Assembly: GCF_900114495.1 (NCBI RefSeq)
Contig: NZ_FOZI01000001.1
Coordinates: 453,469-517,468 of the forward strand
Reading direction: 5' to 3'
DNA: 64,000 nt
Source: Dyella sp. OK004
Lineage (GTDB): Bacteria > Pseudomonadota > Gammaproteobacteria > Xanthomonadales > Rhodanobacteraceae
Below, piece after piece: positions 1 through 64,000 of this stretch (position 1 is the stretch's first letter; the number at the start of each line of letters is the position of its first letter). The position numbers were made by a program, and so were the translations under genes. Under the pieces are notes generated by a model, which was given only the letters and a program-made list of their open reading frames with translations, had not been told where the DNA came from and did not search any database.

Positions 1-558
1 GGTGGCCTGCTGCGCCTCCTGACGGCGCGCCAGCAAGGTGGCGTCCTCGCTGCGCACGATGCCGTCGATCAGGTCGTCCATGTTGAACAAGGTGCCGGAG
101 TCGTGCAGTGCATCGTTGGCGCCGTGCAGGTCGCCACGCTGGAAGCGCAGCATCGACTGGTCCATCAGTGCGAGGCGCCCGCTCACGGTGCTGCCCAGCG
201 CACCGATGCGCGACTGCTGATCCTCACTGTCGCGGGTCATGTCGCGAAGCTGCGCGAGCAGTTCGGGAATCTCTTTGCCGGCGCGGTCGGCGCGCAGCTT
301 CACCTGGGGGTTCTTGTCGCCGTCGAGCAGGCGATACATGGCTGCCTCGCCATCGCGCGTGACGTAGGCGATGCGATAGGTGAGCGACTTTACTTCGGAG
401 GAATGGGTGACGCGCGCGTTCGCCTCGAGCGCATCGCGCGAGCCGCTGCGCGTCACGATGTAGGGCAATGCCACGATCACCAGTACCGCGGCGAGCAGGC
501 CTCCCAGACGCCAGCGCAGGGCGACCTGGTCCCTCATGCGGGGGCGCGGGACCGGCAT
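1..558 (-). CDS. CHASE3-type membrane sensor protein, N-terminal part
   Basis: The reading frame enters from the left edge, so only about 186 N-terminal residues are visible. A single membrane segment (LLAAVLVIVALPYIV) follows a short basic N-terminus. After it comes a helical extracytoplasmic region containing SLTYRIAYVTRDGEAAMYR, which resembles CHASE3 sensory domains of histidine kinases and diguanylate cyclases. The output domain lies outside the window, so kinase versus cyclase cannot be decided. The start at 558 is preferred because GGAAG lies just upstream; an in-frame ATG at 537 has no such site. The fold call is moderate and the signal sensed is unknown. Confidence 0.55.
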   Translation of the reverse strand, partial: MPVPRPRMRDQVALRWRLGGLLAAVLVIVALPYIVTRSGSRDALEANARVTHSSEVKSLTYRIAYVTRDGEAAMYRLLDGDKNPQVKLRADRAGKEIPELLAQLRDMTRDSEDQQSRIGALGSTVSGRLALMDQSMLRFQRGDLHGANDALHDSGTLFNMDDLIDGIVRSEDATLLARRQEAQQAT

Positions 559-599
559 GTGCTTCCATGAGGGGTGCGGCATGCGGGGGATGGTTGCAG

Positions 600-950
600 A
601 ATCGTCTTGGGACTGCCAGTTAGCCTTTTGTATTTCCTCTCTCTTTTGGGGAAAGGGGTGGGTGTTTGCGATGGCCTCTCATTCTCGTCACCCCGGCGTA
701 GGCCGGGGTCCAGTGGCGTTGTCGCTCGGGTTGGCGTCTGCGTGCCCGGGCTCGCCTGCCGCGGGCTTTCGAACCGCTGCCGCGGTCCGGGTCACTTTCT
801 CTTTGCTGGCCCAAAGAGAAAGTAACCAAAGAGAAATGGCCTGAAGATCTAGCGGCGGGCTTCGTAGCTACGCCCTTTCCAGTGTCAGGCGTCGAGATGG
901 GTTCTCCTTGGCCCGATCGTCCAGCACTCACCACTGTGCAGAGCTTTGCT
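600..950. repeat. Composite intergenic repeat with two palindromes
   Basis: This part of the gap between the sensor gene and the GH92 gene has no convincing coding region. It holds an 8-bp inverted repeat with a 4-base loop (ACCCCGGC at 690-697, GCCGGGGT at 702-709). It also holds a perfect 12-bp inverted repeat (ACTTTCTCTTTG at 794-805, CAAAGAGAAAGT at 812-823), followed by a further partial copy of the AAAGAGAAA motif. Blocks like these are commonly dispersed between genes in Xanthomonadaceae-type genomes and often produce spurious short ORFs. No second copy was recognised inside this window. Confidence 0.6.
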
Positions 951-974
951 CCCTCCCCTGCTTGCAGGGGAGGG
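951..974 (-). terminator. Hairpin downstream of the GH92 gene
   Basis: A perfect 10-bp inverted repeat (CCCTCCCCTG, loop CTTG, CAGGGGAGGG) lies about 45 bases beyond the GH92 stop codon. There is no T-run on the minus strand, so it may be a member of the dispersed repeat family that happens to act as a transcript end or stability element. Confidence 0.35.
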
Positions 975-1019
975 TCGGGGTGGGGTAACGCTCTTGCGAC
1001 TACGCCTCCACGCTTGCAA

Positions 1020-3353
1020 TCAGGGCTTGTATGCACTCATCGCTGAAGGACGTGCGGCGGCGCTCTGTCCCCAGCTACGGTTGGGCTCCGCCTGCATGGT
1101 GAAGTGGAGTTCGCCACCGGCGAGTATCTCGCCGTGGTGAAGGTACACGCGGTCGAGCGGTTTGCCGTTGAGGGTGACGGTGCCGATATAGGGGTGGGCG
1201 TCATCGAGGGGGGCGGCGGTGATGGTGAAGGTTTTGCCGTCTGCGAGATGCAGTGCGGCGCGTGAGAGGAAGGGGCGGCCGATGGCGTATTCATCGCTGG
1301 CGGGTGCCACCGGGTAGAAGCCGAGCGCGGTGAAGATGTACCAGGCGGACATCTGGCCGAGGTCGTCATTGCCGGCGAGGCCATCGGGGCGCGGGACGTA
1401 TTGGCTGTCCATGATTTGCTTCAGGCGCTTCTGCGTTTGCCACGGCGCGCCGGCGTAGTCGTAGAGGTAGGCCAGGTGATGGCTGGGTTCGTTGCCGTGG
1501 GCGTACCAGCCGATCAGGCCGGTGATGTCTTCGACGTTGGCGAAGTGGGAGGGATCGACCTTGGCCTCGAACACGCTGTCGAGTTTCTTTACGAAGACAT
1601 CGTCGCCCCCCATCGCCGTGATCAGCCCGGCGACGTCCTGCGGTACGTACCAGGAGTATTGCCAGGCGTTGCCTTCGGTGTAGTCGCTGCCGTAGCCCGC
1701 GGTGTCGGGGTTGAACGGTTCGCGGAAGGCGCCGTCGGTTTTGCGCGCGCGCATGAAACCGGTCTTCGGGTCGTAGGCGTTGCGCCAGTTGCCGGCGCGC
1801 TTGTCGAAGGTGGCGGCGATGTCGTCGCGCCCCATCGCCTTCGCCATGCGTGCGATGGACCAGTCATCGTAGGCATATTCGAGGGTCTTGGAGGCGCCTT
1901 CAGGTTCTTTGTCGATCGGCACGTAGCCGAGCTTCATGTATTCGCCCAGGCCGCCGTACGGTGCGTAGGTGGCGCTGGCGACCATCGCCTTCATCGCGGC
2001 ATCGGCGTCGAAGCCGCGGATGCCTTTGACGTAGGCGTCGGCGATCACTGGCACGGCGTGGTAGCCGATCATGCACCACGTCTCCAGGCCCTGATAGGCC
2101 CATACCGGCAGGATGCCAAACGGACTCGCTTCGCGCGCGGCGATCAGCGAACGCACAAAGTCCACGCTGCGGTGCGGCTGCAACAGCACCATCAAGGGCT
2201 GCTGCGCGCGATACACATCCCACAGCGACCAGGTGGAATGGAACTCGAAACCTTCGGCGCGATGCACGGCGTTATCCGGCCCGCGATAGTCGCCATTGAC
2301 GTCCATGCTGAGCGTGGGTGACAGCATCGCGTGGTACAGCGAGGTGTAGAAGCTGGTGCGCTGATCCTTCGGCGCGTCGATGTCGATCACCGCCAGCACC
2401 TTGTCCCAGGCGCTGCGCGCCTCGGCGCGGCGTGCGTCGAAATCCCAGCCCTTGCCTTCGCTGTCGAGATTGGCGATGGCGTTGGCTTCGCTCACCGATG
2501 AGATCGACACCTTCACGCCCAGCGGCTGCTTCAGCGCGCCGAAGTCGAACACGCCGACCAAGGCGCGGCCCTGCTCCGCATCCTTGTCCTCGGGCTGATA
2601 GCCGGGGCCTTTGAAGCCCTTATACGGCACGTCAGTTTCGCGGTTGAACAGATGCCGCGACTGCAACGGCTGCGAGAAACGCATGGCGAAGCACAGCTCG
2701 CGCCCCGGCGCCCAGCCGCGCGTCTGGCGGCAGCCGGTGACGGTGCCGTCTTCCTGCACGCGCAAGTTCGACCACAGCACTTTGCCCTGGTAGTCGTAGA
2801 TGCTCGGGCGCAAGTCGAGCAGCAGATGCGCCGGCTTGCCTACCGGGAAGGTGTAGCGATGCCAGCCGACGCGGCGGCCGGCGGTGAGCTCGGCGCGTAC
2901 GCCATAGTCGCTCAGGGTGACGGCGTAGTAGCCGGCTTCTACTTTTTCGCTGTCGTGGCTGAAGCGCGAGCGATAGCCGCTGCCCGGTTTGGCCACGTCG
3001 CCCTGCTCGAGCCGCACCTCGCCGGCGATCGGCATCACCAGCACGTCGCCCAGGTCCGAATGGCCGGAGCCGGAGAAATGCGTGTGCGAGAAGCCCAGCA
3101 GGCTGCTGTCGTTGTATTGGTAACCGGCCGCCCATTTATAGGCGTGCTTGAAGTCCGGCATGGCGGTGTCAGGGGACAGCTGGATCATGCCAAACGGCAC
3201 CGTCGCGCCTGGAAAGGTATGCCCATCGCCACCGGTACCAATGCGCGGATCGACCTCGGCCGCATGTCCGGCGGGCGTAGCAGCATGGCCGGTCATCGAC
3301 ACTGCGGCGGCCAGCAAAGCTGGCAGGCAGGCCCGGGAAAGGAACTTCGCCAT
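1020..3353 (-). CDS. Secreted GH92 family alpha-mannosidase
   Basis: The product is 777 residues long and matches calcium-dependent exo-alpha-mannosidases of glycoside hydrolase family 92. It opens with a signal peptide ending near TGHA, then the family block around GTGGDGHTFPGATVPFG. The C-terminal half holds GNEPSHHLAYLYDYAG and GNDDLGQMSAWYIFTALG, both hallmark GH92 active-site regions. The start at 3353 is chosen because GGGGAG lies just upstream; an upstream in-frame start would spoil the signal peptide. It diverges from a LacI repressor and sugar uptake genes, so it probably trims mannose from mannans or glycoproteins outside the cytoplasm. The exact linkage preference (alpha-1,2, 1,3 or 1,6) cannot be read here. 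Confidence 0.9.
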   Translation of the reverse strand: MAKFLSRACLPALLAAAVSMTGHAATPAGHAAEVDPRIGTGGDGHTFPGATVPFGMIQLSPDTAMPDFKHAYKWAAGYQYNDSSLLGFSHTHFSGSGHSDLGDVLVMPIAGEVRLEQGDVAKPGSGYRSRFSHDSEKVEAGYYAVTLSDYGVRAELTAGRRVGWHRYTFPVGKPAHLLLDLRPSIYDYQGKVLWSNLRVQEDGTVTGCRQTRGWAPGRELCFAMRFSQPLQSRHLFNRETDVPYKGFKGPGYQPEDKDAEQGRALVGVFDFGALKQPLGVKVSISSVSEANAIANLDSEGKGWDFDARRAEARSAWDKVLAVIDIDAPKDQRTSFYTSLYHAMLSPTLSMDVNGDYRGPDNAVHRAEGFEFHSTWSLWDVYRAQQPLMVLLQPHRSVDFVRSLIAAREASPFGILPVWAYQGLETWCMIGYHAVPVIADAYVKGIRGFDADAAMKAMVASATYAPYGGLGEYMKLGYVPIDKEPEGASKTLEYAYDDWSIARMAKAMGRDDIAATFDKRAGNWRNAYDPKTGFMRARKTDGAFREPFNPDTAGYGSDYTEGNAWQYSWYVPQDVAGLITAMGGDDVFVKKLDSVFEAKVDPSHFANVEDITGLIGWYAHGNEPSHHLAYLYDYAGAPWQTQKRLKQIMDSQYVPRPDGLAGNDDLGQMSAWYIFTALGFYPVAPASDEYAIGRPFLSRAALHLADGKTFTITAAPLDDAHPYIGTVTLNGKPLDRVYLHHGEILAGGELHFTMQAEPNRSWGQSAAARPSAMSAYKP

Positions 3354-3372
3354 CGTTTTCTCCCCTATGTCC

Positions 3373-3397
3373 CCAAACGGGTTTGGATCGTTCCAAA
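3373..3397. promoter_or_regulatory. Overlapping palindromes, likely LacI-family operator 1
   Basis: A perfect inverted repeat TTTGGA-N4-TCCAAA occupies 3382-3397, with TCGT in the centre as is usual for LacI-family operators. A second perfect palindrome, CCAAAC-GG-GTTTGG (3373-3386), overlaps its left half. It sits 20 to 44 bases ahead of the GH92 start codon, within reach of that gene's promoter or leader. The adjacent LacI gene is the obvious candidate binder. Confidence 0.65.
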
Positions 3398-3473
3398 GAA
3401 TGGAAGCTACCATTGGGGGCCAGCCGGCCGCATGTTGCGGTGCGAGATCACTATCGGCGGCGGATCGACTACT

Positions 3474-3489
3474 TTTGGATCGTTCTAAC
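3474..3489. promoter_or_regulatory. Second, imperfect LacI-family operator
   Basis: TTTGGA-TCGT-TCTAAC repeats the left half and centre of operator 1 exactly and has a degenerate right half. Its centre is 92 bases from the centre of operator 1 and it ends 16 bases before the lacI start. The pair could allow autoregulation of the repressor operon and looping between the divergent promoters. Confidence 0.55.
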
Positions 3490-3505
3490 CAACCTAAAGC
3501 CGGCC

Positions 3506-4552
3506 ATGGACAGCACTGCCTCGATCCGCCGCAAGATCACCCTGAATGACATCGCCGCCGGTTGCGGCGTTTCGCGCGCCACCGTGTCCCTGGTGTTGCG
3601 CGGCAGCCCTCTGGTGAACAAACACACCCGTGCCCGGGTGGAAGATGAGCTGCGCCGCCAAGGTTACGTCTATAACCGTGCCGCCGCCAATCTGCGCCGC
3701 CGCACGTCGTCCAGCATCGCCCTGGTGCTGAACGAGCTGGCCAACCCGTTCTTCGCCGAATTCGCGTCCGGCGTGGACGAGACCCTGGGCGAAGCCGGCT
3801 TCGTCACCCTGCTCGGCAACACCGGCGAATCGGTGGAGCGCGAGCAGGCCGTGCTCAGCTCGCTGATCGAACACGGCCCGGGCGGCATCATCCTGTCGCC
3901 CGCCGAAGGCAGCGATGCTAAGCAGGTGCTCGCCGCGGTCGGCGCGCAGACGCCGGTGCTGCTGTTCAACCGCGAACTTGGCGGCAGCCTGCCCGAATAC
4001 GCGCACTGGGATCGCCTGATGCTGGACAACCAGCATGGCGCGCGCCTCGCCACCCAACACCTGATTGCGCAGGGCCACCAGCGCATCGCCTTCTACGGCG
4101 GTCACCGCGATTCCAGCTCGTGCCGCCAGCGCTACGCCGGCTACGTGGATGCGATGAACGCAGCCCACCTGCCGATCGCGGCGCACTGGCGCGTGGAAAC
4201 CGCACCTACCCGCATGGATGCCGTGCGCGCCTGCGGCGAGCTGTTCACCGCAACGCCCGCACCCACTGCGGCGGTCTGCTACAACGACGCCGTTGCGCTG
4301 GGCCTGATGCTTGGCCTCAACCAGCGCGGCATGCATCCCGGCCGCGACTTCGCCATTACCGGTTTCGACGACGTGGCCGAAGCCGCTTTCAGCACACCGC
4401 CGCTGACCACGCTTGCCACCGATCCACGCGCCCGCGGCCGCCAGGCCGCGCAACTATTGCTGGCCCGACTGCGCAAACCGCAAGCCGATGCCACCACCAC
4501 GGTCGCTCCAGTGACCCTGGTGGTGCGCGAAAGCAGCGCCGCACCGCGCTAA
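3506..4552 (+). CDS. LacI-family transcriptional repressor
   Basis: The 348-residue protein has an N-terminal helix-turn-helix (ITLNDIAAGCGVSRATVSLV, about residues 10-30) and a hinge followed by a periplasmic-binding-protein-like sugar sensor domain. This is the standard LacI/GalR layout and length. The start at 3506 is chosen because it directly precedes the conserved HTH; an upstream in-frame start would run through operator 2. It lies 26 bases ahead of the permease gene and diverges from the GH92 mannosidase. It most likely represses both arms until mannose or a derivative binds. The inducer is inferred from the neighbours only. Confidence 0.9.
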   Translation: MDSTASIRRKITLNDIAAGCGVSRATVSLVLRGSPLVNKHTRARVEDELRRQGYVYNRAAANLRRRTSSSIALVLNELANPFFAEFASGVDETLGEAGFVTLLGNTGESVEREQAVLSSLIEHGPGGIILSPAEGSDAKQVLAAVGAQTPVLLFNRELGGSLPEYAHWDRLMLDNQHGARLATQHLIAQGHQRIAFYGGHRDSSSCRQRYAGYVDAMNAAHLPIAAHWRVETAPTRMDAVRACGELFTATPAPTAAVCYNDAVALGLMLGLNQRGMHPGRDFAITGFDDVAEAAFSTPPLTTLATDPRARGRQAAQLLLARLRKPQADATTTVAPVTLVVRESSAAPR

Positions 4553-4578
4553 TCCTGACCCCGAACGAGGACTACGCC

Positions 4579-5907
4579 ATGGCTTTTGCCTCACCGCCCC
4601 CTTCTTCCCCATCCAATGTCGCGGGAGTGGGCAACGAGCGCTATACCGACTACCCGGTAGCGATGGGCGTACTCACCACGATCTTTTTCATGTGGGGCTT
4701 TCTCACCTGCCTCAACGACATTCTGATTCCGCACCTGAAGGCGATCTTCGAGCTCAACTACGCGCAGGCGATGCTGGTGCAGTTCACTTTCTTCGGCGCG
4801 TATTTCCTGATGTCGCTACCGGCGGGACGTGTGGTGGCGCATCTCGGTTACAAGAAGGGCATCGTCACCGGTCTGGCGATCGCCGGCGTCGGTGCGGTGG
4901 GCTTCTGGCCGGCGGCGGGCATGCACTCCTACCCGGCGTTCCTTGGCGCGCTGTTCGTGCTGGCCACTGGCATCACCGTGCTGCAGGTGGCGGCCAATCC
5001 CTATGTCGCGCTGCTCGGTCCCGAGAAGACCAGCTCCAGCCGCCTCACGCTGGCGCAGGCGCTGAATTCGTTCGGCACCTTCCTCGCGCCGAAGCTCGGC
5101 GGCCTGCTGATTCTGTCCGCCGTGATCAAGACCGGCGACCAGGTCGCGCAGCTGCCCGCCGCCGAACAAATCGCCTATCGCGCGCACGAGGCACAGGTCG
5201 TACAAGGGCCTTATATCGGCCTGGCCATTGTGCTGTTCCTGCTCGCGGTTTTCGTCTGGCTGTTCCGCCTGCCGACGCTCAGGGAAAACACCGAGCAGGC
5301 CGACACCGGCCATCACACCCTGCTCGACGCGCTGCGCCATCCACACGTGCTGTTCGGCGTACTGGGCATTTTCTTTTACGTCGGTGGCGAGGTTTCCATC
5401 GGCAGCTTCCTGGTCAACTACCTGTCCTCGCCGGACATCGGCAACATGACCGAACAAGCTGCGGCGAATTACGTGGCGTATTACTGGGGTGGCGCCATGG
5501 TCGGCCGCTTCATCGGCTCGGCACTCCTGGCCAAGCTGCAGCCGCGCAAGCTGCTGGCGATCTTCGCGGTTATCAACATGCTGCTGGTACTCACCACCAT
5601 GCTGACCAAGGGCCAGCTTGCCGTGTACAGCGTAGTGTCGATCGGCCTGTTCAACTCGATCATGTTCCCGACCATCTTCTCGCTCGGCATCGAGCGCATG
5701 GGGCCGCTCACCGGCAAGGCGTCCAGCCTGCTGATCATGGCGATCGTCGGCGGCGCGATCGTGCCGTATGTGCAGGGTCTGTTCGCCGATCGCATCGGCG
5801 TGCAGCACGCGTTCTTCCTGCCACTGCTCTGCTACGCCTACATCGTGTTCTACGGTCTGCGCGGTTCGCGGATCAAAAGCGACACCCCTGTTGCCGCTTC
5901 TTACTGA
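4579..5907 (+). CDS. FHS-family MFS sugar:H+ symporter
   Basis: The 442-residue protein has about 12 membrane segments and closely resembles the fucose/glucose/galactose (FucP/GluP) branch of the major facilitator superfamily. Visible family features are FFMWGFLTCLNDILIPHLKA in the first helix region and LQVAANPYVALLGPE in the N-terminal half. It would import a hexose into the cytoplasm by proton symport. The start at 4579 is preceded by ACGAGG. The position between the repressor and the sugar kinase suggests mannose or a related sugar as cargo, but that is inference. Confidence 0.88.
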   Translation: MAFASPPPSSPSNVAGVGNERYTDYPVAMGVLTTIFFMWGFLTCLNDILIPHLKAIFELNYAQAMLVQFTFFGAYFLMSLPAGRVVAHLGYKKGIVTGLAIAGVGAVGFWPAAGMHSYPAFLGALFVLATGITVLQVAANPYVALLGPEKTSSSRLTLAQALNSFGTFLAPKLGGLLILSAVIKTGDQVAQLPAAEQIAYRAHEAQVVQGPYIGLAIVLFLLAVFVWLFRLPTLRENTEQADTGHHTLLDALRHPHVLFGVLGIFFYVGGEVSIGSFLVNYLSSPDIGNMTEQAAANYVAYYWGGAMVGRFIGSALLAKLQPRKLLAIFAVINMLLVLTTMLTKGQLAVYSVVSIGLFNSIMFPTIFSLGIERMGPLTGKASSLLIMAIVGGAIVPYVQGLFADRIGVQHAFFLPLLCYAYIVFYGLRGSRIKSDTPVAASY

Positions 5908-5923
5908 GACCTAGGGACCCTAA

Positions 5924-6901
5924 ATGTCACGCAACATCCTGTGCTTCGGAGAAGCACTGATCGACTTTCACAGCGAAGGCCGCGACACTCAGGGCTTCCC
6001 GCGTAGTTTCGTTCCCTTCGCCGGCGGTGCGCCGGCCAATGTCGCGGTCGCGGTGGCCCGCCTCGGCGGGCCGGCAGCCTTCGCCGGCATGCTCGGGCAG
6101 GACATGTTCGGTGACTTTCTGCTGGACAGCTTGCAGCGCGCGGGCGTAGACACCTCCGCGGTCGCGCGCACCGATGAAGCCAACACGGCGCTGGCCTTCG
6201 TCGCACTCGATAGCCATGGCGAACGCAGCTTCAGCTTCTATCGCCCGCCTTCGGCCGACCTGCTGTTCCGCCCTGCCCACTTTCGCGAAGAAAGCTTCCG
6301 CGATGCCGCGGTATTCCACGTCTGCTCCAACAGCATGACTGAGATGCCGTTGGCCGAAGCGACCCGCGAAGGCATGCGCCGCGCGCACGCGGGCGGCGCG
6401 TTGGTCAGCTTCGATCTCAACCTGCGCCCCGCACTGTGGCCAAGCGATGTCGACCCGCGTCCGCTATTGTGGCCCGCACTGCATCTCGCCGACGTGGTGA
6501 AGCTCAGCGCGGAAGAATTCGCGTGGCTCGCCGTTGATGGCGAAGAAGCCACGTTGGAACGCTTGTGGAGCGGCCGTGCGCGCCTGCTCGTCGTCACTGA
6601 CGCCGGTAAACCGCTGCGCTGGTTCCATCCCGATGCGGAAGGCGAAATGCCGGTCTACGCCGTGCCCACGGTGGACAGCACCGCCGCCGGCGACGCTTTC
6701 GTCGGCGGCCTACTGCATGGCCTCGCCACCATCGAACCCGGCGCCGATCAGCTCGACCACCTCGTTACCGAACTGCCGCGCCTGCACGCGATGCTGCGCT
6801 TCGCCGCTGCCTGTGGCGCCCTCACTGTGACCCGCCTGGGTTCGTTCACGGCCATGCCGGACGAAGCCGAGGTACTTGCCTTCATGGACCAACACGCATG
6901 A
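5924..6901 (+). CDS. PfkB-family sugar kinase, probable fructokinase
   Basis: The 325-residue protein is a PfkB/ribokinase-fold ATP-dependent kinase. It starts with the glycine-rich sugar-binding block (FAGGAPANVAVAVARLGG) and ends with the anion-hole motif STAAGDAFVGGLL, whose Asp is the catalytic base. It begins 16 bases after the permease gene, and its stop codon overlaps the start of the isomerase gene. Since the next gene is an AGE-family isomerase able to turn mannose into fructose, phosphorylation of fructose to fructose 6-phosphate is the simplest role. A 2-keto-3-deoxygluconate kinase role is less likely here. Confidence 0.85.
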   Translation: MSRNILCFGEALIDFHSEGRDTQGFPRSFVPFAGGAPANVAVAVARLGGPAAFAGMLGQDMFGDFLLDSLQRAGVDTSAVARTDEANTALAFVALDSHGERSFSFYRPPSADLLFRPAHFREESFRDAAVFHVCSNSMTEMPLAEATREGMRRAHAGGALVSFDLNLRPALWPSDVDPRPLLWPALHLADVVKLSAEEFAWLAVDGEEATLERLWSGRARLLVVTDAGKPLRWFHPDAEGEMPVYAVPTVDSTAAGDAFVGGLLHGLATIEPGADQLDHLVTELPRLHAMLRFAAACGALTVTRLGSFTAMPDEAEVLAFMDQHA

Positions 6902-8115
6902 ACGTCCCTGCCCGCCCCGACTTCCGCAGCGAAGCGTTTCTGCGCGAACACATCGCGCAGACCATGGCCTTCTACCATCCGCACGCGATCGATCCCACCG
7001 GCGGCTTTTTCCACTACTACAAGGACGACGGCACGATCTACGACCGCAGCCATCGCCATCTGGTGAGCAGCACGCGCTTCGTTTTCAACTACGCGATGGC
7101 GTGGCGCGAGTTCGAGAAACCTGAATATCTCGAAGCCGTGCGTCACGGCCTGCGCTATCTGCGCGACGTGCATCGCAACGCTGAAACCGGCGGCTACGCC
7201 TGGACCATCCGCGACGGCAAGCCGGAAGATCGCACCAACCATGCCTACGGTGTCGCCTTCGTCTTGCTCGCTTACTCCACCGCACTCAAGGCCGGCATCA
7301 CCGAAGCCGCCACATGGATGGACGAAACCTGGAGCCTGCTGGAGCACCGCTACTGGGATGCCGCCGCCGGCCTCTACCGCGATGAAGCCGACGAACACTG
7401 GAACTTCAGCAGCTACCGCGGCCAGAACGCCAACATGCACATGTGCGAAGCGATGCTGGCCGCCTACCAGGCCAGCGACGATCCGCGCTATCTCGACCGC
7501 GCACTGATGCTGGCCGATCACATCACGCGCCGCCAAGCCACGAAGGGTGACGGGCTGGTGTGGGAGCACTACGACGCACAGTGGAATATCGACTGGGATT
7601 ACCACCGCGACGATCCCAAACACCTGTTCCGCCCGTGGGGCTTCCAGCCCGGCCACCAGACCGAGTGGGCCAAGCTGCTGCTGATCATGGAGCCGCTGCT
7701 CCTGGAGCGCGGGCGCGAAGAGAACTGGCTGGTACCCACCGCCAAGCACCTCTTCGACGCCGCGCTTGCGCATGCATGGGACAGCGAACACGGCGGCATC
7801 TGCTACGGCTTCGCGCCCGACGGCAATGTCTGCGATGACGACAAGTACTTCTGGGTGCAGGCGGAGTCGCTGGCTGCTGCCGCACTACTGCATGCGCGCA
7901 CCGGCCTGGCCGTCTACGACGAGTGGTACGAGAAGCTATGGGGTTATGCGTGGCAGCACTTCATCGACCACCGCTATGGGGCGTGGTACCGCATCCTCAC
8001 CCGCGACAACCGCAAGTACGACGATGAAAAAAGTCCGGCGGGCAAAACCGACTATCACACCATGGGCGCGTGCTATGAGGTGATGGAGTTGATTCGCGCG
8101 GGCGGAGTGCCCTAA
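6898..8115 (+). CDS. AGE-family epimerase/isomerase, probable mannose isomerase
   Basis: The 405-residue protein has the (alpha/alpha)6-barrel signature of the N-acylglucosamine 2-epimerase superfamily. Signs include HRHLVSSTRFVFNYAMA, MHMCEAMLAAY and FRPWGFQPGHQTEWAKLLL, with conserved histidines and arginines that line the active site. The start overlaps the kinase stop by 4 bases (ATGA), indicating translational coupling. The family includes aldose-ketose isomerases acting on free mannose. With a mannosidase, a permease and a fructokinase alongside, a mannose to fructose step completes a pathway to fructose 6-phosphate. Epimerase activity on another sugar cannot be excluded. Confidence 0.85.
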   Translation: MNVPARPDFRSEAFLREHIAQTMAFYHPHAIDPTGGFFHYYKDDGTIYDRSHRHLVSSTRFVFNYAMAWREFEKPEYLEAVRHGLRYLRDVHRNAETGGYAWTIRDGKPEDRTNHAYGVAFVLLAYSTALKAGITEAATWMDETWSLLEHRYWDAAAGLYRDEADEHWNFSSYRGQNANMHMCEAMLAAYQASDDPRYLDRALMLADHITRRQATKGDGLVWEHYDAQWNIDWDYHRDDPKHLFRPWGFQPGHQTEWAKLLLIMEPLLLERGREENWLVPTAKHLFDAALAHAWDSEHGGICYGFAPDGNVCDDDKYFWVQAESLAAAALLHARTGLAVYDEWYEKLWGYAWQHFIDHRYGAWYRILTRDNRKYDDEKSPAGKTDYHTMGACYEVMELIRAGGVP

Positions 8116-8227
8116 AAAAACCTGTCGGGAGAACGCCAGGCGCAAGCTCAACCGCAGCCGGCTATTCGTCCATCTGGCCTTTCTCACCCTGCTGCTTGGA
8201 AGATTTCAAACAGGCTCCAGCATGGAC

Positions 8228-8254
8228 CAGGGCACATGACCATGATGTGCCCTG
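8228..8254. promoter_or_regulatory. Perfect 10-bp inverted repeat before gluconokinase
   Basis: CAGGGCACAT (8228-8237) and ATGTGCCCTG (8245-8254) form a perfect inverted repeat with a 7-base loop. It lies 113 bases after the isomerase stop and 33 bases before the gluconokinase start. There is no T-run, so a protein-binding operator or a leader hairpin is as likely as a terminator. Confidence 0.5.
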
Positions 8255-8286
8255 CGCGGCGCCATCCGATTCAGGGAAGTGCGGTT

Positions 8287-8823
8287 ATGTCGAGTAACAT
8301 GCGCGCCATCGTGGTGATGGGAGTATCCGGTTGCGGCAAAACCAGTGTCGCAATGGCTTTGTGCGAACGCATCGGCGCTCATCTGATAGAAGGCGATGCG
8401 TTCCACCCCGAACAGAACATCCACAAGATGAAAGCCGGTATCGCCCTGACCGACGCCGACCGCCAAGGCTGGCTTGAACAATTGGGTCAGGGGCTGGCGC
8501 AGGCAGTCGCTAGCAATCAGATCGCCGTGCTTACCTGTTCTGCGCTCAAGCGCCGTTATCGCGACGCATTGCGCGCCGCCGTACCGAATCTTGGCTTCGT
8601 GTTTCTTGAGCTGCCATTGGCAGCGGCAGCGGAACGCGTTGGCCAGCGCCCGAATCATTTCATGCCGGTCGCCCTGGTCGACAGCCAATTCCGCGACCTG
8701 GAGCCTCCGACCGGCGAACCTCATGTGCTGACCGTAAACGGCACCGACCCACTGCCCGTCATCATCGATCGGACGGTGGCCTGGTGGCAGGCTTCATCGC
8801 AGATCGCAGCTGTCGGCGACTAA
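8287..8823 (+). CDS. gntK: Gluconokinase (ATP:gluconate 6-phosphotransferase)
   Basis: The 178-residue protein matches GntK-type gluconokinases in length and motifs: the P-loop GVSGCGKT near the N-terminus, EGDAFHPEQNIHKMKAGIALTD for substrate binding, and CSALKRRYRD. It makes 6-phosphogluconate for the pentose phosphate or Entner-Doudoroff route. The start at 8287 follows AGGGAAG; an in-frame ATG at 8299 would also keep the P-loop. It lies 171 bases beyond the mannose block and behind an inverted repeat, so separate control is likely. Confidence 0.9.
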   Translation: MSSNMRAIVVMGVSGCGKTSVAMALCERIGAHLIEGDAFHPEQNIHKMKAGIALTDADRQGWLEQLGQGLAQAVASNQIAVLTCSALKRRYRDALRAAVPNLGFVFLELPLAAAAERVGQRPNHFMPVALVDSQFRDLEPPTGEPHVLTVNGTDPLPVIIDRTVAWWQASSQIAAVGD

Positions 8824-9112
8824 AGAACACTCGATGGCCGCAAGCCACGAGTGGGAGCGCCTCCGGATTTGGCTGGCGCAGACCGAATTTCATAGGCTTT
8901 CTTGGCTCCGCTTGTTACGCCCTTCCTAGCTGCGTCTACGCCTCGCGGTACCTCAAGAACGCGCTGCTACAATCAGCGCGACGTGTCGCGCGATGCCACC
9001 GACGAACTGCCGCGCGATGCGGTTGATCGCTGTGATGCTGGCCTCCATCGGCGTAAAGCGCGACGCAATGATCGCAATCATCACCGCCATGAAGGCGTAG
9101 CGGCGTAAGGCA
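8824..9112. other. Intergenic stretch, no supported gene
   Basis: Nothing convincing is visible between gluconokinase and the ssb terminator. A 45-codon minus-strand ORF (9090 to 8953) is hydrophobic at its start but has no ribosome-binding site and no recognisable family. Confidence 0.5.
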
Positions 9113-9146
9113 AATAAAAATGGCAGGGAGCGGACTCCCTGCCATC
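9113..9146 (-). terminator. Rho-independent terminator of ssb
   Basis: On the minus strand, TGGCAGGGAG pairs with CTCCCTGCCA around a 4-base loop, followed by TTTTTATTT. The stem is 9121-9144 and starts 26 bases after the ssb stop codon. Confidence 0.85.
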
Positions 9147-9171
9147 GTCATATTCTGCGTGAGGCTTCGGC

Positions 9172-9717
9172 TCAGAACGGAATATCGTCATCGTCGAAGC
9201 TGCTGCTCTCAACCGGCGGCGGAGTGGACTGACGCTGGTTGTTGCCGTAGTCGTTGCCGCCGCGCTGGTTGCCGTAATCGCCACCGCTGCGCTGCTGGCC
9301 GCCACTGCTGCCCTGGCGCTGACCGCCGCCCTGCGCGCGCTGATAGCCACTGCCACCACCGCCACCCGAACCGCCGCCTTCGCCACCGCCGAGCATCTGC
9401 ATTTCATTGCCGATGATGTCGGTGGTGTAGCGCTCGACGCCATCCTTGTCGGTGTACTTGCTGGTGCGCAGCGAGCCTTCGATGTAGACCTGACGGCCCT
9501 TCTTCAGATATTCGCCGGCGATTTCGCCGAGCTTGCCGAACAGCACCACGCGATGCCACTCGGTGCGGTCCTGCTTTTCGCCGGTCTGCTTGTCGGTCCA
9601 CTGCTCGGAGGTGGCGATGCGCAGGTTGGTGATCGCGGTGCCGCTGCCGGTGTAGCGGGTTTCCGGGTCTGCGCCGAGGTTGCCGACGATAATGACTTTG
9701 TTGATGCCGCGTGCCAT
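9172..9717 (-). CDS. ssb: Single-stranded DNA-binding protein
   Basis: The 181-residue protein has an N-terminal OB-fold of about 110 residues starting [15 protein letters not shown] and carrying LRIATSEQW and [15 protein letters not shown] long Gly/Gln/Ser-rich linker follows, and the acidic tip DDDDIPF recruits replication and repair partners. Layout and length fit gammaproteobacterial SSB. It is followed by a strong terminator and preceded by the DedA-rhodanese gene on the same strand at a distance of about 100 bases. Confidence 0.97.
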
Positions 9718-9822
9718 GAATGTGTTTCCCGTGGTTGCCGGCCGTACGTGAGGGGTAATTACGGCTGGGGTTGTTGGTGGCTGGCTATCATACCGGCCGA
9801 CCCTCCCAAACGCAGGGGGCTC

Positions 9823-10812
9823 TCAGGCCGCGTTTTGCGTGGGCAGGTTGCCGCCCAGAGTGTCGGTGTCTACCGGGGCCAGGCGGTGAATGGTGTAGCC
9901 CGCGGCTTCCCACGCATCCAGCCCACCAAGCAATGGCCGCACGCGGCGGTAGCCCTGCTCCATCAGGCGCTTGGCGGCCATCGCGGCCGAGGCTTCGTTG
10001 GGGCAGTTGCAGTAGATGATCAGCTCGGCCTCGAGCGGCACACCCTGCAAGGTGAGGTCGATGCTGCCGAGATCGGACAGCAGTGCGCCGGGGATGATGC
10101 GTGTATCCACCATGCGTGCCGCCTGCGAGCGCACATCCACCAGCACTGGGAGCGGCTCTTTCTCGATCGCCTGGGCCAGCTCGTCCACGGTAATCCGCGC
10201 CATGCGCAGCGATACCAGCAAGCGGCGGCGCTGCCACCATTTGGCCAGGATGTAGAGCGCCAGCAGGCTGCCGACCAGTTCAAGCGCAATGGTGCCGGCG
10301 TTGCCGAGGGCGGCGAGCACCTTGTCGATTTCCGGCGCCAGCACGTAGCCAAGACCCACAGCCACGCCCAACCACAGCAGCGAGCCGAGGCCATCCAGCC
10401 ACAGGAAGGCCGCCGGACGCAGGCCCAGCGCGCCCACCAGCGGAGGCGCCACGGTGGACAGCCCGGGCACGAACTTCGCCACCAGCAGCACTTGCCCGCG
10501 CCAGCGCTGGAAATGCAGCTCGGATTGCTTGACGCAGGAATCGGGCGACAGCGAGACGCGGCAGATGGTGCGCATGACGCCGGAGCCGAAGCGGCGGCCC
10601 GCCCAATACCAAGCCAGGTCGCTGATCAGGCAGGCCAGCAGGGCCACCCCAAGCACGCCGACCAGCGGCAACTGGCCGTTCGCGGCGAGCGCGCCGGCCA
10701 CCACCAACGTGGGCACGGCCGGCACCGGCGCGCCGGCCTGCTCCACCAGCACATTAAGGAAGACCAGGATCAGCCCGTATTGGGCCAGCAGAGCAATGAT
10801 TTCATGAGCCAT
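9823..10812 (-). CDS. DedA-family membrane protein fused to a rhodanese domain
   Basis: The 329-residue protein joins two parts. Residues 1 to about 200 are a DedA/SNARE-associated membrane domain with several membrane segments, including VPVPAVPTLVVAGALA-like and FVPGLSTVAPPLVGALG sequences. DedA proteins act in undecaprenyl-phosphate or lipid recycling. Residues from about 205 to 315 form a rhodanese fold (VLVDVRSQAA, LIIYCNCPNEASAAMAAKRL), with a cysteine at the usual active-site position. The cytosolic domain may use sulfane sulfur or act as a sensor; its partner is unknown. It lies 81 bases downstream of the MFS gene on the same strand and probably shares its transcript. Confidence 0.85.
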   Translation of the reverse strand: MAHEIIALLAQYGLILVFLNVLVEQAGAPVPAVPTLVVAGALAANGQLPLVGVLGVALLACLISDLAWYWAGRRFGSGVMRTICRVSLSPDSCVKQSELHFQRWRGQVLLVAKFVPGLSTVAPPLVGALGLRPAAFLWLDGLGSLLWLGVAVGLGYVLAPEIDKVLAALGNAGTIALELVGSLLALYILAKWWQRRRLLVSLRMARITVDELAQAIEKEPLPVLVDVRSQAARMVDTRIIPGALLSDLGSIDLTLQGVPLEAELIIYCNCPNEASAAMAAKRLMEQGYRRVRPLLGGLDAWEAAGYTIHRLAPVDTDTLGGNLPTQNAA

Positions 10813-10893
10813 CGGAACGTAACCCCGGCATCCGGCGCCGCACCGTCTAGGAGGCTCATGATTGGGTCGGACCCGGGGGTTTGCAAACGCTTT

Positions 10894-12108
10894 TTATGAA
10901 GTTGCTTCGGCCGTCACATGGGCCGTGACGTGCGTCACCGCCATGCGCCGGGCGCCCGCCAGAACCAGTGGCAGCCACACCAGGGTCAGCGCCGCCGCGC
11001 ACACAAAAACGCCGCCCGTGCCCAGCTTGCCCAGCGCGATACCGCCGATGGCGCCTCCGATGAAGGCACCCATGAACTGGCTGGTGGAATAGGCGCCCAT
11101 CGCCGCGCCGCGCAGGGCGGCCGGCGCCAGCCGGGAGACCAAGCTGGGCAAAGCGGCTTCGAGCAGATTGAAGGCGGAAAAGAACACGGCCGCCATCGCG
11201 CCCAACACGGCGATGTGTTCGCCGGAGAATGCAAAGCCGAGCAGCGACAGGCCGATGGCGACCACGCAGATCGCCACGATGCGCAGGCTTTGCGCCACCT
11301 CGCGCATGCGATGCATGCAGGCGCCCATCACGAAAGCCGCGATGGTCATCACCGGCAGATACAACTCCCAGTGGCGGTTCACCGGCAGGTGCAGTTTGTC
11401 CGCCAACAGCAGCGGCAGCCCGACGAAGCTGGCGGTAAGCAAGGCATGCAGGAAAAACACCGAGCCGTTCAACACCAGCATGCGGCCGTCGCGCAGCATC
11501 GCCAACACGTGGCCGAACGAGGCCGCGGCCGGAGCCTTGCGCCTGGCTGGCGTGGGTACGATCAGCCACAGCAACAACAGCGAAGCCAGGGCCAGGATCG
11601 AGGTAGCGCCGAACAGTCCGGACAGACCGTGCCACGCCTCCAGCGGCGGCCCCAGGATCAGGGCCAGCAAAAAGGCCACGCCAATAGAGATGCCGATGAT
11701 GCCCATCACCTTGCCGCGGTTTTCCTCCGCGGTGAGGTCCGCCGCCAGCGCGGTGCCGGCACCGGCTACTGCGCCCATGCCCTGTAGCGCGCGGCCGATG
11801 ACGATGCCGGCCAGCGAGTGCGACAGCGCGGCAACCAGCCCGCCGAACGCGAATACCAGCAAGCCGAGGGTGATCGCCGGCTTGCGGCCGATGCGGTCGG
11901 ACAGTAGCCCCAGCGGGATCTGCAGCAGCACCTGGCCCAGGCCGTAGACGCCCAGCGCCAGCCCGATCATCAGCGGGGTCGCGTCCGGCATCTGCTGCGC
12001 ATACAGCGAAAACACCGGCATGATCAGGAACAGCCCAAACAGGCGCAGGCTGATCACACAGGCCAGGGTCAGCGCGCTGCGCAGTTCGAGGCGGGAGAGT
12101 TTGCTCAC
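10894..12108 (-). CDS. MFS transporter, efflux type
   Basis: The 404-residue protein has about 12 membrane segments and the classic motif A (GLLSDRIGRKPAI) in the loop after helix 2, together with YGLGQVLLQIPLG. It resembles YajR-like drug/metabolite efflux proteins but lacks a C-terminal extra domain. The GTG at 12108 is taken as start because homologous sequence begins SKLSRLELRSALTLA; the longer frame up to 12252 has no family-like residues. A TATAAT sequence on the minus strand (12172-12177) could be its promoter -10 element. Substrate unknown. Confidence 0.82.
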   Translation of the reverse strand: MSKLSRLELRSALTLACVISLRLFGLFLIMPVFSLYAQQMPDATPLMIGLALGVYGLGQVLLQIPLGLLSDRIGRKPAITLGLLVFAFGGLVAALSHSLAGIVIGRALQGMGAVAGAGTALAADLTAEENRGKVMGIIGISIGVAFLLALILGPPLEAWHGLSGLFGATSILALASLLLLWLIVPTPARRKAPAAASFGHVLAMLRDGRMLVLNGSVFFLHALLTASFVGLPLLLADKLHLPVNRHWELYLPVMTIAAFVMGACMHRMREVAQSLRIVAICVVAIGLSLLGFAFSGEHIAVLGAMAAVFFSAFNLLEAALPSLVSRLAPAALRGAAMGAYSTSQFMGAFIGGAIGGIALGKLGTGGVFVCAAALTLVWLPLVLAGARRMAVTHVTAHVTAEATS

Positions 12109-12263
12109 CGGGGAATCACTTGTGGGAAGGAAGCGGCCAGACGCGCCGCTGCGGTGCGCGGCACGCTTTCGATTATACGGATCGCCCATGCTCCGGCCCT
12201 GCGGCCACGCGTCGCGGCCGGCGCCGAAAGCGCCGGTGCGGGAAAACGACATCGCGCTGCCCC

Positions 12264-12269
12264 TATAAT
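12264..12269 (+). promoter_or_regulatory. Possible -10 element for ispB
   Basis: A perfect TATAAT lies 27 bases ahead of the ispB start codon. No good -35 hexamer is seen at 16 to 18 bases upstream, so this is a tentative call. Confidence 0.3.
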
Positions 12270-12296
12270 CGGTCGCTACGAAGCCGCGACACCCCC

Positions 12297-13298
12297 ATGA
12301 CCACGATGCCTGCCGCCGCCATCCGCCCCACCGACTTCAACGCCGTGCGCGCACTGGCTGCTGCCGACATGCAGCGGGTGGACGGCCTGATCCGCCAGCG
12401 CCTCTCCTCCGACGTGGTGCTGATCAACCAGATCGCCGACCACATCATCGCCAGCGGCGGCAAACGCCTGCGCCCGATGCTGCATGTGCTGGCTGCGGGC
12501 GCGGCGGGTTATCAGGGCGAGCAACACATCAAACTGGCGGCGGTGATCGAGTTCATCCACACCTCCACCTTGCTGCACGACGACGTAGTGGACGAGTCAG
12601 ATCTGCGCCGCGGCCGCAAGACCGCCAATGCGCTATGGGGCAACGCTGCCAGCGTGCTGGTGGGCGACTTCCTCTACTCCCGCTCGTTTCAGCTAATGGT
12701 GGAACTGGATGACATGCGCATCATGCGCATCCTCGCCGACACCACCAACACCATCGCCGAGGGCGAAGTGTTGCAGCTGCTGAATATCGGCAATGCCGAT
12801 GTCAACGAAGCCGCTTATCTCGCCGTAATCGAACGCAAGACGGCAGTGCTGTTCGCCGCCGCCACCGAGCTGGGCGGCATCCTCGGTGGGTTGCCGCAGG
12901 ATCAGGTCACCGCGCTGCGCCGCTACGGCATGGAACTGGGCTACGCCTTCCAGATTGCCGACGACCTGCTCGACTATGTGAGCGATGCCGATACTCTGGG
13001 CAAGAACATCGGTGATGACCTCGCCGAAGGCAAACCGACCCTGCCGCTGATCTACGCGCTGCAAAACGCTAGCGCCGAGCAGGCGCAGTCGCTGCGGCAT
13101 GCGATTGAGCATGGCGGGCTGGATTCGCTGGATCGGATCATTGCGGCGATCCGTGATTCGGGTGCGCTGGAGCGTACGCACGAGCGAGCCGTGATGCATG
13201 CTGATGCTGCGCGCACTGCGTTGAAGGTACTGCCGCCGTCCGCCCACCGAGACGCCCTCGCGGCGCTGGCCGATTACTCGGTGGAACGCAAATTCTAG
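12297..13298 (+). CDS. ispB: Octaprenyl diphosphate synthase
   Basis: The 333-residue trans-polyprenyl diphosphate synthase carries both aspartate-rich motifs: LLHDDVVDESDLRRG (first) and DDLLDYVSDADTLGK (second). It also has the GGKRLRPML isoprenoid-binding segment. It makes the side chain of ubiquinone, which links it to the two ubiquinone hydroxylase genes a few kilobases away. The start at 12297 is the first ATG ahead of the conserved region; the longer upstream frame overlaps the divergent MFS promoter. Chain length (C40) is assumed from the family. Confidence 0.93.
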   Translation: MTTMPAAAIRPTDFNAVRALAAADMQRVDGLIRQRLSSDVVLINQIADHIIASGGKRLRPMLHVLAAGAAGYQGEQHIKLAAVIEFIHTSTLLHDDVVDESDLRRGRKTANALWGNAASVLVGDFLYSRSFQLMVELDDMRIMRILADTTNTIAEGEVLQLLNIGNADVNEAAYLAVIERKTAVLFAAATELGGILGGLPQDQVTALRRYGMELGYAFQIADDLLDYVSDADTLGKNIGDDLAEGKPTLPLIYALQNASAEQAQSLRHAIEHGGLDSLDRIIAAIRDSGALERTHERAVMHADAARTALKVLPPSAHRDALAALADYSVERKF

Positions 13299-13338
13299 CT
13301 CCAGGCAGCCCACCTGCCGTCGACGACAAGGACGTACG

Positions 13339-13932
13339 ATGCTCGGCAAATTGCTCTCCTTCGCCAAGGCACCCACGCGGAGTGGTCACGTCACCGCGCA
13401 GCTGAATGCCCGCGTGCAACCGATCCACCGCGGCGAGATATACGAGGATCCGCTGGATGCGTTCCTACGCGAACACAAACTAGGCGAAGTCGACGGCGGG
13501 GGCACCATGCTGACTGAGCATGGCGAGATCGACCATTGCGATGTTGAGATCAACCTGACGGACATCGGTGAAGACAAACTCGCACTACTTGCAAGCACCC
13601 TGAACAATCTGGGCGCTCCCAAAGGCTCGAAGCTGATGCTCGATGAAGGCAAGCGCGAGATACCGATTGGTCGCAACGAGGGCCTGGCGATCTATCTCAA
13701 CGGCACTGACCTGCCCGACGAGGTCTATGCGAACTGCGATTCAAACGCGGTGTACAGCACCTTCGTCGAGCTCCTGGGCGAAGCCGGCGTCATCCAGAGC
13801 TGGTGGCAGGGGCCGACCGAGACAGCGCTGTATCTGTATGGCCCGTCGTTCGAGCAGATGCGTGGATTGGTTGCCGACTTCATGGCGAGCTATCCGCTTT
13901 GCCAGAAGGCTCGCCTGGCGCAGATCGCCTGA
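13339..13932 (+). CDS. Hypothetical protein, 197 residues
   Basis: No family is recognised. The frame starts 40 bases after ispB behind AAGGA and shows normal codon use, so it is probably real. The protein is soluble, without signal peptide or membrane segment, and acidic in its middle part (GEIDHCDVEINLTDIGED). It contains DEVYANCDSNAVYSTFVELL and a C-terminal stretch ALYLYGPSFEQMRGLV. It could be an accessory protein of narrow distribution. It ends 5 bases before a large hairpin and faces the dienelactone hydrolase gene. Confidence 0.6.
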   Translation: MLGKLLSFAKAPTRSGHVTAQLNARVQPIHRGEIYEDPLDAFLREHKLGEVDGGGTMLTEHGEIDHCDVEINLTDIGEDKLALLASTLNNLGAPKGSKLMLDEGKREIPIGRNEGLAIYLNGTDLPDEVYANCDSNAVYSTFVELLGEAGVIQSWWQGPTETALYLYGPSFEQMRGLVADFMASYPLCQKARLAQIA

Positions 13933-13936
13933 AGCG

Positions 13937-13971
13937 GTGGCCCCGGCCGTCCACAGGACGACTGGGGCCAC
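13937..13971. terminator. Hairpin between convergent genes
   Basis: GTGGCCCC (13937-13944) pairs with GGGGCCAC (13964-13971), with an inner GTCC/GGAC pairing. It sits between the stops of the hypothetical gene and the convergent hydrolase gene. The T-run is missing on both sides, so it is a weak terminator candidate. Confidence 0.45.
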
Positions 13972-13976
13972 ACTCG

Positions 13977-14765
13977 TCACGGGGTACCGCTGAAGGCTCC
14001 GTGCAACCAGTCATTCATCAACCGATAGCTACGCTTGGCTGCACGCTCGTCATAAGCGCAGCCTTCCTTATGCTGGTCGGTTTCGGTGAAGCAATGCACC
14101 GCGTTGCCTAGCACGACGAATTCCCAGTCGGCCTTGCTGCCGCGCATCTCGTCCATGAACTTGTCAGCATCGGGCATGGTGCCTTTGTCGTCGGCGCCGT
14201 TCATCACCAGCACGCGCGCTTTGATCTGCTTGGCCAGTTCGGGATTATCGGTTTGCAGAGCACCGTGGAAGGACACTACGGCCGCGACGTCGGCGCCGCT
14301 GCGGGCGAGATCCAATACAGCAGAGCCCCCGAAGCAGAAGCCGATGGCCGCGAGCTTGCTGACGTCGATCGGTGCAGTCTTGGTCTGCGCCTTGAGTTGA
14401 TCCAGCGCGAGGCTGATGCGTTTGCGCATGAGGGCACGGTCGGCGTAGAGCGGCTTGACCGCGGCCATGGCCTGATCGTCGCTGGCCGGGCGGATTTTTT
14501 CGCCGTACATGTCGGTGACCAGGATGACGTAGTCCTTGCCGGCGATGCCTTCAGCCTTGGTCAGCGCGGTGTCGCTGACGCCGTACCAGTTGGGCACCAT
14601 CACCAGACCGGGACGCTTCGCGGTCACCGCGTCGTCGTAGACCAGCACGCTATGGAAGCGCGTGCCGTCCAGGGTCCATTCCACCGGTTTATGCACCATC
14701 TTCGCCTGCGCGGTGAAGGCGGCGCCGGAGAGCAACAGCAGGCAAGCAAGTTGTGCGATACGCAT
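13977..14765 (-). CDS. Exported dienelactone hydrolase family protein
   Basis: The 262-residue alpha/beta hydrolase begins with a signal peptide (MRIAQLACLLLLSGAAFTAQA). The nucleophile elbow is GFCFGGS, with Cys replacing Ser as in dienelactone hydrolases. The Asp of the triad is likely in NGADDKGTMPD and the His in LGNAVHCFTE. Unlike cytoplasmic ClcD enzymes it is exported, so a periplasmic esterase or carboxymethylenebutenolidase-like activity on unknown substrates is more likely than a role in chlorocatechol breakdown. It ends near the convergent hypothetical gene. Confidence 0.85.
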   Translation of the reverse strand: MRIAQLACLLLLSGAAFTAQAKMVHKPVEWTLDGTRFHSVLVYDDAVTAKRPGLVMVPNWYGVSDTALTKAEGIAGKDYVILVTDMYGEKIRPASDDQAMAAVKPLYADRALMRKRISLALDQLKAQTKTAPIDVSKLAAIGFCFGGSAVLDLARSGADVAAVVSFHGALQTDNPELAKQIKARVLVMNGADDKGTMPDADKFMDEMRGSKADWEFVVLGNAVHCFTETDQHKEGCAYDERAAKRSYRLMNDWLHGAFSGTP

Positions 14766-14814
14766 GATCCACCCCTTACGTTGTTGTGACTGAAATGGTT
14801 CTGGTGTGCCCGGC

Positions 14815-16020
14815 TCAGAGTCCGGCGGCGTGCTCCGCCAGACGGCGCTTGATGGGTGACAGGCGATTGAGCAGGCGCACGCCGAGGCCGCGCGCGGCGA
14901 CCAGCGGCGCGGACTGCCAGCTGTAAATGCGTGCCAGCGTGTCGAAGCTCATCGCATCGAGCGTGTCCGCACTGCGGCGACGACGCGCGTAGCGGCGCAA
15001 GACATGTTCGGCGGCGATATCGCGCCCGGCATCGCGCGCGGCGACCAAGGTGTCGCGCAGCTCGGTAACGTCGCGCAAGCCGAGATTCACGCCCTGCCCG
15101 GCCAGCGGATGCACCGCATGCGCGGCATCGCCGAGCAGCACAAAGCGTTCGGCTTGATAGCTTTCGGCCAATTTCAAGCGCAACGGAAAAGCCGCGCGTG
15201 GCGTGGTGGCAGTGATGCGGCCGAGACGGAAATCGCTGGCGACACCCAGCTCAGCGAGGAAGGCTTGATCGTCGAGCGCGAGCACGCGTCTCGCCTCCTC
15301 GTCCGGCAGCGACCACACGATGGAACTGCGGCCATCAGCGAGCGGCAACAACGCCAGCGGACCGGTGGCGATGAAGCGTTGCCAGGCGGTGCCTTCGTGG
15401 GCGCGCTCGGTAGTGACATGCGCCACCACGGCGCGCTGCTCGTAATCGCGGCCGCGCGTCTCGATGCCGGCCAGCTTGCGCAGCGGGGAGCCGGCGCCGT
15501 CCGCGGCCACCAGCAGCTTCGCGGCAAGCAGATCGCCATCGGCCAGTTCGAGCTGGATGCGATCTTCCTGCGCTTCGAAACCGCGCACATCGGCCGGGCA
15601 AAGCCGGCGCACACCGGCGGCCTCGAGTGCCTGCCACAAGCGCCACTGCACCAGATTGTTCTCGACGATGTAGCCGAGCAGCTCGCGTCCTTCGTCGGCC
15701 GCATCGAAATGGATGGCTGCGCCGTTCTCGGCATCCCACACATGCATATGGGCATAAGGGCCGGCGCGGGAATCGCGGATGGACGTCCAGACGCCAAGAT
15801 CATCGAGCAAGGCGATGGAAGATGGGGCCAGACCGACGACGCGCAGATCGACTTCGTCAGTGACGGACCAGGGTGACGGCTCTCGCGCTTCCAGCAGTGT
15901 GGTGGCGAAACCGGCCTTGGCCAGCGCGAGCGCGGCGGCGGCGCCAACCATGCCACCGCCGACGACGGCGACATCGAGCGCAGGGCCGCGCCGGTTGCGA
16001 ACCGTGGACGGCGTGCTCAT
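14815..16020 (-). CDS. UbiH/UbiI-family FAD-dependent monooxygenase (second of pair)
   Basis: The 401-residue flavoprotein hydroxylase starts with a Rossmann dinucleotide motif (VAVVGGGMVGAAAALALAKA). It carries the family motifs VAADGAGSPLRK and LGDAAHAVHPLAGQGVNLGL. It would hydroxylate the aromatic ring of a ubiquinone precursor. The start at 16020 overlaps the stop of the upstream hydroxylase by 4 bases; the much longer open frame upstream lies over that gene and is discarded. By analogy with the ubiH-ubiI order of Escherichia coli it may be UbiI (C5 hydroxylase), but sequence alone does not fix the position hydroxylated. Confidence 0.87.
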   Translation of the reverse strand: MSTPSTVRNRRGPALDVAVVGGGMVGAAAALALAKAGFATTLLEAREPSPWSVTDEVDLRVVGLAPSSIALLDDLGVWTSIRDSRAGPYAHMHVWDAENGAAIHFDAADEGRELLGYIVENNLVQWRLWQALEAAGVRRLCPADVRGFEAQEDRIQLELADGDLLAAKLLVAADGAGSPLRKLAGIETRGRDYEQRAVVAHVTTERAHEGTAWQRFIATGPLALLPLADGRSSIVWSLPDEEARRVLALDDQAFLAELGVASDFRLGRITATTPRAAFPLRLKLAESYQAERFVLLGDAAHAVHPLAGQGVNLGLRDVTELRDTLVAARDAGRDIAAEHVLRRYARRRRSADTLDAMSFDTLARIYSWQSAPLVAARGLGVRLLNRLSPIKRRLAEHAAGL

Positions 16021-17252
16021 GGCAAACGCTCCAATACGGCGCGCGGCGGGTCGCCGCGGAAGCCCATGCCGCGCTTCGCCAGCAGGCGTTGCAGCGGCGG
16101 CACGCGATCGCAGGCAAGCAGGGCGAGCGAGCGCAGCGGCCCCAATAACGGCTGCGGCAGGCAAGCCAATTGGACGAGGCCGTGGCTCATCGTCATGGTG
16201 CCTTCGCGATCCGGCGCGCGACGCGCGGCGTAGCGTTCGAGCAAGTCGGCTGCGCCGGGGTCTTCCGCACTGGCCACCAGCTCGGCCAGGGTCAGTGCAT
16301 CGCGCAGGCCGAGGTTGAAACCCTGGGCGCCGATCGGGTGCACGGTCTGTGCGGCATTGCCGACCAGCACGGCACGCGGGCCGATCAGGCGCTGCGCGGC
16401 GACGCGCTTGATCGCATAGGGATGGCGCTTGCCTGGACGACCAAGACGGCCGAGACGCCAACCGAAGCGCTGCTGTGCCCAGGCGATGAATTGTTCGTCG
16501 TCCATCGCAGCGACGGCGTCGCCCTCTTCCGTCGGTACCGTCACGACCAGACCACAGCGACGCTCCGCCAGCGGAAGCATGGCGACGGGGCCGTTGTCGG
16601 CGAATCGCTCGTAGGCACGGTGGGCATGATCGCGTTCGGGGGTCACGGTGCAGACGAACAAGGTCCGATGGTAATCGTGGGTCTCGGCTTCGATGCCCAG
16701 TTGTTCGCGCACATACGAAGCCGTGCCGTCTGCACCGACCAGCAGTGAGGCATCGACGGCCTGCGTGCCTTCGGCGGTGCGGATCTGTGCGCGCCAGCCA
16801 TCGGCGAGCGGCTCCAGCGCTTCCAGCTTGGCTGGGGCCAGACGCTTCAAATGCCGGCACTCGTCGAGGCGGCGCAGTAGCGCCGCGCCCAACTCGCGAG
16901 CTGGCAGGGTCCAGCCGAGCGCATCGACACCTTCGCGGGCGGCATCCATACGGGCGCTGCCGAAATCGCCGGCGCGGCTGACATGGATGTGCCGGATCGG
17001 CGTGGCCAGTGCGGCGGCATGGCGCCAGATGCCGATGGCATCGAGACCGTTCACCGTGGCGCGGGCCAGGGCCAGGTTGCGTTCGTCGTAACTCGGCTGG
17101 GCATCGACGCGCGGTGCAGCCGCTTCGACCATCACGGCCTCAATGCCTGCAGCGTCGAGCGCGATGGCGAGGCTGGCGCCGACCAGGCCGCCGCCAACGA
17201 TGAGAACCGGCTGCCGGGCGGGTACTCCAGCGGAGGTGGGTGGGGTAGTCAT
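16017..17252 (-). CDS. ubiH: UbiH-type FAD-dependent ubiquinone hydroxylase
   Basis: The 411-residue protein has an N-terminal FAD motif (VLIVGGGLVGASLAIALDAA), the DG motif VGADGTASYVREQL and the C-terminal GNAAQTVHPIGAQGFNLGL. This is the UbiH/Coq6 signature. It acts at the membrane face on polyprenyl phenols in aerobic ubiquinone synthesis. The start at 17252 precedes the Rossmann fold by 15 residues; the frame continues upstream without family residues. It is translationally coupled to a second hydroxylase gene. Confidence 0.85.
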   Translation of the reverse strand: MTTPPTSAGVPARQPVLIVGGGLVGASLAIALDAAGIEAVMVEAAAPRVDAQPSYDERNLALARATVNGLDAIGIWRHAAALATPIRHIHVSRAGDFGSARMDAAREGVDALGWTLPARELGAALLRRLDECRHLKRLAPAKLEALEPLADGWRAQIRTAEGTQAVDASLLVGADGTASYVREQLGIEAETHDYHRTLFVCTVTPERDHAHRAYERFADNGPVAMLPLAERRCGLVVTVPTEEGDAVAAMDDEQFIAWAQQRFGWRLGRLGRPGKRHPYAIKRVAAQRLIGPRAVLVGNAAQTVHPIGAQGFNLGLRDALTLAELVASAEDPGAADLLERYAARRAPDREGTMTMSHGLVQLACLPQPLLGPLRSLALLACDRVPPLQRLLAKRGMGFRGDPPRAVLERLP

Positions 17253-17355
17253 GGGGCCGCATGATACGCGCTGTGGGCGCCCGCCCTCATCAGGGTCGCG
17301 CCCAGTTGGGATAGACTTGCAATCTGCACTTTGCGCAACATATTTGGAGCAAGTC

Positions 17356-17961
17356 ATGGCTACGACGCAAACCCAGCGCCTGGGCATTTTCCTGGCCCTC
17401 GCCCTGGTGATGGCCGCCACCCGCGTGCATCTCTCGCTGTTCCATCACGACGTGTGGGACGCCTCCTGGGGCATCTTCTTCCTCGCGGGCTTCTGGCTGC
17501 GCGGCTCGGTGCGCTGGGCGTTCCCGCTGCTGATGGCCGAGGCGGTGCTGGTCGACTATCTGGTGATCAGCAACCAGGGCATCAATTTCTGGGATCACTA
17601 CTGCGTGTCGGCGGCCTACTGGTTCCTGGTGCCGTCGTATTTCAGCCTGTGGATGGGCGGCAGCTGGATGGCTCGCCAGAAGGCCGGTCTGAACCTGCGC
17701 GGCCTGGGTCTCGCCGCCGTGGCGGTGCTGGCCAGCTTTGCCGCGTGCTACGTGATTTCCAACGGCAGCTTCTACTGGCTGAGCAGCAGCGTGCCGCAGC
17801 CGCGCAGCGTCGCCGCGTGGCTCTCGAACCTGGGTGACTGGTACCTGTTCTTCCTGCAGACGATGGCGCTGTATGTCGCGCTGGGTTTGGTGGTGCATGC
17901 ACTGGTTGTGCAGCTGGGGCGCACGTTGAACGACGCCGACTCGTCCAAGTTGTCGCGCTGA
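17356..17961 (+). CDS. btuM: BtuM-like cobalamin uptake membrane protein
   Basis: The 201-residue protein has about six membrane segments and no soluble domain. Size and topology fit the BtuM family, solitary ECF-type S-components that move vitamin B12 across the inner membrane. The key feature of that family is a cysteine that coordinates cobalt and removes cyanide, followed five residues later by a tyrosine. Here Cys83 and Tyr88 (HYCVSAAY) show that spacing, and H30/H31, D67 and R150 are near other positions I recall as conserved. GGAG precedes the ATG. The gene starts 103 bases from divergent ubiH and ends 8 bases ahead of a cobalamin adenosyltransferase gene, which supports the role. Confidence 0.68.
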   Translation: MATTQTQRLGIFLALALVMAATRVHLSLFHHDVWDASWGIFFLAGFWLRGSVRWAFPLLMAEAVLVDYLVISNQGINFWDHYCVSAAYWFLVPSYFSLWMGGSWMARQKAGLNLRGLGLAAVAVLASFAACYVISNGSFYWLSSSVPQPRSVAAWLSNLGDWYLFFLQTMALYVALGLVVHALVVQLGRTLNDADSSKLSR

Positions 17962-17969
17962 GATAACGC

Positions 17970-18536
17970 GTGGGTAATCGTCTTTCGAAGATCTATACGC
18001 GCACCGGCGACGACGGCAGCACCGGCCTCGGCGACGGCTCGCGCGTCGCCAAGGATTCGCTGCGCGTTTCCGCCTACGGCACCGTCGACGAGCTCAACAG
18101 CACCATCGGTATGGTGCTCGCCGCCGATGGTGTGGGCGAAGCCGTGCGCGAAGTGCTGACCCAGGTGCAGCACGATCTGTTCGACCTGGGCGGCGAGCTG
18201 TGCATTCCCGGCATGGCGATGGTCGAGGACGCCGATATCGATCGGCTCGAGCAGGTGTTGGACGGCTTCAACGATCCGCTGCCGCCGCTGAAGGATTTCA
18301 TCCTGCCGGGTGGTGGCATGGCCGCCTCCTGCTGCCACCTGGCACGCACGGTGTGCCGCCGCGCCGAGCGCGAGGTGATTGCGCTGGGCCGTGTGGAAGA
18401 AGTGCGGCCGCAGGCGCAACGCTATCTCAATCGCCTGTCTGATCTGCTGTTTGTGATCTCGCGCGTGCTGGCCCGTGCCAGCGGCCATGGCGAGGTCCTG
18501 TGGCAGCACGAACGCCGCCGCAAGCCGCAAGCCTGA
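17970..18536 (+). CDS. Cob(I)alamin adenosyltransferase, PduO type
   Basis: The 188-residue protein is a PduO/MMAB-type ATP:cobalamin adenosyltransferase. The N-terminal ATP-binding segment (YTRTGDDGSTGLGDG) and the later block RTVCRRAEREVIAL are diagnostic. It attaches the adenosyl group to reduced cobalamin, making coenzyme B12. The start is the GTG at 17970, 8 bases after the BtuM-like gene, so import and activation of B12 appear coupled. Confidence 0.92.
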   Translation: MGNRLSKIYTRTGDDGSTGLGDGSRVAKDSLRVSAYGTVDELNSTIGMVLAADGVGEAVREVLTQVQHDLFDLGGELCIPGMAMVEDADIDRLEQVLDGFNDPLPPLKDFILPGGGMAASCCHLARTVCRRAEREVIALGRVEEVRPQAQRYLNRLSDLLFVISRVLARASGHGEVLWQHERRRKPQA

Positions 18537-18543
18537 GCGCCGC

Positions 18544-19464
18544 ATGCTGCGGCTGTATACCCATCCCAGTTGTCTCGAACATGATCCGGGCCCGGGTCAT
18601 GCCGAGTCGCCGGCGCGTCTGCGCGCGGTGTTGCAGGCGCTGGATCAGGACCGTTTTGCGGCGATAGATCGCGTCGAGGCACCGCGCGTTACCCGCGAAC
18701 AATTGCTGCGCGTACACGACGCCGCTTATGTCGACCGCATCCTCGGCACCGTGCCCACTAGCGGCACGGTGAGGCTGGATGAGGACACTCTGATGTCTCC
18801 CGCTTCGGCCGAGGCTGCCCTGCGCGCCGCCGGTGCGGCAGTGGCTGCGGTGGATGCGGTGATGGGGCCGCGCGGCGGGCATGCTTTCTGCGCGGTTCGC
18901 CCGCCGGGGCATCACGCCACGCCGGACCAGGCGATGGGGTTCTGCCTGTTCAATAACATCGCGGTCGCGGCGGCGCATGCACTGGCCGAACATGGGCTCA
19001 AGCGCGTGGCCATCGCCGATTTCGATGTGCACCACGGCAACGGCACGCAGGACATCTTCGAACGCGAGCCGCGCGTGCTGTTCATTTCGAGCCATCAATC
19101 GCCGCTGTATCCCGAAACCGGGCGCGAGGACGAGCGGGGCGTGGGCAACGTGGTCAATGCCCCGATGTCGCCCGGCGATGGCTCGTACGAGTTCCGCGAG
19201 CTGTGGGAAGGCGCCCTGCTGCCTCGCCTGCATGCGTTCAAGCCGCAGCTGGTGCTGGTGTCTGCTGGTTTCGATGCCCATCGCAACGATCCGCTGGCCG
19301 ACCTGCGGCTGGGCACCGAGGACTACGCCTGGGTCACCAGCCGCCTGGTCGACCTGGCCCATACCCATGCCGGCGGACGGCTGGTTTCCAGCCTGGAGGG
19401 CGGCTACGACCTGCAGGCCCTGGCCGCCAGCGCCAGCGCGCATGTCGGCGAGCTGATGCTTTGA
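18544..19464 (+). CDS. Histone-deacetylase-superfamily deacylase
   Basis: The 306-residue protein has the zinc-dependent HDAC fold: GHAFCAVRPPGHHA holds the paired active-site histidines, DFDVHHGNGTQDIF a metal-binding Asp and His, and VSAGFDAHRNDPLADL the other metal Asp. Bacterial members act on acetylated polyamines, acetoin-related proteins or lysines. It begins 7 bases after the adenosyltransferase gene, so it probably belongs to the same transcript, though a functional link to B12 is not evident. It stops 5 bases from convergent msrB. Confidence 0.88.
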   Translation: MLRLYTHPSCLEHDPGPGHAESPARLRAVLQALDQDRFAAIDRVEAPRVTREQLLRVHDAAYVDRILGTVPTSGTVRLDEDTLMSPASAEAALRAAGAAVAAVDAVMGPRGGHAFCAVRPPGHHATPDQAMGFCLFNNIAVAAAHALAEHGLKRVAIADFDVHHGNGTQDIFEREPRVLFISSHQSPLYPETGREDERGVGNVVNAPMSPGDGSYEFRELWEGALLPRLHAFKPQLVLVSAGFDAHRNDPLADLRLGTEDYAWVTSRLVDLAHTHAGGRLVSSLEGGYDLQALAASASAHVGELML

Positions 19465-19469
19465 CCTGA

Positions 19470-19874
19470 TTACTTCCCGGCCGGCACGAAATCCAGCGCC
19501 ACCGAATTGATGCAGTAGCGCAGGCCGGTCGGCTTGGGGCCATCCGGAAACACGTGCCCGAGGTGGGAGCCGCATTCCGTGCACCGCACTTCCGTGCGGC
19601 TCATGCCATGGCTGTCGTCCGAATGCACGCTGACCGCGTCGCGGACCAGCGGCTGGAAGTAGCTTGGCCACCCGGAGCCGGAGTCGTACTTGGCTTCAGA
19701 GGCGAACAACTTGGCGTGGCAGGCCGCACAAACGTACGTTCCGGCGTCCTTGTGCCGGTACCACTTGCCGCTGAAAGGCGGCTCGGTGGCCGAGCAACGG
19801 CACACGGCGTACTGCTCCGGAGTGAGTTCGGCGCGCCACTCGGCGTCGGTCTTGCCCAGCTTGGGGTCGTTCAT
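19470..19874 (-). CDS. msrB: Peptide methionine-R-sulfoxide reductase
   Basis: The 134-residue protein shows the full MsrB signature: two CxxC zinc pairs (CAAC and CTEC), [20 protein letters not shown] and the catalytic cysteine in [10 protein letters not shown]. It repairs oxidised methionine (R isomer) in cytoplasmic proteins. Length is standard. It runs divergently from lptD and ends back to back with the HDAC-like gene. Confidence 0.97.
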
Positions 19875-19972
19875 GCTGAATCCTCACGCTTAGGGAGAGA
19901 AGTCTTTACCTGCCCGGATATGGGGTCTTTCTGCTAGCTTAACGACCCTTCTGGACCAACAAGACTGCCATC

Positions 19973-22459
19973 GTGACGCCCAAGCCGACCTTGCGCCACC
20001 TGCCCCCGCGCCGCCTCCTGGCGGTAGCTGCAGCCCTCGCCCTGATCGGCGGCCAGGCCGAAGCCCAGTCGACCTCGCCCGAAGAGGACACCAAGCCCGC
20101 GGCCAATGCCACGCCAACCTGCCCGCTGGGTTCGTTCCGCTGCGCGCCGCGGCCAGACAATTTCACGATGTGCCGCCCCAACGCCATGCTCGAGTTCTAC
20201 GACCCGACCATGAGCAAGGACAGCACGCTGCGCGACACCGCGAATACCGAGGTCTACGCCGAGCAGGTGGATAGCTCGGACCAGACGGTGTATCACCTGC
20301 AGGGCCGCGTGAAGCTGGAGCGCGCCGACCAGCGCATGCAGTCGGACACCGCCGACTACAACAGCGACACCACCGATTACGATGCGCGCGGCAACGTGCG
20401 CTACCAGGAAGCGGGCCAGCTGATGTCCGCCGATCACATGCGCGGCAACACCGATGCCAGCACCGGCATCGCTGACGATGTGCGTTATCAGATGCTGGAA
20501 TCGCGCGGCAACGGCGTGGCCAGGCAAGGCCAGATGCTGGATGCCCAGCGCACGCACTACAAGCAGGTCACCTACTCCACCTGCGACGTCGGCCATCATT
20601 TGTGGGAAGTGCGCTCGAAGGATCTTCGCATCGACAAGGAGAGCGGCGTGGGTACGGCGCACGGCGCAACGATGCGCTTCGCCAACGTCCCGTTTCTGTA
20701 TCTGCCTTACTTCACCTTCCCGGTGGACAACCGGCGCAAGAGCGGCTTCCTCTATCCGTCCTTCGGCACCTCCAGCCGTTCGGGCTTCTGGGTCAGTGCG
20801 CCGTACTACCTGAATCTGGCGCCGAACTACGACGCCACCCTCGATCCGCGCATCTATACCGAACGCGGCGCGATGCTGGCGGGCGAGTTCCGCTATCTGA
20901 ACCTGATCCCGGGCTCCAGCGGCCAGTTGAACATCGAATATCTGCCCAACGACCAGGGCAAGAGCGATCCGGACAGTGTGGAGAACACCAAGGGCACCAA
21001 TCGCTACCTGGTGAAGTTCATCGACAACTCGCACCTGTATGGGCCATGGTCGTTCAACACCAGCATTAACCGCGCGTCAGACCGCAACTATCTGCGCGAT
21101 TTCGGCAATGACCTGTATACCGCAGCGATCGGCACACTGGCGTCCAGCGCCTATGTGAATGGCGGCGGCAAATGGTGGAATGCCTCGTTCGGCGCCGACA
21201 TCTATCAGAACGTCGATCCGAACCTGCCCGACACGTCTGTGCAGTACAGACGCTGGCCGCGCGCCACGCTCAATCTGAATATCCCGCTGCAGAAGTGGCT
21301 GGAATTCGGTGCAAATACCGAAGCAGTGGCGTTCCGCAAAAGCGAAGTGGTGGAAGGCAACCGCCTCGACCTATATCCCTATCTGATGGCGGATTTCCGA
21401 GGCGCGTCGTGGTTCGTGCGGCCCAAGGTGGCTTATCGCTACACGGGCTATGAGCTCAGCAGCGGCTACGAGCGCTACGGCTATTACGGCTTCCTCAATC
21501 CGGCCAATCCGAATAGCCCGGGCGCACCTACTCCGTTCACACAGAGCTCGCCCAGCCGCTCGCTGCCGATCGTGAGCCTGGACAGCGGACTGATCTTCGA
21601 CCGCAATACCTCGCTTTTCGGCAACAGCTACACGCAGACCCTGGAACCGCGTGTGTACTACCTGTACGTGCCGTACCGCAACCAGAGCAACCTGCCGCTG
21701 TTCGACACCAACCTGATGTCGTTCGATTACTGGCAGCTGTTCTCGCCGAACCAGTACTCCGGTGCGGACCGCCAGATGAACGCGAATAACCTGACGGCCG
21801 CCGTCACCACCCGCCTGCTCGACGACAACGGTGTGGAACGGGTTTCGGCCAGCGTTGGCCAGATCCGCTACTTCAGCCAGCAGCGGGTGCAGTTGCCCGG
21901 CAGCAACAACACAACCGCCGCACCGACCGACTGGTCCGGCTCGGACTACGTCGCCCAACTGAGCGTGCAGCTCAACGACCAGTGGCGTGTGAATTCGCAG
22001 TACCAGTGGAATCCCCACAGCCGCATGCTGGGTGGCTACGACATCACCGGCAAACCCTATTTCACCGGCCGCAGCACAGACCTGGCCGCGGTGGAGTTGC
22101 AGCGCCGCATTGGTACGGACGGCATCCTCAACTTCTCCTACCGCTACCGTCGCGGACTGTTGGAACAATACGACGCTTCCGTGGTCTACCCCATTTCCGA
22201 CCGGTGGCGCATTTTGGGGCGCTGGACCTATTCGGTGCTGCAGAAGACCACCGTAGAGGCGCTGGCCGGCATTGAATACGACAGTTGCTGCGTGGCTGTA
22301 CGCCTGGTCGGCCGCCATTACGTACGCAACTACAACTTCACCACCAACCGTGCCGATACCAACAACGCCATCATGTTCGAGCTGCAATTCAAGGGCCTGG
22401 GCGCGTTCAACGGCCAAACGGAAGGCTTCCTGCGCCGTGGTATCCTTGGCTATCAATAA
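19973..22459 (+). CDS. lptD: LPS-assembly outer-membrane protein LptD
   Basis: The 828-residue protein has a signal peptide ending near GGQAEAQ, an N-terminal jellyroll/OstA domain (VDSSDQTVYHLQGRVKLERA) and a long C-terminal beta-barrel rich in aromatic residues. It inserts LPS into the outer leaflet together with LptE. A cysteine pair lies near the N-terminus (CPLGSFRCAP) and another near residue 768 (YDSCCVAV), consistent with the disulfides LptD needs. Translation appears to start at GTG 19973. It heads the operon lptD-surA-pdxA-rsmA-apaG-apaH. Confidence 0.96.
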   Translation: MTPKPTLRHLPPRRLLAVAAALALIGGQAEAQSTSPEEDTKPAANATPTCPLGSFRCAPRPDNFTMCRPNAMLEFYDPTMSKDSTLRDTANTEVYAEQVDSSDQTVYHLQGRVKLERADQRMQSDTADYNSDTTDYDARGNVRYQEAGQLMSADHMRGNTDASTGIADDVRYQMLESRGNGVARQGQMLDAQRTHYKQVTYSTCDVGHHLWEVRSKDLRIDKESGVGTAHGATMRFANVPFLYLPYFTFPVDNRRKSGFLYPSFGTSSRSGFWVSAPYYLNLAPNYDATLDPRIYTERGAMLAGEFRYLNLIPGSSGQLNIEYLPNDQGKSDPDSVENTKGTNRYLVKFIDNSHLYGPWSFNTSINRASDRNYLRDFGNDLYTAAIGTLASSAYVNGGGKWWNASFGADIYQNVDPNLPDTSVQYRRWPRATLNLNIPLQKWLEFGANTEAVAFRKSEVVEGNRLDLYPYLMADFRGASWFVRPKVAYRYTGYELSSGYERYGYYGFLNPANPNSPGAPTPFTQSSPSRSLPIVSLDSGLIFDRNTSLFGNSYTQTLEPRVYYLYVPYRNQSNLPLFDTNLMSFDYWQLFSPNQYSGADRQMNANNLTAAVTTRLLDDNGVERVSASVGQIRYFSQQRVQLPGSNNTTAAPTDWSGSDYVAQLSVQLNDQWRVNSQYQWNPHSRMLGGYDITGKPYFTGRSTDLAAVELQRRIGTDGILNFSYRYRRGLLEQYDASVVYPISDRWRILGRWTYSVLQKTTVEALAGIEYDSCCVAVRLVGRHYVRNYNFTTNRADTNNAIMFELQFKGLGAFNGQTEGFLRRGILGYQ

Positions 22460-22497
22460 CTTTCCGGTCGCCAGAGGCGATTGAAGGCCCTCTCCGA

Positions 22498-23841
22498 ATG
22501 AAGCAGCCTCTCGCGTTGTTCTTGCTCGCGGTCGCGACCGCGACCGCCCTTCCCGCCCATGCCCAGTTGCTGCCGCAGGCCGCCGCTTCAGGCAAGCAGC
22601 CGCTCGACCGCATCGTGGCGGTGGTGGACGATGGCGTGATCCTGCAGAGCGAGCTCAATGAAGCCGTACGCTCAGTGCAGCAGCAGTACGCCAGCCAGCC
22701 CGGCCAGTTGCCGCCGATGGACGTGCTGCAGCGTCAGGTGCTGGACCGCCTGGTACTGATGAAGCTGCAGGTGCAGCGCGCCAACGATCAGGGCATCCGC
22801 GTCTCCGATGCCGATATCGACCAGGCCGTGGCCGCCGTGGCGCAGCAGAACAAGATGTCGCCAGAGCAGCTGCGCGCCGCCGTGGAGCAGGAAGGTTCCA
22901 GCTTCGCCGCGTTCCGCCAGCAGCTGGCCGAGCAGCTGATTGCCCAGCGCTTGCATGAGAGTGTGGTGCGCGACTCGGTGAACGTGACCGACAGCGAGAT
23001 CAACAATCTGCTGGCCAGCCCGACCTATAAGGCCGGCGAGATCCATCTGGCGCATATCCAGATCAGCCTGCCGTCCGGCGCGGGTGCTACCGATATCCAG
23101 GCAGCGCAGCGCAAGGCCGAAGAGGCCATCGCAGCCGCCAAGGGCGGCATGGATTTCCACGCCGCGGCGATCCGCTTCTCCGATGCGCAGGACGCACTGG
23201 AAGGCGGCGACCTCGGCTGGCGCCGCATGGACGAAGTGCCCCCGGCCTTCGCCGACGCCGTCTCCGGCATGAAGCCGGGCGATATCAGCCCTGCCCTGCG
23301 TGGTCCGACCGGCTTCCATATTCTCAAGCTGATCGAGCAGCGCGCGCCGAGCCGCCAGATGGTGCCGGAGTTCCACGCCCGCCAGATCCTGATCAAGCCG
23401 AGCGAGCTGATGACGCCGGAGCAGGCCCAGCAGAAGGCGCAGGAGCTGTACAGCCGCATCGTCAACAAGCACGAGGACTTCGCCAAACTGGCGAAGGACA
23501 ACTCCAAGGACAACACCACCGCCAACCTCGGCGGCGATATGGGCTGGTTCCCACAGCAGGCCTGGGGTTCGATCATCGGCCAGCAGATCACCCAGCTGAA
23601 GGACGACCAGGTGTCGCAGCCGTTCCAGAGCGAAGCCGGCTGGCACATCCTGCAGCGCCTGGGTGAGCGCCAGAGCGACCTTACCGACCAGACAGCCAAG
23701 GACCAGGCACGCCAGATCATTGGCAACCGCAAGGCGGAACAGGCTTACGAAGACTACCTGCGCGAGATGCGCTCCGGCGCCTACGTCAACATCCTGGTGC
23801 CGGATCTGCGCGACCCCAACCCGCAGGGCAAGTCCTCCTGA
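22498..23841 (+). CDS. surA: Periplasmic chaperone and peptidyl-prolyl isomerase SurA
   Basis: The 447-residue protein has a cleavable signal peptide (ending ALPAHAQ), the SurA N-terminal chaperone domain (DRIVAVVDDGVILQSELNEA) and two parvulin domains, around residues 178-280 (LAHIQISLPSG, EGGDLGWRRMDEVP) and 288-390 (ARQILIKPSE, LGGDMGWFPQQAWG). It helps outer-membrane proteins, LptD among them, to fold. The ATG at 22498 is the start in front of the signal peptide, 39 bases after lptD. Confidence 0.97.
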   Translation: MKQPLALFLLAVATATALPAHAQLLPQAAASGKQPLDRIVAVVDDGVILQSELNEAVRSVQQQYASQPGQLPPMDVLQRQVLDRLVLMKLQVQRANDQGIRVSDADIDQAVAAVAQQNKMSPEQLRAAVEQEGSSFAAFRQQLAEQLIAQRLHESVVRDSVNVTDSEINNLLASPTYKAGEIHLAHIQISLPSGAGATDIQAAQRKAEEAIAAAKGGMDFHAAAIRFSDAQDALEGGDLGWRRMDEVPPAFADAVSGMKPGDISPALRGPTGFHILKLIEQRAPSRQMVPEFHARQILIKPSELMTPEQAQQKAQELYSRIVNKHEDFAKLAKDNSKDNTTANLGGDMGWFPQQAWGSIIGQQITQLKDDQVSQPFQSEAGWHILQRLGERQSDLTDQTAKDQARQIIGNRKAEQAYEDYLREMRSGAYVNILVPDLRDPNPQGKSS

Positions 23842-23849
23842 GGGATGCC

Positions 23850-24857
23850 TTGAACGCAGGCGCGCTACCTCGGCTCGCCGTCACCGCTGGCGAGCCAGCG
23901 GGTATCGGCCCCGAACTGCTGATCCGATTGGCCGCCACTTCGCTGGCGGCCAATTTCGTTGCGATCACCGATCGTGCATTGCTGGAGCGCGCAGCAGAGC
24001 GCTGCGGAACCACTGTAGAACTGATCGATGATGATGGCGGCGCAATCACTGAACGCCGTCCTGGCACATTGCGCGTACAGCAGGTGCCGCTGGCCGCGCT
24101 GGAACAACCCGGTCGCCCGGATCCAGACAACGCGCGCCATGTGCTGACGACGTTGGCGGAAGCCGCGGACGGCTGCATGAGCGGGCGCTATCAAGCAGTA
24201 GTCACGGCACCGCTGCAGAAGTCCTCGATCAACGACAGCGGCATCCGCTTCAGCGGGCACACGGAATTCTTTGCTGAGCGCAGCCGTAGCGATGTAGTGA
24301 TGATGCTGGCCAGTCCGGAACTGCGCGTCGCTCTAGCCACTACGCACTTGCCGCTTTCGGCGGTTCCTGCGGCGATCACCGCCGAAGCACTGATGCGCAC
24401 GCTGCGCATCGTGCATGCCGAGCTGCGCGACAAGTTCGGTTACGCGGAGCCGCGTATCGCGGTGCTCGGGCTCAACCCGCATGCCGGCGAAGATGGCCAC
24501 CTCGGGCGCGAGGAAATCGACGTGATGATTCCTGCGCTGGAAATACTTCGCGCTGGCGGTTTTCAGTTGATCGGCCCGCTGCCGGCTGACACGGCATTCG
24601 TCCCCGCCCAGCGCGAACGCTACGACGCCGTAGTCGCGATGTATCACGATCAGGCGTTGCCAGTGCTCAAGAGCGAAGCCTTCGATCGCACCGTCAACTT
24701 GACTCTTGGCCTGCCTTTTATCCGCACCTCTGTGGACCATGGGACGGCACTGGATCTGGCCGGCAGCGGCCGCGCCGATCCGTCCAGCCTCATCGCAGCC
24801 GCACGCATGGCGCTAGAGCTGGTGGCCCGCCGCAATGCATCTGTGTCGCGGGCTTAA
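23850..24857 (+). CDS. pdxA: 4-hydroxythreonine-4-phosphate dehydrogenase
   Basis: The 335-residue protein belongs to PdxA, the NAD-dependent enzyme of the DXP-dependent vitamin B6 pathway. The opening LAVTAGEPAGIGPELL, the metal-binding histidines in SGHTEFFAE and YHDQALPVLK, and the C-terminal SVDHGTALDLAGSG are characteristic. The only suitable start is TTG at 23850, because the nearby ATG runs into a stop after two codons. It sits 8 bases after surA in the conserved operon. Confidence 0.95.
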   Translation: MNAGALPRLAVTAGEPAGIGPELLIRLAATSLAANFVAITDRALLERAAERCGTTVELIDDDGGAITERRPGTLRVQQVPLAALEQPGRPDPDNARHVLTTLAEAADGCMSGRYQAVVTAPLQKSSINDSGIRFSGHTEFFAERSRSDVVMMLASPELRVALATTHLPLSAVPAAITAEALMRTLRIVHAELRDKFGYAEPRIAVLGLNPHAGEDGHLGREEIDVMIPALEILRAGGFQLIGPLPADTAFVPAQRERYDAVVAMYHDQALPVLKSEAFDRTVNLTLGLPFIRTSVDHGTALDLAGSGRADPSSLIAAARMALELVARRNASVSRA

Positions 24858-24884
24858 GCCCGCGGCCTTCTTTTCAGGAATTCC

Positions 24885-25673
24885 ATGAACGCCCGCCCCA
24901 AAAAAAGCTTCGGCCAGCATTTCCTGCACGAGAAGCGCTATATCGAGCGCATCGTGAGTGCCGTGTCGCCCAAGCCGGATGACTTTGTGGTGGAAATCGG
25001 TCCAGGCGAAGGAGCGCTCACCCTTCCCCTGCTCGCCGCGGCGGGCAAGCTCACGGCCATCGAGCTGGACACCGACCTGATTCCCGACCTCATCGCGCGC
25101 GCCGCCAGCGTGGGTGAGCTGAGCATCATCCATTCGGATGTATTGAAAGTGGACTTCACAGCCCTCGCCCATCGACATGGCGTGGAGCGTCTGCGCATCG
25201 CCGGCAACCTGCCTTACTACATCTCCAGCCCAATCCTGTTTCATTGCGTGGAACACGCCGCGGCCATCCAGGACATGCATTTCATGCTGCAGAAAGAAGT
25301 GGTGGACCGCATGGCCGCCGAGCCAGGCAGCAAGGTGTATGGACGTCTGTCTGTCATGTTGCAGTTGGCCTGTCGTGTGGAGCCGCTGTTCACGGTGCCG
25401 CCGGGCGCGTTCCGTCCGCCGCCGAAGGTGGATTCGGCTGTGGTGCGCTTGATCCCGTTACTGCCGGAGCAGCGGCACGATGCCGATCCCGCGCGTGTTC
25501 ACGCGGTGGTGAAGGCCGCCTTTGCGCAGCGTCGCAAGACCCTCGGCAATGCACTGCGCCAACTGATGGATAGCGATGCCATCAAGACTGCCGACGTCGA
25601 TCCCAAGGCGCGGGCGGAGACGCTTGCTCCTGAAGATTTTGTACGGCTGGCCAAGGTGCTACCCAACAGCTGA
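24885..25673 (+). CDS. rsmA: 16S rRNA dimethyladenosine transferase
   Basis: The 262-residue protein (KsgA) dimethylates two adjacent adenines near the 3' end of 16S rRNA in late 30S assembly. Motifs visible are KKSFGQHFLHEKRYIERI, the SAM site VEIGPGEGALT and the catalytic NLPYYIS. Length is standard. It lies 27 bases after pdxA and belongs to the same operon. Confidence 0.97.
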   Translation: MNARPKKSFGQHFLHEKRYIERIVSAVSPKPDDFVVEIGPGEGALTLPLLAAAGKLTAIELDTDLIPDLIARAASVGELSIIHSDVLKVDFTALAHRHGVERLRIAGNLPYYISSPILFHCVEHAAAIQDMHFMLQKEVVDRMAAEPGSKVYGRLSVMLQLACRVEPLFTVPPGAFRPPPKVDSAVVRLIPLLPEQRHDADPARVHAVVKAAFAQRRKTLGNALRQLMDSDAIKTADVDPKARAETLAPEDFVRLAKVLPNS

Positions 25674-25739
25674 GTCGAGGTTCAGCCGCCGGCGGGCAGG
25701 CTTGCCCCATTGCGCAACGGCAGGCTTTACAATCCCGCC

Positions 25740-26123
25740 ATGACTGAGAAAGCCTCCTACACGATCGATGTGCAGGTCGAAACACGCTTCGTCCCCGACC
25801 AGTCCAAGCCCGGTGACAATCGCTACGTCTTCGCCTACACCATCACGCTGCGCAATGACGGCGATGTGCCGGCGCGCCTGATGTCACGGCACTGGGTAAT
25901 CACCGACGCCAACGGCAAGGTGGAAGAAGTGCGTGGCGATGGCGTGGTCGGCGAGCAGCCGTGGATGCGCCCCGGCGACGACTACGAATACACCTCCGGC
26001 GCGGTGCTGGAAACGGCGGTGGGCACCATGCAGGGCAGCTACGACATGCTGGCCGACGACGGTACCCGCTTCGAGGCCACGATCCCGCCGTTCACCCTGT
26101 CTATTCCGCGTACCTTGCACTGA
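25740..26123 (+). CDS. apaG: ApaG protein
   Basis: The 127-residue protein is a compact immunoglobulin-like beta-sandwich typical of ApaG ([38 protein letters not shown]). Its molecular role is unclear in most bacteria. The ATG at 25740 gives the standard family length. Its stop codon overlaps the apaH start (TGATG). Confidence 0.95.
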
Positions 26124-26974
26124 TGGCTACGTACGCCATCGGCGATGTGCAGGGATGCCACCCCGAGCTGCAACGCCTGCTCGACAAGCTGCGCTTCGAT
26201 CCGTCCACGGATCGTCTGTGGTTTTGCGGTGACCTGGTCAACCGCGGCGGCCAGTCGCTGGAAACCCTGCGCCTGATCCACAGCCTGCGCGAGCAGGTGG
26301 TGGTGACGCTGGGCAACCACGATCTGAGTCTGCTGGCCATTGCGCAGCGTCGCCCTGAAGCGCAGTCCAAGGTCAATCCGGAGTTGCGCGAAGTGCTGTT
26401 CGCCGACGACGCGCCGGTGCTGTTCGAATGGCTGCGTTCGCAGAAACTGCTGCATCATGACGAGCAGCTTGGCTGGACCATGGTACACGCTGGCATGGCA
26501 CCGTCGTGGACGCTGCGCCAGGCTCAGCGTTCTGCGGTGGAAGTGGAACGTGAGCTATCTGGTCCGCGTCATGCGCGCATTCTCAAGAATCTGTTCGGCA
26601 ACCGGCCGGCGGCGTGGTCGAGCCGACTGCAAGGTATTGAGCGCCTGCGCGCCTCGATCAATACGCTGACGCGCATGCGCTATTGCGACATCCACGGACG
26701 CATCGATTTCGAAAGCAAGGGCATACCTGGCACCCAGAAACCTGGCATGTATCCATGGTTTGAAGTGCCCGGCATGCGCCGGCGAGAGACACGTATTGTC
26801 TGCGGACATTGGTCGGCACTGGGCCGCTTCAGCGGCCTGGGCATCTACGCCATCGATACCGGCTGTGTATGGGGTGGTCAACTCACCGCGCTTCGCCTGG
26901 ATAGCGAAGAGCCGCAGTACATCGCGGTGGATGCCGAGCCTTATCGGCAGCGCATACCGGGTGGCGGCGACTGA
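26123..26974 (+). CDS. apaH: Bis(5'-nucleosyl)-tetraphosphatase, symmetrical
   Basis: The 283-residue metallophosphoesterase carries the expected metal-binding motifs: GDVQGCHPEL, GDLVNRGGQSLE and GNHDLSLL. It hydrolyses Ap4A to two ADP and also removes nucleoside caps from RNA 5' ends. The start overlaps the apaG stop by one base. It is the last gene of the lptD operon and is followed by a strong terminator. Confidence 0.96.
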   Translation: MATYAIGDVQGCHPELQRLLDKLRFDPSTDRLWFCGDLVNRGGQSLETLRLIHSLREQVVVTLGNHDLSLLAIAQRRPEAQSKVNPELREVLFADDAPVLFEWLRSQKLLHHDEQLGWTMVHAGMAPSWTLRQAQRSAVEVERELSGPRHARILKNLFGNRPAAWSSRLQGIERLRASINTLTRMRYCDIHGRIDFESKGIPGTQKPGMYPWFEVPGMRRRETRIVCGHWSALGRFSGLGIYAIDTGCVWGGQLTALRLDSEEPQYIAVDAEPYRQRIPGGGD

Positions 26975-26995
26975 CTTTCCCGCGGAAGAACGGAA

Positions 26996-27030
26996 AACAA
27001 AAAGGGCGGCCCTCAGGCCGCCCTTTTTTA
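26996..27030. terminator. Bidirectional terminator between apaH and secA
   Basis: GGGCGGCC (27004-27011) pairs with GGCCGCCC (27016-27023) around a 4-base loop. It has an A-run on the left and TTTTTT on the right, so it works for both convergent genes. Confidence 0.92.
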
Positions 27031-27048
27031 TCGCACTGCCGGCAACAA

Positions 27049-29781
27049 TCAGCTCAGCTGACCGTGGCAATGCTTGTACTTCTTGCCTGAGCCGCAGGGA
27101 CATGGATCGTTGCGGCCGACCTTGGGGCCATCCTGCGTCGCCGCAGGCGCGACGGCGAGGCTGCCTGCTGCGATGGCCTCCGGATCCGCATTGAGCGCAC
27201 CGACCGGCGCACCACCGCCCGTGGCTTGCATCTGGCGCGACAGACGCTCGGCCATACGCTGCTGCTCCGCTTCCATCGCAGCGACTTCATCCTCGCTACG
27301 AATACGGATGCGCGCCAACATCTGCACGACTTCAGTCTTGATGCGCTCTAGCATGCTGGAGAACAGCTCGTACGACTCGCGCTTGAACTCCTGCTTGGGC
27401 TGCTTCTGCGCATAGCCGCGCAGGTAGATGCCCTGGCGCAAGTAATCCATGCTGGCCAGGTGCTCTTTCCAGGCGTTATCCACCACGCTGAGCATGATGT
27501 GCTTCTCGAGCTGGCGCATGGTATCGGCCCCGATCTGCTCTTCCTTCGACTTGAACAGGTGCTCGACAGCCTCGCGCACGTGATCGCGGATCATGCCCGC
27601 ATCAATCTCGTGCTGCTGCTCCACCCAATGCTTCAGGTCGAGCGACAAACCAAACTCGCTCTCCAGCTCGCGATCGAGTCCGGCGATGTCCCACTGCTCG
27701 TCGATGCTGTCGGCCGGCACATGGCGCTGCACCACATCACTAACCACGTCGTCGCGAATATCGGTGATGGTGTCGGAGACATCATCCACTTCCAGCAATT
27801 CATCGCGCTGCCTGTAGATCACCTTGCGCTGATCGTTGGCGACGTCATCGAACTCGAGCAGGTGCTTACGGATGTCGAAGTTGTGCTGTTCGACCTTGCG
27901 CTGCGCCTTCTCGATCTGGCGGCTGACCATGCGGTCTTCCAGCGCCTCGTTTTCCTTCATGCCGAACATGCGCATCCAGCGGCCGACCCAGTCGCCGGCG
28001 AAGATACGCAGCAAGTTGTCTTCCAGCGACAGGTAGAAGCGCGACGAACCCGGATCGCCCTGGCGGCCGGAACGGCCACGCAGCTGGTTATCGATACGGC
28101 GGGATTCGTGGCGCTCGGTGCCGACGATATGCAGGCCACCAGCTTCCAGCACCTGCTCGTGCCGCTTCTTCCATTCGGTCTTCGCGCGCGCCTTGTCGGC
28201 GTCGCTGGCATCTTCCGGCAGCGTGGCAAGCGCGGCTTCCAGGCTGCCGCCGAGCACGATGTCCGTGCCGCGGCCGGCCATGTTGGTGGCGATCGTCACC
28301 GAACCCGGCGCACCAGCCTGAGCCACGATGTGTGCCTCGCGCTCATGCTGCTTCGCGTTCAACACCTCATGGGGGATCTTGGCCTTGTTGAGCAGGCTGG
28401 ACAGCAGCTCCGACACCTCGATGGAGGTAGTGCCCACCAGCACCGGCTGTTTGCGCTTGTGGCAATCCTGGATGTCCTCGATCACAGCTTCGTACTTGGC
28501 CTGCTGACCAAGGAAAACCATGTCCGGGTTGTCCTGGCGGATCATCGGCTTGTGAGTGGGGATCACCACCACTTCCAGGCCGTAGATCTGCTGGAATTCG
28601 TAGGCTTCCGTGTCCGCTGTACCGGTCATGCCGGCCAGCTTCTTGTACATGCGGAACAGGTTCTGGAAGGTGATCGTCGCCAGCGTCTGGTTCTCGCGCT
28701 GGATCGGCACGCCTTCCTTCGCTTCCACCGCTTGATGCAGGCCATCCGACCAGCGGCGGCCCGGCAGGGTACGGCCGGTGAACTCGTCAACGATCACCAC
28801 CTCGCCATCGCGCACGATGTAATCAACGTCGCGGTGATAGATCGCGTTGGCGCGCAGCGCGGCGTTGAGGTGATGCACGACTGCGAGGTTCTTGGAGTCA
28901 TACAGGCCGCTGTCGGCGTCGATCACCCCGGCCTGGCGCAGAAGCTCGTCAGCGTGCGACATGCCCTCTTCAGACAGATGCACCTGCTTCTGCTTCTCGT
29001 CGACCCAGTAATCACCGGTGCCGTCTTCCTTCTCCTGCCGGATCATCTTCGGCACGATCTTGTTCACCGCAATGTACAGCTGCGGGGAATCCTCGGCCGG
29101 ACCGGAAATAATCAGCGGGGTGCGAGCCTCGTCGATCAGGATGGAGTCGACTTCGTCGACGATGGCGTAATTCAGGCCGCGCTGGTAGCGCTGATCCTTG
29201 CTCGACGCCATGTTGTCGCGCAGATAGTCGAAACCGAATTCGTTATTGGTGCCGTAGGTGATGTCGGCAGCGTAAGCCGCGCCTTTGTCGGCATGGTCCA
29301 TGCCCGGCCACACCACACCCACCGAAAGACCGAGGAAGTTATACAGCTTGCCCATCTGCGCCGAATCGCGGCGGGCTAGGTAGTCGTTCACGGTAACGAC
29401 GTGCACGCCCTTGCCTTCCAGCGCATTGAGGTACACCGGCAGCGTACCCACCAGAGTCTTGCCTTCGCCGGTGCGCATTTCGGCAATACGGCCGGAATGC
29501 AGCACCATGCCGCCGATCATCTGCACGTCGTAGTGGCGCATATCGAGCACGCGCTTGGCGCCTTCACGCACGGTGGCGAAGGCTTCCGGCAACAACTTGT
29601 CCAGCGATTCGCCGGCGGCGATGCGCTGCTTGAACTCATCGGTCTTGGCGCGAAGAGCTTCGTCGCTCAGCTTCTCGAACTCGGGCTCGAGCACATTGAT
29701 ACGTGCAACGGACTTGGAAAGCTGGCGCAGCACGCGGTCGTTGCGGCTACCGAAAAGGCTGGTCAGGGCGCGATTGAGCAT
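27049..29781 (-). CDS. secA: Preprotein translocase ATPase SecA
   Basis: The 910-residue motor drives proteins through SecYEG. Visible are Walker A ([20 protein letters not shown]), the DEAD-type Walker B ([14 protein letters not shown]), [13 protein letters not shown] and the C-terminal zinc tail ([17 protein letters not shown]) that binds SecB. GGAAG precedes the start codon. It is convergent with apaH and shares its terminator; no secM-like gene is seen upstream. Confidence 0.98.
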
Positions 29782-29847
29782 CGATCTTCCGAATCCTGGA
29801 GTCGTTGGCGGCCCGCCTACGTAAAAACGGGCGGGACGAAAGGATTG

Positions 29848-29876
29848 ATGATACTAGGGTCGGTCGGCGATCCCAA
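29848..29876 (-). promoter_or_regulatory. Candidate secA promoter
   Basis: On the minus strand TTGGGA (29871-29876) is followed after 17 bases by TATCAT (29848-29853). The distance to the secA start codon is about 65 bases. Confidence 0.45.
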
Positions 29877-30026
29877 ACCAAGGCCGGGCTCGCGCCCGTC
29901 CCAATCGGAATCAGGCTAGATATCCCGCAGCCTCTTGCGGAGGCACCCCGTCATCGTTCCCGGCTCATCTGACTGGCGGCGCCGGGAAAGAGTTTCAAGA
30001 GGCCGGGCCGGAAAGGGCCCAGGGTT

Positions 30027-30956
30027 TCAGCGGTGGTTGCGCACGTACGCCAGCGGATTGACGACGTTGCCCTTGTACCAGACCTCGAAATGCACGTGCG
30101 AACCAGTCGAACGACCGGTGGAGCCAGCCTTGGCGATCACGTCGCCCACGTGCACACGCTGACCAGGACGCACGATCAACTCGCTGTTATGGGCATAACG
30201 GGTCATATACCCGTTGCCGTGATCGATCTCGATCACGTCACCGTAGCCGCTGCGGACGCCGGCAAACGTGACCATGCCCTCGGCCACTGCCTGCACTGGG
30301 GTGCCAGTGGGCGCGGAAATATCGAGGCCGGTATGGCGCGCAGCATGACCACTGAACGGGTCGGGACGGCCGCCGAAATAAGAGGAGATGTAGCCCTGCA
30401 CCGGCATCCCGGTGGGCTTGAGATTGGACTCGATCTTGGCATCGAGCAGCAGACTCTGCAGCGCTGAGAGTTGCGCCTGCTGGCTATCGAAACGGCTGGC
30501 CAGCTGGCCGATGCTGGTATCCAGTGCCTGGGGGAGCGCGTAGGCGCTGTCACCCGTGTCCTCCACACCGCCTACTGCGGGCTGCTCATCGAAGTTGAAC
30601 TCACCGTCATCGAGCTTGCCGACCTGGGTCAGGCGTTCGCCCAGAGCGTTGAGACGGGTCGATTGCGCTTGCAGCTGGCCTAGCTTCATCGCCAGAGCAT
30701 CGATCTCACGCTGAGCATCCTTGCGCACATCGCCGAGTTGACCATTCTGCTGCGACACCTGCTGGCGCAAACGTCGGATCTCGGACAACGCCTGGTCACG
30801 CGGACTGGCTACCGCTAGGGCCGCCGCAGCCCCCAGGCCGGCACACCCCAGAACGGCGGCGGCGGCCATACCCATCAAGCGATAGCGCAGGCGCCGATCT
30901 GCGAGATTGAAGGTTTTCGGCACCCGTTTGGTGCGTGAGACTAGTATGATTTGCAT
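30027..30956 (-). CDS. Membrane-anchored M23 family metallopeptidase
   Basis: The 309-residue protein has a basic cytoplasmic start, one membrane segment (about residues 28-50), a coiled coil (IRRLRQQVSQQNGQLGDVRK) and a C-terminal M23 (LytM) domain. The zinc ligands HTGLD and HVHFEVW are intact, so it is likely an active peptidoglycan endopeptidase rather than an activator. GGAAAAAC precedes the ATG at 30956. It runs divergently from dciA with only 17 bases between the two start codons, and lies upstream of secA on the same strand. Confidence 0.9.
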   Translation of the reverse strand: MQIILVSRTKRVPKTFNLADRRLRYRLMGMAAAAVLGCAGLGAAAALAVASPRDQALSEIRRLRQQVSQQNGQLGDVRKDAQREIDALAMKLGQLQAQSTRLNALGERLTQVGKLDDGEFNFDEQPAVGGVEDTGDSAYALPQALDTSIGQLASRFDSQQAQLSALQSLLLDAKIESNLKPTGMPVQGYISSYFGGRPDPFSGHAARHTGLDISAPTGTPVQAVAEGMVTFAGVRSGYGDVIEIDHGNGYMTRYAHNSELIVRPGQRVHVGDVIAKAGSTGRSTGSHVHFEVWYKGNVVNPLAYVRNHR

Positions 30957-30973
30957 GTTTTTCCACGTCGAAG

Positions 30974-31474
30974 ATGTCGGCACCCATGCAGCGCGACGTA
31001 CCACACGCTCCCCGCCGCACCGGATCAGGACCGAAATCCCTCACCGAATGTGGCTCCTTCGCCTCACTTGCCCGTAAGGCCCGTGAGCTGGAAGCGCTTG
31101 ATCGCGCACTGCGCCAGACGTTGCCGTCACCACTCCGCGAACAGGTGCGTTTTGCCAACCTGCACGACGGCCGTCTCGTTTTCCTGGCTCCTTCGCCGGC
31201 GCTGGCTTCGAGACTTCGCCTGATGCAGGCGCAAATCCTCGCTGCCGCACACGCCATTGGCGTGCGCGCCGGATATGTAACCGTGAAAGTGGCCCCCCCT
31301 CCGCCGGTCGATACCGCACCGGATCGGTCGAAACCGCTTTCGCCCGCTGCCGCAGACCATTTGAAGGCCGCAGCAATCTCGATTTCAGACCCCGAAATGC
31401 GGCGTCTGTTCCTCGAGCTGGCGTCCATCGCCGAAACATCTGATTCCCGGAACAACCGGGGCGGCCGATCTTGA
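30974..31474 (+). CDS. dciA: DUF721 protein, DciA-type helicase loader
   Basis: The 166-residue protein contains a DUF721/DciA domain (about residues 30-105: LARKARELEALDRALRQTLP, GRLVFLAPSPALASRLRLMQ) and a disordered Pro/Ser-rich C-terminal part. DciA loads the replicative helicase DnaB in bacteria that lack DnaC or DnaI. Placement next to secA and lpxC is common for dciA in gammaproteobacteria. The start is uncertain: neither the ATG at 30974 nor that at 30986 has a good ribosome-binding site. Confidence 0.85.
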   Translation: MSAPMQRDVPHAPRRTGSGPKSLTECGSFASLARKARELEALDRALRQTLPSPLREQVRFANLHDGRLVFLAPSPALASRLRLMQAQILAAAHAIGVRAGYVTVKVAPPPPVDTAPDRSKPLSPAAADHLKAAAISISDPEMRRLFLELASIAETSDSRNNRGGRS

Positions 31475-31632
31475 ACCGCTCCCCCTGTATTTGCAGATCG
31501 TGCTGCCGCCGCGCGCCCTTACCACACCGACGCATTCTGGCGGTGCCGGGTTTATAGCATGCCCTCAGGGGTACGAAAGACGGTGACATCTCCAGTACGT
31601 GAAGCACGGCAACACGAAGAGGCGAGTTGTAT

Positions 31633-31670
31633 CACAAAACAAACGGCCGCGTCCTTCGACGCGGCCGTTC
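31633..31670 (-). terminator. Terminator of lpxC
   Basis: An 11-bp perfect stem (ACGGCCGCGTC 31643-31653, GACGCGGCCGT 31658-31668) is followed on the minus strand by TTGTTTTG. A second small hairpin (31679-31700) lies between it and the lpxC stop. Confidence 0.85.
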
Positions 31671-31703
31671 AGTTTGTTCAGATTTGGACTGAAATCTGAG
31701 GGC

Positions 31704-32618
31704 TCAGATGGCCTGAGCCGGATGGGCATAGGAGATCGGCGAAGTGGCCGGATCGTCCTGGTAGCTAACCTCTTCCCAGGCCGAAGCATCGGCCATCAGG
31801 GTGCGAAGCAGCTTGTTGTTGAGTTCGTGACCCGATTTGTGCGCGTAGTAGGCGCCGATCAGGCTGTGACCCAGCAGGTACAGATCGCCGATCGCGTCGA
31901 GGATCTTGTGCTTGACGAATTCATCCTCGTAACGGAGGCCGTCTTCGTTGAGCACGCGGTAGTCATCGAGCACCACGGCGTTGTCCATCGAGCCGCCTAG
32001 CGCGAGGTTGTGTTCGCGCAGCATCTCGATATCGCGCATGAAGCCGAAGGTGCGCGCGCGACTCACTTCCTTCACGAAGGACGTGGTCGAGAAATCGATC
32101 TCGGCACGCGAGGTGCGCTTGCTGATGATCGGATGGTTGAACTCGATCGAGAAGCCCACCTTGAAGCCTTCAAACGGCTCGAAGCTGGCCCACTTGTCGC
32201 CTTCCTGCACCTTGATCGGCTTCTTGATGCGAATGAAGCGCTTGGCGACAGTCTGCTCTTCGATGCCAGCGGACTGCAGCAGGAACACGAAAGGACCCGC
32301 GCTGCCGTCCATGATCGGTACTTCCGGCGCGGACAGGTCGACGTAAGCATTGTCGATGCCCAAGCCCGCCATCGCGGAAAGCAGATGTTCCACCGTGGAC
32401 ACACGCACATCGCCATTGACCAACGTGGTCGACAAACGAGTGTCGCCGACATTGTCGGGGCGAGCGGCGATTTCCACTGGAGGATTCAAATCGGTGCGAC
32501 GAAACACGATGCCCGTGTTCGGCGCCGCCGGTCGAAGCGTCATGTACACCTTGTCGCCGGTATGCAGACCAACGCCGGTGGCACGAATGATGTTCTTAAG
32601 CGTACGCTGCTTGATCAT
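31704..32618 (-). CDS. lpxC: UDP-3-O-acyl-N-acetylglucosamine deacetylase
   Basis: The 304-residue zinc amidase performs the committed step of lipid A synthesis. Family features are [19 protein letters not shown] at the start, [18 protein letters not shown] with a zinc-binding His, and [17 protein letters not shown] with the second His and Asp. The ATG at 32618 gives the standard length; an in-frame TTG six codons upstream is less likely. It is downstream of ftsZ as in many gammaproteobacteria, but separated from it by over 400 bases. Confidence 0.97.
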
Positions 32619-32639
32619 TTTATTTGGTACCTGCAAAGG

Positions 32640-33060
32640 GCAGCAGCCAACAGGGGACGGATGCTAACACAGTCTTAACCACTGAAAAAGCAAACCGGCC
32701 CGTACAGTCTGTTCACGCTTTCATTCTCCTTTCATCCTTGAATGGGAGCCACTCGCGCCGCGAACAGGTAAATACCTCAATTCCGTCAATGCCTTAGGCA
32801 CAACACAATGCCTCGCACCGGGACGGGAAGCCGGCGGCGAGGCATCGGACCTGCCAGAAAACGAGGTTCTGGTGGGTCATGCGTCATCCCAGACGCACAG
32901 TCTTGTCATGTTCTTCCAGGAGCAATCCAGACTGGCGTCAGCCCTTTCCCCACGTCAAACCAGGGCGGAATGAACGCAAACTTTGCAGTACGCGCCCAAC
33001 GGGTTGTGTGACTGACAAGTCAATCTGACGTTTGTTCACTCCTTTTTGAACATTTTTTTG
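32640..33060. other. Structured non-coding gap between lpxC and ftsZ
   Basis: No coding region is seen. The DNA holds several hairpins: ATGCCTCGC/GCGAGGCAT (32808-32845) with an inner CCGG/CCGG pairing, CCAGAA/TTCTGG (32854-32872), GCGTC/GACGC (32881-32896) and TGACT/AGTCA near 33008. At the right end, TGTTCA/TGAACA is followed on the plus strand by seven T, which looks like a terminator. This would suit a small plus-strand RNA ending at about 33059. No promoter was recognised. The gap should also contain the lpxC promoter on the minus strand. Confidence 0.4.
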
Positions 33061-34248
33061 TCAATCGGCCTGGCGACGCAGGAAGGCCGGGATGTCCAGA
33101 TAGTCGAAACTGGGATCCGAGCCCTTGGCCGGCGCGGCCGTATCGTTGCGGCTAGTAGTGGTGGCGATCACGTCCGGCTGGGCGTAATCCACCACTTCAT
33201 TGCCGGTACCGGTACGCAGCACGACCGGACGCGGACGCTGGCGCATTTCCACCTGCTGGGTCACCACCGGGCGCTGCACCTGACGGGTGGTCGCACGGTT
33301 GAGGCCGGTAGCCACCACGGTGACACGCACGTCGTCCTGCATTTCCGGGTCGAGCGAGGTGCCGATCACTACCGTGGCGTCTTCGCTGGCGAAGTCGTGG
33401 ATCACGCGGCCGATCTCGTCGAACTCACGCATGGTCAGGTTCGGACCGGCGGTGACGTTCACCAGGATGCCGCAGGCGCCATTGAGGTTGACGTCTTCCA
33501 GCAGCGGGTTGTTGATGGCGGCCTCGGCGGCAGCCTGGGCGCGATCATCACCACGCGCGGTGCCAGAACCCATCATCGCCATGCCCATCTCGGACATCAC
33601 CGTGCGCACGTCGGCGAAGTCGACGTTGATCAGGCCAGGAGCGGTGATCAGGTCGGCGATACCCTGCACGGCGCCCTGCAGCACGTCGTTGGCAGCCTTG
33701 AACGCATTGAGCAGCGTGACTTCACGACCAAGCACCGACAGCAACTTCTCGTTCGGCACGGTGATCAGCGAGTCGACGTGCTGGGACAGGTCCTCGATGC
33801 CCTTCATGGCGACCTGCATGCGGCGGCGGCCTTCGAACGGGAACGGCTTGGTCACCACGGCCACGGTCAGGATGCCCTTCTCCTTGGCGAGCTGCGCCAC
33901 CACCGGCGCGGCGCCGGTACCAGTACCACCACCCATGCCAGCGGTGATGAACACCATGTCGGCGCCTTCGAGCATTTCCTCAATGCGCTCACGATCTTCC
34001 AGCGCGGCCTGGCGGCCCACTTCCGGATTGGCGCCGGCACCGAGACCCTTGGTGACGTTGCCGCCGAGCTGCAGGTGGGTGCGCGAACCACAACTTTTCA
34101 TGGCCTGCGCATCGGTGTTGGCGACGACGAATTCGACGCCTTCGATGTTTGCATTGAGCATGTGGGCCACGGCATTGCCACCACCGCCGCCGACGCCAAT
34201 GACCTTGATCACTGCATTTGGTGCGAGTTTTTCGATCAGTTCAAACAT
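33061..34248 (-). CDS. ftsZ: Cell division GTPase FtsZ
   Basis: The 395-residue tubulin homologue starts [20 protein letters not shown] and carries the GTP signature [10 protein letters not shown]. Its C-terminal peptide ([15 protein letters not shown]) binds FtsA and ZipA. GGAGGACGGGAA provides a strong ribosome-binding site at 34248, so the longer upstream frame is dropped. It is the last gene of the dcw cluster and is separated from ftsA by 152 bases, leaving room for its own promoter. Confidence 0.98.
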
Positions 34249-34400
34249 TTCCCGTCCTCCGTAGAGCTTTCGTTGTCGTTGTAACCACGCGGTCCATCTC
34301 CTGTCGGCCGGTGGTGGTGGGCGAACATCCATTCACCCGTGGCGGCGCCTCCTGCGCCACCTGAAAACCTTCATCCGGAAAGAGCTATGCCCTTGTCCGG

Positions 34401-35633
34401 TTAGAAATTCTTGGTCAGCCAGCCGCGCAGCTTGTCCACCAGCCCACCGACACTGCCGCCGCTCGTACCACCCGAGCGCATGCCGCCCGAACGCGCGCCG
34501 TGTAGCAGCAGACCCACACCAGTCGAATGCAAGGGATTGGCGACCACTTCGCCGAGACCGCTGACGTGTTGCGGCACGCCGATGCGCACCATCTTGTGGA
34601 AGATCTCCTCAGCCAGCTCCAGCGCACCTTCCATGCGCGAAGCGCCACCGGTGAGCACGACACCGGCCGCCACCAGACTTTCGTAGCCGGAGCGGCGCAG
34701 CTCGTCCTGCACCATCTCGAAGATTTCCTCGTAGCGCGCCTGCACGCTCTGCGCGAGCGACTGGCGAGCCAACCGGCGCGGTGGGCGATCGCCCACGCTC
34801 GGCACCTGGATGGTTTCTTCGGCGTGAGCGAGCTGCGCCAGCGCGCAGGCGTACTTGATCTTGATCTCTTCCGCGTGCGCGGTCGGCGTGTGCACGCCAT
34901 AGGCAATGTCGTTGGTGACCTGATCGCCACCGACCGGCAGCGACTTGGTGTAGCGAATCGAACCCTGCGTATAGATCGCAATGTCGGTCGTGCCAGCACC
35001 GATATCGACCAGACATACGCCCAGCTCGCGCTCGTCATCGGTCAACACCGACTTCGCGCTCGCCACCGAAGACGGCACCAGTTCGTCCACGGTCAGACCG
35101 CAGCGCTGGATGCACTTGCTGATGTTCTGCACTGCCGCGGCCGCACCCGTCACCAGATGCACGCTGGCCTCCAGGCGCACACCGCTCATGCCGACCGGCG
35201 AGCGGATGCCATCCTGACCGTCGATGCGGTATTCCTGCGACTCCTTATAAAGAACCTTGCGGTCAGCCGGGATCGCCACCGCGCTGGCAGCCTCCAGCAC
35301 CTGTTCCAGATCACCCGGCGTCACCTCGCGGTCGCGGATTGCGGCGGTACCGTGCGAGTTCTTGGTTTCGAGGTGGCTACCTGAGATCGAGGCGTAGACC
35401 GAACGGATATCGCAGCCGGCCATCAGCTCGGCTTCTTCTACTGCACGCTGGATGGAGTGCACGGTCGATTCGATGTCCACCACCGAGCCGCGCTTGAGTC
35501 CGCGCGACACGTGGGTGCCAATGCCGATCACCTCGATCGGCTCGCCCGGCTCGTACTCGCCCACGATCGCCACCACCTTCGAGGTGCCGATATCCAGGCC
35601 AACGACCAGCTGCTTGTCGTTACGGGTTTTCAT
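34401..35633 (-). CDS. ftsA: Cell division protein FtsA
   Basis: The 410-residue actin-like ATPase anchors FtsZ to the membrane. Visible are VVGLDIGTSKVVAIVGEY (phosphate 1), VDIGAGTTDIAIY (phosphate 2), GVVLTGGASRMEG and a C-terminal amphipathic end (LVDKLRGWLTKNF). The ATG at 35633 overlaps the ftsQ stop (ATGA). Confidence 0.97.
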   Translation of the reverse strand: MKTRNDKQLVVGLDIGTSKVVAIVGEYEPGEPIEVIGIGTHVSRGLKRGSVVDIESTVHSIQRAVEEAELMAGCDIRSVYASISGSHLETKNSHGTAAIRDREVTPGDLEQVLEAASAVAIPADRKVLYKESQEYRIDGQDGIRSPVGMSGVRLEASVHLVTGAAAAVQNISKCIQRCGLTVDELVPSSVASAKSVLTDDERELGVCLVDIGAGTTDIAIYTQGSIRYTKSLPVGGDQVTNDIAYGVHTPTAHAEEIKIKYACALAQLAHAEETIQVPSVGDRPPRRLARQSLAQSVQARYEEIFEMVQDELRRSGYESLVAAGVVLTGGASRMEGALELAEEIFHKMVRIGVPQHVSGLGEVVANPLHSTGVGLLLHGARSGGMRSGGTSGGSVGGLVDKLRGWLTKNF

Positions 35634-36373
35634 GTGCGTGGCGTGCCTCTGGTAGTGACGGCGGCCGGTGCTTGCGACTGCGGCCATCGCACGGCAAATC
35701 CGTTGGTGTAGCGAAGATCGGCATAGGCGAAGCCATCCGTGCGGCCCGCCATCAATTGGGGATAAACATCAAGAAAGCGGCGCAACCGGCGGCCAGCCTG
35801 GTCGCGGTCGCCGAGCACAATCTGCGCGCCGGTAGAAGTAGTCAGACTCCAACTGCCGCGCTCGGACAACGACACGCCGGTGATATTCAAATGCGTGCCA
35901 CCGAACGCCTTCTGCGTTTCGGCATAGAAGCTCACCACTTCAGCCAGACGCGCATCCGGGCCGTGCAGGTTGGGCAGACTCTCGTCCTGGTCCGCCTGAG
36001 GAGCATCGAACACCAGACCCTGTCGGCTGATCAGCTGCTTGTCGTTCCAGCGCGCAAACGGCTGGCGCTCGTAGATGCGCAACAGCAACATGTCTGGCCA
36101 GCGCTTGCGGGCTTCCACCGACTCTACCCACGGCAGCGCGGCGACCGCCTTTTGCACACCATCCAGATCGAGCGCGAAGAAGCCTTTGCCGAGACGCGGC
36201 AACACAGCGGCGCGGACCTCATCCGCGCTCACGTGCTTGAACTCGGCCTGCACCGTCAACTGAGTCACCGGCCAACGATTGGCCGCGAACCACCCGCGCA
36301 GCACGCCGACGATCGGCAGCACCACCAGCGCGATGGCCAGACACCAGGCAACGAGGCGGATAGCTCCCCTCAC
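35630..36373 (-). CDS. ftsQ: Cell division protein FtsQ
   Basis: The 247-residue bitopic protein has one membrane segment ([19 protein letters not shown]), a POTRA domain ([20 protein letters not shown]) and the FtsQ beta domain. It links FtsL and FtsB to the divisome. The GTG at 36373 is chosen because GGAGGGTGC precedes it and it overlaps the ddlB stop (GTGA); the longer open frame runs inside ddlB. Confidence 0.93.
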
Positions 36374-37320
36374 GCACCCTCCTGGAAGCTCGATTCCAGT
36401 ACACGCCAGCACAATGTCTCGTAGTCGATGCCCACCGCCTTGGCGGCCTTGGGCACCAGCGAATGCGAGGTCATGCCCGGCGCGGTATTCACTTCCAATA
36501 GCCAGTTCTTGCCATGGCGATCGCGCATCACGTCCACGCGTCCCCAGCCGCTGCAAGCCAGCGCATCGAACGCAACCAGAGCGAGCTCGCGCATCTCCTG
36601 CTCGGCGGCGCCGCTCAAGCCCGGGCAGATGTACTGCGTGTCTTCGGCGATGTATTTGGCGTTGTAGTCGTAGTACTCACCCTTGGGCACGATCTTGATG
36701 CTCGGCAACACTTCACGACCGAGAACACCGACGGTGAACTCGCCGCCCTCACTCGCATCACCCTCGATAAGCGTTTCCATCAACATATCGCCGGGGTAGC
36801 GCTGCGCCAGCTCGACCGCCGCATCCAGATCCTTCTCATCGAATACGCGCGTCACACCAACGCTCGAACCTTCCCAAGCCGGCTTCACGATCAGCGGAAA
36901 GCCGATCTCGCGGGCGGCGGCATGCACATCGGCACCGCGCGGCAGCGCCTTGAAGCGCGGAGTCGGCAGGCCCAACGACAGCCACACCTGCTTGGCGCGG
37001 ATCTTATCCAGCGATAGCGCGGAACCAAGCACGCCCGAACCGGTAAACGGAACGCGCAGCGACTGCAGCGCACCTTGCAGCTCACCGTTCTCACCGCCAC
37101 CGCCGTGCAGGATGTTGAACACCCGGGCGAAGTGACCGGCACGCACCGCGTCGAGCAGAGCCGGGATGCCATCGATGGCATGCGCATCCACGCCACGCGC
37201 CTGCAACGCGGCCAGTACGCCGCGACCGGAGTTCAGCGACACCTCGCGTTCGGCCGAGCTGCCACCCATCACGACGGCGACGCGGCCAAACTGTGCGGGA
37301 TCGGTGATGGTCTTGCTCAC
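36370..37320 (-). CDS. ddlB: D-alanine-D-alanine ligase
   Basis: The 316-residue ATP-grasp enzyme makes the D-Ala-D-Ala end of the peptidoglycan stem. Key parts are [32 protein letters not shown] and [19 protein letters not shown]. It starts at a GTG that overlaps the murC stop by four bases and ends overlapping ftsQ. Confidence 0.96.
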
Positions 37321-38756
37321 TTGTGCGTCCTCAGGTTGCCGGCATTCGCCAGCTCCACCGCTGCCGTGCCGATATCGCCGGCGCCGAGCAGCAGCAACAG
37401 ATCGCCATCGCGCAACAGCGCCGGCAGGGTGTCTTTGAATTCGCGCGGATGCTCGATCAGCACCGGATCGACCTTGCCGCGCGCGCGCACTGCGCGCGCC
37501 AGTGCACGGCCGTCGGCACCGGCAATCGGCACTTCGCCAGCCGGATAGACATCCGTCAGCACCAGCACATCGGCTTCAGCCAGTACATTCGCGAAGTCGT
37601 CGAGCAGATCGCGGGTGCGGCTGTAACGATGCGGCTGGAAGCCCACGACCAGCCGCCGCTCCGGCCAGCCGCCGCGCGCCGCGGCAAAGACCGCCGCCAA
37701 CTCACGCGGATGGTGGCCGTAGTCATCGACCAGCAACGCCGTGCCTTTATCCAGCGCAATCTCGCCACGGCGGTGGAAGCGACGCCCCACTCCCTGGAAT
37801 TTCTCCAGCGCGCGGGCGATGGCTTCCGCCTCCACCCCCAACTGCCAGCCAATCGCGGCGGCGGCCAGCGCGTTGAGCACGTTGTGGTGACCCGGCAGAT
37901 TCAGCTTGACGTGCAGCGCGTCCGAACGCCCCGGCAATATCAGATCGAAATGCATCTCGAAACCGTGCTGCGACAGGTTGGCCGCGCGTACGTCAGCATC
38001 CTTCGTATCGATGCCATAGGTCATCACACGACGCGGCGTAGCCTTGGCCAGCTCCGCCACTTCGGGATCGTCCACGCACAACACGGCCAAGCCGTAGAAC
38101 GGCAGGCGATGCAGGAAGTCGGCGAACGCCTTCTTTACTAGCGCGAAGTCACCCTGGTAGTTCTCCAGATGATCAGCGTCGATATTGGTGACCGCAGCCA
38201 CCACCGGCGACAGCATCAGGAACGAACCGTCCGATTCGTCGGCTTCCGCCACCAGATACTGACCGGTGCCGAGACGCGCATTGGCGCCCGCCGCATTGAG
38301 CTGACCGCCAATGACAAAGGTCGGGTCGTAATCGGCTTCCGCCAGCACGCTCGCCGTGAGGCTGGTGGTGGTGGTCTTGCCATGCGTGCCGGCGATGGCG
38401 ATACCGCGGCGGAAGCGCATCAACTCACCGAGCATCTCGGCGCGTGGCACCACCGGGATGCGCGCGGCGCGTGCGGCCGTCAGCTCCGGGTTGTCCTGAC
38501 GAATCGCACTCGAGGTGACCACCACGTCCGTATCGCCGACGTTTTCAGCGGCATGGCCAACATGCACTGTGATCCCGAGCTGGGCCAGTCGCTGCGCGGT
38601 TGCCGAGTTCGACTTGTCGGAGCCGGAGACGGCATAACCCAGGTTGTGCAGCACCTCGGCGATACCGCTCATGCCGACACCGCCAATGCCGATGAAATGC
38701 ACGCGCTGGAACGTGGCCATCAGATCTTCGTGTGCGAGCAGGCGACGCGGCGTCAT
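37317..38756 (-). CDS. murC: UDP-N-acetylmuramate-L-alanine ligase
   Basis: The 479-residue Mur ligase adds L-Ala to UDP-MurNAc. Motifs are [16 protein letters not shown], the ATP site [24 protein letters not shown] and [13 protein letters not shown]. The start overlaps the murG stop (ATGA). Length is normal and no fusion is seen. Confidence 0.97.
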
Positions 38757-39826
38757 GCGCTCACCTCAATGCAGGCACGGGCGATCACCGCTGCCGCATC
38801 CGGCTTGGCCAGGGTGCGCGCAGCCTCGGCCATGGCGAGCATCCGCGGGCGGTTTTCCAGCAGCGCGTCCAGGCGCTGCGCAAGTTGCTGTACGTCCAGA
38901 TCACGCTCCTGCATTACTTCAGCCGCACCCGCAGCCACGAGGGCTTCGGCGTTGCGGGTCTGGTGGTCATCCACCGCATAAGGGAAAGGCACGAGTACCG
39001 AGCCGACGCCGGCCGCGGTGAGTTCGGCCAAGGTCAAGGCGCCGGCACGGCACACGGCCAGATCGGCCCATGCATACGCGCCAGCCATGTCTTCGATGAA
39101 AGGCACAATCTGCGCTTCCACACCGGCCTTCGCGTACGCCTCACGCGCCTCATCAAGGCCGCGGTTGCCGCACTGGTGCAGCACCTCCGGACGCTGCGCG
39201 GAGGGCATCTGTGCAAGCGCCTGCGGCAACGACAGATTCAGCGCGCGCGCGCCGAGGCTGCCGCCGAGCACCAACAGACGCGCGCGCCCAGCACGTCCGG
39301 CCATGCGCACGGCCGGTTCCGACAAAGCGGCGATCGCGACACGCACCGGATTGCCGACCCATTCGGCATTCGGCAGTGTGTCGTCGAAACCCTGCATCAC
39401 GCGCTGCGCATGAGCCGCCAGCTTGCGGTTGGTGAATCCGGCAACGCGGTTCTGCTCATGCACCAGCAAGGGACAACGCAGCAGCCGCGCGGCCACACCG
39501 CCGGGACCCGCCACGTAGCCACCCATCGACAGCACGCTGCGCGGTTTCACCGACAGCAGCACGCCGATGGAAGTAAGCAATGCACGCGCCAACATCAACG
39601 GCGCAAGCAGGCGCGTCGCTACACCCTTGCCGCGCAAGCCACCCACCGGCACCGTTTTCATCGGAATACCGTGAGCCGGCACCACCTTGGTTTCCATGCC
39701 ACCCACAGCACCCAGCCACACCACCGGCACGCCCTGAGCGCGCAGCGTCTCCGCCACGGCCAGGCCGGGAAAGATGTGGCCGCCGGTGCCGCCGGCCATG
39801 ATCAGCACGGGTGCGTTCGTGCTCAT
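38753..39826 (-). CDS. murG: Lipid II synthase MurG
   Basis: The 357-residue GT28 glycosyltransferase adds GlcNAc to lipid I on the inner face of the membrane. It has the G-loop IMAGGTGGHIFPGLAVAE, VHEQNRVAGFTNRKLA and the C-terminal donor-site CRAGALTLAELTAAG. The ATG at 39826 overlaps the ftsW stop by four bases; the longer frame belongs to the ftsW region. Confidence 0.97.
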   Translation of the reverse strand: MSTNAPVLIMAGGTGGHIFPGLAVAETLRAQGVPVVWLGAVGGMETKVVPAHGIPMKTVPVGGLRGKGVATRLLAPLMLARALLTSIGVLLSVKPRSVLSMGGYVAGPGGVAARLLRCPLLVHEQNRVAGFTNRKLAAHAQRVMQGFDDTLPNAEWVGNPVRVAIAALSEPAVRMAGRAGRARLLVLGGSLGARALNLSLPQALAQMPSAQRPEVLHQCGNRGLDEAREAYAKAGVEAQIVPFIEDMAGAYAWADLAVCRAGALTLAELTAAGVGSVLVPFPYAVDDHQTRNAEALVAAGAAEVMQERDLDVQQLAQRLDALLENRPRMLAMAEAARTLAKPDAAAVIARACIEVSA

Positions 39827-41070
39827 GCGCTCACCGCCTCGCGCTCGCGCGCGGCGGCCGTGGCGACAGCGGCATTCGCATCCGGTACCGAGGCCGCCGG
39901 CATGCGGGTCGCCATCTGGCGTGCGTCCATGGCACGGTTGATCTCGTAGGTGGCGCGCAACAACACACCCGCCATCGCACAGGTCAACACCATCGACGAA
40001 CCACCATAGCTGATCAGCGGCAGGGTCAAACCCTTGGTCGGCAGCGCGCCGAGATTCACGCCGATCGACACCATGGTCTGCAGGCCGACCATCAGCGAGA
40101 TACCGAAAGCCACATAGCCGGCGAAACGCTGGCCCAGCTCCACACCTTTCAGCCCTATATACAGGCCGCGCCCGACCGTCAGCGCGAACAGGCTCATCAC
40201 GAACAGGATGCCGGCCAGACCGAGTTCTTCGGAAATCACCGCGAAGATAAAGTCGGTATGCGCTTCCGGCAGGTATGACAGTTTCAGCACACTGGAGCCA
40301 AGACCCACGCCGGTCCACTCACCACGGCCGATCGCCATCAGCGATTGGGTCAGCTGGAAGCCGTCGTTGAACGGATCCTTCCACGGGTCCATGAATGAGG
40401 TGAGGCGCTTCACGCGATAGCTTTCACTGGTCGCCGCGATCGCCAGCAACGGCATCAGAGGCAAGCCCATGCCGAACAGGAAGATCGGCCGCGCGCCGCC
40501 CAGCCAGACCATCGCGATCGTCACGCCGATCACCAGCGTCGCCGAGCCGAAGTCGGGCTGCGCCAACAACAGCAGCACGATGATGCCGGCCACCATGATC
40601 GGCTTGAGCAGACCGAGGAAGCGCGTCTCTACGCTTTCGCGGTGACGCACCAGATAGCTGGCGATGTATATCACCAGGATAAGCTTCACCGCCTCCACGG
40701 GCTGGAAGCTGGTGACCATCAGGTTGAGCCAGCGCCGCGCGCCATTGAGGCGCATGCCGAAGACCGGCAGGAACACCGCCAGCAGCAGAATGAAAGCCAA
40801 CATCATCAGCAGGAAGGCGTTCTTTTCCAGCACCTTCAGCTCGGTGCGCATGGCTACGCCGGCCAGCACCAGACCCAGGCCGAGGAACAGCAAATGCTTC
40901 TTGAGGAAGTAGAACGCGCCCAGGTGCTGGCTATCCGCCACGGCGATGGAGCTGGAGGTGATCATCACCAGACCCACGCAGGCCAGACCGACGAGCGCGA
41001 CCAGCAGCGGCAGATCGAAGCTGCCCCGTGGTCCCTGTCGACGTTTTGCCTGAGTGGCGTCGAAAAGCAT
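39823..41070 (-). CDS. ftsW: Peptidoglycan glycosyltransferase FtsW
   Basis: The 415-residue SEDS protein has about ten membrane segments. Conserved stretches include MRLNGARRWLNL, PDFGSATLVIGVTIAMVWLGG, EAHTDFIFAVISEELGLAG and LPLISYGGSSMVL. With FtsI it makes septal glycan from lipid II. Its start overlaps mraY directly; the murD gene that often sits between them is absent. Confidence 0.97.
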   Translation of the reverse strand: MLFDATQAKRRQGPRGSFDLPLLVALVGLACVGLVMITSSSIAVADSQHLGAFYFLKKHLLFLGLGLVLAGVAMRTELKVLEKNAFLLMMLAFILLLAVFLPVFGMRLNGARRWLNLMVTSFQPVEAVKLILVIYIASYLVRHRESVETRFLGLLKPIMVAGIIVLLLLAQPDFGSATLVIGVTIAMVWLGGARPIFLFGMGLPLMPLLAIAATSESYRVKRLTSFMDPWKDPFNDGFQLTQSLMAIGRGEWTGVGLGSSVLKLSYLPEAHTDFIFAVISEELGLAGILFVMSLFALTVGRGLYIGLKGVELGQRFAGYVAFGISLMVGLQTMVSIGVNLGALPTKGLTLPLISYGGSSMVLTCAMAGVLLRATYEINRAMDARQMATRMPAASVPDANAAVATAAAREREAVSA

Positions 41071-42275
41071 CAGCGCACCTTCAACGTGGCAAGGCCGATC
41101 AACACCAGCACGACGCTGATGATCCAGAAGCGCACGATCACCCTGGGCTCGGGCCAGCCCTTGAGCTCGAAGTGATGATGGATCGGTGCCATGCGGAAAA
41201 TGCGCTTGCCGGTGAGCTTGAAGCTCGCCACCTGCAGCATCACCGACACCGTTTCCATCACAAACACGCCGCCCATGATCAGCAGCACGATTTCCTGGCG
41301 GACGATTACCGCAATGGCCGCCAGCGCCGCGCCGATCGCCAGCGCGCCGACGTCACCCATGAACACTTGCGCCGGGTAGGTGTTGAACCAGAGGAAACCC
41401 AGCCCCGCACCGGACAACGCGCCGCAGACGATCGCCAGCTCACCGGCTCCAGGGATCGAAGGGATGCTTAGGTACTCGGAGAACACGCGGTTACCGGCCA
41501 GGTAGGCAAATACACCCAGCGCGCCGGACACCAGCACCGTCGGCATGATCGCCAGCCCATCCAGGCCATCGGTGAGGTTCACCGCGTTGGAGAAGCCCAC
41601 GATCATGAAATAGGTCAGCACCACGAAGAACAAACCGAGCGGCAGGGCCACTTGCTTGAACAGCGGCACGAACAGCGCGGTCTCAGCCACTTCCTTGGCG
41701 CAAGCGACCGGCGCCGCTGCAGGCTCCGTGGTCAGGCGGGTACTCAGCGCAGTCGCCGTGGTTTCCACATGCTGCACCACCGCCGGTATCGGCTTCACAC
41801 AAGGCGGCGGCGTGGTGGGCGCAGTGAAGTACAGGAACAGCGCTGCGATAAGACCGAACACTGACTGCCAGAAGTACTTCCAGCGCGAGGCCAACCCGCG
41901 GCTGTCCTTCAGCACCAGCTTCTTGTAGTCGTCGTAGAAGCCGATCACGCCGAAGCTGATCAGCACCGCCAGCACCACCCACACATAGCGGTTATGCAGG
42001 TCTGCCCAGAGCAAGGTGGCGATAGCCACCGCGAGCAGAATCATCACGCCGCCCATGGTCGGCGTGCCGGCCTTGGATAGATGCGTCTGCGGGCCATCCT
42101 TGCGCACGACCTGCCCCGCCTTCAGGTCCGCCAACTTGCGGATCAGCGTGGGGCCAAATAGTAGCGACATGGACAGCGCCGTAAGCGCGGCCATGATGGT
42201 GCGAAAGGTGATGTACTGAAACAGATGCAGGGCGGTGAAGTGCCGAGCCATCCAGTCTGCGAGTTCAAGCAGCAT
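41070..42275 (-). CDS. mraY: Phospho-MurNAc-pentapeptide transferase, with insertion
   Basis: The 401-residue membrane enzyme makes lipid I. The catalytic motifs are intact: [26 protein letters not shown] and [15 protein letters not shown]. It is about 40 residues longer than the 360-residue Escherichia coli protein. The extra residues (about 152-199) lie between membrane helices 4 and 5, a periplasmic loop, and are rich in Pro, Thr and Ala with cysteines at 159 and 192. The start at 42275 overlaps the murF end by 11 bases. Confidence 0.95.
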
Positions 42276-43632
42276 CGGATGCGCCCTCCACCGGTTTGTT
42301 GTCATGTAGTGCCGCGACCACCTGCTCCATCCCGGCTGAGCGCGAGCCCTTCACCAGACAGGTAACGCCGCTATGCAGCTGTTGCTTCAGCGACGCGATC
42401 AGCGACGCCTTGTCGGCGTGGTGTTCGCCTTGGGCACCGAAGGCCTCGACCGTCGCCGCACTGAGCGGACCGACGGCGAACAGGCGATCGATACCGTGCT
42501 GTTTTGCGCGCTCACCCATGCTGGCGTGCAAGGCGCGCGCTGTGGGTCCCAGCTCGGCCATGTCGCCTAGCACCAACCAGCGCTCGCCGGCAGCCAGCGC
42601 CAGCGTGTCGATCGCCGCGCCGAGTGAGCCGGGATTGGCGTTGTAGCTGTCATCGATCAGCGTCCAGCCACCCGGCATCGCCTCCTGCTTCAGGCGGCCG
42701 GCGACGCCGGGCACCTGCTCCAGGCCGTCGACGATGGTGTCCAGCGGCACATCGAGCGCGAGTGCGATCGCTGCGGCAGCCATAGCGTTGGCGATGTTGT
42801 GACGACCCGCCAGCGGCAACGCCACTTCGGCATCGCCAGCCGGCGTGCTCAGCACAAAGCGCGAACCGTCCACGCGCTGCTCGACAATGTCGGCGCCGAT
42901 ATCGGCCTTATGGTCCAGCGCAAAGCGCAACTGACGTCGGCCCGCCGCCAGACCGGCAAAGAAACTGGCGAACGCATCGTCGCCGTTGATGATCGCTACA
43001 CCGTCCGCCGGCAATGCCTGATATAGCGCGCCCTTGGTTTCGGCCACGCCTTCCACGCTGCCCATGCGCTCAAGATGCGCCGGCGCAATGGTGTTGACGA
43101 GACCGATATCGGGCCGCGCAATGGCAGCCAGATACGCAATGTCGCCTGGCTTGCCGGCGCCCATCTCAAGCACGGCGTAGTCCGTGTCCTGCGGCATCGC
43201 CAGCAAGGTCAGCGGCAGGCCCAGCTCGTTGTTGTAGTTGCCCGCGTTGACGTGGGTACGGCCATGGCGCGAGAGGATGGACGCAGTCAGCGTCTTCACC
43301 GTGGTCTTGCCGTTGGAACCGGTAATGCCGACCACGCGTACATTGCTCTGCGCGCGCACCGCGCTGGCCAGGTCGCCCAGCGCCAGTTGCGTATCGTTGA
43401 CCACAACCTGGGCAATCGGCGCATCCACTTTGCGCTCGACCAGCGCAGCCACTGCACCGCTCGCCGCCGCCTGGGCCAGGAAGTCATGGCCATCCACGCG
43501 CTCACCCTTGACTGCCACGAACAGATCGCCCGGACCGAGCTTGCGCGTGTCAATGCTGACGCCCGTGATGTCGGCATCAGCGCCGACCAGGCGTCCGCGG
43601 GTCCATAGCGCAATGGCGCTCAATCGCATCAT
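42265..43632 (-). CDS. murF: UDP-MurNAc-tripeptide-D-alanyl-D-alanine ligase
   Basis: The 455-residue Mur ligase attaches D-Ala-D-Ala to the tripeptide precursor. It shows [20 protein letters not shown], the ATP loop [14 protein letters not shown], the [11 protein letters not shown] segment specific to MurF, and [12 protein letters not shown]. Two adjacent ATG codons (43632 and 43629) could serve as start; both overlap the murE stop. Confidence 0.96.
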
Positions 43633-45101
43633 GCATGCACCTCCAGCGCTGCACGAGCGACTGCAAGATCATCGAAGGGCCGCTTGCCAGCGGCGCCCTC
43701 CTGGTAAGTTTCGTGGCCCTTGCCAGCGATCAGCACCACGTCGCCGGTCTTCGCCAGCGTCAGAGCCTGCCGGATCGCTTCGGCGCGATCGCGCTGGATG
43801 AGGGCATTCTGTGGATGCATCAGACCAGCAACGATCTGCGCCACGATGGCGTCGCCATCTTCGCCGCGCGGGTTGTCATCAGTGATGATGGCGATATCGG
43901 CCAGACGCTCGGCGATGCCACCCATCAGCGGACGCTTGCCGGCATCGCGCTCGCCGCCGCAGCCAAACACGCAGATCAGCCGGCCGGCGCAATGCGCGCG
44001 CAGCGCCGACAGCGATTGCTCCAGCGCATCCGGTGTATGTGCGTAATCGACCACCACCAGCGGCAGTCCATGCAGGCCACCGAGCCGGTTCATGCGCCCG
44101 CTGACCGGCTGCAAGGCTTCCACCGCCGCCACGATGCGCTCAAAGGATTCACCCAGCGCACCAAGACAGGCAACCACGGTCAGCAGGTTCTCCACATTGA
44201 AGCGGCCAAGCAGCCGGCTCTGCAGCGGATACGAACCCCACGGCGTGCGCAGCACGAAGGACAGGCCTTCGGCTGAGGTGGCGATGGCCGCGGCGGTGAT
44301 ATCGGCGTCGCGATCGCCGGTCGCGCTGATGCGCAGCGTATTCACATCGGCGGGCAGGCGCGCTGCAAGCTCGCGGCCAAAAGCATCATCGATATTGATC
44401 GCCGCAACCTTCAGCCCAGGCCAAGCGAACAACTTGGCCTTGGCGTCGCCGTAGGCTTCCATGCTGCCGTGGTAATCGAGATGGTCGCGGGTGAGATTGG
44501 TGAACGCCGCCACTTCGAACGCCACCGCAGCCACGCGCCCCTGCTCGAGGGCGTGCGAGGAAACCTCCATCGCTACATGACTGGCGCCCTGTTCGCGGAA
44601 CAAAGCGAACAGACCCTGCACGCTGATCGCATCCGGCGTGGTGCGCTCACCTTCTTCCAGCTGACCGTGCAGGCCGGCGCCCAAGGTACCGATGGTCGCC
44701 GCGCGATGACCAAGATGTTCCAGCGCCTGCGCCAGCAATTGCACCGTAGAGGTCTTGCCATTGGTGCCGGTGACGCCAATGACGCGCATCGCTTCCGACG
44801 GACGATCAAAGAAACGCGAGGCGATCTCGCCAACCTGTGCATGCAGGTCTTCGATCCATAGCACCGGGACGTCCAGCGCCGGCGCTGTCGCGTGTGGCGC
44901 TTCAGCCAGCACCACACGCGCACCACGCTGCACCGCGCTCGCGGCGAACTCGATACCGTGCCCGCGCGTACCGCGCAGGGCGAAGAAAGCATCGCCGTCG
45001 CGCACGTGGCGCGAATCCAGCGACAGGCCCGAAACGACAATATCGCCAGCGCTCGGGGCGTCGGCGATACCTTTCAATAGTTGGTCGAGGCGCTGGCTCA
45101 T
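43629..45101 (-). CDS. murE: UDP-MurNAc-tripeptide synthetase (meso-DAP adding)
   Basis: The 490-residue Mur ligase has the ATP loop VTGTNGKTSTVQLL (residues 110-123) and VSSHALEQGRV. The ITDDNPRGED segment carries the DNPR motif that selects meso-diaminopimelate, so the cell wall is of the DAP type. The start overlaps ftsI by four bases. Confidence 0.96.
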   Translation of the reverse strand: MSQRLDQLLKGIADAPSAGDIVVSGLSLDSRHVRDGDAFFALRGTRGHGIEFAASAVQRGARVVLAEAPHATAPALDVPVLWIEDLHAQVGEIASRFFDRPSEAMRVIGVTGTNGKTSTVQLLAQALEHLGHRAATIGTLGAGLHGQLEEGERTTPDAISVQGLFALFREQGASHVAMEVSSHALEQGRVAAVAFEVAAFTNLTRDHLDYHGSMEAYGDAKAKLFAWPGLKVAAINIDDAFGRELAARLPADVNTLRISATGDRDADITAAAIATSAEGLSFVLRTPWGSYPLQSRLLGRFNVENLLTVVACLGALGESFERIVAAVEALQPVSGRMNRLGGLHGLPLVVVDYAHTPDALEQSLSALRAHCAGRLICVFGCGGERDAGKRPLMGGIAERLADIAIITDDNPRGEDGDAIVAQIVAGLMHPQNALIQRDRAEAIRQALTLAKTGDVVLIAGKGHETYQEGAAGKRPFDDLAVARAALEVHA

Positions 45102-46915
45102 GGCGTGGCCTCCTCGACGGGGGCGTCATCCACTACTGGCGCGTCAGGTGGCTTGGAGCCGACCAGACCATTGTTGCCTTGCAAGGGGCCACCGACATAC
45201 CAACGGCCGATATTGTCGGGCGGCACGTCGAGCAGGCGCAGCGCGCCATCCATCACCTTGGCGAAGACCGGCGCGGAAACCAGGCCGCCGTAGTAGCTGC
45301 CTTTCCTGGGGTTATCCACCACCACCACCGCAGCGAGACGGGGGTTGCTGGCCGGCACCAGGCCGGCGAAGGCAGCGCTGTAGTTGTTTTTGGAATAGCC
45401 GCCGGCCGTCGCTTTGTGCGCCGTGCCGGTCTTGCCCGCCACCGCGTAGTTCGCGATCCAGGCATACGGCGCCGCGGTGCCGCCCGGCTGGGTGGTGGAC
45501 TCCAGCATCTGCACCAGCTTGCCGGCAATTTCGGGGGCGATGATCTGCTTAGTCTCGCTCTCCGCGCTCTTTACGAACGAGGGCGAATGCATAAGGCCGC
45601 CGTCGCCGATGGTGGCGTAAGCATTGGCCAGCTGCAGCGGTGTGACGTTGAGGCCGTAGCCGTAGGCCATGATGGCCTTTTCCAGCGCGCGCCAGTCACG
45701 CCCCACTTTGAGGTAGCCCGAAGCTTCACCAGGAAAACCGCTATTGGTGCTGTTACCGAAGCCGAAAGCGCGATAGGTGTCGTACATCAGGCCGGTATCG
45801 AGCGTCATCGCGATCTTGGCGGCGCCGATGTTGCTGGACTTCTGGATCACCCCGGTCGGCGACAGCAAGCCATAGGCATGCGTATCGCGGATGTCGTGGG
45901 TCATGTAATAGAAGTGGCCGTTGCCGGTATCGACCATGGGGCCAGTCGGGGTGTACTTGCCGCTGGACAGAGCAGCAGCCATCACGATGGGCTTTATGGT
46001 GGAACCTGGTTCCACTACGTCGGTCATCGCGCGATTGCGGCGCTGATCCGGCTTGCTGCCGCGCACGGCGTTCGGGTTGTAGGTGGGCAGATTCACCATC
46101 GCCAACACTTCGCCGGTGGGCACATCGAGGATCACCATCGAGCCCGAATCGGCCTGCGACTGCTCGATGGTGTTCTTCAGCTCGTTGTAGGCGAGGAACT
46201 GGATGCGGCGGTCGATGCTCAGCGTGAGGTTTTTGCCCGGCTGCGGCGCGCGCACCTGCTCCACATCCTCTACCACGTGCCCCATGCGATCGCGGATCAC
46301 CCGCTTCGCACCCGGCTTGCCAGCCAGCCAGTCGTCGAACGCCAGCTCCAGACCTTCCTGACCGTGGTCGTCGATGTTGGTGAAGCCGAGGATGTGCGAG
46401 GTGACCTCGCCCGATGGGTAGAAGCGGCGGAATTCGCGCTGGCCGTTAATGCCGGGAATACCCAGGCTGAGCACGGCCTGTGCTGCGTCCGGACTCATCT
46501 GACGGCGCAGATAGACAAACTCGCGCTCGGAGCGCTGCATCAAGTACTGCTTGATCTCGCTGGCGTCCGCGCCGATGGCCTTGGCCAGCTGCGGGATGCG
46601 GTCTTCGTTCTCCAGCACTTCCGCCGGATTCGCCCAGATCGACATCACTGGCGTAGACACCGCCAACGGCTCGCCGTTGCGATCGAAGATGGTGCCGCGT
46701 GACACCGCAATCGGCACTTCGCGCAGGAAGCGCGCATCGCCCTGGTTCTGATAGAACTGTTTGCGCACTACCTGCAGGTCGAACGCGCGCGCTACCAGAC
46801 CCAGCGAGGCCAGCGACAACACACCCACCACCACCACCATGCGGCGGCGCGCACTGGGGCCAAGGCCGCGACGGCGCGAGCTGGGCTGGGTCGGAAAGCG
46901 CGGGCGCATGTTCAT
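45098..46915 (-). CDS. ftsI: Septal transpeptidase FtsI (PBP3)
   Basis: The 605-residue class B penicillin-binding protein has one N-terminal membrane segment (MVVVVGVLSLASLGLVA). The transpeptidase motifs are EPGSTIKPIVMAAAL (SxxK), KSSNIGAAK (SxN) and AGKTGTAHKA (KTG). It crosslinks septal peptidoglycan with FtsW. The start overlaps the ftsL stop by four bases. An acidic C-terminal tail (PVVDDAPVEE) follows the enzyme domain. Confidence 0.97.
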   Translation of the reverse strand: MNMRPRFPTQPSSRRRGLGPSARRRMVVVVGVLSLASLGLVARAFDLQVVRKQFYQNQGDARFLREVPIAVSRGTIFDRNGEPLAVSTPVMSIWANPAEVLENEDRIPQLAKAIGADASEIKQYLMQRSEREFVYLRRQMSPDAAQAVLSLGIPGINGQREFRRFYPSGEVTSHILGFTNIDDHGQEGLELAFDDWLAGKPGAKRVIRDRMGHVVEDVEQVRAPQPGKNLTLSIDRRIQFLAYNELKNTIEQSQADSGSMVILDVPTGEVLAMVNLPTYNPNAVRGSKPDQRRNRAMTDVVEPGSTIKPIVMAAALSSGKYTPTGPMVDTGNGHFYYMTHDIRDTHAYGLLSPTGVIQKSSNIGAAKIAMTLDTGLMYDTYRAFGFGNSTNSGFPGEASGYLKVGRDWRALEKAIMAYGYGLNVTPLQLANAYATIGDGGLMHSPSFVKSAESETKQIIAPEIAGKLVQMLESTTQPGGTAAPYAWIANYAVAGKTGTAHKATAGGYSKNNYSAAFAGLVPASNPRLAAVVVVDNPRKGSYYGGLVSAPVFAKVMDGALRLLDVPPDNIGRWYVGGPLQGNNGLVGSKPPDAPVVDDAPVEEATP

Positions 46916-47184
46916 CGGCGCACCAGCTGGATGTCTTGCGGCTTGGGATTGACCATGCCGAGCTTCTGCCGCGCCTCGCTGTCCACACGACGCGGCTCGG
47001 CCCAGGTGGCCTGCTCCAGTTCCAGCTTGCCGTATTCGATATTCAGCTCGTCGCGCTGGTTCTGCAGGCGGGTCAGATCCACAAACAGCACGCGGCTCTC
47101 ATGGCGCGTCCACACCACGCCCACCGCACTGACCAGCACGGCTGCGAGCAGCATCAGCAGGAAGGCGACACCGATCGCCCTCAC
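46912..47184 (-). CDS. ftsL: Cell division protein FtsL
   Basis: The 90-residue protein has an N-terminal membrane segment ([20 protein letters not shown]) and a coiled coil ([20 protein letters not shown]) ending in [15 protein letters not shown], as in FtsL. It assembles with FtsB and FtsQ to activate FtsWI. Translation starts at GTG 47184, overlapping the rsmH stop. Confidence 0.93.
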
Positions 47185-48107
47185 AAAAGCTTCTCCGCCA
47201 CGCGCAGCACCGCGGAGCGGGCGCGGGGGTTGGCGGCCAACTCGGCCTCGGACGGAAACTGCGCCTTGCCGACCGGCGCCAGCCGCGCGGGCGCGGCCAT
47301 TACCGGCGGGCCGCGACGGCTCCCCTGCACACGGCCGGAGTGATCGCGGATGAACAGCTTCACCGCGCGGTCTTCCAGCGAATGAAAGCTGATGATTGAA
47401 AGACGGCCGCCTACGTTCAGGCGATCCAGGGCTGACTCAAGCCCCCGCTGTAGCGAATCCAGCTCGCCGTTCACACGGATGCGTAGGGCCTGAAAGCTGC
47501 GCGTGGCCGGATGCTTGCCCGGCTCGCGGCGCCCCACGACACGCTCGATCAGCGCGGCCAGCTCGCCGGTGCGGGTGATCGGCTGTTCGGCACGGCGCTC
47601 CACGATGGCGCGGGCGATCTTGCGACTGAAGCGCTCTTCGCCATAAATCCAGAGCACATCGGCGATCTCGCGCTCGCCGGCGTGGGCAAGGAAATCCGCG
47701 ACGCTTTCGCCCTGCGTGGTGTCCATGCGCATATCCAGCGGCGCATCAGCCATAAAGCTGAAACCGCGGGCGGCTTCGTCGAGCTGTGGCGAGGAGACGC
47801 CAAGGTCGAGCAGGATGCCGTCAAGGCCAGCCTCGGTTTCTTCCCACTCGGCGAGGCTGGAGAAATTGGCGTGGCGGATCGACACGCGCGGATCGTCGGC
47901 GAATGCCTTCTGCGCAGCGGCAATGGCGGTGGGGTCGCGATCCATCAGCAGCAGGCGGCCATCCGGACCAAGGCGCGACAGCACTTCGCGGGCGTGCCCG
48001 CCGCGTCCGAAGGTGCCATCCAGATAACGCCCGCCTGCACGCACGGCGAGACCCTCCACTGCTTCACCCAGCATCACCGGGATGTGCCGCAAAACTTGCT
48101 CGGCCAT
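47181..48107 (-). CDS. rsmH: 16S rRNA m4C1402 methyltransferase RsmH (MraW)
   Basis: The 308-residue SAM-dependent methyltransferase shows [13 protein letters not shown], the SAM loop [28 protein letters not shown] and [12 protein letters not shown]. It methylates C1402 of 16S rRNA. The partner enzyme for the same nucleotide (2'-O, RsmI) is encoded about 2 kb upstream in this window. It lies 64 bases after mraZ. Confidence 0.97.
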
Positions 48108-48171
48108 GCCGCACTCCCGCTCCCGTCCCGTCCCGTTTTCTTGCTTTTCTCTACGCCGCTACCGTGGCCGG

Positions 48172-48618
48172 TTACAGGCGCAGGTCTGCCATTTCGTTGG
48201 TGATGTCGTCTTCGCCGATGGTCTGGCGGATCTTGGCGAGGTGGGCCTGCTCGCTCCAAAGCTCGAACTTGTTGCCCATGCCCAGCAGAACCGCTTTCTT
48301 CTCGATGCCAGCCGCCGCGCGCTGACTGGCCGGCAACAGGATGCGCGCCGCCGTATCCGGCTCAACGATGGCCGCGGCACCCACCAGCTTCATCTGCATG
48401 TCGCGATGAGCGGCCTTGACCTTGGGTAGTGCGTTGACCTGATCGCGCACCTGCTCCCACTCCGCATACGGGAACAGCCACAGGCAGCCCGGCTCAAAAG
48501 GGTTGTAGGTGACCACCAGACGATTGGCGCACTCGCCGGCCACCTGCTCCCGATACGCGGTCGGAATGGCCAGGCGGCCCTTATCGTCAACGGTGATGGC
48601 GGTTTCGCCCTGGAACAC
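48172..48618 (-). CDS. mraZ: MraZ, transcriptional regulator of the dcw cluster
   Basis: The 148-residue protein has two AbrB-like halves ([19 protein letters not shown] and [19 protein letters not shown]). It binds repeats in front of its own gene and represses the dcw operon. Translation starts at GTG 48618. The expected binding repeats are present 13 bases upstream. Confidence 0.96.
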
Positions 48619-48630
48619 GGCCGTAAGACT

Positions 48631-48664
48631 CCACTAATTCCCACGATTTCACACAGGAATCCAC
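48631..48664 (-). promoter_or_regulatory. MraZ-box direct repeats
   Basis: On the minus strand GTGG occurs at 10-base intervals (CCAC on the plus strand at 48631, 48641 and 48661), with a degenerate GTGT copy at 48651. MraZ boxes in other bacteria are TGGG-like repeats with the same 10-bp period. They lie downstream of the -10 element, which fits repression. Confidence 0.8.
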
Positions 48665-48691
48665 GATAGTCTCGCCCCTTGAGACTGTCAA
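48663..48691 (-). promoter_or_regulatory. Promoter of the dcw operon
   Basis: A perfect -35 TTGACA (48686-48691 on the minus strand) is followed after exactly 17 bases by TATCGT (48663-48668). Transcription would start at about 48656, inside the MraZ boxes. Confidence 0.75.
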
Positions 48692-48826
48692 GGGATTTTT
48701 GCTTGTGAATCAATGAGAAAGGCAATGGTGTGGCACTATTTCCAGCCTTTTCTGAGGAACTAACCAAAGGTGCTTGAATACAGGAGATTTTTTGTGCGCA
48801 GCCGTGCTCCATAAAGCCTCTACAAA

Positions 48827-48929
48827 CGCCGCCCAAGGCGGCGGCGCATGAATCTCCGTTCATGCGCCGATTCCCTTCGATAAATCCCACGCCACACCCT
48901 CGACATGAAGGCTCATGTCGAGGGTGTGG
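48827..48929 (-). terminator. Triple hairpin array after rnpB
   Basis: Three perfect inverted repeats follow rnpB on the minus strand: a 17-bp stem (48892-48908 with 48913-48929), a 10-bp stem (48843-48852 with 48859-48868) and a 7-bp stem (48827-48833 with 48837-48843) followed by GTTTGT. The last two share an edge and may compete. They probably end and protect the rnpB transcript. Between this array and the dcw promoter (48692-48826) nothing else is recognised. Confidence 0.6.
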
Positions 48930-48940
48930 TGGACGAAAAG

Positions 48941-49311
48941 AGGTGGAGTCGGCCTATAAGCCGGGTTCTGTACGCCTTGCAGCGCGACAGTCATTCCTCT
49001 CGGCCTGGCGTCACCGCCAGGCTCCAGCAACCTACCCGGGAACAACGCGGGCCGCGTTATCGTTCCCCTATTTGGTCTTGCTCCGAGTGGGGTTTACCGT
49101 GCCACGCGGCGTTAGCCCCGCGCGCGGTGCGCTCTTACCGCACCATTTCACCCTTACCACGCACATCCGGAGATGCCGTTCGGCGGTTTGCTTTCTGTTG
49201 CACTGGCCGTCGGCTCACGCCGCCCAGGAGTTACCTGGCACTCTGCCCTATGGAGCCCGGACTTTCCTCGATGCGCTTACGCGCGACGCGACTGCCCGGC
49301 CGACTCCGCCG
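48941..49311 (-). ncRNA. rnpB: RNase P RNA (M1 RNA), class A
   Basis: The RNA component of RNase P removes 5' leaders from tRNA precursors. Universal class A blocks are seen on the minus strand: GAGGAAAGTCCGGGCTCC near the 5' end, GGTAAACCCCA, AGAGGAATGACTGTC and ACAGAACCCGGCTTA near the 3' end. The two ends pair (GAGTCGGCC with GGCCGACTC). Exact ends are estimated from this pairing and the upstream -10 element. It is flanked by rsmI and mraZ on the same strand. Confidence 0.93.
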
Positions 49312-49314
49312 AGA

Positions 49315-49320
49315 ATTATA
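49315..49320 (-). promoter_or_regulatory. -10 element of rnpB
   Basis: A perfect TATAAT on the minus strand lies a few bases ahead of the deduced rnpB 5' end. A -35 element at normal distance would overlap the rsmI stop codon region (49338-49343) and is poorly conserved there. Confidence 0.6.
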
Positions 49321-49337
49321 GACGAAGCCAGCCGCAC

Positions 49338-50162
49338 TCACTCATATAAGGCCTTGCGCGGCGCGCCGCTGATCGCCGCCGCGAGCTTCGCCGCCTTGGC
49401 TGGAGGCAGTTCGTCGCGCAGGATCGCAAAAATGCGCTGCCCCTCGACCACGCGCGAATCAACCTCTTCACCCCGGCCATGGATGAGAACCACGCACTCA
49501 CCGCGTTGTTGATCCGGGTCACTGGCTACACGCGCAGCCAACGTTTCGAGCGGCTCACCCAGCACAGTTTCGAACAACTTGGTCAGCTCGCGTGCGAGCA
49601 CACCCTCGCGCGTTGCGCCAAAAACGTCGCGCATATCAGCCAGGCTTTCGGCAACACGATGGGACGACTCATAAAAGATGAGGGTGCGCGAATCACCAAC
49701 CAACTCCTCCAACCGCGCGCGGCGCGCGGCCGCCTTGGGCGGCAGGAAGCCCTCGAACACGAAGCGATCGCTAGGCAGCCCGGACACCGACAGCGCCGCA
49801 ATTGCCGCGCACGCACCAGGTACCGGTACACAACGGATGCCAGCAGCGCGCGCTGCCCGCACCAGCCGGAAACCCGGATCGCTGATCAACGGCGTACCAG
49901 CATCGGAAATCAGCGCCACCGACTCACCCCGCAGCAAACGCTCAACGACCGCATCCACCACTTCACGCTCGTTGTGCTCGTGCAACGCCATCAATGGCGT
50001 GGCGATGTTGTAGTGCATAAGCAGCGGCCGGCTATGCCGGGTGTCCTCGCAAGCAATCACGGCGACGGAACGCAAAGTCTCGACGGCGCGCACGGAAAAG
50101 TCATCGCGATGACCGATAGGTGTGGCGACTACCCACAAGCAGCCGGGCTGAACATGTGACAT
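49338..50162 (-). CDS. rsmI: 16S rRNA 2'-O-ribose C1402 methyltransferase
   Basis: The 274-residue tetrapyrrole-methylase-fold enzyme shows VVATPIGHRDDFSVRAVETL, CEDTRHSRPLL and ISDAGTPLISDPGFRLV, all typical of RsmI. It methylates C1402 of 16S rRNA together with RsmH. It is divergent from lpoA with 88 bases between the starts, as in Escherichia coli. Confidence 0.96.
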   Translation of the reverse strand: MSHVQPGCLWVVATPIGHRDDFSVRAVETLRSVAVIACEDTRHSRPLLMHYNIATPLMALHEHNEREVVDAVVERLLRGESVALISDAGTPLISDPGFRLVRAARAAGIRCVPVPGACAAIAALSVSGLPSDRFVFEGFLPPKAAARRARLEELVGDSRTLIFYESSHRVAESLADMRDVFGATREGVLARELTKLFETVLGEPLETLAARVASDPDQQRGECVVLIHGRGEEVDSRVVEGQRIFAILRDELPPAKAAKLAAAISGAPRKALYE

Positions 50163-50250
50163 CTGCGGCGTTCCTCGACGGCGGGCCAGCGATACGATCG
50201 GCTATGATCGCTTATCTATTCATCGTGTCCACAGATCCAAGGGACGTCCC

Positions 50251-52065
50251 ATGCGCCTGATTCGCGCCGCAGGTATCGGCCTGCTGATCTCGCTGGCTCT
50301 CAGCGGCTGCGTACCACCCCAAATAGCACGCACTCCGGCCGAAATCTCCGCCGAACAGGATGCAGCCACGCTGGCGCGCCAGGGCAAGTTCGAACAGGCC
50401 GCACAGGCTTACCTCGTGTTGGCGCAAACCACGCCCGGCCGTGGCGACCAGTACCGGTTGCTAGCCGCCGAGGCTTACCGGCAGGAGGGCCGCCTGGACC
50501 AGGCTGCTCCGCTGCTGACCCAGATCAAGCGCCAGCGCCTCACCGACGACGAACCGGTGCGCCTTGACCTGCTGCAGGCCGAATGGGCACTGAACCAGCA
50601 CGACGCACACCGCGCCCTTCAACTCACCACGCAGCCCGACGTGGCCGTGCCGCCGAAACTGCGGCTGCGCCTGCTCGAACTGCGCGCCAAAGCGATGGAT
50701 GCCAGCGGTGACGTCTGGGGCGCGGCGCGCAGCCGCGTGGAAATGGACGGCCAACTAAGCGGGCTCGATCAGGCGCAGAACCGCAAGCAGATCCTGGCTC
50801 AGCTCACCAAACTCGGCGCCGATCCGCTGAAACAGCGTGCCGCCGCCATGCAGCAGGGCGATGCCATGCTGCCCTGGGTCAATGAAGCACTGAGCCAGCT
50901 CGGTGTAGCGGTAGCGCGCCCACAGCCCACGCTTGAGCAACAAGTCGGCACGGTGATGCCCGGCCAGGACGCCAACGTGCGCGAGGGCTTCAAGATGCCC
51001 GAGCGCATCGCCCTGCTCGTTCCTGCCACCGGCAATTACGCCGCCGCCGGCACCGCTATTCGCGAAGGCTTTTTCGCCGCCTACGCCGATGCGGCGCGTA
51101 ACCGCGCACCGCGCCCGCCCGTGCGCGTCTACGACAGCGGCGGCACCGCGGCTGGCGCAGTCAAGGCCTATCAGCAAGCGGTCAGCGATGGCGCCAAACT
51201 GGTGATCGGTCCGATGACACGCGGCGAAGTCTCCGCCTTGTTCGGGTTGCAACAGTTACCAGTGCAACTGCTTGCGCTGAACCACCCCGACGACAAGAGC
51301 CTCCCCGCCAACGGCGTTGCCGAATTCGGCCTGCTGCCGGAAACCGAAGGCGCACAAGCCGCCGACCACATGATCGAACGTGGACTGCATACCGCTTATG
51401 TGATCGTGGCCGGCGAAGATTTCGGCCAGCGTGCAGCCAACGCGTTCAAGGCCGAACTGGAAGCGCGCGGCGGCAAGGTCGCCGGCACGGCCACCCTGAG
51501 CGGCAGCGGCGTCAACTACGCCTCGCTCATCAATGGCCTCAATGCGGCCAATGCAGACAGCGATGCTGGCGTCTTCATCAGCATGCGTCCGCAACAGGCC
51601 CGCCTGCTGCTGCCACAATTGAAGCTGGCTCGCATCAACCTGCCGGTGTTTGCCACCTCGCATGTCTATGGCGGCGTCGATGACGCGGGCGCCAATCGCG
51701 ACCTGGACGGCGTGGAATTCTGCGACGCCCCCTGGCTGTTCGACGCCCAGCCCGGCCTGCCCAATCACGCCGACATCGCTGCGCAGCTGCCCGCCGCACG
51801 CGGTACGGCGGCGCGGCTGTTCGCCTTCGGCATGGACGCATGGAACCTCGCACCCTATATCGACTGGTTGCGCGATCACGCCGGCAGCTACCTTCCCGGC
51901 GCCAGCGGGCAATTGACTGCCGACCAGTTCGGCCGCGTGCGTCGCGTGCTGGTGTGGGCGAAGTTCGAAGATGGCCTGGCCCATCCGCTCAACGGCAGCC
52001 TGCAGATGGATAGCGCACCGGTGCAATCGCCCCCGGCCTCCAGTGATCAATCGAATCAGGGTTGA
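50251..52065 (+). CDS. lpoA: Penicillin-binding protein activator LpoA (lipoprotein)
   Basis: The 604-residue protein has a lipoprotein signal with lipobox LALSGC (Cys20). An N-terminal TPR-like helical domain (LARQGKFEQAAQAYLVLAQT) follows, then a C-terminal periplasmic-binding-like domain (RIALLVPATGNYAAAGTAIR). LpoA reaches from the outer membrane through the cell wall to stimulate PBP1A. Its stop overlaps the yraN start (TGATG). Confidence 0.94.
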   Translation: MRLIRAAGIGLLISLALSGCVPPQIARTPAEISAEQDAATLARQGKFEQAAQAYLVLAQTTPGRGDQYRLLAAEAYRQEGRLDQAAPLLTQIKRQRLTDDEPVRLDLLQAEWALNQHDAHRALQLTTQPDVAVPPKLRLRLLELRAKAMDASGDVWGAARSRVEMDGQLSGLDQAQNRKQILAQLTKLGADPLKQRAAAMQQGDAMLPWVNEALSQLGVAVARPQPTLEQQVGTVMPGQDANVREGFKMPERIALLVPATGNYAAAGTAIREGFFAAYADAARNRAPRPPVRVYDSGGTAAGAVKAYQQAVSDGAKLVIGPMTRGEVSALFGLQQLPVQLLALNHPDDKSLPANGVAEFGLLPETEGAQAADHMIERGLHTAYVIVAGEDFGQRAANAFKAELEARGGKVAGTATLSGSGVNYASLINGLNAANADSDAGVFISMRPQQARLLLPQLKLARINLPVFATSHVYGGVDDAGANRDLDGVEFCDAPWLFDAQPGLPNHADIAAQLPAARGTAARLFAFGMDAWNLAPYIDWLRDHAGSYLPGASGQLTADQFGRVRRVLVWAKFEDGLAHPLNGSLQMDSAPVQSPPASSDQSNQG

Positions 52066-52421
52066 TGCGTTCCGCAGGCGCGGTATTCGAGCAACGCGCC
52101 TGCGATGAGTTACAGCGCGCCGGCCTCACCCTGATCGCGCGCAACTACACCACTCGCCACGGCGAACTCGATCTGATCATGCGCCACGGCGACACCATCG
52201 TGTTCGTCGAAGTGCGCCATCGCCTTCACGCAAGTCATGGCGACGCGGCCAACTCCGTAACCGCTGGCAAGCAGGCCAAGCTCATCCGCGCCGCGGAACT
52301 ATGGCTGGCCGCTCACCCACAACAAGCGCAACACCCTTGTCGCTTCGACGTCGTGAGTTACGACGGCCCCACAAACGACGCACGCATGACCTGGTGGCGC
52401 AGTGCATTCGATGCGTTTTGA
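52065..52421 (+). CDS. yraN: UPF0102 family protein YraN
   Basis: The 118-residue protein has a predicted nuclease-like fold of the UPF0102 family, with GAVFEQRACDELQRAGL, NYTTRHGELDLIMRHGD and FVEVRHR. The family's role is not established. The ATG at 52065 overlaps the lpoA stop. In Escherichia coli diaA and dolP follow; here a long gap and a secretion operon come next. Confidence 0.93.
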   Translation: MRSAGAVFEQRACDELQRAGLTLIARNYTTRHGELDLIMRHGDTIVFVEVRHRLHASHGDAANSVTAGKQAKLIRAAELWLAAHPQQAQHPCRFDVVSYDGPTNDARMTWWRSAFDAF

Positions 52422-53002
52422 TTTTCGTGCGGGTCATGTAAGGCAATGCCGCAATGCCGTGTAGGGGAATTCCTTCATGACGAAAAGCCCTTGTTTATTG
52501 CGGTTTCGCTACATCGTTTGAAACAAAAAACACAATCATCCAGACGTCCTAAATCTGGCAAAATTAAGCGCGCCACGTCACAATTTGCCCATCGAGGTCT
52601 GGCTCCTCGACGAGCAAGTGCGCTCTACTGAGCAACGATTGTGCATGCGCTCGAATCCCGAGCGCACAACGAACCGATCGATGGTTGATATCGGTAGCAA
52701 GAAGCCAGACTAGACAGGGAGTCTGAATGGAATCGACACATTTCGCCTCGCGGGCGCTTACGCCGCCCGCATTAGCCGTGACGCGACATCAGGATGCATG
52801 CAGGCATTTCGCCAGCGTGATCCGGGATTCGCATCCACGGCCGTCGCCGCATTCCGCCGCGACTCCTCCTCTATTGCACTGATTCAACGCCACCGGGTCC
52901 GGTAGGCGCCTTTTGCGTGTCCAGAGCATCTGGATCGTGCGAAACGCGTGCCCGAACACCCTACGCGACTTCTGCAGTCTCCATACAACTTGCGGGTATG
53001 AC
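52422..53002. other. Leader region ahead of the virB operon
   Basis: This 581-base stretch is clearly richer in A and T at 52480-52580 than its surroundings, as expected for a promoter region, but no -35/-10 pair stands out. It holds a short hairpin (GCGCTCG/CGAGCGC, near 52650-52670) and the possible small ORF listed separately. No tRNA, integrase or direct-repeat attachment site was recognised. Confidence 0.5.
52727..52882 (+). CDS. Possible 51-residue small ORF upstream of virB7
   Basis: ATG at 52727 follows AGGGAG at a good distance, and the frame stays open for 51 codons. The product is rich in His, Pro and Ala, has no membrane segment and matches no family I know. It ends 120 bases before virB7. 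It could be a leader peptide, a small accessory protein or chance. Confidence 0.25.
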   Translation: MESTHFASRALTPPALAVTRHQDACRHFASVIRDSHPRPSPHSAATPPLLH

Positions 53003-53485
53003 GTGAAAACGGATTTCTTCAAACGAGCCCTGATGGGCACTTCGCTACTGGCAACTCTCGCGCTTGCAGGTTGCGGAACACCGCCAGCCAAGGATTTCGG
53101 TGGCCGCTGGAAGCCAGTGAACCGCTTCCAGGACGCGCCAACGGAAATCCCTTTGGCCAAGACATACACCTTCTACGCAGCGCCGATGGACGGCACGCTC
53201 AAGACCATGCTCACGCGCTGGGCAAAGGACTCTGGCCTGCAGCTCTCGTATCAGCTTGAGGCCGACTTCACGCTCTACAAGCCGGTGTCCCAGCTCAAGA
53301 CCACGGACATCCAAGACGCCGTGACGAAGTTGAACTCGATCTATGTGACGCAGGACGTCTTCGTCACCGCCGACAACAGCCAGATCCGAGTCCGATCGGC
53401 CAGCGCCGCGCGCGCAGAAGCAACGCCGCTGCCCGAGCCCGTTACGACCACGCCACCAGCCGAAGCTCCGGCTACCGCCAAATGA
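53003..53485 (+). CDS. virB7: VirB7-type lipoprotein with C-terminal N0-like domain
   Basis: The 160-residue lipoprotein has a lipobox LALAGC (Cys24), a linker with TEIPL (residues 47-51), a globular domain at about 55-132 (FYAAPMDGTLKTMLTRWAKD, IQDAVTKLNSIYV) and a Pro/Ala tail. Classical VirB7 proteins are very short; a globular N0-like domain, also found in secretins, is the mark of the Xanthomonas-type system. There the TEIPL-like segment mediates ring contacts in the outer-membrane core. Translation appears to begin at GTG 53003. It opens the virB operon. Confidence 0.87.
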   Translation: MKTDFFKRALMGTSLLATLALAGCGTPPAKDFGGRWKPVNRFQDAPTEIPLAKTYTFYAAPMDGTLKTMLTRWAKDSGLQLSYQLEADFTLYKPVSQLKTTDIQDAVTKLNSIYVTQDVFVTADNSQIRVRSASAARAEATPLPEPVTTTPPAEAPATAK

Positions 53486-53531
53486 CGACACCAGGAACCA
53501 ACGTTGTGATTACCGAACCGGGCTCGCACTG

Positions 53532-54488
53532 ATGTTCAAGAGAACTTCCAGCCAAAAAATCGACGAGGCAGTAGCCAAGTCGGTCAACTTCGAGGTGACC
53601 GTGGCGGACCTCGCCAAGCGCAGCGAACGTCGCGCCTGGTGGGTTGCGTTCACCGCACTTGTGATGTCGCTCATCCTCGCCGGTGGCTATTTCTACATGC
53701 TGCCACTGAAGGAAAAGGTCCCGTATATCGTGATGGCTGATGCCTATACCGGCACCAGCACCGTCGCACGCCTCAATCAGGACTTCCTCGACAATCGCAT
53801 CACCACCAGCGAAGCGATCAATCGCAGCAACATCGCCCATTTCATCCTCGCACGCGAGTCCTATGACGTGGCGATGATGAACCTGCGCGACTGGACGACG
53901 GTGCTGACGATGGCGTCACCCAGCGTGGCTGCCGCTTATACGGGCCTATATGCGACCAACAATCCAAACAACCCTTACAAGATCTACGGCCGAAATACCG
54001 CGATCCGCGTGAAGATCCTCAGCACCGTGCTCATTGGTGGTGGTCCCAATATCGCCCCGAAGGGCGCGACCGTGCGCTTCCAGCGCAGCTTGTACGACAA
54101 GGTAAACGGCAGCAGTCGCCCGCTCGACAGCAAGATCGCCACGATGGAGTTCACTTATAAGCCGAACCTCAAGATGGACGAGAAGTACCGCATTGAGAAT
54201 CCGCTTGGCTTCCAAGTCACCAGTTATCGCGTGGACAGCGACTACGACACAGCACCTCCGGAAGAAACCCCAGCCGCGCCTCAGGCGACCGGCGACGAAG
54301 CCTCCACACAACCCACCGAACCCGTTGCAGCAGCGCCACCGCCGGAAACGGGCACTGGCGAAGTGCTGCAGTCAAATCTAGCCCCGCGACCGCCGATATC
54401 CGAGAACGGCGTGCCCGCGCAGACGCCGGCGCAGGCACGCACGCCTGTTGCCGCGCCGCGAAATGATGCGCAAGGAGCGCGCCGCTAA
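53532..54488 (+). CDS. virB8: VirB8-type inner-membrane assembly factor
   Basis: The 318-residue bitopic protein has one membrane segment (about residues 35-57) and a periplasmic NTF2-like domain of about 175 residues (VPYIVMADAYTGTSTVARL, ARESYDVAMMNLRDW, VTSYRVDSDYD). It organises the inner-membrane part of the secretion channel. Unusually, about 80 residues rich in Pro, Ala, Thr and Glu follow the domain. Its stop overlaps the virB9 start (TAATG). Confidence 0.92.
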   Translation: MFKRTSSQKIDEAVAKSVNFEVTVADLAKRSERRAWWVAFTALVMSLILAGGYFYMLPLKEKVPYIVMADAYTGTSTVARLNQDFLDNRITTSEAINRSNIAHFILARESYDVAMMNLRDWTTVLTMASPSVAAAYTGLYATNNPNNPYKIYGRNTAIRVKILSTVLIGGGPNIAPKGATVRFQRSLYDKVNGSSRPLDSKIATMEFTYKPNLKMDEKYRIENPLGFQVTSYRVDSDYDTAPPEETPAAPQATGDEASTQPTEPVAAAPPPETGTGEVLQSNLAPRPPISENGVPAQTPAQARTPVAAPRNDAQGARR

Positions 54489-55255
54489 TGAACCGGACTA
54501 GCCAACTCGCCCTATCCGTTGCCCTGTGCATTGCGGCAGCTGCCGCTCCGCGCGGCGCCAGCGCCCAGGCTGTGCAGCAATACGAGTACCAGCCCGACCG
54601 CGTATACCAGGTACGCACCGGCTTGGGCATCACGACGCAGATCGAACTCAGCCCCAACGAAAAAATCCTCGACTTCAGCACCGGCTTCAGCAGCGGCTGG
54701 GAACTGTCCCGTCGCGACAACGTGTTCTACGTCAAACCCAAGAACGTCGACGTCGATACAAACCTGATGATCCGCACGGCGACGCATTCCTACATCTTCG
54801 AGCTCAAGGTAGTGGCCACCGACTGGCGGACCCTCGACCAGGCGCGAATCAAGGGTGTGCAATACAAGATCGCCTTCAATTACCCCGCAGACACGGCCTT
54901 CGCCAACGAGGCCACCAAGGTCGCGGATGCGCCGGAGCTCAGCACCGCGCTAGTCAAGGGGCGCAACTACAACTTCAGCTACGACTATGCGATGCGGAGC
55001 CGTACACCACCGTGGCTAGTTCCTGTCAATGTGTATGACGATGGCCAGTTCACCTACATCAAGTTGAGTGACATGACGAAGTTCCCCACTGGGGATTTCC
55101 CCGCCGTCTACATGCGCGAGAAAGAACACGGCGAGGACTCCGTGATCAACACAACCGTGGAAGGCAACACCATCATCGTCCATGGGACCTATCCCTACTT
55201 GGTCATTCGTCACGGCGACAACGTCGTGGGCCTGCGCAGGAACGTCGCCAAATGA
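54488..55255 (+). CDS. virB9: VirB9-type core complex protein
   Basis: The 255-residue periplasmic protein has a signal peptide (ending near RGASAQA), the VirB9 N-terminal domain (YQVRTGLGITTQIELSPNEK) and a C-terminal beta-sandwich (DDGQFTYIKLSDMTKFPTGD, NTIIVHGTYPYLVIRHGD). It forms the outer-membrane core ring with VirB7 and VirB10. It overlaps virB8 by one base and virB10 by four. Confidence 0.94.
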   Translation: MNRTSQLALSVALCIAAAAAPRGASAQAVQQYEYQPDRVYQVRTGLGITTQIELSPNEKILDFSTGFSSGWELSRRDNVFYVKPKNVDVDTNLMIRTATHSYIFELKVVATDWRTLDQARIKGVQYKIAFNYPADTAFANEATKVADAPELSTALVKGRNYNFSYDYAMRSRTPPWLVPVNVYDDGQFTYIKLSDMTKFPTGDFPAVYMREKEHGEDSVINTTVEGNTIIVHGTYPYLVIRHGDNVVGLRRNVAK

Positions 55256-56514
55256 ACCAGTACGAAGCACAGCAACCCGGTAACGGCGCGCCCGGACAGG
55301 GCGTACCTCCGCAAGAACAAGGTGGCGCGAGCAACCCATATGCCGCGCAGTACCAGCAACAAGCCGCACCGGATCTCGACGCGGGTGCGCCCCAACTGAA
55401 AGGCAACGATGCACGCCGCACAAACCGCAACGCCATGCTCATGCTGGGCACGCTAGCGGCATTGCTCGTCTTCGGTGTGCTATGGGCCTTCTTCGCCACC
55501 AGCTCGCGCAACAACGCGCAGCCCAACAAAGCGCAGAAGGAGGAAACCGTCAGCGTGCCGGAAGCCCCGGCAGCTCCGCCGCCCTTGCCGATGCCCGTCC
55601 GACCGACGGCGCAGCAGGCCCAACCCATCCCACTGGCCCCACCGCTGCCCAAATCCAATACTCAGTCCACTGCTCAAAATGAACCCAAGGGTCCGAGTTT
55701 GGTGGAGCGTCGCATCGCTGCTGCCGCCGGCGGTTCGGCCAGCAATGCCGGTGACAGCGGCTCCGGCAATGGCGGCGGCCAGGGAAGCAACAATGGGGCC
55801 CCACCCGCTACCGTCGGCATGCTCGGCATGAATGATGGTACCAACCAGTTCCGCATGCCGGCCAATGCCAACTACACCAGTGCGAATAAGTTGCCGGACG
55901 TCTCGAACGCACAGCCGCTCACACACCCGGACAACCTCATGCTGCGGGGCACCTATGTCCGCTGCGTGCTGGAAACCCGCATCATCACTGACATCCCGGG
56001 CTTCACCTCCTGCATCGTTACCGAACCGGTGTATTCGTTCAACGGTAAGCACCTGTTGCTGCCCAAGGGCTCTAAAGTCCTCGGCCAATACAGCCAGGAG
56101 CCGAATGGCCCCCGCGTAGCCGTGATCTGGGATCGCATCGTCACTCCTTCCGGCATCGACGTGACCATGGCGAGCCCCGGCATCGACAATCTCGGCGGCG
56201 CCGGGCATCCGGGCTATTACAACGCGCACTGGGGCAGTCGCATCAGTTCCGCCTTGTTGATCAGCTTGCTCAGTGACGCCTTTAAGTATGAAGCCGCCGA
56301 GCATGGTCCCAAGGCCAGCACCGTCGGCGCCAACGGCACCGTGGTGCAGCAGCCGTTCGAGAGCAACACGGCGCAAACCATACAAAACCTTGCCGACCAG
56401 GCTGTGCGGCGTGCCGCCAACCGTCCGGCCACAGTCACGATCAACCAGGGCACCGTCGTGACCATCTACGTCGCCAAAGACGTGGACTTCACCGGCGTGC
56501 TCGCCCGTAACTGA
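55252..56514 (+). CDS. virB10: VirB10-type core complex protein
   Basis: The 420-residue protein spans both membranes. It has a Gln/Pro-rich cytoplasmic N-terminus, one membrane segment (about residues 60-82), a Pro-rich periplasmic linker and a C-terminal TrbI/VirB10 beta-barrel (FTSCIVTEPVYSFNGKHLLL, GSKVLGQYSQEPNGPRVAVI). The C-terminal antenna region inserts in the outer membrane. It relays energy from the ATPases to channel opening. Confidence 0.95.
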   Translation: MNQYEAQQPGNGAPGQGVPPQEQGGASNPYAAQYQQQAAPDLDAGAPQLKGNDARRTNRNAMLMLGTLAALLVFGVLWAFFATSSRNNAQPNKAQKEETVSVPEAPAAPPPLPMPVRPTAQQAQPIPLAPPLPKSNTQSTAQNEPKGPSLVERRIAAAAGGSASNAGDSGSGNGGGQGSNNGAPPATVGMLGMNDGTNQFRMPANANYTSANKLPDVSNAQPLTHPDNLMLRGTYVRCVLETRIITDIPGFTSCIVTEPVYSFNGKHLLLPKGSKVLGQYSQEPNGPRVAVIWDRIVTPSGIDVTMASPGIDNLGGAGHPGYYNAHWGSRISSALLISLLSDAFKYEAAEHGPKASTVGANGTVVQQPFESNTAQTIQNLADQAVRRAANRPATVTINQGTVVTIYVAKDVDFTGVLARN

Positions 56515-56532
56515 CCTTAGTGATCCGAGCCC

Positions 56533-57573
56533 ATGGTTGACGACACCATTGCCGATATCCCCAACGAATTTCTGGATTACCAGTATTCCGTGCTGGGCAT
56601 CCGGGAGTTCATGGCCTCGCCGGAGGTCACGGAGATCTGCGTCAACCGTCCGGGCGAGCTGTATCTGGAAGCAGGTGGGCGTTGGCAGCGGGTGGAGTTG
56701 CCGACGCTCACTTTTGACCGTGCAAGACAGTTCTGTACGGCCGTGGTGAACGAAAGCAACACCGGCCAGCGCATCACTGACGTCGACCCGGTGGTATCCC
56801 TCACCTTCCCCACTGGGCAGCGCGCGCAGTTCGTCATACCGCCGGCGGTTGAAGCGGGAAGCATCTCGATCACGATCCGTTTGCCATCCAAGCAGACCAA
56901 GACGCTGGCCCAATATCAGGACGACGGCTTCTTCAACGAGATTCTCGAAGACGTCGCCGGCATCAGTGAACAGGACCGCCAATTGTTGCAACTGCGGTCG
57001 GAGCGCCGCTATGCGGACTTCTTCCGCCAAGCCGTGCTCAACAAGAAGAACATTGTCGTGTCCGGCGCCACCGGTAGCGGCAAGACGACTTTCATGAAGT
57101 CGCTGGTCCACCATATTCCTGCCAATGAGCGGCTGGTCACCATCGAAGATGCCCGCGAGCTATTCATCGACCAGCCAAACGTGGTGCACCTGCTCTACTC
57201 CAAAGGCGGGCAAAGCGCCAGCAACGTCACCGCCAAGAGCTGCATGGAAGCCTGTCTTCGCATGAAGCCTGACCGCATCATCCTGGCGGAGCTTCGCGGC
57301 GATGAGTCGTTCTACTTCATCCGCAACTGCGCATCGGGCCACCCGGGCTCCATCACCAGTTGCCACGCCGGCAGCACCGACCAGACTTGGGACCAGCTTG
57401 CTCTGATGGTCAAGGCATCAGCAGAAGGCTCAGGCCTTGAGTTCTCCACCATCAAGCGCTTGCTGATGATGACCATCGACATTTTGGTGCATATCAAAGC
57501 GCACGCCGGACGCCGCTATATCACCGGCATCGACTTCAATCCGGGCCGCCTCCTGAGCGGCATCAACGGTTAA
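56533..57573 (+). CDS. virB11: VirB11-type secretion ATPase
   Basis: The 346-residue hexameric ATPase has Walker A at residues 177-185 (GATGSGKTTFMKSLVHH), an Asp box (TIEDARELFI) and Walker B (RMKPDRIILAELRGDESFYF). The following HPGSITSCHAGS contains the conserved histidines. It powers pilus assembly and substrate transfer at the inner face of the membrane. It starts 18 bases after virB10. Confidence 0.96.
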   Translation: MVDDTIADIPNEFLDYQYSVLGIREFMASPEVTEICVNRPGELYLEAGGRWQRVELPTLTFDRARQFCTAVVNESNTGQRITDVDPVVSLTFPTGQRAQFVIPPAVEAGSISITIRLPSKQTKTLAQYQDDGFFNEILEDVAGISEQDRQLLQLRSERRYADFFRQAVLNKKNIVVSGATGSGKTTFMKSLVHHIPANERLVTIEDARELFIDQPNVVHLLYSKGGQSASNVTAKSCMEACLRMKPDRIILAELRGDESFYFIRNCASGHPGSITSCHAGSTDQTWDQLALMVKASAEGSGLEFSTIKRLLMMTIDILVHIKAHAGRRYITGIDFNPGRLLSGING

Positions 57574-57581
57574 GGGAAACC

Positions 57582-58433
57582 ATGATGCCTTTCGCAATCG
57601 ACATGGCGACCTGCCCCAACCTTGCCGTACCGGCCGAGGTGATGCAGCACATCGTCAACGTAGAATCCGGTAGCAACCCGTTTGCCATCGGCGTCGTCGG
57701 CGCTCACCTCGAACGGCAGCCACAGAACAAAGACGAGGCCGTGGCCACTGCGCAGATGCTGGAGAGCCAGGGATACAACTTCTCGCTTGGCATCGCGCAG
57801 ATCAATCGATACAACCTGGCAAAGTACGGCCTGGGAACCTATGAGCAGGCATTCGATGCCTGTCCAAACCTCGTTGCTGGCGCGCGCATTCTCGCGCAGT
57901 GCTACGCCCAGGCTGGCGGCGACTGGGGCAAGTCGTTCAGCTGCTACTACTCGGGCAACTTCTCGAAGGGTTATGACGACGGCTACGTACAGAAGGTTTA
58001 CGACTCCATCAACCGCGCATCGCCGTCCAGTGCAACCGCAGCGCGCGCCATTCCGATTCAATTGGCGCAGACCAGGCCACCCAAGCCCGTGTCGGCGGAA
58101 CAATATCTCGTCAGCATGCGTAGTTCGGCCATCGACAACCTCGGCGCCGCGCTGGCCAGCAACGTGCTGCAGAATCGCCAACCCGTCGCATCTGTCCCAT
58201 CCGCGGCCCCGGTTGCAATGCCCGCATCCGCACCGTCGCCCATGGGGACTCCGGTGTCGCCGAACGACCTGCCTATAGCTGCGGCGGCACCTGCCAACGA
58301 AGTTTTCGTGCCGCAGGTGCGTGGGCCGAATGACGGCGCCACCACTGCCAAGCAAAACAACCAACCATCCCAGCCCGCCATAGACCAGGCCGACCTGCGG
58401 CTTCAGGGACGTGACGACGCATTCGTTTTCTGA
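57582..58433 (+). CDS. virB1: VirB1-type lytic transglycosylase
   Basis: The 283-residue protein has an SLT-like domain (residues 10-145) with the catalytic Glu in HIVNVESGSNPFAIG and SLGIAQINRYNLAKYG. A low-complexity Ala/Pro-rich tail of about 130 residues follows. It opens the cell wall for channel assembly. No clear signal peptide is visible, so export may depend on another start or route. It lies 8 bases after virB11. Confidence 0.92.
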   Translation: MMPFAIDMATCPNLAVPAEVMQHIVNVESGSNPFAIGVVGAHLERQPQNKDEAVATAQMLESQGYNFSLGIAQINRYNLAKYGLGTYEQAFDACPNLVAGARILAQCYAQAGGDWGKSFSCYYSGNFSKGYDDGYVQKVYDSINRASPSSATAARAIPIQLAQTRPPKPVSAEQYLVSMRSSAIDNLGAALASNVLQNRQPVASVPSAAPVAMPASAPSPMGTPVSPNDLPIAAAAPANEVFVPQVRGPNDGATTAKQNNQPSQPAIDQADLRLQGRDDAFVF

Positions 58434-58448
58434 CACGGGTATGCGCCA

Positions 58449-58607
58449 ATGAAATATGAGGAGGCGTTATCGCACGGACCACATCGTTTCTTCGATCGAC
58501 ACGCCGGAAGCACTTCGGCGACTACTGAAACAGCCGCAATAGCAAGCAAGGTCGGTGTTACGGGAGCCATTCGCAACCGGTCACCAAACCCGACACATCC
58601 ACCCTAA
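58449..58607 (+). CDS. Possible 52-residue small ORF between virB1 and virB2
   Basis: An ATG at 58449 opens 52 codons between virB1 and virB2 in the same direction. The product is hydrophilic, rich in Ala, Thr and Ser, with no known motif. No strong ribosome-binding site precedes it. It fills most of the 198-base gap, so it may be translated or be a non-coding spacer. Confidence 0.3.
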   Translation: MKYEEALSHGPHRFFDRHAGSTSATTETAAIASKVGVTGAIRNRSPNPTHPP

Positions 58608-58631
58608 TCGACCGAAAAAGGAAGTCTCACC

Positions 58632-59057
58632 ATGACAATCAAGATCAAGCCCTTCGTCAGCACGACCGCTCAGCGCAAGCAGATGCTCAACCGTGCAGTT
58701 CTCATGGCCGTTACGGCAGCGATCATCCTTCCCGGAATCGCCTCAGCCGATGATGCCCAGTCAAACATTTGCGGCGTTCTTGGCACCATCAACAACCTGC
58801 TAAACGTGGCATCGATCGTCGTAGTGACCATCGCCATCATCTTCTCGGGTTACCAGATCGCCTTTGCGCACAAGCGAATCTCGGACGTCGCTCCGGCACT
58901 TATTGGCGGCGTGCTCATCGGCGCTGCCGCCCAGATCGCCAAAATGGTCATCGGTGGCTCCAACACCGGCACCCAGTGCGGTGGTACGTCGCTTAATCAA
59001 GCGATGCTGATGGACCACCTGCACTCCACCGTGCAGTTCATCCAGCACTATGCATAA
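58632..59057 (+). CDS. virB2: VirB2-type pilin
   Basis: The 141-residue protein has a long signal sequence (cleavage near PGIASADD) and two hydrophobic helices (NVASIVVVTIAIIFSGYQIA and IGGVLIGAAAQIAKMVIGG), as in VirB2/TrbC pilins. The C-terminal part after the second helix is longer than in many pilins and holds a cysteine (QCGG) that could pair with NICG. AAAGGAAG precedes the start. It overlaps virB3 by 8 bases. Confidence 0.9.
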   Translation: MTIKIKPFVSTTAQRKQMLNRAVLMAVTAAIILPGIASADDAQSNICGVLGTINNLLNVASIVVVTIAIIFSGYQIAFAHKRISDVAPALIGGVLIGAAAQIAKMVIGGSNTGTQCGGTSLNQAMLMDHLHSTVQFIQHYA

Positions 59058-59358
59058 GAACGCGCTCTTTCGCGGCTGCACTCGCCCCCCCATGTTCATG
59101 GGCGTGCCTTATGTGCCCTTCTTCATGGGTGCGGGCGGATGCCTGTTGCTGGCGATGTACTTCCATCTTCTGTTCCTGCTGCTGATACCGCCGGTCATCA
59201 TGGTGATGCGACATATGGCCAAGCGCGACGAAATGATCTTTCGCCTGCTTGGCCTACGCCTGCAATTTCGCACACGCGTGAGGAACCTGCCGCTGCACGA
59301 CGGAATGTGGGCGTTCACCCCCAACGAGTCCCGCGACCCGCGTGCTAAGAAAAAGTAA
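59050..59358 (+). CDS. virB3: VirB3-type inner-membrane protein
   Basis: The 102-residue protein has the VirB3 layout: a short N-terminal stretch, a hydrophobic hairpin (PYVPFFMGAGGCLLLAMYFH and LLFLLLIPPVIMVMRHM) and a positively charged C-terminus. It works with VirB4. It starts inside the end of virB2, and is followed by a 196-base gap before virB4 that holds strong hairpins. Confidence 0.9.
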   Translation: MHKNALFRGCTRPPMFMGVPYVPFFMGAGGCLLLAMYFHLLFLLLIPPVIMVMRHMAKRDEMIFRLLGLRLQFRTRVRNLPLHDGMWAFTPNESRDPRAKKK

Positions 59359-59373
59359 GTGATGCAATACATG

Positions 59374-59495
59374 CTCGTGCGGCAAGCAGCGCGCTGCACG
59401 AGTACCTGGCCAAGGTCCGTGCATGCTCCCTGAGCGTAAGCCGATCTAGAGCCAGACCTCCCGGAGATGCCGCAATGCATAGCGGCGTCTCCGGG
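59374..59495 (+). promoter_or_regulatory. Two hairpins between virB3 and virB4
   Basis: The first hairpin pairs CTCGTGC (59374-59380) with GCACGAG (59396-59402). The second is much stronger: CCCGGAGA-T-GCCGC (59460-59473) pairs with GCGGC-G-TCTCCGGG (59482-59495), giving 14 pairs with one G-U. Only CTTTATC follows, so full termination is doubtful. Attenuation, RNA processing or protection of the upstream message would fit. Confidence 0.55.
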
Positions 59496-59554
59496 CTTTA
59501 TCGACCTGGCGGATCAAACGAACCTCCATCGGATCCACGAACTGGTAACCCTCC

Positions 59555-62011
59555 ATGTATACCCCGGACGCCCCAATTAGCGCTTTCATCCCGCTATCCG
59601 CCCATGTATCACCGACCGTGCTCAAGACCACCGGCGGCGACTACCTGATGACGTGGCGTCTGGAGGGCCTGCCGTTCGTCGGACGCGAGGAGTGGGAGCT
59701 GGAGCACCGCCACAACAGCTTCAACCGCATGCTGCAAACCCTGCGTGCGCCGGATTTCACCAACGTCGCCTTCTGGGTGCATGACGTGCGCCGTCGCCGG
59801 CGACTGACCGACAGCAGCAAGTTCGGCCAAGCCTTCAACCAGCAGATGTCTGACACGTACTACAACGCGCTGTCGACACAGAAGTTGATGCAGAATGAAC
59901 TCTACCTCACGCTGATCTACCGACCTGTCGTCACCGGCAAGCGTATGGTCGACAAGAGCGCGAATGTCAGTCAGCTTGAGGCCGAACAGGCCCATGCCGT
60001 GGCCACGGTCAACGAACTGGCCGGCAACGTGGAGGCGGTACTCAAGGATTACGCTCCGCACCGCCTCGGCATGTACGAAGCCGCCAATGGCTTGGTGTTC
60101 TCCGAAACGCTGGAGCTTTTCGGCTACTTGCTCAACCGCATCGACGAACCCGTACCGGTGCTGTCCGCTCCGGTGCCGGCCTATCTTCCGGTCAGCCGCC
60201 AGCGCTTTTCGGCGAAGAGTGGCGACTTCGTGCTGACCGCACCGAACGGCGTCAACCATTTCGGCGCCATCTTGAACCTCAAGGAATACCCGGACGGAAC
60301 CTACCCGGGTATCTTGAACGGTATGAAGTACCTGGACTTCGAGTACGTCATGACCCACTCCTTCAGCCCCATGGGAAGGCAGGATGCGCTGAAAGCGCTG
60401 GAGCGCACCAAGGGCATGATGATCTCCTCCGGTGATAAGGCAGTGAGCCAGATCATCGAGATGGACCACGCCATGGATCAGCTGGCCTCGGGAAACTTCG
60501 TACTAGGCGAGTACCACTTCTCCTTAGCGGTTTATGCGCCGAGCCAGGAACAGCTCGCCCAGCAGCTTGCTGCCACCCGCGCAGAATTATCCAACGCCGG
60601 CTTCGTGACGGTGAAGGAAGATCTGGCAGTGACCTCCGCGTTCTACGCGCAGTTCCCCGGCAACTGGAAGTACCGCACGCGACTGGCCAACGTCAGCTCG
60701 CTCAACTTCCTCGGTCTCTCGCCGCTGCACAACTTCGCCCTCGGAAAAAAAGAAAACAACCCTTGGGGTAATTGCGTCACTACGCTGCAGACCACGAACG
60801 GCCAGCCCTACTACTTCAACTTCCACGCCACTCACCCCGGTGAAAACTCGCTGGGTGAAAAAGCCATCGCCAACACCATGGTGATTGGTAAATCGGGTAC
60901 CGGTAAAACCGCTCTCATCAACTTCCTGTTGAGTCAGGTGCAAAAGCTGTCGCCCACGCCGACCATCTTCTTCTTCGACAAGGACCGCGGCGCAGAGATC
61001 TTCGTGCGTGCCTGCGGCGGCAACTACCTGGCATTGGAGAACGGCCAGCCCACCGGCTTCAATCCGTTCCACTGCGAACGCAACGAAGCCAACGTGCAGT
61101 TTCTGGCCGACCTGATCAAGGTGCTGGCGGGCAAGAGCGTCTACAGCTCGCGTGAAGAAGAGGACATCCACCGTGCGGTGGAGAACATGCTGGACACGCC
61201 GCAGCACTTGCGCAGTATGACCAACTTCCAGAAGAGCCTACCCAACATGGGCGACGATGGGCTGTTCATCCGTCTGCGCAAGTGGACGGCCGGTCACTCG
61301 CTGGGTTGGGTGTTCGATAACCCGGTGGATACGATCGATCTGAAAAAGGCGCCGATCATCGGCTTCGACTACACCGATATCATCGATAACCCCGAAGTGC
61401 GCGTGCCGGTCATTAATTACCTGCTACATCGCCTCGAGGATCTGATCGACGGCCGCCCACTCATCTATGTGATGGACGAGTTCTGGAAAATCCTGGACGG
61501 TGCGGGCGGCCTCAAGGAATTCGCCAAGAACAAGCAGAAGACCATCCGTAAGCAGAACGGTCTCGGCATCTTCGCTACCCAGAGTCCGGAGGATGCGCTG
61601 GCCAGCGATATCGCCGCGGCACTGATCGAGCAGACAGCCACCATGATTCTTCTGCCCAACCCCAATGCCAGTCGCGAAGACTATGTGGATGGCCTGAAAC
61701 TCACCGATGCCGAATATCGTGTGGTAGTGAGCCTGGACGAGCGCTCGCGCTGCTTCCTGGTCAAGCAGGGCCATGCTTCCGCAGTCTGTCAATTGAACCT
61801 GCGAGGCATGGACGACGCGCTCTCAGTGATCTCGGCATCCACTGACAACATCGAGATCATGCATCGCATCCTCGACGAACGCGCGGCCGCAGAAAATGTC
61901 GGCATCGGCGACCTGAAACCCGAACAGTGGCTCACCACGTTCTACGAGCAGCGCAAGGGCAGCGGCAAGTCGAAATTGGAACCCCAACCGCAGCGACGCA
62001 CGGCAAGCTGA
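59555..62011 (+). CDS. virB4: VirB4-type secretion ATPase
   Basis: The 818-residue ATPase of the CagE/TrbE/VirB4 family has an N-terminal domain that docks on VirB3 and the membrane. Walker A lies near residues 443-455 (VIGKSGTGKTALINFLLSQ) and Walker B near 634-645 (LIYVMDEFWKIL), followed by RKQNGLGIFATQSPEDAL. It is the main energiser of pilus assembly and substrate transport. Length is normal. Confidence 0.96.
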   Translation: MYTPDAPISAFIPLSAHVSPTVLKTTGGDYLMTWRLEGLPFVGREEWELEHRHNSFNRMLQTLRAPDFTNVAFWVHDVRRRRRLTDSSKFGQAFNQQMSDTYYNALSTQKLMQNELYLTLIYRPVVTGKRMVDKSANVSQLEAEQAHAVATVNELAGNVEAVLKDYAPHRLGMYEAANGLVFSETLELFGYLLNRIDEPVPVLSAPVPAYLPVSRQRFSAKSGDFVLTAPNGVNHFGAILNLKEYPDGTYPGILNGMKYLDFEYVMTHSFSPMGRQDALKALERTKGMMISSGDKAVSQIIEMDHAMDQLASGNFVLGEYHFSLAVYAPSQEQLAQQLAATRAELSNAGFVTVKEDLAVTSAFYAQFPGNWKYRTRLANVSSLNFLGLSPLHNFALGKKENNPWGNCVTTLQTTNGQPYYFNFHATHPGENSLGEKAIANTMVIGKSGTGKTALINFLLSQVQKLSPTPTIFFFDKDRGAEIFVRACGGNYLALENGQPTGFNPFHCERNEANVQFLADLIKVLAGKSVYSSREEEDIHRAVENMLDTPQHLRSMTNFQKSLPNMGDDGLFIRLRKWTAGHSLGWVFDNPVDTIDLKKAPIIGFDYTDIIDNPEVRVPVINYLLHRLEDLIDGRPLIYVMDEFWKILDGAGGLKEFAKNKQKTIRKQNGLGIFATQSPEDALASDIAAALIEQTATMILLPNPNASREDYVDGLKLTDAEYRVVVSLDERSRCFLVKQGHASAVCQLNLRGMDDALSVISASTDNIEIMHRILDERAAAENVGIGDLKPEQWLTTFYEQRKGSGKSKLEPQPQRRTAS

Positions 62012-62056
62012 GCCCACCTCGTGACTACTTACTTATTTCGAAGAAAGGAATTCACC

Positions 62057-62836
62057 ATGATCAACCAGCTTCTGCAACGCATCATGCGCAAAGCCGGCGC
62101 AGCGCTGGCAGTTCTTTTGGTCACCAGCGTTCTAACGGGCCAGGTCCATGCGCAATGGCACGTCATTGACGAGTCGTCGATCGCTAGCAACGAGAAAGGG
62201 CAGGCCGAGCAACTGGCTCAAATGGTTCAACAGTACGGACAAATGATCACGCAGTACGAGGCCCTGCTGACCTCGCTGAAGAGCCTCAACCTCAACATCA
62301 TTCCGACCAACAACCAGCTTCAACTGATCAATGATCCGAGCTCCCAGGTGCAGCAGGCCTGCCCGGGCTCCAGCTCGGTACCAGGCATGGTGGCCGGCGC
62401 TTTAGGTATCGACACGTCGATGATCGATGGCGAGATCGTGACCCAGCAGCGCTCCATCTGCACCAAGATCGTCCTGCTGCAAGTCGACAAGTACAACACC
62501 GTCGCCAAGATGCTCAACCACATGAACGACTACTTCGCCGGGTTGAATCAGCTTGCCAGCACGGCGGACAAAACCATCGGCGCCATTACCAATGCCGTCG
62601 GTGACCGCCAGGCCCTGCAGAATCAGACCACCCAGACCCAGGCCAGCCTGTCCACGGAAATGGCCAACGTCGAACAGCACCTGCGCGCCGTCGACGCCAC
62701 CATCTCCGCACTCAAGGACCAGCAGTCGCTCCTCGCCAACGTCGCCCTCAAGGGCAGCAACTCAGGCGGCCTGGGCGCCCTGGGCGGCCAGCTCATCCAG
62801 GCCGGCGCCTTCGCCGGCGCCTTCACGCAGCATTGA
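62057..62836 (+). CDS. virB5: VirB5-type minor pilin / pilus-tip protein
   Basis: The 259-residue protein has a signal peptide (ending VLTGQVHAQW) and a long helical domain (QAEQLAQMVQQYGQMITQYE, STEMANVEQHLRAVDATISA), as in VirB5/TrbJ family proteins. Two cysteines (QQACPG and RSICTK) could form a disulfide. AAAGGAATT precedes the ATG at 62057. It would sit at the pilus tip and touch the target cell. Confidence 0.9.
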   Translation: MINQLLQRIMRKAGAALAVLLVTSVLTGQVHAQWHVIDESSIASNEKGQAEQLAQMVQQYGQMITQYEALLTSLKSLNLNIIPTNNQLQLINDPSSQVQQACPGSSSVPGMVAGALGIDTSMIDGEIVTQQRSICTKIVLLQVDKYNTVAKMLNHMNDYFAGLNQLASTADKTIGAITNAVGDRQALQNQTTQTQASLSTEMANVEQHLRAVDATISALKDQQSLLANVALKGSNSGGLGALGGQLIQAGAFAGAFTQH

Positions 62837-62927
62837 TCCCACTCGGACCGTCGATGACCACTGATCGCCTCGACACCGTTGCCCGACGTCGGACAACAGC
62901 ACACTCCGATCCCGGAGCACGGACGCC

Positions 62928-64000
62928 ATGACTCCCACCAATCTCACCGATTACTTGTATTTCCGCCTCATCTACAACTGGATGGGGGTGGAAATCGACA
63001 ACCTGAGCAAGCAGATGGTGCAGAACACCGTCCAGTGGATCAGCTTCTTCGCGCTGATCCTGGTAACGCTGTGGGTCTTCTTGCAGGGATACCGCCTAGT
63101 CACTGGCCAGATGCGCGAGTCGGCCATGACAGTCGTCAGCAACATGATAAAGATCGCTCTGGTGGTCACCTTCGCTACCACGGTCTCGCTGGTCAACAAC
63201 GATGTGCGCACCTTTGTCACCCAGGACATGAGCAACGCCATTAACTACATGGTCAACGGCTCGTCCTCCTCGATGACCGACACTATCGACAAGAACCTTG
63301 CCTATACCCAGATGGCGATGGCCGCCATCGACACCGTGCAGGTGCCGTATGGCGACGAGAACACCGCCAGCGAAAAAGCACGCACCATGATGATCGCTAC
63401 CCTGGGTACTGCGGGCCCGGCCATGACGGCTGGCGCGATGTTGCTGCTCTATCAGGTGGCGATTGCCTTGGTGATCGGCCTGGCCCCACTGTTCATCCTC
63501 TGCCTGATCTTCGACCAGACCAAGGACCTGTTCAAACGATGGGTCATGTTCACAGTGAGCACCTTATTTTCCATGGCAGTGCTCAACGCCGTGGTAGCCA
63601 TCGCACTCAAGGCGAGCATCAACACCGCCGAAGCGCTATGGGTTTCACAGGCCATCACCCACATCACCAATCTGTCAGCTGAGGGTTTCAATAGTCAGGC
63701 TCTGCAGCAGGGTGGCGTTGGCTTGTTGATGACGGTGTTGATCATTTCCACACCGCCGATGGCGGGGATGCTGTTCAACGGCACCTTGGGACAATTCGTT
63801 CCGTTTGCACAGGTAGGCGGCGGTGGTGTTGGCCGACCGGGGCCTCAGGGACAGCCGGCAGGTTCCTACAACTGGAGTCCGCCGCCATCGAGTGATCATG
63901 GTCATGCGGGTAGCGGCAGTAGCGGAAATGCAGGTGTGTTCAACAACCACGCTAGCAATCCGCCGCGCAGCTACGCTCAAGCCGCTGTCAACAAAGACGA
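62928..64000 (+). CDS. virB6: VirB6-type polytopic channel protein, cut by window edge
   Basis: The visible 357 residues show the VirB6/TrbL pattern: several membrane segments (QWISFFALILVTLWVFLQG, MIKIALVVTFATTVSLV, MLLLYQVAIALVIGLAPLFI, GVGLLMTVLIISTPPMAGML) and then a Gly/Ser/Pro-rich hydrophilic tail (GQFVPFAQVGGGGVGRPG onward). It forms part of the inner-membrane conduit. The frame is still open at the right edge. It begins 91 bases after virB5. Confidence 0.9.
   Translation, partial: MTPTNLTDYLYFRLIYNWMGVEIDNLSKQMVQNTVQWISFFALILVTLWVFLQGYRLVTGQMRESAMTVVSNMIKIALVVTFATTVSLVNNDVRTFVTQDMSNAINYMVNGSSSSMTDTIDKNLAYTQMAMAAIDTVQVPYGDENTASEKARTMMIATLGTAGPAMTAGAMLLLYQVAIALVIGLAPLFILCLIFDQTKDLFKRWVMFTVSTLFSMAVLNAVVAIALKASINTAEALWVSQAITHITNLSAEGFNSQALQQGGVGLLMTVLIISTPPMAGMLFNGTLGQFVPFAQVGGGGVGRPGPQGQPAGSYNWSPPPSSDHGHAGSGSSGNAGVFNNHASNPPRSYAQAAVNKD

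Follow-up and report, generated by a model that had tools for sequence, protein, structure and literature searches.

The BtuM homologue encoded at positions 17356 to 17961 (+ strand) of the window, as we term the whole 64,000-nucleotide stretch of Dyella sp. OK004 DNA analyzed here, probably imports a corrinoid which the product of the adjoining gene, a PduO-type adenosyltransferase, would trap as adenosylcobalamin, the pair acting outside riboswitch control and beside a second, riboswitch-controlled BtuM (designated B) of the same genome. Within BtuM, the window protein falls on a separate branch, here designated A, and it is the divergent one of the two copies in its genome, a circumstance which the original prediction for this locus had missed. 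BtuM itself, the link between btuM and btuR, and the idea of trapping are already known from Rempel et al. 2018 (PMC6072759). That study describes growth complementation, cysteine ligation, base-off binding, and decyanation for BtuM of Thiobacillus denitrificans (BtuM_Td), reports that in T. denitrificans, as in the majority of other hosts, btuM lies together with btuR, an adenosyltransferase gene, and proposes that BtuR brings about metabolic trapping. Added by the present comparison are branch A, its PduO partner, the changes in a loop and at an Asn-bearing position, and the lack of a riboswitch at the 40 loci scanned; the BtuM literature searched, with partial coverage, yielded nothing on BtuM-PduO pairs or on branch A, and the homologue list belonging to PMC6072759 may include these genes.

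The open reading frame of the window BtuM begins with ATG and specifies a product of 201 residues which gave no match at E<=1 against the Pfam and NCBIfam models, and its membership in the family therefore rests on matches to PDB sequences and on fold. A phmmer search of PDB sequences returned BtuM (8c7p, 8ovv) as the sole sequence at E<=1 (E 2.1e-26), the match spanning residues 4-189 of 201 and thus nearly the full length. Pairwise alignment places Cys83 (17602..17604, +) on the cobalt ligand Cys80 of BtuM_Td and Tyr88 (17617..17619, +) on the pocket residue Tyr85, and the Cys-x4-Tyr spacing by which this 201-residue protein had been recognized as BtuM-like can be read in the sequence as these two residues. 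The numbering of BtuM_Td was obtained by counting along the printed PDB chain, and H28, D67, C80, Y85, and R153 agree with PMC6072759.

A predicted model of the window BtuM, built from a 16-row alignment, is of moderate confidence (pLDDT 70.2, pTM 0.68). Foldseek returned one match to it at E<=0.001 (8ovv, E 8.0e-7), and VIA-align gave Z 15.5 to both 8c7p and 8ovv (175 residues for 8c7p), followed by 4huq_S (Z 10.1), which we take to be an S-component structure, FolT (8.9), and ThiT (8.5 and 8.4). Kinship with chain M of 5x3x, titled cobalt ECF transporter CbiMQO, was not accepted (Z 6.9 by VIA-align). The window protein is thus predicted to adopt an S-component-like six-helix fold which matches BtuM best, and, judged from alignment and model together, it belongs to the BtuM family. 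The stretch around Cys83 (residues 81-90) has a mean pLDDT of 56, and the geometry of the pocket consequently lies beyond the resolution of the model.

Like BtuM_Td (PMC6072759; 8c7p and 8ovv), the window protein comprises approximately 200 residues, has a predicted S-component fold, and retains the ligand cysteine, the Cys-x4-Tyr spacing, and the Asp67 position, while its genome likewise has no EcfT and its gene adjoins that of an adenosyltransferase. It differs in having 36% identity to 8ovv (by Foldseek), Asn in place of Arg153, and a loop before the cysteine that is longer by three residues, and its locus differs in that the partner is PduO-type rather than BtuR/CobO-type and in that btuB is not present alongside.

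The stop codon of the BtuM gene (17959-17961) is separated by an 8-base gap (17962..17969, +) from the GTG at 17970 which opens the partner ORF (17970..18536, +). The 188-residue product of this ORF is classed as a PduO-type ATP:cob(I)alamin adenosyltransferase, an activity predicted from its matches to PF01923 (E 9.5e-60, 202 bits, with a curated cut-off of 24) and TIGR00636 (203.7 bits, cut-off 108.45); its best PDB match is 2zhy (E 3.6e-67, residues 1-182). The claim that the membrane protein gene sits 8 bases ahead of such an enzyme is borne out by these positions and scores. The product is in keeping with the PduO-type family (PF01923; 2zhy), but its gene is placed directly after a BtuM gene, and in 56 of 63 distinct A sequences a script located the PduO start motif, at offsets from BtuM that range between -8 and 187. 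The third gene in the same direction (18544..19464, +), located 7 bases after the PduO gene, encodes a histone-deacetylase-family protein (PF00850, E 1.7e-90) and is likely to be co-transcribed with the pair; such a gene lies downstream in 59/63 distinct A sequences. The divergent upstream neighbor (16017..17252, - strand) encodes a UbiH-type ubiquinone hydroxylase (NF004356, 440.8 bits, cut-off 384) and occupies this place in 60 of the 63 distinct A sequences; it is a syntenic marker and lies outside the BtuM-PduO system. A promoter scan of 17150-18600 returned no site, and the one terminator-like match, at 17372-17384, inside the BtuM gene, was dismissed as its score was at the level of shuffled sequence. 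Elsewhere in the window, a bacterial RNase P RNA of class A was noted at 48941-49307 (- strand).

The second BtuM of the genome (locus L116, G000:C8:399677-400249) lies 71 kb from A and is 41% identical to it. The two are homologous, share the same cysteine, and each have an adenosyltransferase gene downstream; unlike A, the B module has the order riboswitch-btuB-btuM-cobO, its BtuM keeps Arg153 and the short loop, and its partner belongs to the CobO family (PF02572). A BtuM match was obtained in at least 169/233 family genomes by searches with an A-type profile and then with the B protein, the A2-profile search having missed weaker B matches; among the matches listed, 101 genomes have A only, 24 have B only, and 40 have both. 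In a tree of 98 rows, built by a quick method with SH-aLRT as its only support measure, branch A forms a clade (SH-aLRT 100) of 32 rows, which include 29 A rows of the family (two of them identical), taken from 60 distinct sequences, and three rows of family f2, which belongs to the same taxonomic order and may be Xanthomonadaceae.

The positions of Cys80, Asp67, and Tyr85 are each kept in 60/60 distinct A sequences, and a lost cysteine or a decaying A copy was ruled out on this conservation of the cysteine. The His28 position of BtuM_Td is Leu in the window protein by pairwise alignment and His in 57/60 A sequences and in 21/32 A rows of a second alignment, an assignment which varies with gap placement. 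Two features set branch A apart. Asn158 (17827..17829, +) stands at the position of the pocket residue Arg153, which is Asn in all 60 A sequences and in 32/32 A rows (the three of f2 included), Arg in 19/21 and Asn in 2/21 B rows, and Arg in 30/38 and Asn in 0/38 non-A rows from other families. Furthermore, Phe78-Trp79-Asp80-His81 (17587..17598, +), immediately before Tyr82-Cys83, falls in the lengthened loop: the columns of Asp67 and Cys80 are 15 residues apart in 32/32 A rows and 12 apart in 21/21 B rows of the second alignment, the spacing in the 38 rows from other families being 12 (28 rows), 13 (4), 21 (3), or 11 (3).

Because of the Arg-to-Asn change and the altered loop, the substrate of A could differ, and BtuM-A might import another corrinoid (cobinamide, another cobamide, or base-on or adenosylated cobalamin), with Asn158 and the FWxH motif marking its pocket and B taking ordinary cobalamin. 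Cobinamide is, according to PMC6072759, bound by BtuM_Td itself, which is consistent with such a division, as is the loop that is three residues longer in A than in B. However, the same source reports that the R153A variant of BtuM_Td still binds and decyanates cobalamin, for which reason Arg153 is not treated here as defining for BtuM, and Asn is also present in two of 37 B sequences. Moreover, A-only genomes are common (the 101 noted above), and three of them which were checked (G019, G066, and G097, each with a single BtuM match among the matches listed, typed A by score) possess MetH and have no FecCD, EcfT, or CbiC match, from which it follows that A probably handles usable cobalamin. We therefore consider import of a different corrinoid unlikely and retain import of cobalamin followed by trapping as the preferred reading.

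The BtuM-PduO pair is kept in 15/15 named relatives of the window locus (Dyella, Rhodanobacter, and Fulvimonas, plus one Candidatus Eremiobacteraeota), and coordinates place A before PduO on the same strand in 85/85 family genomes in which both places are listed, a count outside which stand 56 A genomes without a listed PduO place. Such retention argues that the pair did not arise by chance. B is followed by CobO on the same strand in 64/64 genomes with both places listed, and the cross-pairings A-CobO (0/49) and B-PduO (0/41) are absent from the genomes with both places listed. Automatic adjacency on the fetched loci assigned PduO to 60/63 distinct A sequences and CobO to 34/37 B sequences. 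The misses (L008, L011, L031, and L034 for A; L052, L077, and L106 for B) were set aside as boundary artifacts in which the matched stretch overlaps BtuM: at each of the four A loci the PduO start follows the BtuM stop by 5-8 bases, and in the genomes of the three B loci (G086, G051, and G003) CobO adjoins BtuM-B by coordinates.

As A is a single clade, the 85 genomes do not represent 85 independent events, and the gene order could be inherited synteny without functional coupling, BtuM-A having landed once before a housekeeping adenosyltransferase. The shared neighborhood of the clade (UbiH, PduO, and the histone-deacetylase-family gene) would fit one such origin. PduO, which is present in at least 226/233 family genomes and, among the matches listed, occurs in 65 genomes without an A match, is independent of BtuM-A; CobO is over its cut-off in 74/233 genomes and, among the matches listed, occurs without a B match in 10. 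This explanation is nonetheless improbable, since BtuM proteins outside branch A also precede PduO (L146, L151, L152, and L153), and since BtuM-B keeps CobO, a member of a different Pfam family, in 64/64 genomes. On the tree, whose partner labels were set by hand from neighboring genes (BtuM_Td being labeled CobO after PMC6072759), the PduO label undergoes three changes by parsimony, of which at least two are forced by starred branches, some rows being long branches. The non-A BtuM-PduO loci are independent support for the pairing.

These non-A loci derive from a class-level sample in which BtuM matches were found in 37/369 genomes and 38 loci were taken. BtuM precedes PduO at the four non-A loci as well as at the three f2 loci of type A, CobO lies in the stretch at 19/38 loci, at one of which (L129) it is approximately 1.5 kb off, and neither is in the stretch at 12/38, some of which are at contig ends. 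Two genomes of one genus code in another family (G382 and G494) carry PduO-linked loci (L152 and L153) beside riboswitch-btuB-btuM-CobO loci (L134 and L138), a two-module layout which uses a BtuM outside branch A and in which the L152 and L153 stretches hold no riboswitch. As a separate observation, six genomes of genus code g8 (G069, G071, G073, G078, G079, and G083), which are without BtuM-B among the matches listed, have a CobO match that starts 194-395 bases beyond a cobalamin riboswitch, an arrangement resembling an operon from which btuB and btuM-B have disappeared.

An Rfam cobalamin riboswitch was detected at 14/14 btuB-linked loci and at 0/40 A loci scanned (6 + 20 + 14, with 39 distinct BtuM sequences, the scan of the named-relative loci covering 11 of 15); none was found across the whole window, and the genome holds at least three. 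On the count of 0/40, the A pair lies outside recognizable cobalamin riboswitch control and may be constitutive. This difference suggests that A could represent a steady housekeeping module and B a B12-repressed scavenging module. PduO linkage is not always free of a riboswitch, since at L146 and L151 PduO is located within a riboswitch-btuB-btuM cluster. No btuB was found at the A loci; the gene lies at the B locus and is upstream of B in 33/37 sequences (it was not found at L060, L073, L074, and L076). The absence from the A locus of both btuB and a riboswitch, the two usual marks of B12 uptake, counts against a role of the pair in import and trapping; it also means that annotation guided by those marks would overlook A.

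Searches of the window's genome for the BtuC family (FecCD), for EcfT/CbiQ (PF02361), and for CbiC, which belongs to the B12 ring pathway, all came back empty. PF02361 was matched in 0/21 genomes, this one included, in accordance with the predicted independence from an ECF module, while FecCD was over its cut-off in 13 of the 21 genomes checked. MetH is present, together with a methylmalonyl-CoA-mutase-family gene in an open frame of 1165 codons, which presumably resembles a fused isobutyryl-CoA mutase. The importer families searched were BtuM, FecCD, and EcfT, and in the three A-only genomes checked these families provide no inner-membrane candidate other than branch A. We infer the importer role of A from this genomic context. 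The draft assembly G138 has MetH and no match to BtuM (among the matches listed), FecCD, EcfT, or CbiC, which indicates that unrecognized importers exist and weakens the argument from missing importers. A 2009 survey (PMC2667541) leaves B12 uptake open in some B12 users without BtuFCD, Xanthomonas axonopodis among them.

A further alternative holds that BtuM-A is a membrane decyanase or a B12 receptor working for BtuM-B or for some unrecognized importer, rather than a transporter. S-component folds are tied to receptors in PMC11109136, and the cysteine is kept in A. We regard this as very improbable, given that A is the only listed BtuM in many genomes and that an E. coli mutant defective in uptake shows B12-dependent growth when it has the closest characterized relative (PMC6072759).

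In the import-and-trapping scheme that we favor, a corrinoid would enter the periplasm through a BtuB encoded elsewhere and be bound by BtuM-A, for which Cys83 would, by analogy with BtuM_Td, provide the cobalt ligand. BtuM-A would strip the cyano ligand where one is present, decyanation by A being likely on this analogy, and would, independently of any ECF module, carry the corrinoid through the inner membrane. PduO would then adenosylate the imported corrinoid, which would be held as adenosylcobalamin and could serve the methylmalonyl-CoA-mutase-family enzyme. The original prediction had envisaged import, decyanation, and activation as one channeled route: its tight gene pair stands, with an 8-base gap in the window and with PduO following A in every family genome where both places are listed, the idea of linkage and trapping was already published, and the analysis lends no support to physical channeling from BtuM-A to PduO. 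A stronger formulation, in which branch A has its own corrinoid pocket (Asn158 and the FWxHYC loop) and physically couples import, ligand removal, and adenosylation via PduO, independently of riboswitches and separately from the riboswitch-controlled BtuB-BtuM-CobO route of the same cell, in a split that arose at least twice, appears quite unlikely. The presence of two BtuM copies per cell, each with a different adenosyltransferase family, would allow metabolic trapping to be examined cleanly by genetics.

Two further forms of BtuM-like protein were observed in the course of this analysis. L085 (3237-3857, G031) and L086 (3003-4019, G035) encode BtuM-like proteins with Leu at the position of the cysteine, a residue called invariably conserved across the BtuM family in PMC6072759; at L085, btuB is directly upstream of the Leu-bearing gene, and the L085 stretch contains one cobalamin riboswitch and the L086 stretch two. 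Lastly, four loci (L112, L113, L114, and L115, of G090, G101, G150, and G053, respectively) harbor an additional, third BtuM gene, inserted in tandem after BtuM-B and before CobO; on the tree this copy groups with neither A nor B, and it has Ser at the Asp37 position in 4/4 cases.
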